From positions 1 to 33,541 of IMG/VR virus record IMGVR_UViG_3300042544_001840: DNA of 33,541 bases, one strand, 5' to 3'. Under the pieces are notes generated by a model. The model saw nothing but the letters and a program-made list of their open reading frames with translations. It ran no database searches and was not told where the DNA came from. This DNA is from a virus. The translations under genes and the position numbers were made by a program. Numbering within the stretch: the stretch's first letter is position 1; each line of letters starts with the position of its first letter. Of the stretch, positions 1 to 33,541 are shown in pieces.

Positions 1-239
1 TGTTGCAATAGATTCTGCTGTGTTCCTGTTCCTTCAATTCCAGTAAAACTTTTCTGAAGGTCTCTAGACATTTTTCTACGAAATGCTGGGCTAAGTCCAA
101 TTACCTTTTTTAAATCTTCGCCTTCTATTTTAAATGGATCAGTTTCAATTACTACTGGTTGGCTAAAGCTAAATAAGTCGGATGAGTTTGATATTGATAC
201 CTCATTGCTAAATGTATCGTTGTCATCTACATATTCCAT
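1..239 (-). CDS. Unrecognised phage protein, N-terminal part only
   Basis: The reading frame opens with ATG at 239-237 and stays open to the left edge, giving the first 79 residues of a longer protein. The ATG shares its A with the TAA stop of the gene before it (TAATG), which suggests translational coupling. The visible part is acidic at the start and then carries the basic stretch RRKMSRDLQKS, but I recognise no domain. It is the last gene of the leftward tail-fibre region. Being partial, it cannot be assigned; a structural or assembly role is only guilt by association. Confidence 0.7.
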   Translation of the reverse strand, partial: MEYVDDNDTFSNEVSISNSSDLFSFSQPVVIETDPFKIEGEDLKKVIGLSPAFRRKMSRDLQKSFTGIEGTGTQQNLLQ

Positions 240-586
240 TATTTTGCTCCTCCATTTTTCAAAGCTTTCATTTCATCTTTGTAGTTTCCAACATCCATAG
301 GATCTGGAACTAGTCCCCACTTTAATCTTTGTTGTTGATATTGGTGCTCTTCGTCGTCGATCTTCCTGCGTCCAGAAAGAAATAGAGGCCTGCCCTCAAG
401 AATACCGTATGACCTAACTTCATCAGCCAATGCATTAACTCTTGATTTGTTCCCTTTTGTTGATGTAACTGAGAGGAAATTTCCTTCGTCATCGCCTATC
501 CACTTTCCGTCAGGCATTTCCCAAACATATATGCCTAATCTAGTTTCTTCGTCTAATACCTGAGTATTGATCTTATTAATATCCAT
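239..586 (-). CDS. Unrecognised 115-residue phage protein
   Basis: The protein is charged and has no signal peptide or membrane segment. It has a Trp/Gly-rich start (ETRLGIYVWEMPDGKWIGDDEGN) that looks like a small beta fold, then a helical, basic C-terminal half ending in Lys/Gly residues. I do not recognise a family. There is no Shine-Dalgarno sequence before the ATG. An extended -10 box (TGG-TAAAAT) lies 8 nt upstream, so the mRNA may have almost no leader. It ends in a TAATG overlap with the next gene. Confidence 0.75.
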   Translation of the reverse strand: MDINKINTQVLDEETRLGIYVWEMPDGKWIGDDEGNFLSVTSTKGNKSRVNALADEVRSYGILEGRPLFLSGRRKIDDEEHQYQQQRLKWGLVPDPMDVGNYKDEMKALKNGGAK

Positions 587-594
587 AGATCACA

Positions 595-623
595 ATTTTA
601 CCATTCTTTTGGGTCAAAGTCCA
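595..623 (-). promoter_or_regulatory. Promoter for the 115-residue gene, near-leaderless
   Basis: On the minus strand TGGACT (-35, 618-623) is followed after 17 nt by TAAAAT (-10, 595-600), which is preceded by the extended TGG. The -10 ends 8 nt before the ATG at 586. Confidence 0.5.
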
Positions 624-624
624 G

Positions 625-649
625 ATTTTGTCAGGGGTTATGACAAAAT
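625..649. repeat. 9-bp inverted repeat after the LamG gene stop
   Basis: ATTTTGTCA and TGACAAAAT flank a 7-nt loop (GGGGTTA on the plus strand). The repeat begins at the stop codon of the 612-residue gene. No uridine run follows on the minus strand, so it is a weak terminator candidate; it could instead protect the 3' end or bind a protein. Confidence 0.5.
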
Positions 650-2487
650 TATATATTTTGTACTACTGTCCAGTCGTAATTATAGTAGTTAAAAGAGTTT
701 TCTGTCATGCTCATTAACGAATTAGATAGGGATACGGTTGCGTTGCCTAGGTATAGATTAAAATGCTCTACTGATTTAGCTAGAGTTAAGGCATAATCAT
801 ATATCGCTATATTCTGGTAAAGTGCCGAAATTGCGCCAGCGGTAGAGTAGTTTATATCAATCTGCCCAGATATGGCATTAGTAAATGTGATTACCACATA
901 ATAAAGCTGGTCCTTGGCAAATATATTGTGGATATCTGTCTCTGTGCTTTTATCTATTCCATTGACGTATATCTTATCTATATTGGTTTTGGATATTACT
1001 GAAGATGACCAAGAGAAATTGGATGCTGAATAACCAGATCCAGAAATTGATTTTACTAGCCCGCCGTCATTTATTGTAGATGGAGTATAGAAGAACTCTA
1101 ATGATTTAGTTAGAGTATTAGTATTTATTGAAAAGGCTGATCCTGTTTCTAGGGCTATTCCATTTCTCGCATCTCGTGATAATATCTCATATCTATTGTT
1201 GCTTAGCCCCATATCTCCTTGAAGAGGTGATATATAAGATGCTGAGTTATTTGCATAGAATACTTGATCTTTATAAAAGCTCATTGATAGGCTATATAGT
1301 TTAGGAAGATATAGGCTATCGTCTGAAGTTGTCATTGTAATTCTTATATGTAGATCTCTAGAGGTATCAAATGAGGCTAGGGAGTATTGTGGTATTGCTT
1401 GACCATTTATACAAGACTCATAGGTTATTCCGTCCACACTTGTCTCAACTTCAATACCGTTGTTTCCGTCCCATTCTATCCTAGAGTCATCCATTTCTGC
1501 CCCGCTTGGAATAGTTATAAAGTCATTAAGGATAACTGTTTTTGCAACACCAGATCCTGAAGCAATTCTTATTGCATTATTTATGTTGTCGTAATATAAA
1601 TCGTCTGTTAAAAAGTCTTCCCACTGCCTATTAGCTGGATAAGAATATGAGTATTTTGTCGATAAAGCGTTGTCGTATAAATTAAACAACTCTCCGCCAT
1701 CTGGATAAACTACTTGATTTGAATCAATAGTTTTGCCGCTATCGTAATGATTTTTAATTGATTGAGAGCTTAATGAATATCTATAAATTGCAACTGCATT
1801 AATTAGCATATAGTCATTAGAATTATTTACTGGACCAGAAGAAAGGTTTAGGTTGTTATTGTTAAATGCAAAATTACTTAGATCCTTTTGGACTTCCATC
1901 TTTCCATCAATGTATAGGTATGCATTTGTAGGAGTGTATGTTGCGACTATATGCAATGCTTTATTTGTATACGGAATTGTCCATGTAATTTCTTGAGAGT
2001 TTAATTTAAATACAATATTTCCATTGCTATAGAATAACCCCACATCTGATGATGAGTCTCCAATTAACGGTATATCTAAAGTAGATGATGTGTCGACATA
2101 GGCCCAGCATTCTAAAGTAAAGTCATTATCGGAAGCATTTGATGTTCCAAAACCTACAGATGCTTGTGGTTGTGAGTGATCATTTAGAGTTGGATAGAAT
2201 ATGGATGACGACCCTTTAATTTTTCTTGATTCTGAAAATCCTGATAAAAGTGGGATATTGTCTTCGTATACAAGTCCTATGTATACCCCATTATTATTTG
2301 AACCAGAAACATCTGGTGTAGTAGACCCGCTAGAATCTGCATATGTTTCAAACCCATTTAAAAATTCTGTATAGGTGCTGTAATCGTCTAATAAATCCTG
2401 GTATGTTAATATTCCACTACTAGAAATGGATTCTAGTGGCCAGAAGGCTAGTGGTGAATTAGAAATAACACTTAGTTTATATGACAT
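649..2487 (-). CDS. LamG/concanavalin-like tail surface protein
   Basis: This 612-residue protein is predicted to be a beta-sandwich lectin-like virion protein. Residues about 90-255 match the LamG/concanavalin-A-like pattern: FTLECWAY, then HIVATYTPTNAYLYIDGK, then AIYRYSLSSQSIKNHYDSG. A second related half lies at about 410-590, with the same ending logic (IAIYDYALTLAKSVEHFNLYLG). The opening, SPLAFWPLE, is typical of this class in phage tails. It starts one nucleotide after the TAG of the upstream 67-residue gene and has no clear ribosome site of its own, which suggests coupling. Binding of a host surface glycan is inferred from the fold, not shown. Confidence 0.8.
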   Translation of the reverse strand: MSYKLSVISNSPLAFWPLESISSSGILTYQDLLDDYSTYTEFLNGFETYADSSGSTTPDVSGSNNNGVYIGLVYEDNIPLLSGFSESRKIKGSSSIFYPTLNDHSQPQASVGFGTSNASDNDFTLECWAYVDTSSTLDIPLIGDSSSDVGLFYSNGNIVFKLNSQEITWTIPYTNKALHIVATYTPTNAYLYIDGKMEVQKDLSNFAFNNNNLNLSSGPVNNSNDYMLINAVAIYRYSLSSQSIKNHYDSGKTIDSNQVVYPDGGELFNLYDNALSTKYSYSYPANRQWEDFLTDDLYYDNINNAIRIASGSGVAKTVILNDFITIPSGAEMDDSRIEWDGNNGIEVETSVDGITYESCINGQAIPQYSLASFDTSRDLHIRITMTTSDDSLYLPKLYSLSMSFYKDQVFYANNSASYISPLQGDMGLSNNRYEILSRDARNGIALETGSAFSINTNTLTKSLEFFYTPSTINDGGLVKSISGSGYSASNFSWSSSVISKTNIDKIYVNGIDKSTETDIHNIFAKDQLYYVVITFTNAISGQIDINYSTAGAISALYQNIAIYDYALTLAKSVEHFNLYLGNATVSLSNSLMSMTENSFNYYNYDWTVVQNI

Positions 2488-2488
2488 G

Positions 2489-2692
2489 CTACGACAATAG
2501 CTTTGCTATTTGCGCTTCCTTTTCTGCAATTTCTTTTTCAATCTGATCTATTCTGACATCATCTAGCTCTGATTTTATTTTTTCAGACTCTAAATCTACC
2601 TCTAACGCATACATACCATACTCTAAATTTCTAATGGCGTTTTGCCTAATTGCGGTTTTTTCATCTTCTGTTAATATTGTATAGTTTGGCAT
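2489..2692 (-). CDS. Small coiled-coil phage protein
   Basis: The 67-residue product is almost entirely helical. Residues about 30-64 (LESEKIKSELDDVRIDQIEK and on) show a heptad pattern rich in Glu, Lys, Ile and Leu, so a coiled coil is likely. Small proteins of this look are common beside tail-fibre genes of large phages, but their role is unknown. It has a good ribosome site (AAAGGAGAGAAT before ATG) and an extended -10 promoter just upstream. It is followed closely by the LamG gene. Confidence 0.8.
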   Translation of the reverse strand: MPNYTILTEDEKTAIRQNAIRNLEYGMYALEVDLESEKIKSELDDVRIDQIEKEIAEKEAQIAKLLS

Positions 2693-2708
2693 ATTCTCTC
2701 CTTTTTTT

Positions 2709-2717
2709 ATTATAGCA
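2709..2717 (-). promoter_or_regulatory. Extended -10 promoter element
   Basis: The minus strand reads TGC-TATAAT here, a perfect extended -10, followed by a purine-rich leader with AGGAG before the ATG at 2692. No good -35 is visible, as is usual for extended -10 promoters. Confidence 0.5.
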
Positions 2718-2729
2718 TAATTTAATTGA

Positions 2730-3638
2730 TTATACTATATATTCAGTTCCTACTATTTTTTTGCCTATAAAATCTAGTCCAGCGTACTCTTCATATTCTG
2801 CAAGGCTCCTTACGGATCCAAGGGACTGGTCCCCGATGGTACGAAAATTTATAATTCGATACATCTCTTTGTCAGAAATCTTTTGAAGCTTTATAGATTC
2901 TTCTGGAAAATCATTTGAGACCACTCTTCTTTGAGACCCGATTTGATTATCCCAGTCAAAGTACAGGTGGTACATTACTTGTTGATCTGGCAACATTAAG
3001 TCGTATCCATGTGTATACAATCTAACAGCCATTATTGATTCTTCTCCCCAAAAAAATATATTTTTGTTAGGCTCTATTTTTGCAATTTCTCCTTTAGAAA
3101 ATACAAATGCAGCAGATATAGATTTAGTAAATATGTTTTTTTCTTTATTCTTAACTGCTATTTGATGGGGTATATAGTTTTTTAAAAAACTTTTATCTTT
3201 TTCAAATCCTGCTACAGATATTACTGGATCTATATCTTTTACAACTTTATAGTCCACATACCTATATCCAGCTGGATATGCAGACAGTACTGGATTATAG
3301 CCAATAGATAAATATTTATTGTAACAATCAATTAATGTTTTGTCCCAATTTTTTTCTAATCTAGTATGAGAATCTATTTGAAAATAGAAATCTTCTTTAT
3401 CATAAAATTTATTAGCCAAGTACCTTCCCATCCCAACCCCTAGGTTTTTGGGAGCTTTACTTTTAGAAAATTTAACATTTGGAATATCAGACACATCTAT
3501 TTCATCTTTTTTGTTATATGTTATATGAACTCCAAAATTTATTATGTTTTCGCCAGAACTATTTTCTATAATATTTAATATTGTTTTTCTTAGTTCAAAA
3601 TCATGGTATGATGGTATTTGAATAAAAATACTAGACAT
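2730..3638 (-). CDS. GlcNAc-transferase-family glycosyltransferase
   Basis: The 302-residue product resembles the Glycosyltransferase (GlcNAc) family, which includes Skp1-type N-acetylglucosaminyltransferases. Seen directly: the opening SSIFIQIPSYHDFELRKTI, a run GVGMGRYLANKFY, the metal/nucleotide-binding FQIDSHTRLEKNWD at about residues 90-103, and FWGEESIMAVRLYTHGYD at about 195-212. All occur in the family order. I chose the ATG at 3638, two nucleotides after the upstream stop, over a GTG nine bases earlier because the conserved start begins there. It sits in the tail-fibre operon, so a virion protein or host surface sugar is the likely acceptor, but the substrate is unknown. Confidence 0.82.
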   Translation of the reverse strand: MSSIFIQIPSYHDFELRKTILNIIENSSGENIINFGVHITYNKKDEIDVSDIPNVKFSKSKAPKNLGVGMGRYLANKFYDKEDFYFQIDSHTRLEKNWDKTLIDCYNKYLSIGYNPVLSAYPAGYRYVDYKVVKDIDPVISVAGFEKDKSFLKNYIPHQIAVKNKEKNIFTKSISAAFVFSKGEIAKIEPNKNIFFWGEESIMAVRLYTHGYDLMLPDQQVMYHLYFDWDNQIGSQRRVVSNDFPEESIKLQKISDKEMYRIINFRTIGDQSLGSVRSLAEYEEYAGLDFIGKKIVGTEYIV

Positions 3639-3640
3639 TT

Positions 3641-3871
3641 TTACCACTTATTTTGCGGACACGCTGCATTTAAAAGTTTAGTTTTAACTGTCATAAAGCA
3701 ACCACACTCTTTACATTGTTTGGTAAGATCTATAAAAAATGGGCATCCTTGACATAAAGAGTATCTATGATTAGCAAGCTCTTCTGATGCATATTCAGCG
3801 TTTGGATTTAAAATATCCCACGGTCTAGTATTGCCTAATTTTTCTTTATACTGCTGCCACTTAGATTTCAA
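3641..3871 (-). CDS. Cysteine-rich small protein, zinc-binding candidate
   Basis: The 76-residue protein has six cysteines, C40 and C43 (CQGC), C53, C56 and C58 (CKECGC), and C71. The arrangement suggests a zinc ribbon. Similar small Cys-rich proteins occur next to phage glycosyltransferases, but no function is known to me. The start is a TTG (3871-3869) that overlaps the TGA of the upstream gene. A strong AGGAG lies 7 nt before it, inside the upstream gene's final codons, and supports TTG over any internal ATG. The next gene starts two nucleotides after the stop. Confidence 0.75.
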   Translation of the reverse strand: MKSKWQQYKEKLGNTRPWDILNPNAEYASEELANHRYSLCQGCPFFIDLTKQCKECGCFMTVKTKLLNAACPQNKW

Positions 3872-4254
3872 TCATATTCTCCTGGCACTATAAACTGTCC
3901 GTCAACATATAGCCAGCCAGGTTCTGCTCTATCTGCATAAGTATGAATACTAATATCTACTTTTACAATAGTTGGACTTGATAAAAGAATTGCATAAATC
4001 ATTTCATTACATAAAATTGTTTCGGTATTTGTTCCATCAGAAACTGTAATACAAAATACTCCGCTTTCTAAACTTTCACATTCTATAAAACTTGTCGCAT
4101 TTAAAAAAACATTAGATAAATTTGGATCAATTCCTATAAAGGATGCTATTTCACCATCTACCACAAGAGCTATCTGTTCGGCAGATTTCCCTTTAGCCAT
4201 ATTTATCTCTTTATTTGGATAAATAAACCAATCTTCTTCATTTAAATTTATCAT
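3868..4254 (-). CDS. Unrecognised 128-residue protein, leaderless gene
   Basis: The product looks like a small beta-rich soluble protein (alternating hydrophobic strands such as ALVVDGEIASFIGI and EMIYAILLSSPTIVKVDISI) with three cysteines and a C-terminal GWLYVDGQFIVPGEYD. This ending resembles tail-fibre trimming or cap segments, but I do not recognise a family. The ATG has no ribosome site. Instead a near-consensus promoter places the transcription start on or next to the A of ATG. The stop overlaps the TTG start of the Cys-rich gene. Confidence 0.75.
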   Translation of the reverse strand: MINLNEEDWFIYPNKEINMAKGKSAEQIALVVDGEIASFIGIDPNLSNVFLNATSFIECESLESGVFCITVSDGTNTETILCNEMIYAILLSSPTIVKVDISIHTYADRAEPGWLYVDGQFIVPGEYD

Positions 4255-4260
4255 AATGTA

Positions 4261-4289
4261 ATTATACCTGTTTCTTTAAACATTGTAAA
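4261..4289 (-). promoter_or_regulatory. Leaderless promoter, 128-residue gene
   Basis: On the minus strand TTTACA (4284-4289), a 17-nt spacer and TATAAT (4261-4266) are followed by exactly 6 nt and then ATG. The expected transcription start is the A of the start codon. Confidence 0.7.
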
Positions 4290-4293
4290 TAGA

Positions 4294-5541
4294 TTAACCA
4301 ACACAAGCTGTTCTGGTTCCAGAAGAGTTATTATTAGCAGCACATTGTCCAACGCTAAAACAAACACTGTAGTTTGAGCTTGAAGAGTTTGTAACGTCGA
4401 ACGAGCTGCAATTAAATTTAATTGGATAAGTAGGGCAACAGCTACTTGCCGTTACTGTTCTTCCAGGGCCAGTTCCAGCTGCAGATATTGTTGAACCAGT
4501 CGGGCAACATTGTGGGGAAGTCCAGTTTACTCCGCTTATACTATATGTACAAATACACGCTGTTGTTGTAGTTGTTGTAGTTGTGGTGGTAGTAGTTGTA
4601 GTAGTTCCAGTTAAAGTAACATTTGTGCTACTTGTTGTTTGAGGTTCTGTTGATGATCCAGCGGCGAAAGCTGATCCTCCAGAAGTTGATCCAGATTTTG
4701 ATGTTACTGTAAATGTTACAGAGCTTGTATTGTCTGCATTTATTTCATACGATGTTGCAGTAATTCCAGAAACGCTTCCATTTGTTCCGCCACTCCAAGA
4801 CACGTCATACGATGTTGCTCCAGATGCTGCAGTCCAACTAACTCTTAATTTTCTATTTTGATTAACTGCAAATACTGTTATTGTTACAGTACCAGCACCC
4901 CACGACTGAAGGCTTTGAAATGTTGTTGGAATACTTGTCCATGAAAATGGAGTATAGATTGTTCCTGATGAAGGCTGTGTCCCAGTGCTTGTTGCAACTC
5001 CAATGTATATTGTTGCATTTGTTGAGGTTGTATTTGTAGCAGACCAACTTGTTACTCCACCAGTTCCATTTACAGTAAACGCTCCTGGTGTCAATGTTGT
5101 GCTTGTTACAGATAATCCAGTTGGTGCTGCTGGTGCTACAGTGATACTATTACTTGATGTAGATGGAGTGCCACCTCTTTGATTATTTGCAGTAACAACA
5201 CATGTTATTGCACTTCCTACATCTGCAGAAACTGTAGTATAAGTATTTTGATTTGTTCCAACATTTGTTGCTCCACGCTTCCATTGATATGAATAGCTTG
5301 TTGGCGTATATGCATCCTCGCCTTGCCAAGAACCTTGTGTGCATGTTAAAGTATTTCCAATAGTTGCGGTGCCACTTATTGTTGGAGCTGTTGTGCTTAC
5401 TGGAAACTCTGGATAATTTAAAGACCAGTTAGACCCATTAAAAATCCAACCTTGCTTTACTTTGCTCCAGGTTGTACCGCTATAAATGCTTAGTGATTTT
5501 TGATTATTCCACTGTGAGCCAACATATACTCTTATACTCAT
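4294..5541 (-). CDS. Ig/fibronectin-like tail adhesin with Thr stalk and Cys-rich tip
   Basis: This 415-residue protein is modular. Residues 1-45 are Trp/Gly-rich (GSQWNNQKSLSIYSGTTWS), a motif of phage fibre N-termini. Residues about 50-135 and 140-300 form bacterial Ig-like/fibronectin-like beta domains (GTATIGNTLTCTQGSW, SYQWKRGATNVG, then ATSYDVSWSGG). An uninterrupted run of 16 threonines follows, encoded by mixed ACA/ACT/ACC codons. The last 90 residues hold about ten cysteines (ACICTY, CCPTG, SSCCPTY, CSSF, VCFSVGQC). A ribosome site TAGGAG precedes the ATG. A fibre tip or adhesin is inferred; the poly-Thr run could be an O-glycosylated spacer. Confidence 0.8.
   Translation of the reverse strand: MSIRVYVGSQWNNQKSLSIYSGTTWSKVKQGWIFNGSNWSLNYPEFPVSTTAPTISGTATIGNTLTCTQGSWQGEDAYTPTSYSYQWKRGATNVGTNQNTYTTVSADVGSAITCVVTANNQRGGTPSTSSNSITVAPAAPTGLSVTSTTLTPGAFTVNGTGGVTSWSATNTTSTNATIYIGVATSTGTQPSSGTIYTPFSWTSIPTTFQSLQSWGAGTVTITVFAVNQNRKLRVSWTAASGATSYDVSWSGGTNGSVSGITATSYEINADNTSSVTFTVTSKSGSTSGGSAFAAGSSTEPQTTSSTNVTLTGTTTTTTTTTTTTTTTACICTYSISGVNWTSPQCCPTGSTISAAGTGPGRTVTASSCCPTYPIKFNCSSFDVTNSSSSNYSVCFSVGQCAANNNSSGTRTACVG
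4558..4611 (-). repeat. Threonine-codon microsatellite
   Basis: Imperfect trinucleotide repeats (ACA/ACT/ACC on the minus strand) encode the run of threonines in the adhesin-like gene. Changes in copy number would be in frame and only alter the spacer length. Confidence 0.7.
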
Positions 5542-5549
5542 TTAGGCTC

Positions 5550-6386
5550 CTAGTAGTAAATATAAAGGTCGCCAGTAGCAGTTCCGCTTGGTGGTGTTCC
5601 AGTTGTATTATAAAATATTTTATTTAAATTAGCTGTATCTGTTCCATTAGAATATGCTACGGAAACTCCTGCTGGGCCTGTTGGTCCAGATGGTCCTGAA
5701 GGACCTGTTGCACCTGATGGACCTGATGGTCCAGATGGTCCTGAAGGACCTGTTGCACCTGATGGACCTGATGGTCCAGGAACTGTAGAATTTTCTCCCG
5801 CTGGTCCACTTGATCCTACTGGACCTGTTGGTCCAGACGGTCCTTGAATACCTTGAATACCTTGAGGACCTGATGGACCTGTAGCACCTGCTGGGCCCGT
5901 TGGTCCCGTTGGTCCAGGAACTACTGAGTCTGCTCCAGAAGATCCTTGTGGGCCTGTTGGTCCTGTTGAACCAGTTGGTCCTGTTGGGCCTTGAATATTT
6001 CCAACATTTTCCCAAGATGTTGTACTAACTGACCAAACATATAACGTTCCGCCAATTAAATATCCGTCTCCAGCATTTCCTGTTGGATGTGCTGTTTGTA
6101 ATTCACCTAATGAATTATAAGTTCCTAAAATTGTTACTGCTGTTCCTTGAGGTCCAGATGGACCTGTTGCTCCTGTTGGGCCTGTAGGCCCTGTTGCTCC
6201 AGTTACTCCTTGAGGACCTGATGGGCCAGTGGCACCAGATGGCCCTGAAGGGCCTGTGGGGCCCGTAGGGCCAGGATGTGTCTCTAAGTACGTATCTACG
6301 TCTTCAGCAAGGTACTCCAGGTCTCTAGGGACGTCTGGAGTGTTTGCATAATCTGGATATCGAAAACCTTTACCTGTGGTTGCCAT
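5550..6386 (-). CDS. Collagen-like tail fibre
   Basis: The 278-residue protein has a short N-terminal anchor (residues 1-38, [20 protein letters not shown]), then Gly-X-Y triplets from about residue 38 to 240, broken near 82-130 by a small globular insert ([20 protein letters not shown], then [11 protein letters not shown]). It ends with a C-terminal cap ([16 protein letters not shown] and on). The triplets are nearly all GPT, GPS, GAT or GPQ, so the stalk offers many Thr/Ser side chains. A triple-helical trimer is expected. A GT4 glycosyltransferase lies 24 bp upstream in the same orientation. The ATG has no ribosome site, and an extended -10 box lies 6 nt before it. Confidence 0.9.
5656..5790 (-). 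repeat. Tandem Gly-X-Y coding repeats
   Basis: The plus strand repeats ggacctgatggtccagatgg-type units, including two near-identical blocks around 5690-5730 and 5735-5775. They encode [13 protein letters not shown] triplets and are expected to be prone to in-frame recombination. Confidence 0.7.
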
Positions 6387-6392
6387 TTTTAT

Positions 6393-6401
6393 ATTGTACC
6401 A
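6393..6401 (-). promoter_or_regulatory. Leaderless extended -10 promoter, collagen gene
   Basis: The minus strand reads TGG-TACAAT, then ATAAAA (6 nt), then ATG at 6386. There is no Shine-Dalgarno sequence between them. Confidence 0.55.
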
Positions 6402-6410
6402 TTATTAGCC

Positions 6411-7469
6411 TTATAATCTTGTGTACCATCCTTGGTCCCATAGCGTTAAAAGGCCTTTAAAATACTTCTCATACTTATATTTTATAACATCTACTGAGTA
6501 TGTGGCCATAGCACGATCATGTATTATTTGAGGGTTTAATTTCTTAACGTCTTCCGCCGCTTTGCAAAATTCATCTAGGGTTCTGCATCTATATCCAGTT
6601 ATTCCATTAGGATTTGTTTCTACAAATGCCCCCCAGTCTGTTGTAATTGTTGGGGTACCGCAAAAATGTGCCTCTGGAACAATGTTTCCAAATGGCTCTA
6701 TATATGTTGTCGGTGCTAAAACTGCAATTGCTCCACCCATTAATTCTGCTCTTTTATCAGAATCAATAGGTCCAACATATTCACCGTATTTTGGAATATA
6801 GTCTCCAGGGCCAGCCATTATTAATTTTGCGCCAATTTCTTTACACATTTGAGATGCAATATCTACTCCTTTACGTTCTATCATTCTGCCAATATAAAGA
6901 TAGTAATCTTTTTTATCTGGCTGGAATGGAAACATTTCTGGTTCAAAATATCCTGGGATTACTGTATCATAAAATAATCCGTCAACTTTTGTTGGATCTT
7001 TATACGCAGCATAAGACGAATGCATCCATGAATAAGATTCCCAAACACGATATTTAGCAAAGCTGGATCCGTATCCTATTCCAAACTCTACTGACATATG
7101 TTCTGGATAGGCATCTGCTATTGGCTTATGAGATGTCCCGCCAATTAAACATATAAAATCTTTTTGCTGAAGTCGTGGGCGTAATTCTTGTATTACGTTA
7201 TTTAAGAATTTATCCCAGTAAGGCTGTTTAATATCAAATGAGGCGGAAGTAAAATGTTTACCGTCTAAGCCATCAATTCTTTCTTGATCGGATATACAAG
7301 TAATTAATTCATCACATGGAGCCTCGTTTTGTTCACCAGCATATAGGTAAACCTCATGCCCTAAATCTTTCATCATAAGACAAAAGCGCCTTACTTTTTC
7401 AGTAAAGGCGCAATTGACATACTCTTTAGTCGTTTGAGTATGTGGAAGACTTACCACATGAAAACGCAT
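6411..7469 (-). CDS. GT4-family glycosyltransferase
   Basis: The 352-residue product is a GT-B fold, group 1 glycosyltransferase. The N-terminal half begins MRFHVVSLPHTQTTKEY. The C-terminal nucleotide-sugar domain starts at about residue 187 with YLYIGRMIERKGVDIASQM and contains KLIMAGPGDY and the retaining-enzyme EX7E motif EPFGNIVPE followed by AHFCGTPTITTDWGAFVE. It should transfer a sugar from an activated donor. It starts 3 nt after the stop of the 84-residue gene and lies directly before the collagen-like fibre gene. The Thr/Ser-rich stalk is therefore an attractive acceptor, though host-glycan modification is equally possible. Confidence 0.87.
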   Translation of the reverse strand: MRFHVVSLPHTQTTKEYVNCAFTEKVRRFCLMMKDLGHEVYLYAGEQNEAPCDELITCISDQERIDGLDGKHFTSASFDIKQPYWDKFLNNVIQELRPRLQQKDFICLIGGTSHKPIADAYPEHMSVEFGIGYGSSFAKYRVWESYSWMHSSYAAYKDPTKVDGLFYDTVIPGYFEPEMFPFQPDKKDYYLYIGRMIERKGVDIASQMCKEIGAKLIMAGPGDYIPKYGEYVGPIDSDKRAELMGGAIAVLAPTTYIEPFGNIVPEAHFCGTPTITTDWGAFVETNPNGITGYRCRTLDEFCKAAEDVKKLNPQIIHDRAMATYSVDVIKYKYEKYFKGLLTLWDQGWYTRL

Positions 7470-7472
7470 TAA

Positions 7473-7727
7473 TTATTCTTTAGGTTCTTCTGCTGCTGTC
7501 TGAGGCTGTTGTGATCTTGCAAGAAGTGTTAGTACTGCCTCTGCCGACTCTGCATTTGAAATTGAGTTATAAATTTCTCCAGCGGCAAGTTTAATATCTA
7601 GACGTGAGGGCTTTCTGGAAAGAACAATTTCGTCTGAAAGCGAGTCCAGTAACTTATAGGCGCCGTCTAGTCCTTTTACAACAACAAAGGCTGTTTCAGC
7701 ATTTGGGGTCTTTGTTTCTTCTGACAT
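7473..7727 (-). CDS. Small acidic protein of unknown function
   Basis: The 84-residue protein has a compact centre (AFVVVKGLDGAYKLLDSLSD, then LDIKLAAGEIYNSISNAESA) and charged, disordered ends (EETKTPNAE and QQPQTAAEEPKE). No membrane segment or motif is recognised. A strong ribosome site AAGGAG stands 5 nt before ATG. It lies between the small membrane protein and the GT4 glycosyltransferase, so it probably belongs to the same leftward operon as the halogenase. Confidence 0.75.
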   Translation of the reverse strand: MSEETKTPNAETAFVVVKGLDGAYKLLDSLSDEIVLSRKPSRLDIKLAAGEIYNSISNAESAEAVLTLLARSQQPQTAAEEPKE

Positions 7728-7736
7728 TTTTCTCCT

Positions 7737-8021
7737 TTATATAAAGTGTTTGATTATTGCGATGGAAGCCAGGATGCTCCACCCAATGTTAAAGTAAATA
7801 ATTGTTGGTAATGTTTTAATGGTAGAAGTAAAAATAAGAGCCAGGCTAGAAGCCAGAGCAAATATAAATAGCCACCAAAATTGTTTACCGAATAAAAGTC
7901 CTGGAAATATAATCATAAGCTTTGTAGAAAATGCCCAAAACTCAATTATATTAGTTTTATTCCAGTATTTTTTTTCAAATAACTGGGTTGTTATTTCCCA
8001 TATGTCTTTAGGCTTTATCAT
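7737..8021 (-). CDS. Small membrane protein next to halogenase
   Basis: The 94-residue product has a hydrophilic N-terminus with charged and aromatic residues (MIKPKDIWEITTQLFEKKYW) and then about three hydrophobic spans: residues about 35-50, 48-67 (FWWLFIFALASSLALIF) and 72-92 (TIIYFNIGWSILASIAII). It should sit in the inner membrane. Its start codon lies inside the end of the halogenase gene (14-nt overlap), so the two are translated together. No family is recognised; an accessory role for the halogenase or the nearby glycosyltransferases is only inferred from position. Confidence 0.72.
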   Translation of the reverse strand: MIKPKDIWEITTQLFEKKYWNKTNIIEFWAFSTKLMIIFPGLLFGKQFWWLFIFALASSLALIFTSTIKTLPTIIYFNIGWSILASIAIIKHFI

Positions 8022-9621
8022 ATTTATCTTTCAAATATTGATAAAGTGTAGGAGCATCTTCTGCTGCCTTTTTCCATTTAAGCTGAACATACTCTGTACT
8101 TTTAACAAAGTTTTCAACATATTCTTTTATATAACTTTGCTTATAAATTGGATGAGGGAGAAGGTCTTGTTGGCTGTATAAAAAGAAATTCATTCCAGTA
8201 GCAACACAGTTCATTCCGCTTGTAAGTTCATGAGCGCCATTTACCATTTTTAATTTTGCAAGCTCAAAAAATCCAGAAGTCTGAAGATAATCTAAGTCTT
8301 GCATATTTGAAAATGTTTTTGTAGATATATCTTTCCAATATTGTGTATCTGTTCTGTGGCTTAATGCATAATGAAGAGATACGAAATGTGCAAAAGAATC
8401 GAATAGTATCTTACAAGAAACGTTGTACACGTCTTTATCCCATTGAGAAACTGGTCCTCTATTTATTGTATCTACTAGTTTTAATAAAAACTGATGAATT
8501 GTAAACAATCCGTTACTTTCTAAAGGCTCAATAAATCCAGCAGATAAACCTATTGCGACAACATTTTTTACAAACAATCTTTCCGCTAAACCTATTCTCA
8601 TGTTAATATCTTTAAACTCTAGAGTATCCACTTCTTCTTGTGTTCTAGGAGATACCATTTTGTCTGACATTAAATAATTTTTAAACTCTTGTTTTGCATC
8701 TTCTGGAGATATATATTTATCGCTATACACATACCCAGTTCCTAATCTAGACCATAAAGGAATATTCCATGCCCACCCATTTCCAAGAGCTGTGCAATTA
8801 GTAAATGGCTCTAATTCTTTTTCTTTATCTTTGTACTGTAGCTGTGCTGCCCAAGCTTTATTATTTGGAAGAATATGATCATATGAATTAAATGGTTCTT
8901 TTAATGCATCACCTAACAGAAGGCTCTTCCATCCAGTACAATCGACATATAAATCAGAATAAATAATGTCTCCATTATCTAAAACTAAATTAGATACCCC
9001 GTTTTCATCTGTGTTAACAGTAACAACTTCTCCCTGTATATGAATAACTCCCTTTGGTTTTGCGTATCTGTCTCTTAGCCAAGCACCAAATTTTGTTGCA
9101 TCAAAATGGTAGACTACGTTTGTCTCTGGATAGTAATTGTCGAACTCTCCTGATTCATTTTTGCTAAATTTATTATTTTCAATTAATGGCATTGTTGGCC
9201 AATATGTCCTGCAGTAATCTTGAACTGGAGTTTCTGGAAATACTCCCTTTTTATAATGCCACATCTTTAATATTTCTTGTGGTGAAATTTGTGTATTATT
9301 TGGACCTAACTGACCAGTAAACGGCAATCCAAACGGGTAATGAAATGATCCAGAATCTTTATCATAAAAATCGGTAAACTTAATACTCATTTTGTATGAA
9401 GCATCAGTATATTTCATAAAATCATCTTCATCTATCTCTAATGCATTTACCCAAGTTTTAAGTCCGCCAATTGTACTTTCTCCAACACCAACTACGGGTA
9501 TGTTGGGACTTTCAATTACAACAATTTCTTTTTCAGGATAAAACTTTATAAGTGTAGCTGCTGTCATCCATCCAGCAGATCCGCCTCCAACAATTACAAC
9601 CTTGTTTAAATTTTTTATCAT
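8008..9621 (-). CDS. FAD-dependent tryptophan-halogenase-type enzyme
   Basis: The 537-residue protein has the diagnostic features of flavin-dependent halogenases. The FAD-binding GGGSAGWMTA is at residues 12-21. Lys77 in SYKMSIKF aligns with the active-site lysine of PrnA and RebH (Lys79). WAWNIP at 283-288 is the WxWxIP motif that separates halogenases from mono-oxygenases. EPLES at 365-369 places a Glu-Ser pair where PrnA has Glu346-Ser347. The family uses FADH2, O2 and halide to make a halogenating agent; a reductase partner would have to come from the host. A related viral halogenase (VirX1, cyanophage Syn10) is known to act on varied aromatics. The substrate here is unknown. It has an AGAAAG-type ribosome site and lies in an operon between a GT-A glycosyltransferase and a membrane protein. 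Confidence 0.92.
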   Translation of the reverse strand: MIKNLNKVVIVGGGSAGWMTAATLIKFYPEKEIVVIESPNIPVVGVGESTIGGLKTWVNALEIDEDDFMKYTDASYKMSIKFTDFYDKDSGSFHYPFGLPFTGQLGPNNTQISPQEILKMWHYKKGVFPETPVQDYCRTYWPTMPLIENNKFSKNESGEFDNYYPETNVVYHFDATKFGAWLRDRYAKPKGVIHIQGEVVTVNTDENGVSNLVLDNGDIIYSDLYVDCTGWKSLLLGDALKEPFNSYDHILPNNKAWAAQLQYKDKEKELEPFTNCTALGNGWAWNIPLWSRLGTGYVYSDKYISPEDAKQEFKNYLMSDKMVSPRTQEEVDTLEFKDINMRIGLAERLFVKNVVAIGLSAGFIEPLESNGLFTIHQFLLKLVDTINRGPVSQWDKDVYNVSCKILFDSFAHFVSLHYALSHRTDTQYWKDISTKTFSNMQDLDYLQTSGFFELAKLKMVNGAHELTSGMNCVATGMNFFLYSQQDLLPHPIYKQSYIKEYVENFVKSTEYVQLKWKKAAEDAPTLYQYLKDKYDKA

Positions 9622-9632
9622 ATTCAGTCTTT

Positions 9633-10289
9633 CTATTTAAATCTAAGAGGAATTCTCTTATGATGGGTAACTAAAATACTTGGGTCAAACCATATGTCAA
9701 TGTTAGCCTTATGTGCCTTATAGCACCAGGAAATATCTTCTCCGAGAAGATCGTATATGTCCATACCATACTTTTGGCCTATGGAAGCTAATTCTAAATT
9801 AAACCATGGCCTAGGAATTCTTTCAAAAACACCTTTTTTCATAGCAATAAATCCAAATCCGCATGATTGAATTTTTTCTGGCTCTGTCATTCCTAGTATA
9901 TAATAATTAGGAATTCCGTTTAGATACTTCTGATTATACACTGTGGCGGTATTATCTGTCAATAGATATGCGCCAGTGGTAATATCATATTTTGAATTTA
10001 TTAAATTAAAAAAATCTTTGCTAGTCCAAGATATATCTGAGTCTATCCAAACTATTGTGTCGTATGTAAATTTATTATTAAATGGCTTTTGTGATTCTCT
10101 ATGTATATCGAACTTATCACCAGATATCGTTAATTCTCTTGCATGATGTACTCTAGATGATTGACCATTTAACCATTTTACTGTTATGTTTTTTTCTGCA
10201 CACTGAGACATTGTTTCAGAAAGAGATTCTACATATTCTGCAACAAATTCATACCCTGGGCTACAAATTACAACATTATAGTGATTCAT
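9633..10289 (-). CDS. GT-A-fold glycosyltransferase
   Basis: The 218-residue product starts with a Rossmann-like strand (YNVVICSPGYEFVAEYVESL). It carries the metal/nucleotide-sugar motif WIDSDISW at about residues 81-88, then TGAYLLTD, SCGFGFIAMKKGVF, and the acidic GEDISWCYKAHKA motif at about 183-195. THHK lies near the C-terminus. This is the typical layout of small GT-A enzymes, and a DxD-dependent transfer of a sugar is expected. The ATG has no ribosome site but a near-consensus promoter lies exactly 6 nt upstream. It is the first gene of the halogenase cassette, 11 nt before that gene. Confidence 0.85.
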   Translation of the reverse strand: MNHYNVVICSPGYEFVAEYVESLSETMSQCAEKNITVKWLNGQSSRVHHARELTISGDKFDIHRESQKPFNNKFTYDTIVWIDSDISWTSKDFFNLINSKYDITTGAYLLTDNTATVYNQKYLNGIPNYYILGMTEPEKIQSCGFGFIAMKKGVFERIPRPWFNLELASIGQKYGMDIYDLLGEDISWCYKAHKANIDIWFDPSILVTHHKRIPLRFK

Positions 10290-10295
10290 GTATAA

Positions 10296-10324
10296 AGTTT
10301 AGCATATTTTTAAAGGTATGTAAA
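10296..10324 (-). promoter_or_regulatory. Leaderless promoter of the halogenase cassette
   Basis: TTTACA (10319-10324), a 17-nt spacer ending in TGC, then TAAACT (10296-10301), 6 nt, and ATG at 10289, all on the minus strand. It would drive the GT-A enzyme, halogenase and following genes. Confidence 0.65.
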
Positions 10325-10328
10325 TACT

Positions 10329-10742
10329 TTATTGTAATGGGTTATAGTTTGGATCTGGTGGGGTTGGTAGAGTAAATTCTCCATTTTCAGTATTCACTGT
10401 ACTTGGAAGATCTCTTAATTGTTGTCTGTAGGTGGCCCACAATGCTTTATCAGATTCAGATAAAGGTGAATCTTCTCCTTGTGTCCAATCACAATCAGAT
10501 AAAAGTACATTTCTAAAAACTCTTGCTTTTTTTAGTCCAGATAAATAAGATAGCTCTTTACGCATATTTAAAATTTCATTTTCTGATGCAGGAACCACAG
10601 AACCGTTAACTAGTTTAAATTGCATATTGTCAATATTGTCTAGTCCAGTATCAATCCATCCAGAAGGATTTTCTTGATCTAACCCAAATCTTATTTCTGA
10701 CTGAGTTCCGTTTTCATCAAATTTTACATAATAATTAGTCAT
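10329..10742 (-). CDS. Tail-fibre assembly chaperone-like protein
   Basis: The 137-residue protein resembles phage tail assembly chaperones. The C-terminal half has the family pattern RNVLLSDCDWTQGEDSPL, then WATYRQQLRDLPSTV, ending in a Pro/Asn-rich tail. The N-terminal part (MTNYYVKFDENGTQSEIRFG) looks like a small beta fold as in tail-fibre assembly proteins. Such proteins help fibre trimerisation or attach to the fibre tip. It has a strong ribosome site (TAGGAG) and follows the 303-residue structural protein by 11 nt. Confidence 0.75.
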   Translation of the reverse strand: MTNYYVKFDENGTQSEIRFGLDQENPSGWIDTGLDNIDNMQFKLVNGSVVPASENEILNMRKELSYLSGLKKARVFRNVLLSDCDWTQGEDSPLSESDKALWATYRQQLRDLPSTVNTENGEFTLPTPPDPNYNPLQ

Positions 10743-10753
10743 GTTTTCTCCTA

Positions 10754-11665
10754 TTATCTATTTCCATAAAGCAATGCTGCTCTATTCCAAATTTTATAAA
10801 CTTGATCAGTTGCTGTATTATGTGTATTTTCTCCTGGTTGAGAGTATGTTGCAGCTGTAAATAGCATTCTATGATCTGGCTGAATCCAGTATGCGCCATT
10901 ATAGTTAGCACCAAATGTGTCCTCTAATCTATAGTACGTGTTGCTTGCATAGTTTTTATTTGCTTGGGATGATGATGTCCAGTGATGCATTGTATTATTC
11001 ATTTGAACAACATTAGTTGTTTGAGGTTGAATAGTAAATGTTCCACTTCTTGTATATCCAATTGAGTTTCCTGATGTCTGACTTGATAAAGTGGTCCATG
11101 TACCACCAGTAACTGCAGCATAAGATCCATTTACGTTTGGTTGCCATAAAATCATTGAGCTTCCTTCGTGTCCACTTGACCAGTAGTTAGAATGTGAAGC
11201 ATAAACTGTTACTGAAAATGCAGTTGTTGGATGATAATTTCTTATATACAATTGACGATACTCTATTGGTAGATTCGAGCCTCCATGTGGATGGGTAAAA
11301 TATTGAGTATCAATAGATCCTACTGAACGTGAGCCTGCGTATTGAATAGTACGCATTGCTCGATGATCCCAGTTTTCAAGGGATCCGTCGGCGTGACCAT
11401 TGTTGTCTAAACGAATATCATTTAAGCACCACCAAAAGGCACGAGGATGGTCGTTACCGTTAGCCATGTAATTATGATATGAAGTCCAGATATTGTCTGA
11501 GTTACCCCAGGTATAGTTCTGTGGACCTACGCGACCATGAATTGTATAGATTGTTGGAATGCTAAATGGAAAACGGGAACCATCGGTTACTTCTTTCCAC
11601 AATCCTCCCTGATCTAACCCGTTGGCACCTATTGCGTTATTTAATTCTCTACTTAAATTTGCCAT
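10754..11665 (-). CDS. Probable tail-fibre or receptor-binding structural protein
   Basis: The 303-residue product is rich in Trp, Tyr, His, Asn and Ser and looks like an all-beta virion surface protein. Seen features are a helical start (ANLSRELNNAIGANGLDQ), NIWTSYHNYMANGND, a His/Gly patch FTHPHGGSNLPIEYRQLYIRN, then repeated aromatic strands to the end (KIWNRAALLYGNR). No catalytic motif is recognised. It starts one nucleotide after the stop of the 1388-residue fibre gene and precedes the chaperone-like gene, an order that fits a fibre tip protein followed by its assembly factor. Confidence 0.7.
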   Translation of the reverse strand: MANLSRELNNAIGANGLDQGGLWKEVTDGSRFPFSIPTIYTIHGRVGPQNYTWGNSDNIWTSYHNYMANGNDHPRAFWWCLNDIRLDNNGHADGSLENWDHRAMRTIQYAGSRSVGSIDTQYFTHPHGGSNLPIEYRQLYIRNYHPTTAFSVTVYASHSNYWSSGHEGSSMILWQPNVNGSYAAVTGGTWTTLSSQTSGNSIGYTRSGTFTIQPQTTNVVQMNNTMHHWTSSSQANKNYASNTYYRLEDTFGANYNGAYWIQPDHRMLFTAATYSQPGENTHNTATDQVYKIWNRAALLYGNR

Positions 11666-11666
11666 T

Positions 11667-14600
11667 TTACTGTGTTATCCTCCATCCATATGTTGTATTG
11701 CTATAAACTAATTTTATTGATGCATTCGAAACATCGAATGTCATATTCTCTGCCTTACCCTGTATTAATTCGCCATTTCTAGCAATTACAGGCTTTGTTG
11801 CAACAGATCCTGCTGTTCCAGCGATATCTGTAATCTGAACAGTATCACCAAGAGCTGGGGATGCTGGTAGAGTTAATACCATTCCAGTTGCTGGTATTAC
11901 AAAGTATCTTCCTGTTGCACGAACTACGTTTTCTGATTGATTTGTCCATGTTTTTGCAACTAGTGTCGTACTTGCGCTGATTATAGAAGGAACTTCAGAA
12001 GTTGATCTATAGGTTGCTGCCTGTAGTCCAGTCCAAGGATCTTTATCGAGAGCTACCTCTCTTGCTTCGAGTGTATCTACGTTTAGATCTTCTCTAGTAA
12101 AGGTTGTTCCTGGAGCTGAGAAGTCAATTGTATCTGAAGGCTTATTTGCAATTCCTCCGACCAAGTACCACTTCTGGTTTGCTTGGTTACGAGCAAGACC
12201 TGTGTACTGTCCACGTAGTGGGTTAGTTACAGATGATGCACCTAGGTAGCTAAGAAGCTTGTATGATCCATAGCTTGGATAAGTTGCTGTTGTTGTACCA
12301 CCAGTTTCGGCTGTTTCAACAATATCTGCCAGTGCTTGTAGGTATGAAATTGTATTTGCTGTTACTGCTGTAATTGTATAAGTTCCATTAAATGTACTTG
12401 ATACGTTAGCAACTACTACTGATTGCCCTGGTACAAATGAATGGTTAGCACTTGTTGTAAGCGTTGCTACACCAGATGTACGGTTTCTGCTAGTAATATT
12501 TGCTGCTACTGTTGTAGTAAGAGTTGTTGACACAATATCATCTAATGCTCTTGCATATGATATTGAGAAAGGAGTTGACATGCTACGTGCTGTAACTGTT
12601 CTTGTTCCATTTAGTGCTGATGTTACTCCTGCAATAAGGACTGAGCCACCCACATCTATTTGAGGTGTATCATTAAGAACTAAAGTTACTACACCGTTTG
12701 TTAATGAGTAACTTATTACGTTTGGATATGTACGGCTAGGTGCAATTACTGACTCATCAGGAATTGTTCTTGCGTATCTAAATTGTGTGCTAGTTGGAAC
12801 TTCAGTAACTGTATAGCTTCCATTGTAAACGTTTGGAAGAGCAACTCTTTGTACCAATCCTGATACTGGAGATGGTGCTACGTTTGATGTTGATCCAACT
12901 GTATATGTAAGAGTTGTAGTTGATGGAACTGTTGCGATTGTGTAGGTTCCATTTACGGCTGCCGCTACACCAGATACTGTAATTGATTGTCCGACCAATA
13001 ATCCGTGTGGGGCAGATGTTGTAATTTTAGCATTTGTAGACCCTGTAACTTCATAAACAATAACTACTGATAGTGATGCTAGATCGTCTACACCTGTAAC
13101 TACTACTGTGTCATTTACTTCGTAATTATGTGCTGCTGTTGTTACTATTGTAGCTACGTTATTTGATGCTGAACGGAAGCTTACTGCGTTTGATAATACT
13201 AATGTACGTTGTGAGCGAGATTCTCCAAGGAAGGCGAATGTTAATCCGTCTCCTGTTGGGTTTCCGCTTGCAACGAATACCATTGGGTTAACAACTGCAA
13301 GGTTTTCAGTTTCAACAACTGTTCCTGAACCACCGAATGTAATTTCACCAGCGATATTAACTGCACCTGCTACGTTGATATCTCCTTGAACTCCAAGACC
13401 ACCGACAAGTGTCAGTGCTCCTGTTGTAGGGGAAACGGAAGGTGTTGCAATTTCAATATGAATGTTTTGATTTGGGGTAATAGTCATTTGCTCATTACCA
13501 GTAAACAGACCACCAGCAGCAAAGATAATCTTATTATCTGTACCAGTGTTATCTGTTGCAAGAACTAGATTACCCTTACCTGTGGTTCCTTCTGGAGCGG
13601 ACATAAAGATATATCCATCGTGAGGCCCTGTTACGCCAAATGATGGATCATTGAAGTTTCCTCCAGTGATACCCATGTCAACCCAACCAGATACGTTATT
13701 TCCTTCTGCAGCATATGCAATATAGTCTGCTGATGAAGATGTTCCTGTTCCTAGGTTAACTAATGCATTTTGTACGAATGAACTAGATGTTCCAGCCGCA
13801 ATAATAACTGCGTCTGTAAGTTCTGCGTCTGTTTCATACGCTGTTGCGCCAGCACCTACTGGAAGTTTTGTAACTCCTTGTAAGTCTACGTTACCAATAA
13901 CTGTTAAGTCACCAGCAATATATTGATCACCAGTGATACCAACACCACCGACAACTGTTAACGCACCTGTTGTGGCGCTTGTTGAGGCTGTTGCAATTTC
14001 AATGTGTACGTTTTGATCTGGAGTAATAGACATTTGTTCATTACCTGAAGAAAATCCTCCAGCTGCTATAATAATCTTATTTGCTGATCCGCTATCACCT
14101 GTTGCAAGAACAAGATTTCCTTCTCCGTAATACATAGTTGCTGATCCAGCAGTAGAAGATGATTCTACATCAGTTGCTGTTTTAGCAAAGCTAAACTCGG
14201 TTGCGGATACGTTTGTTATAATGTGTGTGCCATTAAATGGAGCACCAACATTTTGAATTTTTACTTTTCTGCCAACTTCAAAGTTGTGTGCTGCATTTGT
14301 TGTAATTGTTGCAACATTATTTGCTAATTGCTTATTTGTAATTACTGCAACTAATGGCTCAAATCCTTGAGCAAATACATATCCGTCTCCAGGACCTGTA
14401 ATTCCAAATTCTGCTGTTTCAAAGTTTTTACCTGTGAATCCAAGATCTGCCCAACCATTTGTGTTTGTTGAATCTCCTGTGTATGCGATAAAGTCAGCAG
14501 ATTGTGCTAATCCGTCACCTGTTGATGTGTCAAGGTTGTTAATAACAACTGCTTGAGCAAAGTCTTCTGTGTCCCATGCTGCTGCTGTTGCAACATCTGT

Positions 14601-15833
14601 TAATGCTGCTGGACCTTCAATAAATGTACGTGCACCATCACCGAAGTATAGGTTTGTTACATCTCTTTCGAATGTTGCTTCTGCTCCGTCTGTTGTAAGA
14701 ACATATCCAGCTTTACCGCCTTGACCTGGTAGAAGACCAGTAGCGCCCTTTGCTAGAATATCCCAATACTCTTCATCATCAATTAAGAATGGTGTTGATG
14801 TATGGTCTACTAGTGCGATACGTGAGTTTTCACCGTCATTTACAACGTCGCCTTCAATATAAAATGTGTTTGCTGCCCAAGCTCCACGATATCGAATTCC
14901 TGAGTTATACTTTTCCCAGTATAGATCTTTATCTGTAGCAAATGTAGATGAAGATGAGTGGAAGGCATCTGTAATATATGTATTACCGCCCCATTGAACA
15001 ATGTCTCCGCCAAGATATTCTGTAGATGTTGCCCATACACCCTTGTATGTAGTACCAGATGTTAGAATATCCCAGTATACTGTATCTGTTGGAGTGTTTC
15101 CAAGTGTGTCACCTTTTGCAATATAAACTGTTGAACCATAAGTTACAATGTCATTGATGTGATATTGTGCAGTTGAACTATATACTCCCATTGCACGAAG
15201 TCCATCAATATAAGGTGCCCAATCTGATGAGTTTGTGGAAGGAACTTTGTTTGTGTTATTTGTTAAAGATAAATAAATTCTTGCGCCGTATGCGGCTAAT
15301 TGATTTGGAGTATATGCTGTAGATGAATTCCATACACCAGTTGCATCTATACCAGTTACAAATGTATCCCAATATGATGGGGAAGTTGCAGGATTATGAT
15401 TTGTTGTATCTTGCTTAGCAATGAATACATCTGGTCCATATGTTACTACGTCATTCTTTTGATAGTTAGCTGTTGAAGACCATGCTCCTTCATACTGAAT
15501 ACCGTCTGCAAATTGTGACCAGTATGTTGCATTTGGTGGAACTTGATTTGAACCTGTTTTAACAGAAATATAAACTTTACCACCGTATGCGATTCCATCG
15601 CCAACACGGTATTCTGTTGCGCTATTCCATACACCAGTAAACTTAAGACCTTCGATCATTAATGCCCAATAGTTTGTATTGGTTGGCAAATATCCTTGTG
15701 ATGCTAGAGCATATGTGTATACATATACGTTACCGCCGTACTTGACAACATCGTTTAGTTCGTATGTTGTTGCATCGCTCCATGTTCCTGCGAAAAAGAA
15801 TCTGATCTTACCTAGGTCGATTAGTTGTGTCAT
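11667..15833 (-). CDS. Large modular tail fibre, 1388 residues
   Basis: This is the largest protein in the window. Residues about 10-365 are seven tandem modules of about 50 residues with the pattern GxWxxxTxYxxxDVVxYGGxxYI...W, like CBM5/12 or chitin-binding-type repeats. A linker (GLLPGQGGKAGYVLTTDG) leads to two long homologous blocks (about 400-640 and 680-860) sharing DYIAY, GWADLGFTG or GWVDMGITG, GPGDGYVF or GPHDGYIF, and NLVLAT...NKIIxAAGG...GNEQM. Then come several repeats of the type VGQSVxVxxVxxxxNGTYTITxV, and a C-terminal beta cap. The design matches long virion fibres of T4-like and other large phages. TAA-ATG joins it to the upstream gene, and GGAGAT serves as ribosome site. 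Confidence 0.88.
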   Translation of the reverse strand: MTQLIDLGKIRFFFAGTWSDATTYELNDVVKYGGNVYVYTYALASQGYLPTNTNYWALMIEGLKFTGVWNSATEYRVGDGIAYGGKVYISVKTGSNQVPPNATYWSQFADGIQYEGAWSSTANYQKNDVVTYGPDVFIAKQDTTNHNPATSPSYWDTFVTGIDATGVWNSSTAYTPNQLAAYGARIYLSLTNNTNKVPSTNSSDWAPYIDGLRAMGVYSSTAQYHINDIVTYGSTVYIAKGDTLGNTPTDTVYWDILTSGTTYKGVWATSTEYLGGDIVQWGGNTYITDAFHSSSSTFATDKDLYWEKYNSGIRYRGAWAANTFYIEGDVVNDGENSRIALVDHTSTPFLIDDEEYWDILAKGATGLLPGQGGKAGYVLTTDGAEATFERDVTNLYFGDGARTFIEGPAALTDVATAAAWDTEDFAQAVVINNLDTSTGDGLAQSADFIAYTGDSTNTNGWADLGFTGKNFETAEFGITGPGDGYVFAQGFEPLVAVITNKQLANNVATITTNAAHNFEVGRKVKIQNVGAPFNGTHIITNVSATEFSFAKTATDVESSSTAGSATMYYGEGNLVLATGDSGSANKIIIAAGGFSSGNEQMSITPDQNVHIEIATASTSATTGALTVVGGVGITGDQYIAGDLTVIGNVDLQGVTKLPVGAGATAYETDAELTDAVIIAAGTSSSFVQNALVNLGTGTSSSADYIAYAAEGNNVSGWVDMGITGGNFNDPSFGVTGPHDGYIFMSAPEGTTGKGNLVLATDNTGTDNKIIFAAGGLFTGNEQMTITPNQNIHIEIATPSVSPTTGALTLVGGLGVQGDINVAGAVNIAGEITFGGSGTVVETENLAVVNPMVFVASGNPTGDGLTFAFLGESRSQRTLVLSNAVSFRSASNNVATIVTTAAHNYEVNDTVVVTGVDDLASLSVVIVYEVTGSTNAKITTSAPHGLLVGQSITVSGVAAAVNGTYTIATVPSTTTLTYTVGSTSNVAPSPVSGLVQRVALPNVYNGSYTVTEVPTSTQFRYARTIPDESVIAPSRTYPNVISYSLTNGVVTLVLNDTPQIDVGGSVLIAGVTSALNGTRTVTARSMSTPFSISYARALDDIVSTTLTTTVAANITSRNRTSGVATLTTSANHSFVPGQSVVVANVSSTFNGTYTITAVTANTISYLQALADIVETAETGGTTTATYPSYGSYKLLSYLGASSVTNPLRGQYTGLARNQANQKWYLVGGIANKPSDTIDFSAPGTTFTREDLNVDTLEAREVALDKDPWTGLQAATYRSTSEVPSIISASTTLVAKTWTNQSENVVRATGRYFVIPATGMVLTLPASPALGDTVQITDIAGTAGSVATKPVIARNGELIQGKAENMTFDVSNASIKLVYSNTTYGWRITQ

Positions 15834-16103
15834 TTAGTGTATCTCCATTAACAGATTAGTTTTTTGGTTTTGATCCCAATCAAATTGTACCGTATGTTTG
15901 CTCCAAAACCAAGTTTTGTAATCGTCTTTCTTTATAATATTTTCGGCAGGTAGCCTTACTGGGCTCCCGTCGTTTATCCTTTCAACAGTGAGTTTTCCAG
16001 TCTCATTGTTGTATTTTACCCCGTAAAAGGTTTTTGTTGCAAAGCTCAGATCTATCTCCTGGTAGGCGTTTGTCTCTTGATATGCTTCCATTTTAGATAC
16101 CAT
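15834..16103 (-). CDS. Small tail-region protein, unrecognised
   Basis: The 89-residue protein looks like a compact beta fold (FYGVKYNNETGKLTVERINDGSPVRLP) with a Trp-rich, basic C-terminal half (DDYKTWFWSKHTVQFDWDQNQ). It sits directly before the 1388-residue fibre (stop TAA followed at once by ATG), so it may be a fibre adaptor. The start is uncertain: the first ATG (16103) overlaps the upstream gene by 11 nt, while a second ATG at 16091 lies one nucleotide after that gene's stop. Neither has a strong ribosome site. Confidence 0.7.
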   Translation of the reverse strand: MVSKMEAYQETNAYQEIDLSFATKTFYGVKYNNETGKLTVERINDGSPVRLPAENIIKKDDYKTWFWSKHTVQFDWDQNQKTNLLMEIH

Positions 16104-16407
16104 CCAATATTGAGACTACTACGTCAAAGGCGCTTTCTGTGCCTGCCACGACTTTAAGAGCATCTCCATTTTCTAGAAATATTTTGTTACCAGTAATGGC
16201 ATCAAATGAATTGCCACCATCTACTGATTTGCTCTTTAGTATATAATAAATCTCAGATCCATTTTGTATATAAAGAGAAATTGAATTTGTTGATCCTGTA
16301 ATATTTGCTAACATGCACCCTGCAATAACAGTTGCTTGTGCTGCCGTCAATAATGTAACTGGTGTTTCTCCAACACCATTTTCTTTTAAATTACTAAATA
16401 CGGCCAT
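16093..16407 (-). CDS. Small beta-rich head or tail decoration protein, leaderless gene
   Basis: The 104-residue product has alternating strands and no charged clusters: VTLLTAAQATVIAGCMLANITGS, SISLYIQNGSEIYYILKSKSVDGG, IFLENGDALKVVAG, VVVSILDGI. This pattern is that of small virion beta-sandwich proteins, and the 109-residue gene at 20519 has a similar layout. The exact position in the particle is unknown. The ATG lacks a ribosome site; a perfect TATAAT lies 6 nt upstream. Confidence 0.72.
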   Translation of the reverse strand: MAVFSNLKENGVGETPVTLLTAAQATVIAGCMLANITGSTNSISLYIQNGSEIYYILKSKSVDGGNSFDAITGNKIFLENGDALKVVAGTESAFDVVVSILDGI

Positions 16408-16413
16408 AGTCTT

Positions 16414-16419
16414 ATTATA
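16414..16419 (-). promoter_or_regulatory. Leaderless -10 box, 104-residue gene
   Basis: TATAAT on the minus strand, followed by AAGACT (6 nt) and ATG at 16407. The -35 region is poor (CTTGTC at 16 nt). Confidence 0.5.
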
Positions 16420-16431
16420 CTATACCTTTCC

Positions 16432-16707
16432 TTAAGACAAGCCTACGATTAAGCCTATGTCTGCTGCTCCACCACTACCGCCTGAAGCGCTTAAAATAAT
16501 TTTATTTGCTGCATCATCGTATGTTGCGGTTATATTTGAGTGACTAGAATGTGTAAAAAGTGGATCAATATAATCTTGAATCTGTTCTTGAGTAACTCCA
16601 GCAGAAACTAAATTCCAAACTGACCCATCCCAAATAAAAACTCTTGAACCAACAGTATATTGTTGGTTTGTTGTTGGACTTGATGGGAAACCTAAAGATG
16701 ACGTCAT
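16432..16707 (-). CDS. Small tail-fibre module protein
   Basis: The 91-residue protein is built from pieces seen in the neighbouring 611-residue fibre: an N-terminal SPTTNQQYTVGSRVFIWDGSVWNLV and a second part VTQEQIQDYIDPLFTHSSHSN, followed by TATYDDAANKIILSASGGSGG. The neighbour carries nearly the same second part (LTQDQIQDFVAPLFTHTQHTN). It may be a duplicated fibre module or a separate fibre cap that shares an interface. A good ribosome site TAGGAG precedes the ATG, and an extended -10 (TGATAAAAT) lies just upstream. Confidence 0.72.
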   Translation of the reverse strand: MTSSLGFPSSPTTNQQYTVGSRVFIWDGSVWNLVSAGVTQEQIQDYIDPLFTHSSHSNITATYDDAANKIILSASGGSGGAADIGLIVGLS

Positions 16708-16738
16708 ATTAATCTCCTAAAGTACATTTTATCATAAA

Positions 16739-18574
16739 CTATATCTCAACCCAGTATGACCCATCATATATATATGTTTTAGCTGTTGTTGAGTTTAACC
16801 AAATTCTTCCAAGAATCGGATTTGCTGGCGCAGAAGATGCAACTGCTGCAATTGCTTCTGCAGTACCCGCTCCTCCTATTTCTACCCAGTATACTCCATC
16901 CCAAATAAAAGTACTTCCGTTGTCAGAATCTAGCCAAATATTTCCTAATGTGGGACTTGTTGGGGCTGTTGCAGAAATTGTTACTGAGGCTCCACCGCCG
17001 CTACCACCTGAAGCACTTAAAACTATTCTATTATTGTCATCATCATATGTTGCTGTAACATTTGTATGCTGAGTATGTGTGAATAATGGTGCGACAAAAT
17101 CTTGAATTTGGTCTTGTGTTAATGGGGTTGTAGAAAAACTAAGTTTTTTAGTAACGTTATCAAAAGATGTAGAGATATTTGTATGAGTTCCGCCAGTAAT
17201 CATTGAAGATGCTACGTCTTGAATTGTTGAATCTATATCTAATTGAGTATCTGGAACTTTTCCAGATAAATTCAATGAAGCTACTCCACCAGATGTAGCT
17301 TTTTCTGTTACTGGAATATATCCAGCCTCAATGTCGTCTCCAAGGCTTGATATTGCTGTGTCTGTGTAATCTTCTGCGTTACTTTGTGCAGTCGCTGCTG
17401 CACCTGCTGGGTCGTAGTTAACGGCAAGACCGTCTGAATAATCATTAGCATCTTGAATTGCATTTGTAATATCTACGGTTGTTGCAAAATCTGCATCTAG
17501 AAGGGCTGCATTAAAGTCAGACAGGTTACCAATAAGAGTATTGTTTGAAGTTCCTATCGCAACTCTTGTTCCTCCACCAATAATTGCTAATCCAGAGGTA
17601 TATCCAGTTCCAGGGGCAGACTGTGTTATTACTCCTTCTGAACTAATATTTATTCTTCCGCCTTTATCAAGCCCGCCTTGTATTACTGGAATATCTGACT
17701 GACCATAAAAACCTGTTATATCGTCATATCCAACTACGGAAGTAAGACCGCTCTGAATAGATATTGTTTTATTGGTAAGAGTATCTGTACTAGATGCTGT
17801 TATTTTTGTTGCTAATGCATTATTTATTGTTGTTACAAAATTTTCATCATCGCCAATTGCTGCTGCTAATTCATTTAATGTATCTAAAAGAGCTGGGGCT
17901 CCTTCTATAATGTTGTCAATTGCTGTTCCAACATATGACTCTGTCGCATATCCAGAAAGATCTGCTGACTTTAAATATCCATATCCACCAACTGTTGTAT
18001 CAAGTGTCGATGTGGGAGTATAGTCATTAAGCGCTGTATCTGTATAAGTGTTTGCATTTGTTTCTGCTGTAGCAGCAGAACCTGCTGGGTCGTAGTTGAC
18101 GGCAAGGCCGTCTGCGTAATCTTCAGCGTTTGATTGTGCTGTAGCAGCAGAACCTGCTGGGTCGTATGCAGTTGATGTTGCATCTAGGGCACGTTGATTT
18201 GTAAAATAAAGATTAGTTGTGCCTTCGTCAAGGTCGTCTGTTGTAGAATCTGCGACTCCGCTTTCTGAAGTTAAAATTAATTTATTTGCTGTATCATCAT
18301 AAGTTACAGTTATGTTTGTATGGTCTTGATGATCTAATATCTCTGCCGCAATATCTTTTATTTCGTTTGGATCGACTGAGGAGTTTTCTAAAGCGGATAC
18401 CCTATAATCTAAAGAAACGGGATCCGTAGAGCCATCTTTACCGACCTTGGCCTCTAAAGCCTCAATAGCGTCATTGGCATTAGAGTGTTGTTCTGAATGT
18501 GAGACAACGGCAACGGAATCCGTGGATAGCGGATTTATAAAGGAATCTAATTCCTCTGGAAAGTTTGTTGCCAT
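16739..18574 (-). CDS. Modular tail fibre, 611 residues
   Basis: The N-terminus (FPEELDSFINPLSTDSVAVV, then HSNANDAIEALEAKVGKDGS) is a typical virion-attachment segment of long phage fibres. It is followed by several copies of an H(T/S)NI...YDD..NKL.L module, Ala-rich repeats (DPAGSAATAQSNAEDYADGL, three copies), STDTLTNKTI, and a glycine-rich hinge. The protein ends in two copies of a P.LG.IWL......TYIYDGSYWVEI cap. It should form an elongated trimer. A -10 box at 18595-18600 and an AGAGG ribosome site precede it. Confidence 0.85.
   Translation of the reverse strand: MATNFPEELDSFINPLSTDSVAVVSHSEQHSNANDAIEALEAKVGKDGSTDPVSLDYRVSALENSSVDPNEIKDIAAEILDHQDHTNITVTYDDTANKLILTSESGVADSTTDDLDEGTTNLYFTNQRALDATSTAYDPAGSAATAQSNAEDYADGLAVNYDPAGSAATAETNANTYTDTALNDYTPTSTLDTTVGGYGYLKSADLSGYATESYVGTAIDNIIEGAPALLDTLNELAAAIGDDENFVTTINNALATKITASSTDTLTNKTISIQSGLTSVVGYDDITGFYGQSDIPVIQGGLDKGGRINISSEGVITQSAPGTGYTSGLAIIGGGTRVAIGTSNNTLIGNLSDFNAALLDADFATTVDITNAIQDANDYSDGLAVNYDPAGAAATAQSNAEDYTDTAISSLGDDIEAGYIPVTEKATSGGVASLNLSGKVPDTQLDIDSTIQDVASSMITGGTHTNISTSFDNVTKKLSFSTTPLTQDQIQDFVAPLFTHTQHTNVTATYDDDNNRIVLSASGGSGGGASVTISATAPTSPTLGNIWLDSDNGSTFIWDGVYWVEIGGAGTAEAIAAVASSAPANPILGRIWLNSTTAKTYIYDGSYWVEI
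18065..18166 (-). repeat. 30-bp direct repeat in the 611-residue fibre gene
   Basis: Positions 18065-18094 and 18137-18166 are identical over 30 bp and encode the YDPAGSAATA repeat. A third diverged copy lies near 17390-17420. Such repeats allow in-frame expansion or loss. Confidence 0.75.
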
Positions 18575-18594
18575 TTACGAATACCTCTTTCCTT

Positions 18595-18600
18595 ATTATA
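18595..18600 (-). promoter_or_regulatory. -10 box before the 611-residue fibre
   Basis: A perfect TATAAT on the minus strand, followed by a leader of about 20 nt with AGAGGT before the ATG at 18574. The -35 is poor. Confidence 0.4.
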
Positions 18601-18623
18601 CCTTAATATCGTCTATTAAAGGA

Positions 18624-18977
18624 CTAGTCTTGGTTGAACAAATGCTCGTCGTATATGGTTGCCTCTGCAATTGTAGCTGGTGGCTGATATTGACCATCTT
18701 CGTTTTTAGTCCACATTGCCTTTACTTCAGGTCCAACAATATCTCCAGTAACATCTGAAGCAAAAACTGTTGAATTAACTCTAAGTACTTTATTTCCTAG
18801 AATTTCTTCGACAAAGTGAATTAGCTCTGCCTCTTCCCATTGACCGTCTACATATTTTTTTGCCATAATTGTATTTGGGTCAACTGAGTCTTCTATAGGA
18901 ATAGAATTTGCAACAAAATTTGATGAATTAACATAAGCAAAAGCTACCCCATCTTTTAATTGTATCCAATTAGTCAT
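18624..18977 (-). CDS. Unrecognised 117-residue tail-region protein
   Basis: The protein starts MTNWIQLKDGVAFAYVNSSN and has mixed alpha/beta character with an acidic central helix (WEEAELIHFVEEILGNK). No signal, membrane span or known motif is seen. It has a strong ribosome site (GAGGAG 6 nt before ATG). It lies between the four tandem paralogues and the 611-residue fibre, so a tail-fibre assembly or adaptor role is plausible but unsupported by homology that I can see. Confidence 0.7.
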   Translation of the reverse strand: MTNWIQLKDGVAFAYVNSSNFVANSIPIEDSVDPNTIMAKKYVDGQWEEAELIHFVEEILGNKVLRVNSTVFASDVTGDIVGPEVKAMWTKNEDGQYQPPATIAEATIYDEHLFNQD

Positions 18978-18990
18978 ATATATTCTCCTC

Positions 18991-19368
18991 TTAGTAGTAT
19001 TCTACTATTTCCCACCGACAAGAACCAGTAGTGGTAAGTGTGGTTGAATTTGTTAAGTGTGCACCATATTCCGCAGAATATAATGATGTTGATCCTCCAG
19101 ATAAACTTCTTGACCCGCTATATGTTGGCCAGGATCCTCCGCTATTAGATCCATTTCCTTGTGAAGCACAAGATCCTCCATTAGGAGTAAGAGTTCCAGA
19201 TTCAGAGCTATTAATTGCTACTGTTCCAGCAGAACCAGTTGAAAATGAAATTACAAAAGACTTAGATGTATCTACTGCAGATATTGTTACGTTACCAGCA
19301 GATGCAGTTGAACCCCTTTGAATAGATTTAACTCCTTGTAAAGTTTCAGGATATTGTTTAATAGACAT
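18991..19368 (-). CDS. Tandem fibre-tip paralogue 4 of 4
   Basis: This 125-residue product is the last of four adjacent related genes. It has the shared core VKSIQRGSTASAGNVTIS, SKSFVISFSTGSAG, a variable Gly/Ser/Asn loop, SWPTYSGSRSLSGGSTSLYS, then LTNSTTLTTTGSCRWEIVEY at the end. The QRG...SKSF...STT...WEVVEY pattern is familiar from small phage tail proteins. I start it at the ATG at 19368, which overlaps the previous stop as TAATG and aligns with the starts of the other copies, instead of an earlier ATG inside the upstream gene. Confidence 0.8.
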   Translation of the reverse strand: MSIKQYPETLQGVKSIQRGSTASAGNVTISAVDTSKSFVISFSTGSAGTVAINSSESGTLTPNGGSCASQGNGSNSGGSWPTYSGSRSLSGGSTSLYSAEYGAHLTNSTTLTTTGSCRWEIVEYY

Positions 19369-19754
19369 TACGAGTATTCCACCACTTCCCATCTACATGC
19401 TCCAGTTGTAGTTATTGTAGTTGAATTAACTATATATGCGCCATATTCTGAAACTGTAATTGATGTTCCTCCAGCTCCATTTGATCTTGTTCCAGCATAA
19501 TTTGGAAAACTTCCACCACCTGAAGATGCATTACCTCCGCCAGTTCCACCAAAATTATAAAATCCAGTGGGGCTTAGTGTTCCTGATTCAGAACCAGAAA
19601 CTCCTACGCTTCCTGCTGAACCAGTAGAATAAGATCTAATAAAAGATTTAGATGTATTTATAGAAGATATAGTTATATTACCAGCAGATGCTGTTGACCC
19701 TCTTTGAATAGATTTAATTGGTGACAATGTTTGTGGGAATATTGTAGATGCCAT
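19368..19754 (-). CDS. Tandem fibre-tip paralogue 3 of 4
   Basis: The 128-residue protein follows the paralogue pattern closely: SPIKSIQRGSTASAGNITIS, NTSKSFIRSYSTGSAGSVG, a variable glycine-rich middle (FYNFGGTGGGNASSGGG), SFPNYAGTRSNGAGGTSI, then VNSTTITTTGACRWEVVEYS. The ends are conserved and the middle loop differs from its neighbours, as expected if the loops face outward and are under diversifying selection. Both ends overlap the neighbouring genes by TAATG. Confidence 0.82.
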   Translation of the reverse strand: MASTIFPQTLSPIKSIQRGSTASAGNITISSINTSKSFIRSYSTGSAGSVGVSGSESGTLSPTGFYNFGGTGGGNASSGGGSFPNYAGTRSNGAGGTSITVSEYGAYIVNSTTITTTGACRWEVVEYS

Positions 19755-20137
19755 TAGTTATACTCAACAACCTCCCACCTGCATGCTCCGTCAACAACTA
19801 AAGTTGTTGAGTTTGATAAGTATGCACCGTATCTTGCGGAAGTTAATGATGTTCCTCCAGCAGACAAAGATCGTGTTCCAGAATAAGTAGGTGCTGATCC
19901 TCCACCTGAAATAAATCCTCCGCCGCCTGGCCCAAATATATTACCTCCAGATGGGCTATATGTTCCAGATGTTGATCCAGTTCCAGCAACTGTTCCTGTA
20001 GATCCTGTAGAAAAAGATCTAACAAAAGATTTAGAAGTGTTTACGGAAGAAATTGTTACGTTTCCAGATGATGATGCAGAGCCTCTTTGAAGTGACTTAA
20101 TTGGCGAAGAGGCAGCTGGATATATTTTAGATCCCAT
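19754..20137 (-). CDS. Tandem fibre-tip paralogue 2 of 4
   Basis: The 127-residue product begins MGSKIYPAASSPIKSLQRGS at the TAATG overlap with the upstream paralogue. An earlier ATG at 20167 would run back into that gene and is not used by the other copies. The core is SASSGNVTIS, NTSKSFVRSFSTGSTG, then a loop rich in Gly/Pro (NIFGPGGGGFISGGG), TYSGTRSLSAGGTSL and SNSTTLVVDGACRWEVVEYN. A small beta domain on the virion surface is likely. Confidence 0.82.
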   Translation of the reverse strand: MGSKIYPAASSPIKSLQRGSASSSGNVTISSVNTSKSFVRSFSTGSTGTVAGTGSTSGTYSPSGGNIFGPGGGGFISGGGSAPTYSGTRSLSAGGTSLTSARYGAYLSNSTTLVVDGACRWEVVEYN

Positions 20138-20517
20138 TATGCATACTCCACTACTTCCCAACGACATGCACCTGTTGTTGTAATTGTTGTTGAGTTTGCT
20201 ATATAGGCACCAAATGATGCTGATGTTAAAGATGTTGATCCACCACTATATGATCTTGTACCTACATAGTTTGGAAAGCTTCCACCAGCTGGGTTAAAGC
20301 TTGGAGATGAAACTGAAACGTTTCCTCCAGAAGGAGTTAATGTACCAGATGTTGAGCTGTTTGTTCCAACGCTTCCTGATGATGATGTAGAAAATGAATT
20401 TATAAAAGATTTTGCAGTATTAACTTGTGATATTGTTACGTTTCCAGCAGAAGCAGTAGAGCCCCTTTGAACTGACTTTATGATTGAAGAAGTTGCTGGA
20501 AATGTACTATATGCCAT
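20137..20517 (-). CDS. Tandem fibre-tip paralogue 1 of 4
   Basis: The 126-residue protein is the first of the four copies in transcription order. It shows IIKSVQRGSTASAGNVTIS, NTAKSFINSFSTSSSGSVG, a loop GGNVSVSSPSFNPAGGS, FPNYVGTRSYSGGSTSLTSA, and ANSTTITTTGACRWEVVEYA. It begins one nucleotide after the stop of the 109-residue gene. The four genes together would give a set of related surface domains at equal or graded expression through coupled translation. Confidence 0.82.
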   Translation of the reverse strand: MAYSTFPATSSIIKSVQRGSTASAGNVTISQVNTAKSFINSFSTSSSGSVGTNSSTSGTLTPSGGNVSVSSPSFNPAGGSFPNYVGTRSYSGGSTSLTSASFGAYIANSTTITTTGACRWEVVEYA

Positions 20518-20518
20518 G

Positions 20519-20848
20519 TTATGATATTTCGACTCCGCTTAAATGTGCTGTTAGTGCAGAGTTGGCAGATGCCCATCCTATTACTGTTTGAGTTCCAGAC
20601 CCACCAAGTACCTGCTTAAGGTCAAATGATGCAATGCTGTTTGCTGGAACTGATACTGATGTAGCAAATGCTACCTGTGTTCCAGATGCGTCTGGTAATG
20701 TTAAATTAAATGATGCTGCAGAACCAGAAATATTACTTATAATAATATTTGTAAGTACTGTTGTTGTTGAAGCAGGAACGGTATACAAAACAGTTGTGTT
20801 TGTAGTATTTAACGTTGTTCTTGCTAGTAGTTTTGATATTGTTGCCAT
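20519..20848 (-). CDS. Small beta-sandwich virion protein
   Basis: The 109-residue product is all beta in pattern: TTVLYTVPASTTTVLTNIII, SNISGSAASFNLTLPDASG, SVPANSIASFDLKQVLGGSG, TVIGWASANSALTAHLSGVE. This sequence type is common in large phages as a small structural or decoration protein beside tail-fibre genes; its place in the particle is not known to me. A ribosome site TAGGAG stands before the ATG. It leads directly into the four paralogues. Confidence 0.75.
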   Translation of the reverse strand: MATISKLLARTTLNTTNTTVLYTVPASTTTVLTNIIISNISGSAASFNLTLPDASGTQVAFATSVSVPANSIASFDLKQVLGGSGTQTVIGWASANSALTAHLSGVEIS

Positions 20849-20892
20849 TTTTTCTCCTATTATTTCGAGTTATGGTATATGTTATACCTAGA

Positions 20893-22896
20893 TTACCATG
20901 CTTCCATGATATTCATAATATCTGATCCTTCACTTCCTCCTGCTGGCCCTGCTGGCCCTGATGGACCTGATGGGCCTGATGGTCCGAGATCGGAAACTGT
21001 TATAGAACCAGCCATTGATGAGTGGAATTGACATGCATAATAAAGTTGTGGTGCATCATAAGGAACTTCAAATATAATTGTTCCGTTATCTGTTCCGCCA
21101 TTTGTAACGCCAGTGCTGTAAATATTTCCTGAACTATAAGCGCCTGAAACTGTTTGTATCCAAAATGGGTGGCCAGAAGCATTTACGTTAATTATATATC
21201 TGTGTCCACGAATAAAAGAAAGAGTTGGATTATTAGATCCATTTATTACATAAGCTCCGCTGCCAGAGTTTGTTACGGTAAGAGTTATTCCTCCAGGTAG
21301 TCCAGTTGGACCTGTTGGTCCTGTTGGGCCTATGTCACCTTGTGGACCTGTTGGTCCTGTCGGACCTGCGTCACCTTGTGGACCTGTTGGTCCTGTTGGA
21401 CCTATGTCACCTTGTGGACCTGTTGGTCCTGTTGGACCAGGAACTGTGCTATCTGCACCTGTTGGTCCTGTCGGACCTGCGTCACCTTGTGGACCTGTTG
21501 GTCCTGTCGGACCTGCGTCACCTTGTGGACCTGATGGTCCTGATGGACCTGATGGGCCTGCAACTGTGCTATCTGCACCTGATGGGCCTGTAGGGCCTGT
21601 TGGTCCTTTAGGTATCCATATTTCCCATTGTCCATTACTTACATAATCAATTGGATCGCCCAGTTGTCCACTAGCTTTAGCAAGATACAGTTGTCCGTCT
21701 GAACCTCTTACTACTGCAATATCTGGTACGTAACCAGATAATGGATTATAATTCCCTAAATAATAAATTCCAAATGCGTCACCAGCTGCTCCCGTTGGAC
21801 CAATATCGCCTTGTGGCCCTGTTGGTCCTGTTGGACCTATAAGACTACTTGTGTCAATTTGTTCTAATGGAATTTTGCCACTAAGATCTAAAGATGCTAC
21901 TCCTCCAGCAGTTCCTTTTTCTGTAATAGGAATATATCCAGAATCTATAGTGTCTCCAAGAGTTGAAATTGCAGTGTCCGTATAATCATTTGCATCTGAA
22001 ATATCTCCCATAGTTGCAATTTGATTTGATGCAACAGAGGCATCATTTAAAAATTCTCCATTGTCTCCAGCGATAACTATTTTTTCAGAGCTTACTAACA
22101 AGAGGTCGCTTTCTGTAGATGAATTATTGTGAAGTCCATTTACGGCAACTGAACCCATTGCTGGACCAGACAGAACACCATCTGCTCCAAACTGCCAATA
22201 ATTTTCCCATTCTTCTTCATGGCTAAATATATGTGGTTCTCCTGCAACAAATGAAGCTGGTGCTCCATTTAGGTTTGCTGTGATAGTCTGTAGACCAGCA
22301 CTTGGTGAGTCCTGTGTAATTGAATCAACAGTTACTATATCTCCGCCTACATAAAATAATGTATCCCCTATATAAATATTTGCTGTATTACTTGTTACAA
22401 AAGAAGTGTTACTTATTGTATTTTGATTTGTATATGTGTTAATAACTGTATTTGGTCTTGTGCTAACACTTACAGTTCTTCCGCCATCTGAGACACGAAC
22501 ATTGTTTCTTTCTCCGCCAAGAAATAGGTCTGCAGTAGAAGCATCTTGTTCCCCACCTGCACGAATATGAATATGGTTAGGTGCAGTTGGATCAATTATT
22601 AAATATTGATCTGAAGTAATGTCTCCATCTGGAACAAGCTCGATAGTTCCTAGATTGCTACCATCACCAGATGCTGTGCCCGCACCAATGATTTGAATTC
22701 CATCAAATGTTATGTCTCCAGTGTCTCCGCCACCATCAGATGTAAGAAAGGGGAGATTTTGCCAAAGACTGGTACCATTTCCTGCTTTTAATTTATTAAG
22801 AGTTGTGTCTAATCCAAGTTCTCCAATTTGAAGTGGAGTTGTAGAGCTATTCCACTGTTCTGTGGTTCCTCTTTTTGTTTTTATTACTACGCTCAT
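20893..22896 (-). CDS. Collagen-like fibre with cupredoxin-like C-terminal domain
   Basis: The 667-residue protein has a fibre N-terminus ([32 protein letters not shown]), a beta-rich shaft to about 320, a short collagen block near 355, and a long [11 protein letters not shown] stalk at about 435-533. A domain at 535-637 follows, then a last Gly-X-Y stretch and the tail [10 protein letters not shown]. The 535-637 domain ends in [17 protein letters not shown] and contains GHPFWIQT. His576, Cys622, His625 and Met628 are placed like type-1 copper ligands, so a cupredoxin fold is likely; metal binding is inferred. The ATG overlaps the TGA of the upstream gene, with a perfect GGAGG inside its last codons. 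Confidence 0.87.
21306..21570 (-). repeat. 36-bp tandem repeats encoding the collagen stalk
   Basis: The plus strand repeats blocks of the form ggacctgttggtcctgt...gtcaccttgt, each encoding [12 protein letters not shown] or its A variant, in about six copies broken once by an ADSTVP insert. The copies are nearly identical, so slippage or recombination is expected. Confidence 0.8.
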
Positions 22897-23144
22897 GGAG
22901 TACCTCCATCAATAACACCAGAAGCTGGAACCTCAATAGACTCCACAGAAAATATTGCACCATCATATGTGTGTATATGTTCAAGTATTCCTGTTATTGC
23001 TCCACCGACTGGATTCCATACTGAACCGTCAAAATATCTAAGCTCTTCTTCAGAATTGTTATAATAAATATCGCCAATTCGTCCAGTGATTGGATCTGAG
23101 TCAAGTACTACTGCATGTAGAGGGACTAATCTTTTTACAGACAT
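22893..23144 (-). CDS. Small tail-fibre adaptor-like protein
   Basis: The 83-residue product carries the fibre motif [20 protein letters not shown] with SVWNPVGG, which also occurs in the N-termini of the 469-residue fibre (GQIYYNNAENVMYYYNG) and the 145-residue protein (GDFYYDKLTTRFYGP). It probably docks on the same virion site. It has an AAGGGAG ribosome site, and its stop overlaps the start of the cupredoxin-bearing fibre (ATGA), so the pair should be co-translated. Confidence 0.75.
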
Positions 23145-23156
23145 TTACTGCTCCCT

Positions 23157-24566
23157 TTATCCTACTATTACTACCGTGTATGCTCCAGAAGCAGGTGCGA
23201 CTGTAAATCCTAAAGTTACAATCTCTGTGGATGTTCTAACAACATCGCACTCTACTGTATCAAAGGTGGCTGAATCGTATACTTGAACAGTAACATCCCT
23301 GGCACCTAAATTATGTGTAACTGGGATTTGTGTTAAAACTGCGTTTCCAACAGTTGTTGAGAATTTTCTTGTTATTGCATGGTAGTTTGTACCATTATTT
23401 GTAAGTGTCCAGCGATCATCTGATTCGTTCCAAAGAACTTCAACATCTGCGCCTTCGCCACGCTCTACACGGATACCAGCATCTGCTGTTGGTGTTCCAG
23501 TAAAGTCTGTATTAAGATTAATCTTATTATCAACAATATTTACCTGAGTGGTATTTACTGAGTTAATTGTTCCAGTTACATTAAGGTTTCCGCCAACATT
23601 TAAATTATTTGCAATTGTTACATCATCTGGAAGGCCAATTGTTACTGAAGTACCTTCTCCAGAAGTTGGGCTAACTGTCACTTCGTTATCTGTTCCAGTA
23701 ATATTAGCTACATAATCACCTGTAGTTTGTGTTCCAAGGTTTACATTCTTGATAGATACTGCACCAGATGTTACGGTAAAGTCTTCAGTTTCAAAAGATG
23801 CAATACCTTTATTGGTAGTTGTTGCATCTTCTCCAGATACTGTAATTGATGTTCCAGTGTGTGTTACATCAAGTCCTTCTCCGCCAAGAATTGATAGGCC
23901 GTGTCCTGATGGTGTAAGTGCTCCAGAGTCAGTCGTAATTGTTTTAACAACTGTATCTTCTAAGTCTACGTGTCCATCTGTTGTGTCAAAGTCATCTGAG
24001 TTAAATGAGGCAATACCTTTATTAGATGTAGATGCATTTTCTCCAGAAATTGTTAGTGTGTCTCCAGTAAAAGATGTATCTATTCCTTCTCCGCCATTAA
24101 TAATTAGCGTGTCAGTTAAAAGATCAATTGTAGCCTGAGTTGCATCTGCATTTATGTTTAATTGAGTTGCTACGCTTACTGTTCCTGCTGCAGTTAAACG
24201 ACCTTGAGCATCAACTGTAAATGTTGGAATTTCAGTTGTAGAACCATATGAACCAGCTGTTACCGCTGTGTCGTCTAAATCAATAGTTGTGGTTCCTGTA
24301 GAATCAGTATATGTTGCAGTTAATCCTGTTCCACCTAATACCGATGAACCAATTATGTCTTGAATAACCTCTTCAGATCCATTCATTGGCACCCATGGAC
24401 CGTTTGGTGAAGCTAGTCCATTGTAATAGTACATTACATTTTCTGCGTTGTTATAATAAATCTGTCCAGTTACAGGGGCTGATGGGGCTGAGCTTAATCC
24501 CTGAATTCTGGCGTTCTGAAGTTCATTCTTATTAAGATTGATATCAGTTACAAATAATCTTGCCAT
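23157..24566 (-). CDS. Tail fibre, 469 residues
   Basis: The protein starts with the attachment-type segment ARLFVTDINLNKNELQNARI and the GQIYYNN module. It then has a long beta-helix-like shaft with at least two copies of a block of about 55 residues: GGEGIDTSFTGDTLTISGE, NKGIASFNSDDFDTTDGHVD and GGEGLDVTHTGTSITVSGED, NKGIASFETEDFTVTSGAV. This is followed by VGGNLNVTGTINSVNTTQVN, a common T4-like fibre motif, and a C-terminal domain (TRKFSTTVGNAVLTQIPVTH, then ASGAYTVVIVG). A ribosome site AAGGAG lies 8 nt before ATG. Confidence 0.85.
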   Translation of the reverse strand: MARLFVTDINLNKNELQNARIQGLSSAPSAPVTGQIYYNNAENVMYYYNGLASPNGPWVPMNGSEEVIQDIIGSSVLGGTGLTATYTDSTGTTTIDLDDTAVTAGSYGSTTEIPTFTVDAQGRLTAAGTVSVATQLNINADATQATIDLLTDTLIINGGEGIDTSFTGDTLTISGENASTSNKGIASFNSDDFDTTDGHVDLEDTVVKTITTDSGALTPSGHGLSILGGEGLDVTHTGTSITVSGEDATTTNKGIASFETEDFTVTSGAVSIKNVNLGTQTTGDYVANITGTDNEVTVSPTSGEGTSVTIGLPDDVTIANNLNVGGNLNVTGTINSVNTTQVNIVDNKINLNTDFTGTPTADAGIRVERGEGADVEVLWNESDDRWTLTNNGTNYHAITRKFSTTVGNAVLTQIPVTHNLGARDVTVQVYDSATFDTVECDVVRTSTEIVTLGFTVAPASGAYTVVIVG

Positions 24567-24580
24567 TTTCTATTTCTCCT

Positions 24581-25018
24581 TTAAGATAGGTAAGCTATCC
24601 CACCGAATGGTTGAGCCATTGTCAGTGTAATTTTGTTAATACTATTATAATCTATTCCTGTTTCTAATATGTCGCCAGCGCTATTTTTTACAGTCACATT
24701 TGGGTTATATCCCATATTATGGGTTATTTCAAGTGCCCAGTATGTTTGCTCATCTGTAACCTGACCAATTGAAAATGGATAGGTTAATGTGCTTGTGCTT
24801 AATAAATAGTTGGTGGCTCCAGCCCATGATGTTTCTTGTGGTTTTGGACCATAAAATCTTGTTGTAAGTTTATCGTAATAAAAATCTCCCTCAGTGCCAA
24901 GGTTGTCTGCTGGGACACCGTTTCCATTGAGGATAGATTTACCTCTAGGACCTTGGGTTCCTGGGGAACCAATTACTACCTTATTTATATTTTCGGTTAC
25001 AATTACTGTTTCTGACAT
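24581..25018 (-). CDS. Short tail-fibre protein
   Basis: The 145-residue product has a brief collagen-like start (GSPGTQGPRGKS), the fibre module LGTEGDFYYDKLTTRFYGPK, and a C-terminal domain of about 60 residues (WALEITHNMGYNPNVTVKNS, INKITLTMAQPFGGIAYLS). The last part resembles the C-terminal region of the 469-residue fibre (PVTHNLGARDVTVQVYDS, FTVAPASGAYTVVIVG), so the two may share a tip fold. The ATG overlaps the upstream stop as TAATG. Confidence 0.78.
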   Translation of the reverse strand: MSETVIVTENINKVVIGSPGTQGPRGKSILNGNGVPADNLGTEGDFYYDKLTTRFYGPKPQETSWAGATNYLLSTSTLTYPFSIGQVTDEQTYWALEITHNMGYNPNVTVKNSAGDILETGIDYNSINKITLTMAQPFGGIAYLS

Positions 25019-25365
25019 TATATTGTTACCGATCTACTTAATGTTAAAAATCCTTCAATAAGTTTTGTCTTATTTAAATTAGAATCTGTAATCATTAAGT
25101 CATATGAAGATTTTGGATAAAACAACTTGTTTGTTTGGGTTGGGGTCATTTTGCATGTTAATTTACCATTGGGGGCATCTATTATAATTCCACCATTTGG
25201 TGACGTTAAGCTAAATGCAAGTTTTGATCCACCCTTAGTGTCTCTAACCTGTAGTTTTGCTGTTGCGCCATCTAGATCAATGGGATTACCCTCACTGTCC
25301 TTATATTCTACAATAAAAGAGAAAGTGGTATTTTGATCTACTTCAAAATTTTTCTGTCCTGCCAT
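25018..25365 (-). CDS. Baseplate-upper-like beta-sandwich protein
   Basis: The 115-residue protein has the pattern FEVDQNTTFSFIVEYKDSEG, PIDLDGATAKLQVRDTKGGS, FSLTSPNGGIIIDAPNGKLT and LFYPKSSYDLMITDSNLN. This is common in phages as a small Ig-like/BppU-N-like domain near the baseplate. I start it at the ATG at 25365 because AGGAG lies 9 nt upstream; a TTG two codons earlier is only 3 nt from that site. An inverted repeat overlaps its promoter and ribosome site. Confidence 0.78.
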   Translation of the reverse strand: MAGQKNFEVDQNTTFSFIVEYKDSEGNPIDLDGATAKLQVRDTKGGSKLAFSLTSPNGGIIIDAPNGKLTCKMTPTQTNKLFYPKSSYDLMITDSNLNKTKLIEGFLTLSRSVTI

Positions 25366-25377
25366 TTGCAAAATCTC

Positions 25378-25409
25378 CTAAAATAGGAAAACTCCTATGC
25401 CTATTTTAG
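25378..25409. repeat. 10-bp inverted repeat over promoter and ribosome site
   Basis: CTAAAATAGG (25378-25387) and CCTATTTTAG (25400-25409) are perfect complements around a 12-nt loop. On the minus strand the first arm contains the -10 box and the second runs into the AGGAG of the 115-residue gene. It could be an operator or an mRNA stem that partly hides the ribosome site. Confidence 0.6.
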
Positions 25410-25411
25410 CA
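25403..25411 (-). promoter_or_regulatory. Extended -10 promoter before the tail-fibre run
   Basis: The minus strand reads TGC-TAAAAT, with a leader of about 30 nt carrying AGGAG before the ATG at 25365. It is well placed to start the long tail-fibre transcript. Confidence 0.45.
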
Positions 25412-25439
25412 CAGGAGCCGTCCTAATTGATTTTAAGAA

Positions 25440-25664
25440 TTACTTCTTTGTAAAGCCGAAAGATGGCTCGTTGGTATTAAGTGCTTTAAGAATAACTGGC
25501 AAGCAAGCCGCTATTCCACCCTTGATCAAATCTGATGGGTCAGTATTGCCAGTCATGTAAAGAGCAATGGCTGCACCCAAAAAATGACGACCATAACTTG
25601 CTAGCGCTGCTAGAATTTTTTCTTGCATTTCTACTAGTCCGTTTCTTTTAAGATCTTTTGTCAT
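25440..25664 (-). CDS. Holin-like small membrane protein
   Basis: The 74-residue protein has a charged N-terminus (MTKDLKRNGLVEMQEK) and two hydrophobic helices, about residues 18-38 (ILAALASYGRHFLGAAIALY) and 44-62 (DLIKGGIAACLPVILKAL). A short charged tail NTNEPSFGFTKK follows. This SYGR...LYMTG.TDP...GG..A..PV.LK.LN layout is seen in small phage membrane proteins thought to be holins. The start at 25664 has a perfect AGGAGG 6 nt upstream; an ATG eight codons earlier has none. The lysozyme-like gene is nearby but on the other strand. Holin function is inferred. Confidence 0.7.
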   Translation of the reverse strand: MTKDLKRNGLVEMQEKILAALASYGRHFLGAAIALYMTGNTDPSDLIKGGIAACLPVILKALNTNEPSFGFTKK

Positions 25665-25735
25665 GTAGATCCTCCTATTTCTAGGCATTGCGCCCAGGAA
25701 TTTTGGGTGTTACCCCAATCTTTATTATATACCTA

Positions 25736-27670
25736 TTATGCAGAAATGTCTACAAGTTCGCAGTTGCCGTCTGAACTGCATGCCAGGGTGGCATTTGTAG
25801 ATGTTCCATCTTCTGTTTCATAAAAAGATAAATCTTCCCATCTAATAGATTCTGGCATTTTATTTAATAGTTCTTCATACTCTTCTTTTGAAACTTCTTG
25901 GTATGGGGCTTGCTTATATGAGTGATCTGAATGAGGCAAAAATGATATTCCAGAAACTTCGTCAAAATTCTTGTATACCCAAGCTCCTACGTCCATCCAT
26001 TCATCTTCTTTTACTGAAACTGTAATAGAAGGCTTGTGTTCACACCATGCACGTTGGTAAACTAGCCAAATATTTAAATGCTCAATTGCTGTTAAATCAT
26101 TTCTAACTACAGCACCTTCTGGAGCTTTTACTGGAAATGAAAATACATAAGTATCATTTGGCTTCATAACATCATCTTCTACTGGGATTCCAACTTCTTT
26201 TAAGAATGTGGATATTGGATCACCTTTTGAACCACGAACTGTACGAATGTAATATGGAGAATGCCATGCATGCATTCCTGAAGATACTCCAACTAATTGA
26301 GATACTGTACCAGAAGGCTTTACGCATGTAATAGCTGCAGACTCTGGAATACCAATCTTTCCCGCTTCTTTTTTATTTGTCTCTCTAGCCTTTTCTCTGA
26401 GAGTCATCAAGAATGCTTCTAGGGATACTAGGTCTTCTTTTCCAGACATAAACTTATGTCCGAATTGACCAGTAAGAGAAACTCCAAGTAATCTTTCTTC
26501 CTCTGTATTGTCTTTCCAAATTTTTCGAAGATACTTAAAGTCTGTTAGGGTTGCTTGCCATGTTCCAAGAATAGTGGCTAGATCTACTTTCCTTTCAATA
26601 TCTTTCTTTGTATCGTTTTCACGTAGTACGACTTCTGAAAGATTACAAAACTGATAAGGACGGAGAATAATTTCCGAACAAGGGTTGGTTCCATAATGTA
26701 TTTCAGGATCCCTGCGTCCATACTTTGCTGCTTGCTTTTGTGCTGCTGCAACATTGTATATTCCACGCTCTCCAGATTTTGAGTCATAAAGCGATTTCCA
26801 TTCTGCAATAAATTGCTCCATCTCTGGCTTGCGAGAATACGCAACAGAGTTGTTGGAAAGGGCACGTTGTGGATTGTGTTCCCACCAATTACCAGTTTTT
26901 GCTTGTGCCATTTCAATATCATTAATATTAGAAAGAGAAATTAATGCAGACCTTCTAACTCCGCCAACTACTACAATCTCTCCAATCTTGCACATAATGT
27001 CATGTGCCTCAATTGGTTTAAATGATCGACCTGCCGCTGTTTTAAATTTTGCAATTGTAAAATCAAATAGGTTTACTAAAGGTTGTGGTCCTGATGATCT
27101 TCCACCCATAGTCTTAAGTCTTGCACCTGCTGGACGAAGCTTGCTTACGTCAATTGAAGGAATTTGGCCAGACCAAAGAAGTGCAAGTAGTTCACGAAAT
27201 GCTTTTGCCCAACCAGACTTAGAATCCTCAACAACAATAACGGTTGTAGACTTTTCAAAAGATTCTGGGATGGAAGGAAGTTTGTTAACGTATTTATATT
27301 CAACAGAGAATCCTACTCCAGTGCCACACATAAGTATATACATTGTCTCGTCAAATGATCTTGGTGAATCTACTGGGATAAACGAGCAGTTATATCCTGC
27401 TACATGATCTCTATCTAAAGCGGCACCTGCTGTCATTACAGAACGCATTGATGGCATAACATCACGATTATAAACTGCTTCTTTTAATTCTTCTACTAAT
27501 TTTAAATCTGGAATATAGTTGTTATTATTTTTTAAATGCTCTAACATGTAGTCAAAGTATCTATCTACAGTTTCCCCCCATGTTTCACGACGATTATCTT
27601 CTGGAATCCATCGTGCATATCTTGACAATGCAATAAAATTTTCATAAGGGTTTTTAATAGTTCTTGACAT
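25736..27670 (-). CDS. nrdJ: Adenosylcobalamin-dependent ribonucleoside-triphosphate reductase (class II)
   Basis: The 644-residue enzyme reduces ribonucleotides to deoxyribonucleotides with a B12-generated thiyl radical. Seen residues: Cys95 in GYNCSF and Cys342 in QFCNLSE (the active-site disulphide pair), NPCSE with Asn329, Cys331 (thiyl radical) and Glu333, plus PSGTVSQLVGVSSGMHAWHS. A C-terminal shuttle pair, Cys631 and Cys637, lies in ACSSDGNCEL. It is closest to the monomeric Lactobacillus leichmannii type, though about 95 residues shorter. It would supply dNTPs during phage replication using host cobalamin. It has its own promoter, a leader of about 50 nt and an AGAAAGAG ribosome site. 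No B12 riboswitch is visible. Confidence 0.95.
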   Translation of the reverse strand: MSRTIKNPYENFIALSRYARWIPEDNRRETWGETVDRYFDYMLEHLKNNNNYIPDLKLVEELKEAVYNRDVMPSMRSVMTAGAALDRDHVAGYNCSFIPVDSPRSFDETMYILMCGTGVGFSVEYKYVNKLPSIPESFEKSTTVIVVEDSKSGWAKAFRELLALLWSGQIPSIDVSKLRPAGARLKTMGGRSSGPQPLVNLFDFTIAKFKTAAGRSFKPIEAHDIMCKIGEIVVVGGVRRSALISLSNINDIEMAQAKTGNWWEHNPQRALSNNSVAYSRKPEMEQFIAEWKSLYDSKSGERGIYNVAAAQKQAAKYGRRDPEIHYGTNPCSEIILRPYQFCNLSEVVLRENDTKKDIERKVDLATILGTWQATLTDFKYLRKIWKDNTEEERLLGVSLTGQFGHKFMSGKEDLVSLEAFLMTLREKARETNKKEAGKIGIPESAAITCVKPSGTVSQLVGVSSGMHAWHSPYYIRTVRGSKGDPISTFLKEVGIPVEDDVMKPNDTYVFSFPVKAPEGAVVRNDLTAIEHLNIWLVYQRAWCEHKPSITVSVKEDEWMDVGAWVYKNFDEVSGISFLPHSDHSYKQAPYQEVSKEEYEELLNKMPESIRWEDLSFYETEDGTSTNATLACSSDGNCELVDISA

Positions 27671-27723
27671 AATACACTCTTTCTACGACATAGTCGTTTG
27701 ATTTAATTTTTAGTAAGATACCA

Positions 27724-27752
27724 ATTCTACCAAACTTTTATTAAAGTGTGAA
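27724..27752 (-). promoter_or_regulatory. Promoter of the ribonucleotide reductase gene
   Basis: TTCACA (27747-27752), a 17-nt spacer ending in TGG, and TAGAAT (27724-27729) on the minus strand. The leader holds a short hairpin (ACGAC-TAT-GTCGT) around 27686-27698 before the ribosome site. Confidence 0.6.
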
Positions 27753-27756
27753 GAGG

Positions 27757-28767
27757 TTATGAAAACTTTTTAAATATGTGACTAAATGCATTATTGGTCA
27801 ACTGAACCCAATTATATTCTTCATGTATTTTAGTTGACTGGGTATAGTAATAATTAGAATAAGCTTTAAAGTTAACTGCTGCATGAACCATTTGATCAAC
27901 TAAATGTTCTTTATCTGGCTCATAAAAACTTCCAAGGTGGGAATCTCCTACAGCTTTTGGAACACCTTCTTTTGAAGCATCTGTTAACCTTGACTTTAAC
28001 TTTAGGGGTCCTAGGAATTTTTTATAGTGTGCCCAATCATATGTTGAAATTACTGGCATGCCAGTTGCAAGTCCTTGTAGGGGAATAAATCCAAAACCTT
28101 CTCCCCAGGTTGGATACACTAAAACATGGTGCATATGATAAAGTTGAACCAGCTGTTCAATTGTGTACTCTTCTTTAATTATTGAAATATTACTATATAC
28201 AGTATCTGGAGAGACAAGTTCTTTTCTATTATTATATATTCTAATAGTTGAAGTTCCATGACATTTAACTGTTAAATGATATTCTGGGTTATTTCCAAAT
28301 AATTTTATAAAAGTATCTACAACTAGCTGTCCGTCTTTTCTTGGAGAAGGTTCTCCTATGTGTAAAAATTTAAGTGGTTTTCCTGGATGTAAAATTCTTT
28401 TGTATGGCTTCCATATAGGTTCAATGCCATGTGGATATACATAAATAGGTTTAGTAACACCATTGTTTTTATATACCTCCGCCGTCCAATCAGATGTTGC
28501 CCAAACTTCATCACATTGATTAAATATATCTCTCCACTCAGATCTAATTAAAGTGGATTCCCATGGAGTATAACCAATTTGATATTGATTTTTATGTAAT
28601 TTAAAATGATGGGGTTGTGTAAAGTTTATCTGTACTGGAGGTTTAGGGCTTGCAAATTTAACAGTATGCCCTAATTTTTGTAGCGTATTAACTATATTTT
28701 GTCCAGCATAGCCAAATCCAACAGAAGGATTAAGTCCTGCTCTAATAGTATAATAAGATAATTCCAC
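27757..28767 (-). CDS. GT4-like glycosyltransferase, atypical EX7E motif
   Basis: The 336-residue product is a GT-B glycosyltransferase of group 1 type. It has an N-terminal acceptor domain (VGFGYAGQNIVNTLQKLGH, QIGYTPWESTLIRSEW, CDEVWATSDWTAEVYKNNG) and a donor domain starting at about 130 (KFLHIGEPSPRKDGQLVVDT) with HVLVYPTWGEGFGFIPLQGL, then ATGMPVISTYDWAHYK. The second acid of the usual EX7E pair is Gln here (EGFGFIPLQ), a change worth noting for catalysis. The start codon is GTG at 28767 with AAAGAG upstream. It is the first gene of the leftward block and lies back to back with the lysozyme-like gene. Confidence 0.82.
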   Translation of the reverse strand: MELSYYTIRAGLNPSVGFGYAGQNIVNTLQKLGHTVKFASPKPPVQINFTQPHHFKLHKNQYQIGYTPWESTLIRSEWRDIFNQCDEVWATSDWTAEVYKNNGVTKPIYVYPHGIEPIWKPYKRILHPGKPLKFLHIGEPSPRKDGQLVVDTFIKLFGNNPEYHLTVKCHGTSTIRIYNNRKELVSPDTVYSNISIIKEEYTIEQLVQLYHMHHVLVYPTWGEGFGFIPLQGLATGMPVISTYDWAHYKKFLGPLKLKSRLTDASKEGVPKAVGDSHLGSFYEPDKEHLVDQMVHAAVNFKAYSNYYYTQSTKIHEEYNWVQLTNNAFSHIFKKFS

Positions 28768-28790
28768 TTAACTCTTTCTGGTCAACCGAC

Positions 28791-28820
28791 TTGACAGTAA
28801 CTTAATTACAATGCTACTAT
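28791..28820 (+). promoter_or_regulatory. Strong promoter of the lysozyme unit
   Basis: TTGACA (28791-28796), an 18-nt spacer ending in TGC, and TACTAT (28815-28820). The leader carries AAAGGAGG at 28838-28845. Confidence 0.7.
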
Positions 28821-28853
28821 TATAGTTCGTTATCTCTAAAGGAGGAAATGCCA

Positions 28854-29408
28854 ATGGAGAGAATCAAAGAACGTTTGAGCGAAGTTGCCCATAACTGGTC
28901 TTATATAGGAATGATAACATTATTCTTGTTTACAGTCCAGCCTGGTCCAACAGAAACTCAAGCATTGCAGGTAGAAGTACCTGTAAAATCAACGGTACAA
29001 CTAAAGAAAGAAACCTTAGAGAAGTACAGCACTACTGTGTACAAGCCTTCTGAGAATCTAACAGACAAAGAACTAAAAGAACTTTTATCAGCTGTTGGTT
29101 TTGAAGGAAAAGCCCTTAAAATGGCTTGGGCTATTGCTAAGTCAGAATCCAATGCAAGGCCTATGGCTTACAATGGTAACAGGAAAACTGGAGACAGTTC
29201 CTACGGAATTTTTCAGATTAATATGTTGGGTGAACTCGGCATTGATCGTAAAGAAAAATTTGAATTAAAGTCAAACATTCTATTGTTTGATCCAGTAATA
29301 AACTCAGAGATAACGTATTATATGACTAAAGGCGGAAAAGATTGGTCATCATGGTCTTCCTTTAACGGGGAAAGATTTAAAGAATTCGTAAATGAATTCG
29401 ACTATTAG
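28854..29408 (+). CDS. Lysozyme/transglycosylase-like muralytic enzyme with N-terminal anchor
   Basis: The 184-residue protein has a hydrophobic stretch near residues 17-28 (YIGMITLFLFTV) after a basic start, which is probably a membrane anchor or signal. A lysozyme-like fold follows at about 75-180. Seen motifs: MAWAIAKSESNARPMAYN with Glu98 as the likely catalytic acid, GDSSYGIFQINM at 113-124, and WSSWSSFNG near the end, the standard layout of SLT/goose-type lysozymes. It should cut host peptidoglycan. I start it at 28854 because GGAGG is 8 nt upstream; an ATG at 28848 is only 2 nt from it. It may be the endolysin or a virion-associated enzyme. Confidence 0.85.
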   Translation: MERIKERLSEVAHNWSYIGMITLFLFTVQPGPTETQALQVEVPVKSTVQLKKETLEKYSTTVYKPSENLTDKELKELLSAVGFEGKALKMAWAIAKSESNARPMAYNGNRKTGDSSYGIFQINMLGELGIDRKEKFELKSNILLFDPVINSEITYYMTKGGKDWSSWSSFNGERFKEFVNEFDY

Positions 29409-29420
29409 AAAGGAAGGTTA

Positions 29421-29636
29421 ATGAGGATACAGTACGTATCTAAATACCTTCAACTAGCAGAAGAAGGCCTTGTTCCTAGACTTGAGTGTCCAATGGATCA
29501 GGGCCTTCTTATGTCTAACCTAGACTGGGAAGATAGCATATATTTATACTGCACATCATGTGACTACAAGAATTATCTAGGTATAGATCTTTATGAAAAA
29601 ATTAGAAAGAATGTTGAAAATAATAATGACAGATAA
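29421..29636 (+). CDS. Small zinc-ribbon-like protein
   Basis: The 71-residue protein has Cys23 in LECPMDQG and a CTSC pair at Cys44 and Cys47 (YLYCTSCDYKNYLG), suggesting a minimal zinc-binding fold in which an acidic or other residue completes the site. The rest is helical (YVSKYLQLAEEGLV, LYEKIRKNVENNN). The ribosome site AGGAAGG precedes the ATG, 12 nt after the lysozyme stop. The function is unknown. Confidence 0.72.
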   Translation: MRIQYVSKYLQLAEEGLVPRLECPMDQGLLMSNLDWEDSIYLYCTSCDYKNYLGIDLYEKIRKNVENNNDR

Positions 29637-29736
29637 ACCTGAAGATAACCCCGAATACGAGTCTAAGATTATTTTAGAAACTGACGCTATGGGTAGGGAA
29701 AAATTTTGGGAAGATATAGGGAGAAAAAATGACTGA
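29626..29736 (+). CDS. Possible 36-residue micro-protein
   Basis: A short frame overlaps both neighbours: it starts inside the end of the zinc-ribbon gene (ATGACAGATAA) and stops just after the start of the next one (ATGACTGA). The product is very acidic and helical (TDKPEDNPEYESKIILETDA, then MGREKFWEDIGRKND). The linking overlaps fit phage gene packing, but the ribosome site is weak, so it is less certain than its neighbours. Confidence 0.5.
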   Translation: MTDKPEDNPEYESKIILETDAMGREKFWEDIGRKND

Positions 29737-29944
29737 AGATAACATTCCAGATGAGAACGGAACTATAGAAGAGAATCTTCCTATGGTTACCTACATAATG
29801 CTTCATAGAATTTATGACATGCTGACCCTGATATCTGATAAGGTGGCTGGATCTGAAAAGACCTCTAAGATGATTGAGTATCACGAAAAGGGATATCTTC
29901 TTGGTCCTAATCCAGCATATACTCCAGATCAAGAAAAAGAATAA
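29729..29944 (+). CDS. Small acidic phage protein
   Basis: The 71-residue product is acidic, with a central amphipathic helix (PMVTYIMLHRIYDMLTLISD) and a charged, probably flexible C-terminal part (GPNPAYTPDQEKE). I recognise no family. A strong ribosome site (AGGGAG) precedes the ATG. It is the last gene of the rightward lysozyme unit; a second promoter begins 15 nt after its stop. Confidence 0.7.
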   Translation: MTEDNIPDENGTIEENLPMVTYIMLHRIYDMLTLISDKVAGSEKTSKMIEYHEKGYLLGPNPAYTPDQEKE

Positions 29945-29959
29945 ATATTTAAAAAGTAG

Positions 29960-29988
29960 TTGACTTAGTATCTATAATATTTTACAAT
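29960..29988 (+). promoter_or_regulatory. Promoter of a predicted small RNA
   Basis: TTGACT (29960-29965), a 17-nt spacer and TACAAT (29983-29988). No ribosome site or open frame of useful size lies between it and the terminator about 60 nt downstream. Confidence 0.65.
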
Positions 29989-29994
29989 TAATGA

Positions 29995-30082
29995 GTACTG
30001 GTCGTAGCATCCCACATGTTCCCAGTACATGATCGTAAGATCAGCAAAACCCAATCGGATCCGCCTCTGATTGGGTTTTGTA
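29995..30082 (+). ncRNA. Predicted stand-alone structured small RNA
   Basis: The expected transcription start (about 29995) coincides with the first base of a hairpin: GTACTGG (29995-30001) pairs with CCAGTAC (30022-30028). Next come a second hairpin, TGATC-GTAA-GATCA (30030-30043, a GNRA tetraloop), and the terminator stem. The three hairpins fill nearly the whole transcript of about 88 nt, which codes for nothing convincing. Its function is unknown. It could be a regulatory RNA, or merely a boundary structure between convergent units. Confidence 0.55.
30046..30079. terminator. Strong bidirectional terminator
   Basis: AAAACCCAATC (30046-30056) and GATTGGGTTTT (30069-30079) form an 11-bp perfect stem with a 12-nt loop. 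The U-rich arm serves the plus strand, and the symmetric A/T ends also serve the leftward tRNA unit. Confidence 0.85.
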
Positions 30083-30092
30083 CTTTATGTTG

Positions 30093-30165
30093 TCCCCTCG
30101 ACACGATTTGAACGTGTGACGCAGGCCTTAGAAGAGCCTCGCTCTATCCCCTGAGCTACGAAGGG
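30093..30165 (-). tRNA. tRNA-Arg (UCU)
   Basis: A 73-nt cloverleaf. The acceptor is CCCTTCG/CGAGGGG with one G-U pair, the D arm GCTC/GAGC, and the anticodon stem AGGCT/GGCCT with loop CTTCTAA (anticodon TCT). The T arm is ACACG-TTCAAAT-CGTGT and the discriminator is A. CCA is not encoded. It reads AGA codons, which AT-rich phage genes use often. Confidence 0.92.
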
Positions 30166-30172
30166 TTAATAT

Positions 30173-30568
30173 TTACTCTCTACCAGACCTCTGGTATGTT
30201 CTTATTCTATGGCAATTAGCACAGACAACTTCACATTTTGCTATTTCTGCTTTTATTAACTCTATATCTATAGTATAACTTCTATAATCAGCAAGACCAA
30301 ATTTTTTATTGTCTGAAATATGATCTAGGTCAAGCATGTAATAAGGATACTTTTCTCCACAATCTATGCAGCCAAAAGATTCTTTATAATCTCTAATGTG
30401 CTTGTCAATTACACGCCTATAACTTCTTCGGCGGGTATTATAATTAACCTTTACGCTTTCGCTTAAATGATATGCAATGGTTCCTTTAGAGCAACCTAGA
30501 ATTTCTACTATCTGATTATATGTTTTACCTTCAGATCTTAGTTTAATAATATCTTCTTTATGCCTCAT
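30173..30568 (-). CDS. HNH endonuclease with N-terminal helix-turn-helix
   Basis: The 131-residue protein has a helix-turn-helix at residues 5-35 (IIKLRSEGKTYNQIVEILGC, then GTIAYHL) and an HNH nuclease fold at 65-122. Zinc cysteines are Cys67/Cys70 (CIDC) and Cys116/Cys119 (CANCH), and the active-site motif is DLDH at 80-83. It lies between tRNA-Gly and tRNA-Arg, a usual niche for phage homing-type endonucleases. I start it at the ATG at 30568 because a consensus promoter ends exactly 6 nt upstream; a longer frame of ten extra codons would include that promoter. Confidence 0.87.
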   Translation of the reverse strand: MRHKEDIIKLRSEGKTYNQIVEILGCSKGTIAYHLSESVKVNYNTRRRSYRRVIDKHIRDYKESFGCIDCGEKYPYYMLDLDHISDNKKFGLADYRSYTIDIELIKAEIAKCEVVCANCHRIRTYQRSGRE

Positions 30569-30574
30569 AGTTCG

Positions 30575-30603
30575 ATTATATAAAATGGATCGAATCATGT
30601 CAA
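30575..30603 (-). promoter_or_regulatory. Perfect-consensus leaderless promoter of the HNH gene
   Basis: TTGACA (30598-30603), a 17-nt spacer, TATAAT (30575-30580), 6 nt, and ATG at 30568. Both boxes match the sigma-70 consensus fully. Confidence 0.8.
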
Positions 30604-30610
30604 TACTACT

Positions 30611-30684
30611 TGGAGCGGATGATGAGAATTGAACTCACCCCTTCTGCTTGGAAGGCAGAGGCACTACCGATATGCAACATCCGC
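30611..30684 (-). tRNA. tRNA-Gly (UCC)
   Basis: A 74-nt cloverleaf with acceptor GCGGATG/CATCCGC, anticodon stem TCTGC/GCAGA with loop CTTCCAA (anticodon TCC), T arm TGAG-TTCAATT-CTCA and discriminator U, as usual for bacterial tRNA-Gly. It is the only tRNA here with an encoded CCA end. Confidence 0.92.
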
Positions 30685-30688
30685 ATTG

Positions 30689-30761
30689 CTGACCCACCAG
30701 GCCTCGATCCTGGGACATCAGAGTTAACAGCTCTGCGCTCTACCGACTGAGCTATGGGTCA
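30689..30761 (-). tRNA. tRNA-Asn (GUU)
   Basis: A 73-nt cloverleaf with acceptor TGACCCA/TGGGTCA, D arm GCTC/GAGC, anticodon stem CAGAG/CTCTG with loop CTGTTAA (anticodon GTT), T stem CCAGG/CCTGG and discriminator G. The T loop reads ATCGAGG, so the usual T54 is A. It lies 4 bp from tRNA-Gly and right after the tRNA promoter. Confidence 0.9.
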
Positions 30762-30770
30762 ATTAATAAA

Positions 30771-30799
30771 AGTATACTATTTTGCGGCGGCGATGGCAA
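30771..30799 (-). promoter_or_regulatory. tRNA operon promoter
   Basis: TTGCCA (30794-30799), a 17-nt spacer and TATACT (30771-30776) on the minus strand. The start would fall 2-4 nt before tRNA-Asn. The -35 box touches the parS site at 30800. Confidence 0.65.
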
Positions 30800-30815
30800 T
30801 GTTCCACGTGAAACA
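30800..30815. other. parS-type ParB binding site
   Basis: The 16 bp TGTTCCACGTGAAACA match the conserved bacterial parS consensus (TGTTNCACGTGAAACA) at every position. No parA or parB gene is present in the window. In bacteria this site loads the ParB clamp for chromosome segregation. Confidence 0.85.
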
Positions 30816-31005
30816 ATTTATATATAGTGCGATTTAAAAGTGCGCCCGAAAAAAGTGCTTCGGCGAGAAGAGACATCCTCTCATACTCCATTTTCCAGGA
30901 TATGCCTCTAAATTGCTCTGTAGGGGTTCTAAGCCATCTTTAGCCATATTATGACCCTACGGGTCAGACAGGGCGGAACGGGGCGGGAGAAGGGATACTA
31001 CCCAT
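30816..31005. other. Non-coding stretch beside parS
   Basis: These 190 bp hold no convincing gene. They contain three AGTGC motifs at 30826, 30839 and 30854, a short hairpin TGACCC-TAC-GGGTCA at 30952-30966, and a GC-rich patch at 30967-30992 that stands out from the AT-rich surroundings. I cannot assign a role. Confidence 0.4.
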
Positions 31006-31095
31006 TTACTCCAATATAACCAAAAGCATAGATAAGCTAGATATAAGCATTATGACCAATAGAGACCAAATAAGAAGTTTAGAAGCTTTCTTCAT
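31006..31095 (-). CDS. 29-residue membrane micro-protein
   Basis: ATG at 31095 to TAA at 31006-31008. The product is basic at the start (MKKASK), then nearly all hydrophobic (LLIWSLLVIMLISSLSMLLV), ending ILE. It would be a single membrane helix. It begins inside the end of the 48-residue gene in another frame (17-nt overlap), so the two may be coupled. It resembles small hydrophobic phage or toxin-like peptides in form only. Confidence 0.5.
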   Translation of the reverse strand: MKKASKLLIWSLLVIMLISSLSMLLVILE

Positions 31096-31225
31096 CTATA
31101 TCTTCATCTAGGTCAAAATCAAAGATTTCTTGTTGTCCCGCCCAATTTAAAAATTTATTTAAAGCTACACCTGAAAGGATTGCTGTCGCAATCAGGATAA
31201 TCATTCCTACAAATTTCTTTTTCAT
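31079..31225 (-). CDS. 48-residue anchored acidic micro-protein
   Basis: ATG at 31225 to TAA at 31079-31081. The product starts MKKKFVGMIILIATAILSGV, a membrane anchor or signal, and ends in a strongly acidic tail (IFDFDLDEDIDEESF). It has no ribosome site, but a good promoter lies exactly 6 nt before the ATG, which supports a real leaderless gene. No family is recognised; the lack of a lipobox Cys argues against a lipoprotein. Confidence 0.65.
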   Translation of the reverse strand: MKKKFVGMIILIATAILSGVALNKFLNWAGQQEIFDFDLDEDIDEESF

Positions 31226-31231
31226 GATTTT

Positions 31232-31261
31232 ATTATAACATTAGGTATATATTCTAGTCAA
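31232..31261 (-). promoter_or_regulatory. Leaderless promoter, 48-residue gene
   Basis: TTGACT (31256-31261), an 18-nt spacer, TATAAT (31232-31237), 6 nt, and ATG at 31225. The -35 context TAGTTGACTAGAATA is repeated exactly at the zinc-finger promoter (32193-32198). Confidence 0.7.
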
Positions 31262-31269
31262 CTAGGATA

Positions 31270-31551
31270 TTATTTAGACTTATTAGATTTACGTTCATGA
31301 GTTCTGACTCTATGACAATTTGAGCAAACTATCTCACACTTGGCTATTTCTAGATCTATTATCTTCTTGGATAGTGTAGGAATAAGTTCCATTACATTCT
31401 TATGCTTCCGCCCACGTACGTGATCAAAATCCATAACATAGTATGGGAAAGATTCCTTACAATCCATACAGGGAGTACTTGACTTCAGCTCTTGGATATA
31501 TTTAACCAAATAAGCTTTGCGTGTTCTATCCGTCGTCTTTTCAGACTTCAT
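31270..31551 (-). CDS. Small HNH endonuclease
   Basis: The 93-residue protein keeps only the nuclease fold: Cys28/Cys31 (CMDC), DFDH at 41-44, and Cys76/Cys79-His80 (CEIVCSNCHRVRTHER). It is clearly related to the longer HNH protein at 30173 (DLDH; CEVVCANCHRIRT) but lacks the N-terminal helix-turn-helix. It probably binds zinc and cuts DNA as a homing-type enzyme. TATAAT lies 6 nt before the ATG, with no ribosome site. AT-rich stretches at both ends look like degenerate copies of each other. Confidence 0.85.
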   Translation of the reverse strand: MKSEKTTDRTRKAYLVKYIQELKSSTPCMDCKESFPYYVMDFDHVRGRKHKNVMELIPTLSKKIIDLEIAKCEIVCSNCHRVRTHERKSNKSK

Positions 31552-31557
31552 ATCCTA

Positions 31558-31563
31558 ATTATA
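31558..31563 (-). promoter_or_regulatory. Leaderless -10 box, small HNH gene
   Basis: TATAAT on the minus strand, then TAGGAT (6 nt) and ATG at 31551. A weak TAGTCA stands 18 nt upstream as possible -35. Confidence 0.5.
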
Positions 31564-31596
31564 TAGGATAATTATTATAGTTGACTAGGATTATAT

Positions 31597-31749
31597 CTAG
31601 TCTATTAGATTAGTGACCTTAATTAACTTATTTTCATTTGAATAAACAATTCCTGCTTGCTTTTCAATTTGTTCTGTTGCTGCTTCTTCAGTTTCAGCTA
31701 ATACATTTACAACGATCTTTACTTCATATGTGTAGCAGTTTAGTGACAT
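31597..31749 (-). CDS. 50-residue micro-protein of unknown function
   Basis: ATG at 31749 to TAG at 31597-31599. The product is a likely small alpha/beta protein (MSLNCYTYEVKIVVNVLAET, EEAATEQIEKQAGIVYSNEN, KLIKVTNLID). The strand-helix-strand rhythm and balanced composition look like a real protein, not chance. The weak ribosome site AGAAAGA lies 7 nt before the ATG. No family is recognised. Confidence 0.6.
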   Translation of the reverse strand: MSLNCYTYEVKIVVNVLAETEEAATEQIEKQAGIVYSNENKLIKVTNLID

Positions 31750-31976
31750 TGTATGTCTTTCTATTATGTTTATATATTATATATATTATATAAGTTGATA
31801 CTTAGGTATTTAGATTTTTAGGAAAGCCCCCCTACCCCCCATAATTTAAAATTAATTATGTAGGATAGAGAAGCAGACACTTAGTACATTTGAGTTCCCA
31901 GTGTAAGCCCCCACAAACCAGCCTTTAGTATAACATGGAATATTTTGATAGGTCAATAGCTTTTAAAAAATATCTG
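31750..31976. other. AT-rich leader region with C/G runs
   Basis: These 227 bp hold no gene that I can support. Near 31770-31792 is a TATAATATA-type low-complexity stretch. At 31827-31840 there are two C6 runs (G6 on the minus strand), with another C5 run near 31909. A strong minus-strand promoter (31927-31956) points into the region, so it is probably a long leader or a non-coding transcript. Confidence 0.4.
31927..31956 (-). promoter_or_regulatory. Promoter pointing into a non-coding leader
   Basis: TTGACC (31951-31956), an 18-nt spacer ending in TGT, and TATACT (31927-31932) on the minus strand. The nearest gene start downstream is about 170 nt away at 31749. Confidence 0.55.
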
Positions 31977-32050
31977 TAGAGACAGTAGGACTCGAACCTA
32001 CGATTACCAAATTATGAGTTTGGGGCTTTAACCAACTAAGCTATGTCTCC
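31977..32050 (-). tRNA. tRNA with CAU anticodon (elongator Met, or Ile after lysidine)
   Basis: A 74-nt cloverleaf with acceptor GGAGACA/TGTCTCT (G1-U72), D arm GCTT/AAGC, anticodon stem CCAAA/TTTGG with loop CTCATAA, T arm GTAGG-TTCGAGT-CCTAC and discriminator A. The paired 1-72 position and the absence of a GGG/CCC anticodon stem exclude an initiator tRNA. Met versus Ile2 cannot be settled from sequence alone. Confidence 0.9.
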
Positions 32051-32055
32051 AGGTA

Positions 32056-32163
32056 TTACTTATGTTCTTTTAAATGCCTAGCTAGGGTCAAATGAGCAAA
32101 GCCAGATCTTACTTCTAATTCCCGCCCACATATCTCACATATAACGATTCGATTAGCAGCCAT
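32056..32163 (-). CDS. 35-residue C2H2-type zinc-finger micro-protein
   Basis: ATG at 32163 to TAA at 32056-32058. The product contains Cys9 and Cys12 (ICEICGRELE) and His30 and His34 (ARHLKEHK), with His24 between, a compact Cys2-His2 finger. It could bind DNA or RNA. It has no ribosome site; a good promoter ends exactly 6 nt before the ATG. It lies 5 bp upstream of the CAU tRNA and is probably co-transcribed with it. Confidence 0.68.
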   Translation of the reverse strand: MAANRIVICEICGRELEVRSGFAHLTLARHLKEHK

Positions 32164-32169
32164 GTGTTT

Positions 32170-32198
32170 ATTTTACCAATATAAAATATTCTAGTCAA
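32170..32198 (-). promoter_or_regulatory. Leaderless promoter, zinc-finger gene
   Basis: TTGACT (32193-32198), a 17-nt spacer ending in TGG, TAAAAT (32170-32175), 6 nt, and ATG at 32163. Confidence 0.7.
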
Positions 32199-32292
32199 CT
32201 ATTTTTTAGATTTACCAAAATGTTAATATAGGTTTTATTTGTACGATACACACCTAAACAGAAACGGACAAATGGGATAGAGCGACCATAAA

Positions 32293-32308
32293 TGTGATGT
32301 ATCTCACG
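32293..32308. promoter_or_regulatory. GlxR/Crp-like binding site
   Basis: TGTGATGTATCTCACG fits the actinobacterial GlxR consensus TGTGA-NN-TA-NN-TCACA with only the last base differing. It lies about 130 bp before the rightward gene at 32436. Confidence 0.45.
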
Positions 32309-32334
32309 CCTATTTATAAAATTAACTTACAAAA

Positions 32335-32350
32335 TGTCCGACATGTCCGA
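32335..32350 (+). repeat. TGTCCGA direct repeat, operator candidate
   Basis: TGTCCGA occurs at 32335-32341 and 32344-32350, 9 bp apart, and again at 33512-33518; an inverted TGTCCG lies at 32265-32270. Confidence 0.4.
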
Positions 32351-32435
32351 ATTGTGATAGCGAAAATGTCAGTGCCCCATGTTAGGCTTATAGTATAAAG
32401 AAAGTAAGAAAGTCTTACTAAGAAAGGTAGTTAAA

Positions 32436-32624
32436 ATGACTACACTAAATAAAGTAAGAGAGATAACACTCTCTAATGTTCAGGCTGATGAAGCCAATTC
32501 TATCGTCTGCGTATTCTGCTCAGACTATGCTTCCGATTACTTCTGCGGTAATTGCGGAGAATACAAGGGTTTAATGACTCTTGGTGAGTGGTTAGCATAC
32601 ACTCAAGAAAGTTGGGTGATGTAA
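32436..32624 (+). CDS. Small zinc-ribbon protein
   Basis: The 62-residue product has four cysteines in a classic ribbon, Cys25/Cys28 (CVFC) and Cys37/Cys40 (CGNCGEYKG), after a short helical start and before WLAYTQESW. It probably binds zinc; a role in transcription or protein contact is only a guess. It has an AAAGGT ribosome site and is first in a rightward run of tiny genes. Its stop overlaps the next start (TAATG). Confidence 0.75.
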   Translation: MTTLNKVREITLSNVQADEANSIVCVFCSDYASDYFCGNCGEYKGLMTLGEWLAYTQESWVM

Positions 32625-32773
32625 TGTTATCCGAAAAAACTTTTAATAAAATTGTTTGGGAATACCAAAATGGTGGCGTGGTTTCTAATCACCCCGAATT
32701 AACTACCTATGAGCGTAAGGTATTGCTACGCTACTTAATCTCTCTCCCTACTGTGACTAAGGTCACAGAATAG
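32624..32773 (+). CDS. Unrecognised 49-residue protein
   Basis: I start it at the TAATG overlap (32624), not at an ATG inside the zinc-ribbon gene. The product is helical (MLSEKTFNKIVWEYQNGGVV, TTYERKVLLRYLISLPTVTK) and slightly basic. The first half, with KIVWEYQNGG, resembles small phage DNA-interacting proteins only loosely. No family is assigned. Confidence 0.65.
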   Translation: MLSEKTFNKIVWEYQNGGVVSNHPELTTYERKVLLRYLISLPTVTKVTE

Positions 32774-32854
32774 GTTAGAGGTTATAGCCCTTAATTGTCA
32801 GACCTATCTGATACCTTAATACTATTAAACAAACTAACGAAAGGCACTAAATAA

Positions 32855-33019
32855 ATGACTATAGAATACTCAATATGGCAAGGCTCTCGCCTTTTATCTG
32901 TTGGCAATACTGCTACAGATATTAAAGATGTAGATAAAGTAATCGCTACACTTAACGATAGCGATACCGCTAAAGAAATTAAGTTCACCGCTAACATAAT
33001 GAAAGTAGAGGTAAAGTAA
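32855..33019 (+). CDS. Unrecognised 54-residue protein
   Basis: ATG at 32855 to TAA at 33017-33019. The product reads MTIEYSIWQGSRLLSVGNTA, then TDIKDVDKVIATLNDSDTAK and EIKFTANIMKVEVK, a plausible small beta-alpha-beta protein. GAAAGG lies before it. The stop overlaps the next start as TAATG, which supports real coding. Confidence 0.65.
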   Translation: MTIEYSIWQGSRLLSVGNTATDIKDVDKVIATLNDSDTAKEIKFTANIMKVEVK

Positions 33020-33207
33020 TGATGACTAAATGGGATACAATTCAGGCAGATGTAGCAGATGCTTATCGCCACTTAGATGATGTAGAAGAAATAGATAATG
33101 AAGATGAAGATGTATTCGGTTTCTCTAAGGCTATTGAGATAGACCACTTAACAGATGAGCAACTAGACATGATTAGCAACATGTTCGAAACTAGAGAGGC
33201 GGACTAA
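33019..33207 (+). CDS. Small acidic protein
   Basis: The 62-residue product is highly acidic and helical (ADAYRHLDDVEEIDNEDEDV, DHLTDEQLDMISNMFETREA). Two ATG codons in a row (33019 and 33022) could serve as start; the first overlaps the upstream stop. Highly acidic small phage proteins sometimes mimic DNA, but nothing specific supports that here. Confidence 0.7.
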   Translation: MMTKWDTIQADVADAYRHLDDVEEIDNEDEDVFGFSKAIEIDHLTDEQLDMISNMFETREAD

Positions 33208-33209
33208 TA

Positions 33210-33347
33210 ATGGAAATAGAAATAACAGGAGAGTATCTATATATAAACTCTGATTTCTTTGGGCTATATGCTAATGTCCCTCTCTATTTGCTTATTGGTA
33301 TCCCCGCTATTATCTACTCAATTAAAATGATGAGAAAGTATAACTAA
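33210..33347 (+). CDS. 45-residue membrane micro-protein
   Basis: ATG at 33210 to TAA at 33345-33347. The product has a polar start (MEIEITGEYLYINSDFFG), one hydrophobic helix (VPLYLLIGIPAIIYSI) and a basic end (KMMRKYN), so a single-span membrane protein is expected with the basic end in the cytoplasm. Its stop overlaps the next ATG (TAATG). Confidence 0.62.
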   Translation: MEIEITGEYLYINSDFFGLYANVPLYLLIGIPAIIYSIKMMRKYN

Positions 33348-33445
33348 TGGCTAACCCTAGCGGTTTCTATACCTGCCCTAAATGTGGCAGGTTAAACGCT
33401 GGCGCATACACTAGATGTGTATGTGATCAAGATAACAAAGAATAG
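33347..33445 (+). CDS. 32-residue zinc-ribbon micro-protein
   Basis: ATG at 33347 to TAG at 33443-33445. Cys10/Cys13 (CPKC) and Cys24/Cys26 (CVC) in TCPKCGRLNAGAYTRCVCDQ suggest a tiny zinc knuckle. The start is coupled to the previous stop. It is the last gene before a terminator. Confidence 0.6.
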   Translation: MANPSGFYTCPKCGRLNAGAYTRCVCDQDNKE

Positions 33446-33475
33446 ACGGCGTGTCGGCTTGACAATTAGCTAAAA

Positions 33476-33505
33476 GCGCCCACAAGAACTGTGGGGGCAT
33501 TTTGT
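33476..33505 (+). terminator. Rho-independent terminator
   Basis: GCGCCCACA (33476-33484) pairs with TGTGGGGGC (33490-33498) around AGAAC with one mismatch, followed by ATTTTGT. It closes the rightward run of small genes. Confidence 0.8.
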
Positions 33506-33541
33506 CTGTTATGTCCGATTTACGATAAACCCTGGAAAGTT

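Follow-up and report, generated by a model that had tools for sequence, protein, structure and literature searches.

A conserved small RNA family of actinophage-like freshwater phages, with a terminator loop complementary to ribosome-binding sites of phage replication genes

The small-RNA locus lies at positions 29960-30082 of the freshwater phage contig IMGVR_UViG_3300042544_001840, which was analysed over its whole length of 33,541 nt (hereafter the window). It sits between a lysozyme unit and a convergent tRNA unit, as a first-pass annotation made from the sequence alone had correctly placed it. The features of the locus, and one candidate target elsewhere in the window, are as follows:

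29960-29988, plus strand: sigma-70-type promoter, TTGACT - 17 nt - TACAAT (from sequence and from conservation in relatives)
29995-30085, plus strand: predicted sRNA transcript of about 88-91 nt, start and end deduced from the promoter and terminator positions
29995-30028, plus strand: hairpin 1, with a 7-bp outer stem and a conserved GGUYGUAGCAUCCCAC internal/apical region (fold, covariation)
30030-30043, plus strand: hairpin 2, with a GUAA tetraloop (fold, covariation)
30044-30081, plus strand: terminator hairpin, 16 bp (fold; stem replaced or covarying in relatives, loop constant)
30057-30067, plus strand: conserved loop GGAUCCGCCUC, the proposed seed (unchanged in relatives)
30059-30066, plus strand: seed core AUCCGCCU (loop comparison)
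30060-30065, plus strand: hexaloop UCCGCC (fold)
30092-30165, minus strand: tRNA-Arg(TCT), downstream of the sRNA (ARAGORN)
33195-33203, plus strand: candidate target AGAGGCGGA in the ribosome-binding site (RBS) of ORF 33210-33347, a 9-nt perfect complement of UCCGCCUCU

The tRNA-Arg(TCT) was called by ARAGORN and not by Rfam at the gathering threshold, which called the other three tRNAs.

The previously annotated promoter matches 10 of 12 consensus positions. Its score alone is not above chance (12 such sites in the region vs 10.3 expected), yet its conservation with a 17-nt spacer in relatives, as TTGAC(T/A)...TATTTTATA(C/A)T, counts against a chance match: it was found at the matching position in 103 distinct relatives, the spacer was 17 nt in all representatives listed, and in this comparison a recognisable -35 element was absent from a handful of divergent copies. 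Folding of the segment gave a minimum free energy of -40.1 kcal/mol against -21.2 ± 3.1 kcal/mol for shuffled sequences (z = -6.1; 0 of 200 shuffles as stable), and reproduced the three back-to-back hairpins, one with a GUAA tetraloop, that had been described before. The terminator hairpin of that description also stands, with its stem corrected from 11 bp to 16 bp, of which 13 are strong; its U-tract is moderate only (GUUUUGUACUUU). Across aligned relatives, length differences are not multiples of 3 and start codons are not conserved, and the RNA holds no conserved ORF.

Relatives were gathered through the neighbouring SLT-type lysozyme, which yielded 80 IMG/VR loci. The RNA was found at the same position, behind short plus-strand ORFs of the lysis unit, in about 70 of these; locus lengths and match positions show that 10 of the 11 loci without it stop short of the site, and L066 was the sole lysozyme-selected locus that covers the site without an RNA match. 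Pattern scans with the terminator loop and with hairpin 1 extended the family to more than 100 contigs. In near-complete phage contigs the RNA is single-copy, with weak opposite-strand matches that reflect the palindromic terminator, and the covariance model matches the window at 29995-30091 with 99.3 bits. A blastn search of the RNA against 50,697 phage records (sequenced isolates) returned no match, and a pattern search of genome contigs returned 4 matches, all lacking the remainder of the RNA. Among the Streptomyces phages Daubenski and TunaTartare and the tectivirus WheeHeim, the covariance model found no convincing copy (a single marginal match in TunaTartare, 19.7 bits, E 0.017); Daubenski and TunaTartare (Stanwilliamsviridae) have RNR, dnaE and the last small ORF in common with the sRNA phages. 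No Rfam family matched the RNA at gathering or at E ≤ 10; the best sub-threshold match, ctRNA_pGA1 (17.6 bits, E 0.12-0.18), falls far from the gathering score of 45 and covers mostly the terminator helix, so that membership was ruled out. A WhiB-like protein, a marker of actinophages (PMC10202952), is encoded in 10 of 15 phage records, which makes freshwater Actinobacteria the most likely hosts. As judged from these comparisons, the RNA is a real, conserved and previously undescribed family in actinophage-like freshwater phages; the family and its conserved terminator-loop seed were found here and had no place in the first-pass annotation.

Two relatives carry additional copies or parts. In L154 the terminator hairpin and its conserved loop recur on their own, following another gene some 1 kb downstream of the sRNA. 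The 113,997-bp contig G022 (L444, L453) has the same sRNA at each end, which suggests terminal redundancy and a complete genome.

Compensatory changes in the stems of relatives, on which the earlier description had staked its claim of a structured RNA beforehand, are present. In a covariance-model alignment of 95 distinct copies, 94.2% of pair cells held standard pairs, 18 of the 31 pairs were changed on both sides, and 407 cells were doubly changed vs 107 ± 18 after shuffling; when the partners were slid by 1-3 columns, pairing fell to 33-44%. Since the alignment was fitted to the covariance model, these figures lean towards the model; the same compensatory changes can be seen directly in the raw MAFFT alignment, and RNAalifold independently recovered all three helices. 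Every pair of the outer stem of hairpin 1 was changed on both sides (7 of 7, with 99% of cells paired), as was every pair of hairpin 2 (5 of 5, 93.7% paired), whose stem varies freely under a GNRA, UUCG or similar tetraloop.

What lies downstream of the terminator varies among relatives, from convergent tRNAs to minus-strand HNH or other genes to plus-strand genes. A cis-acting leader would be expected to retain its downstream gene, and the variation in both kind and strand therefore points to a trans-acting RNA; a leader or riboswitch was rejected, there being no conserved same-strand downstream gene. Being nearly symmetrical, the hairpin could terminate the convergent tRNA unit of the window, which lends something to the idea of a mere bidirectional terminator between convergent units; a promoter and two covarying upstream hairpins are conserved along with it, however, and the downstream gene and strand differ, and we consider a leader, attenuator or bare terminator very improbable. 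Covariation and the non-conserved downstream context thus support the prediction of a stand-alone structured small RNA, and the comparisons support a trans-acting small RNA gene at this locus. The near-identical phages represented by the window and L003 are identical as far as the terminator and part exactly there, after 30082, a junction that seems to border a variable region containing tRNAs and HNH genes.

The terminator loop is the most conserved part of the RNA. GGAUCCGCCUC was invariant in 36 of 36 distinct lysozyme-gathered sequences, a set chosen without selecting on the loop. In L205 and L212 (found through hairpin 1) and L443 (found through dnaE) the flanks of AUCCGCCU vary and the core is kept. 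All 12 phages found through dnaE likewise retain the core, a set that is not fully independent because the searching model was built from the standard loop; in 3 of them the stem is wholly replaced (CCCCUGG...CCAGGGG). By eye, GGAUCCGCCUC may resemble the 16S 3' end, GGAUCACCUCC, AUCCGCCU a tRNA-Thr anticodon stem, and GGUYGAGC a tRNA D-arm.

Target prediction on phage mRNAs, which had been proposed as a check on the annotated RNA, showed that the complement of the loop is enriched in the RBS windows of sRNA-carrying phages. Across nine phage records, loop-complement runs of at least 7 nt occurred in the RBS windows of 23 of 1127 genes, vs a shuffled-loop mean of 1.5, and the hairpin 1 region used as a seed gave no enrichment of RBS complements in the same records. 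Among the 7-mers of the sRNA, UCCGCCU had the complement (AGGCGGA) commonest in RBS windows (32 vs 4.2). Composition-matched loop shuffles equalled the RBS total of the loop in 68 of 20,000 cases; of random genomic 11-mers, 7% matched as many RBSs, an effect of the A/G-richness of RBSs. In a replication set of four further sRNA-carrying phages, AGGCGGA was present in 12 RBS windows vs 1.3 expected, against 1 window vs about 1 expected in seven phages lacking the sRNA (Fisher p = 5.5e-5), though the sRNA-carrying phages form one clade and the motif counts are thus not independent. Other motifs were also enriched in sRNA-carrying phages, namely CGAAAG upstream of start codons (38 vs 2.9) and GATTGGG and ATGTGGG in RBS windows (12 and 9 vs about 1-2).

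Grouping by orthologue located GGCGGA in the RBS of the DnaE polymerase in 10 of 11 sRNA-carrying genomes, in two families of small proteins of unknown function (6 of 6, 5 of 5), in a 68-aa family (7 of 12) and in the DnaB-like helicase (4 of 11). A dedicated dnaE search of IMG/VR recovered GGCGGA at the RBS in 68 of 80 contigs and 36 of 45 distinct sites, one of the 45 having GGAGG. The motif lies in the tail of the upstream ORF or in a spacer behind differing ORFs, and its recurrence in such unrelated contexts and frames is not explained by protein coding. The dnaE RBS lacks it in nine other actinophages examined, all without a blastn match to the RNA (two were also searched with the model, without a convincing copy). 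Predicted pairing of the dnaE RBS reached -13 to -17 kcal/mol with the loop vs -6 to -9 kcal/mol with the anti-SD. The dnaE gene is not on the 33.5-kb contig, and the RBS of the contig's own RNR lacks the motif; its candidate target AGAGGCGGA sits 6 nt upstream of ORF 33210, with a predicted loop duplex of -17.9 kcal/mol. Some sRNA-carrying phages have other sequences at dnaE (GGAGGA in G010 and G032, GGTGGA in G024, GGTAGA in G026) and a loop with no matching change; among the copies found, no loop variant was accompanied by a matching target change, the loop being constant. A conserved RBS hexamer is in itself no rarity: in 11 of 46 gene clusters at least 80% of the members have one in common, in several cases canonical AGGAGG. 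GGCGGA might also be a weak SD that chance has favoured in this lineage.

We favour, with reasonable though limited confidence, a loop-seeded sRNA that represses translation of phage replication genes. A transcript some 90 nt long would end in the terminator hairpin, whose accessible loop (core AUCCGCCU) would act as the seed and pair with (A)GGCGGA in the RBSs of several phage mRNAs, foremost that of the DnaE DNA polymerase, sometimes that of the DnaB-like helicase, and those of several small families of unknown function. If the RNA is expressed and pairs in cells as predicted, this pairing would block ribosome entry, and the RNA would hold down or, depending on its timing, shut off the production of replication proteins; because the loop matches the RBSs of the phages' own replication genes, it is probably a brake on the replication machinery. 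We would put at about even chances the broader proposal of a lytic-phage regulon under one sRNA, in which the polymerase, the helicase and several small genes are held down in hosts presumed to be without Hfq, and the non-canonical GGCGGA is kept so that these genes stay under control.

A constant loop could have other causes. The core is the same across very diverse phages, which would fit a host target that changes slowly, and the host sRNAs 6C/B11 pair C-rich loops with many RBSs (PMC10470900), so that host mRNAs might be the main targets of a trans-acting sRNA, with the phage RBS matches secondary or coincidental. Such a reading is unlikely given that the complement is enriched at RBSs of the phages that carry the sRNA and not of non-carriers, and recurs at orthologous replication genes. 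Invariance of the loop with its closing pairs would also suit a protein-binding site (an RNA sponge or RNP) or a structural RNA with accidental RBS complementarity, and the conserved hairpin 1, which has no enriched RBS complement, may itself bind protein; the rarity of composition-matched shuffles with as many RBS matches (68 of 20,000) and the independent replication of the enrichment in four further sRNA-carrying phages make it quite unlikely that this accounts for the loop. Loop-loop homodimerisation through GGAUCC, which is palindromic and present in most copies, was rejected as extremely improbable, since the palindrome is not invariant: L205 (CGAUCCGCC), L212 (GAAUCCGCC) and G028 (AGAUCCGCC) break it and keep AUCCGCCU.

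Most known phage sRNAs come from temperate phages whose enterobacterial hosts carry Hfq. In Staphylococcus, RsaE and RNAIII use an exposed C-rich (UCCC) loop to seed pairing with Shine-Dalgarno regions without Hfq; an exposed C-rich loop is likewise the seed proposed here, although those RNAs differ in structure and hosts and act on bacterial genes. The C-rich loops of mycobacterial 6C/B11 pair with RBSs and repress genes, reportedly independently of RNA chaperones (PMC10470900), which makes chaperone-free action plausible for the phage RNA by analogy. Both are small structured RNAs of actinobacterial cells with a C-rich loop complementary to target RBSs (probable hosts and predicted complementarity in the phage case), but 6C/B11 has two loops with C runs, whereas the phage RNA has one UCCGCC terminator loop, with CCCAC in hairpin 1 and a GNRA/UUCG-like loop in hairpin 2, is phage-encoded and has phage replication genes as its predicted targets. 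The Rfam 6C covariance model gave no match at gathering, nor at E ≤ 10 on the locus, and membership was rejected on this ground and on the different loop arrangement; the best reading of the sequence evidence is that the RNA works like 6C/B11 without being a member. The nearest phage sRNA in theme is PreS of lambda, an Hfq-dependent trans-acting sRNA of about 88 nt that targets host dnaN and favours phage propagation (PMC12197685). PreS is similarly phage-encoded, of about 88 nt and directed at a DNA-replication gene, whereas the predicted target of the present RNA is the phage's own dnaE-type polymerase, which it would repress, and no sequence relation between the two is known. The sar RNA of P22 and OOP of lambda also repress phage genes by base pairing and are encoded opposite their targets (PMC12197685); the present RNA, predicted to repress phage genes in the same way, is encoded far from its predicted targets. 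If the proposed repression holds, these widespread uncultivated freshwater phages carry a large RNA family whose seed and target motif can both be read from sequence, and RNA control of a phage replication programme could be tested directly in them.

Two further kinds of gene in the window were recorded. A tryptophan halogenase (8008-9621, minus strand; PF04820, E 4e-100) lies among tail and glycosyltransferase genes and has relatives in several related phages. Two proteins with collagen-like GPT/GPS repeats (5550-6386 and 20893-22896, both minus strand), of which only that at 5550-6386 matches PF01391, are probably tail fibres.
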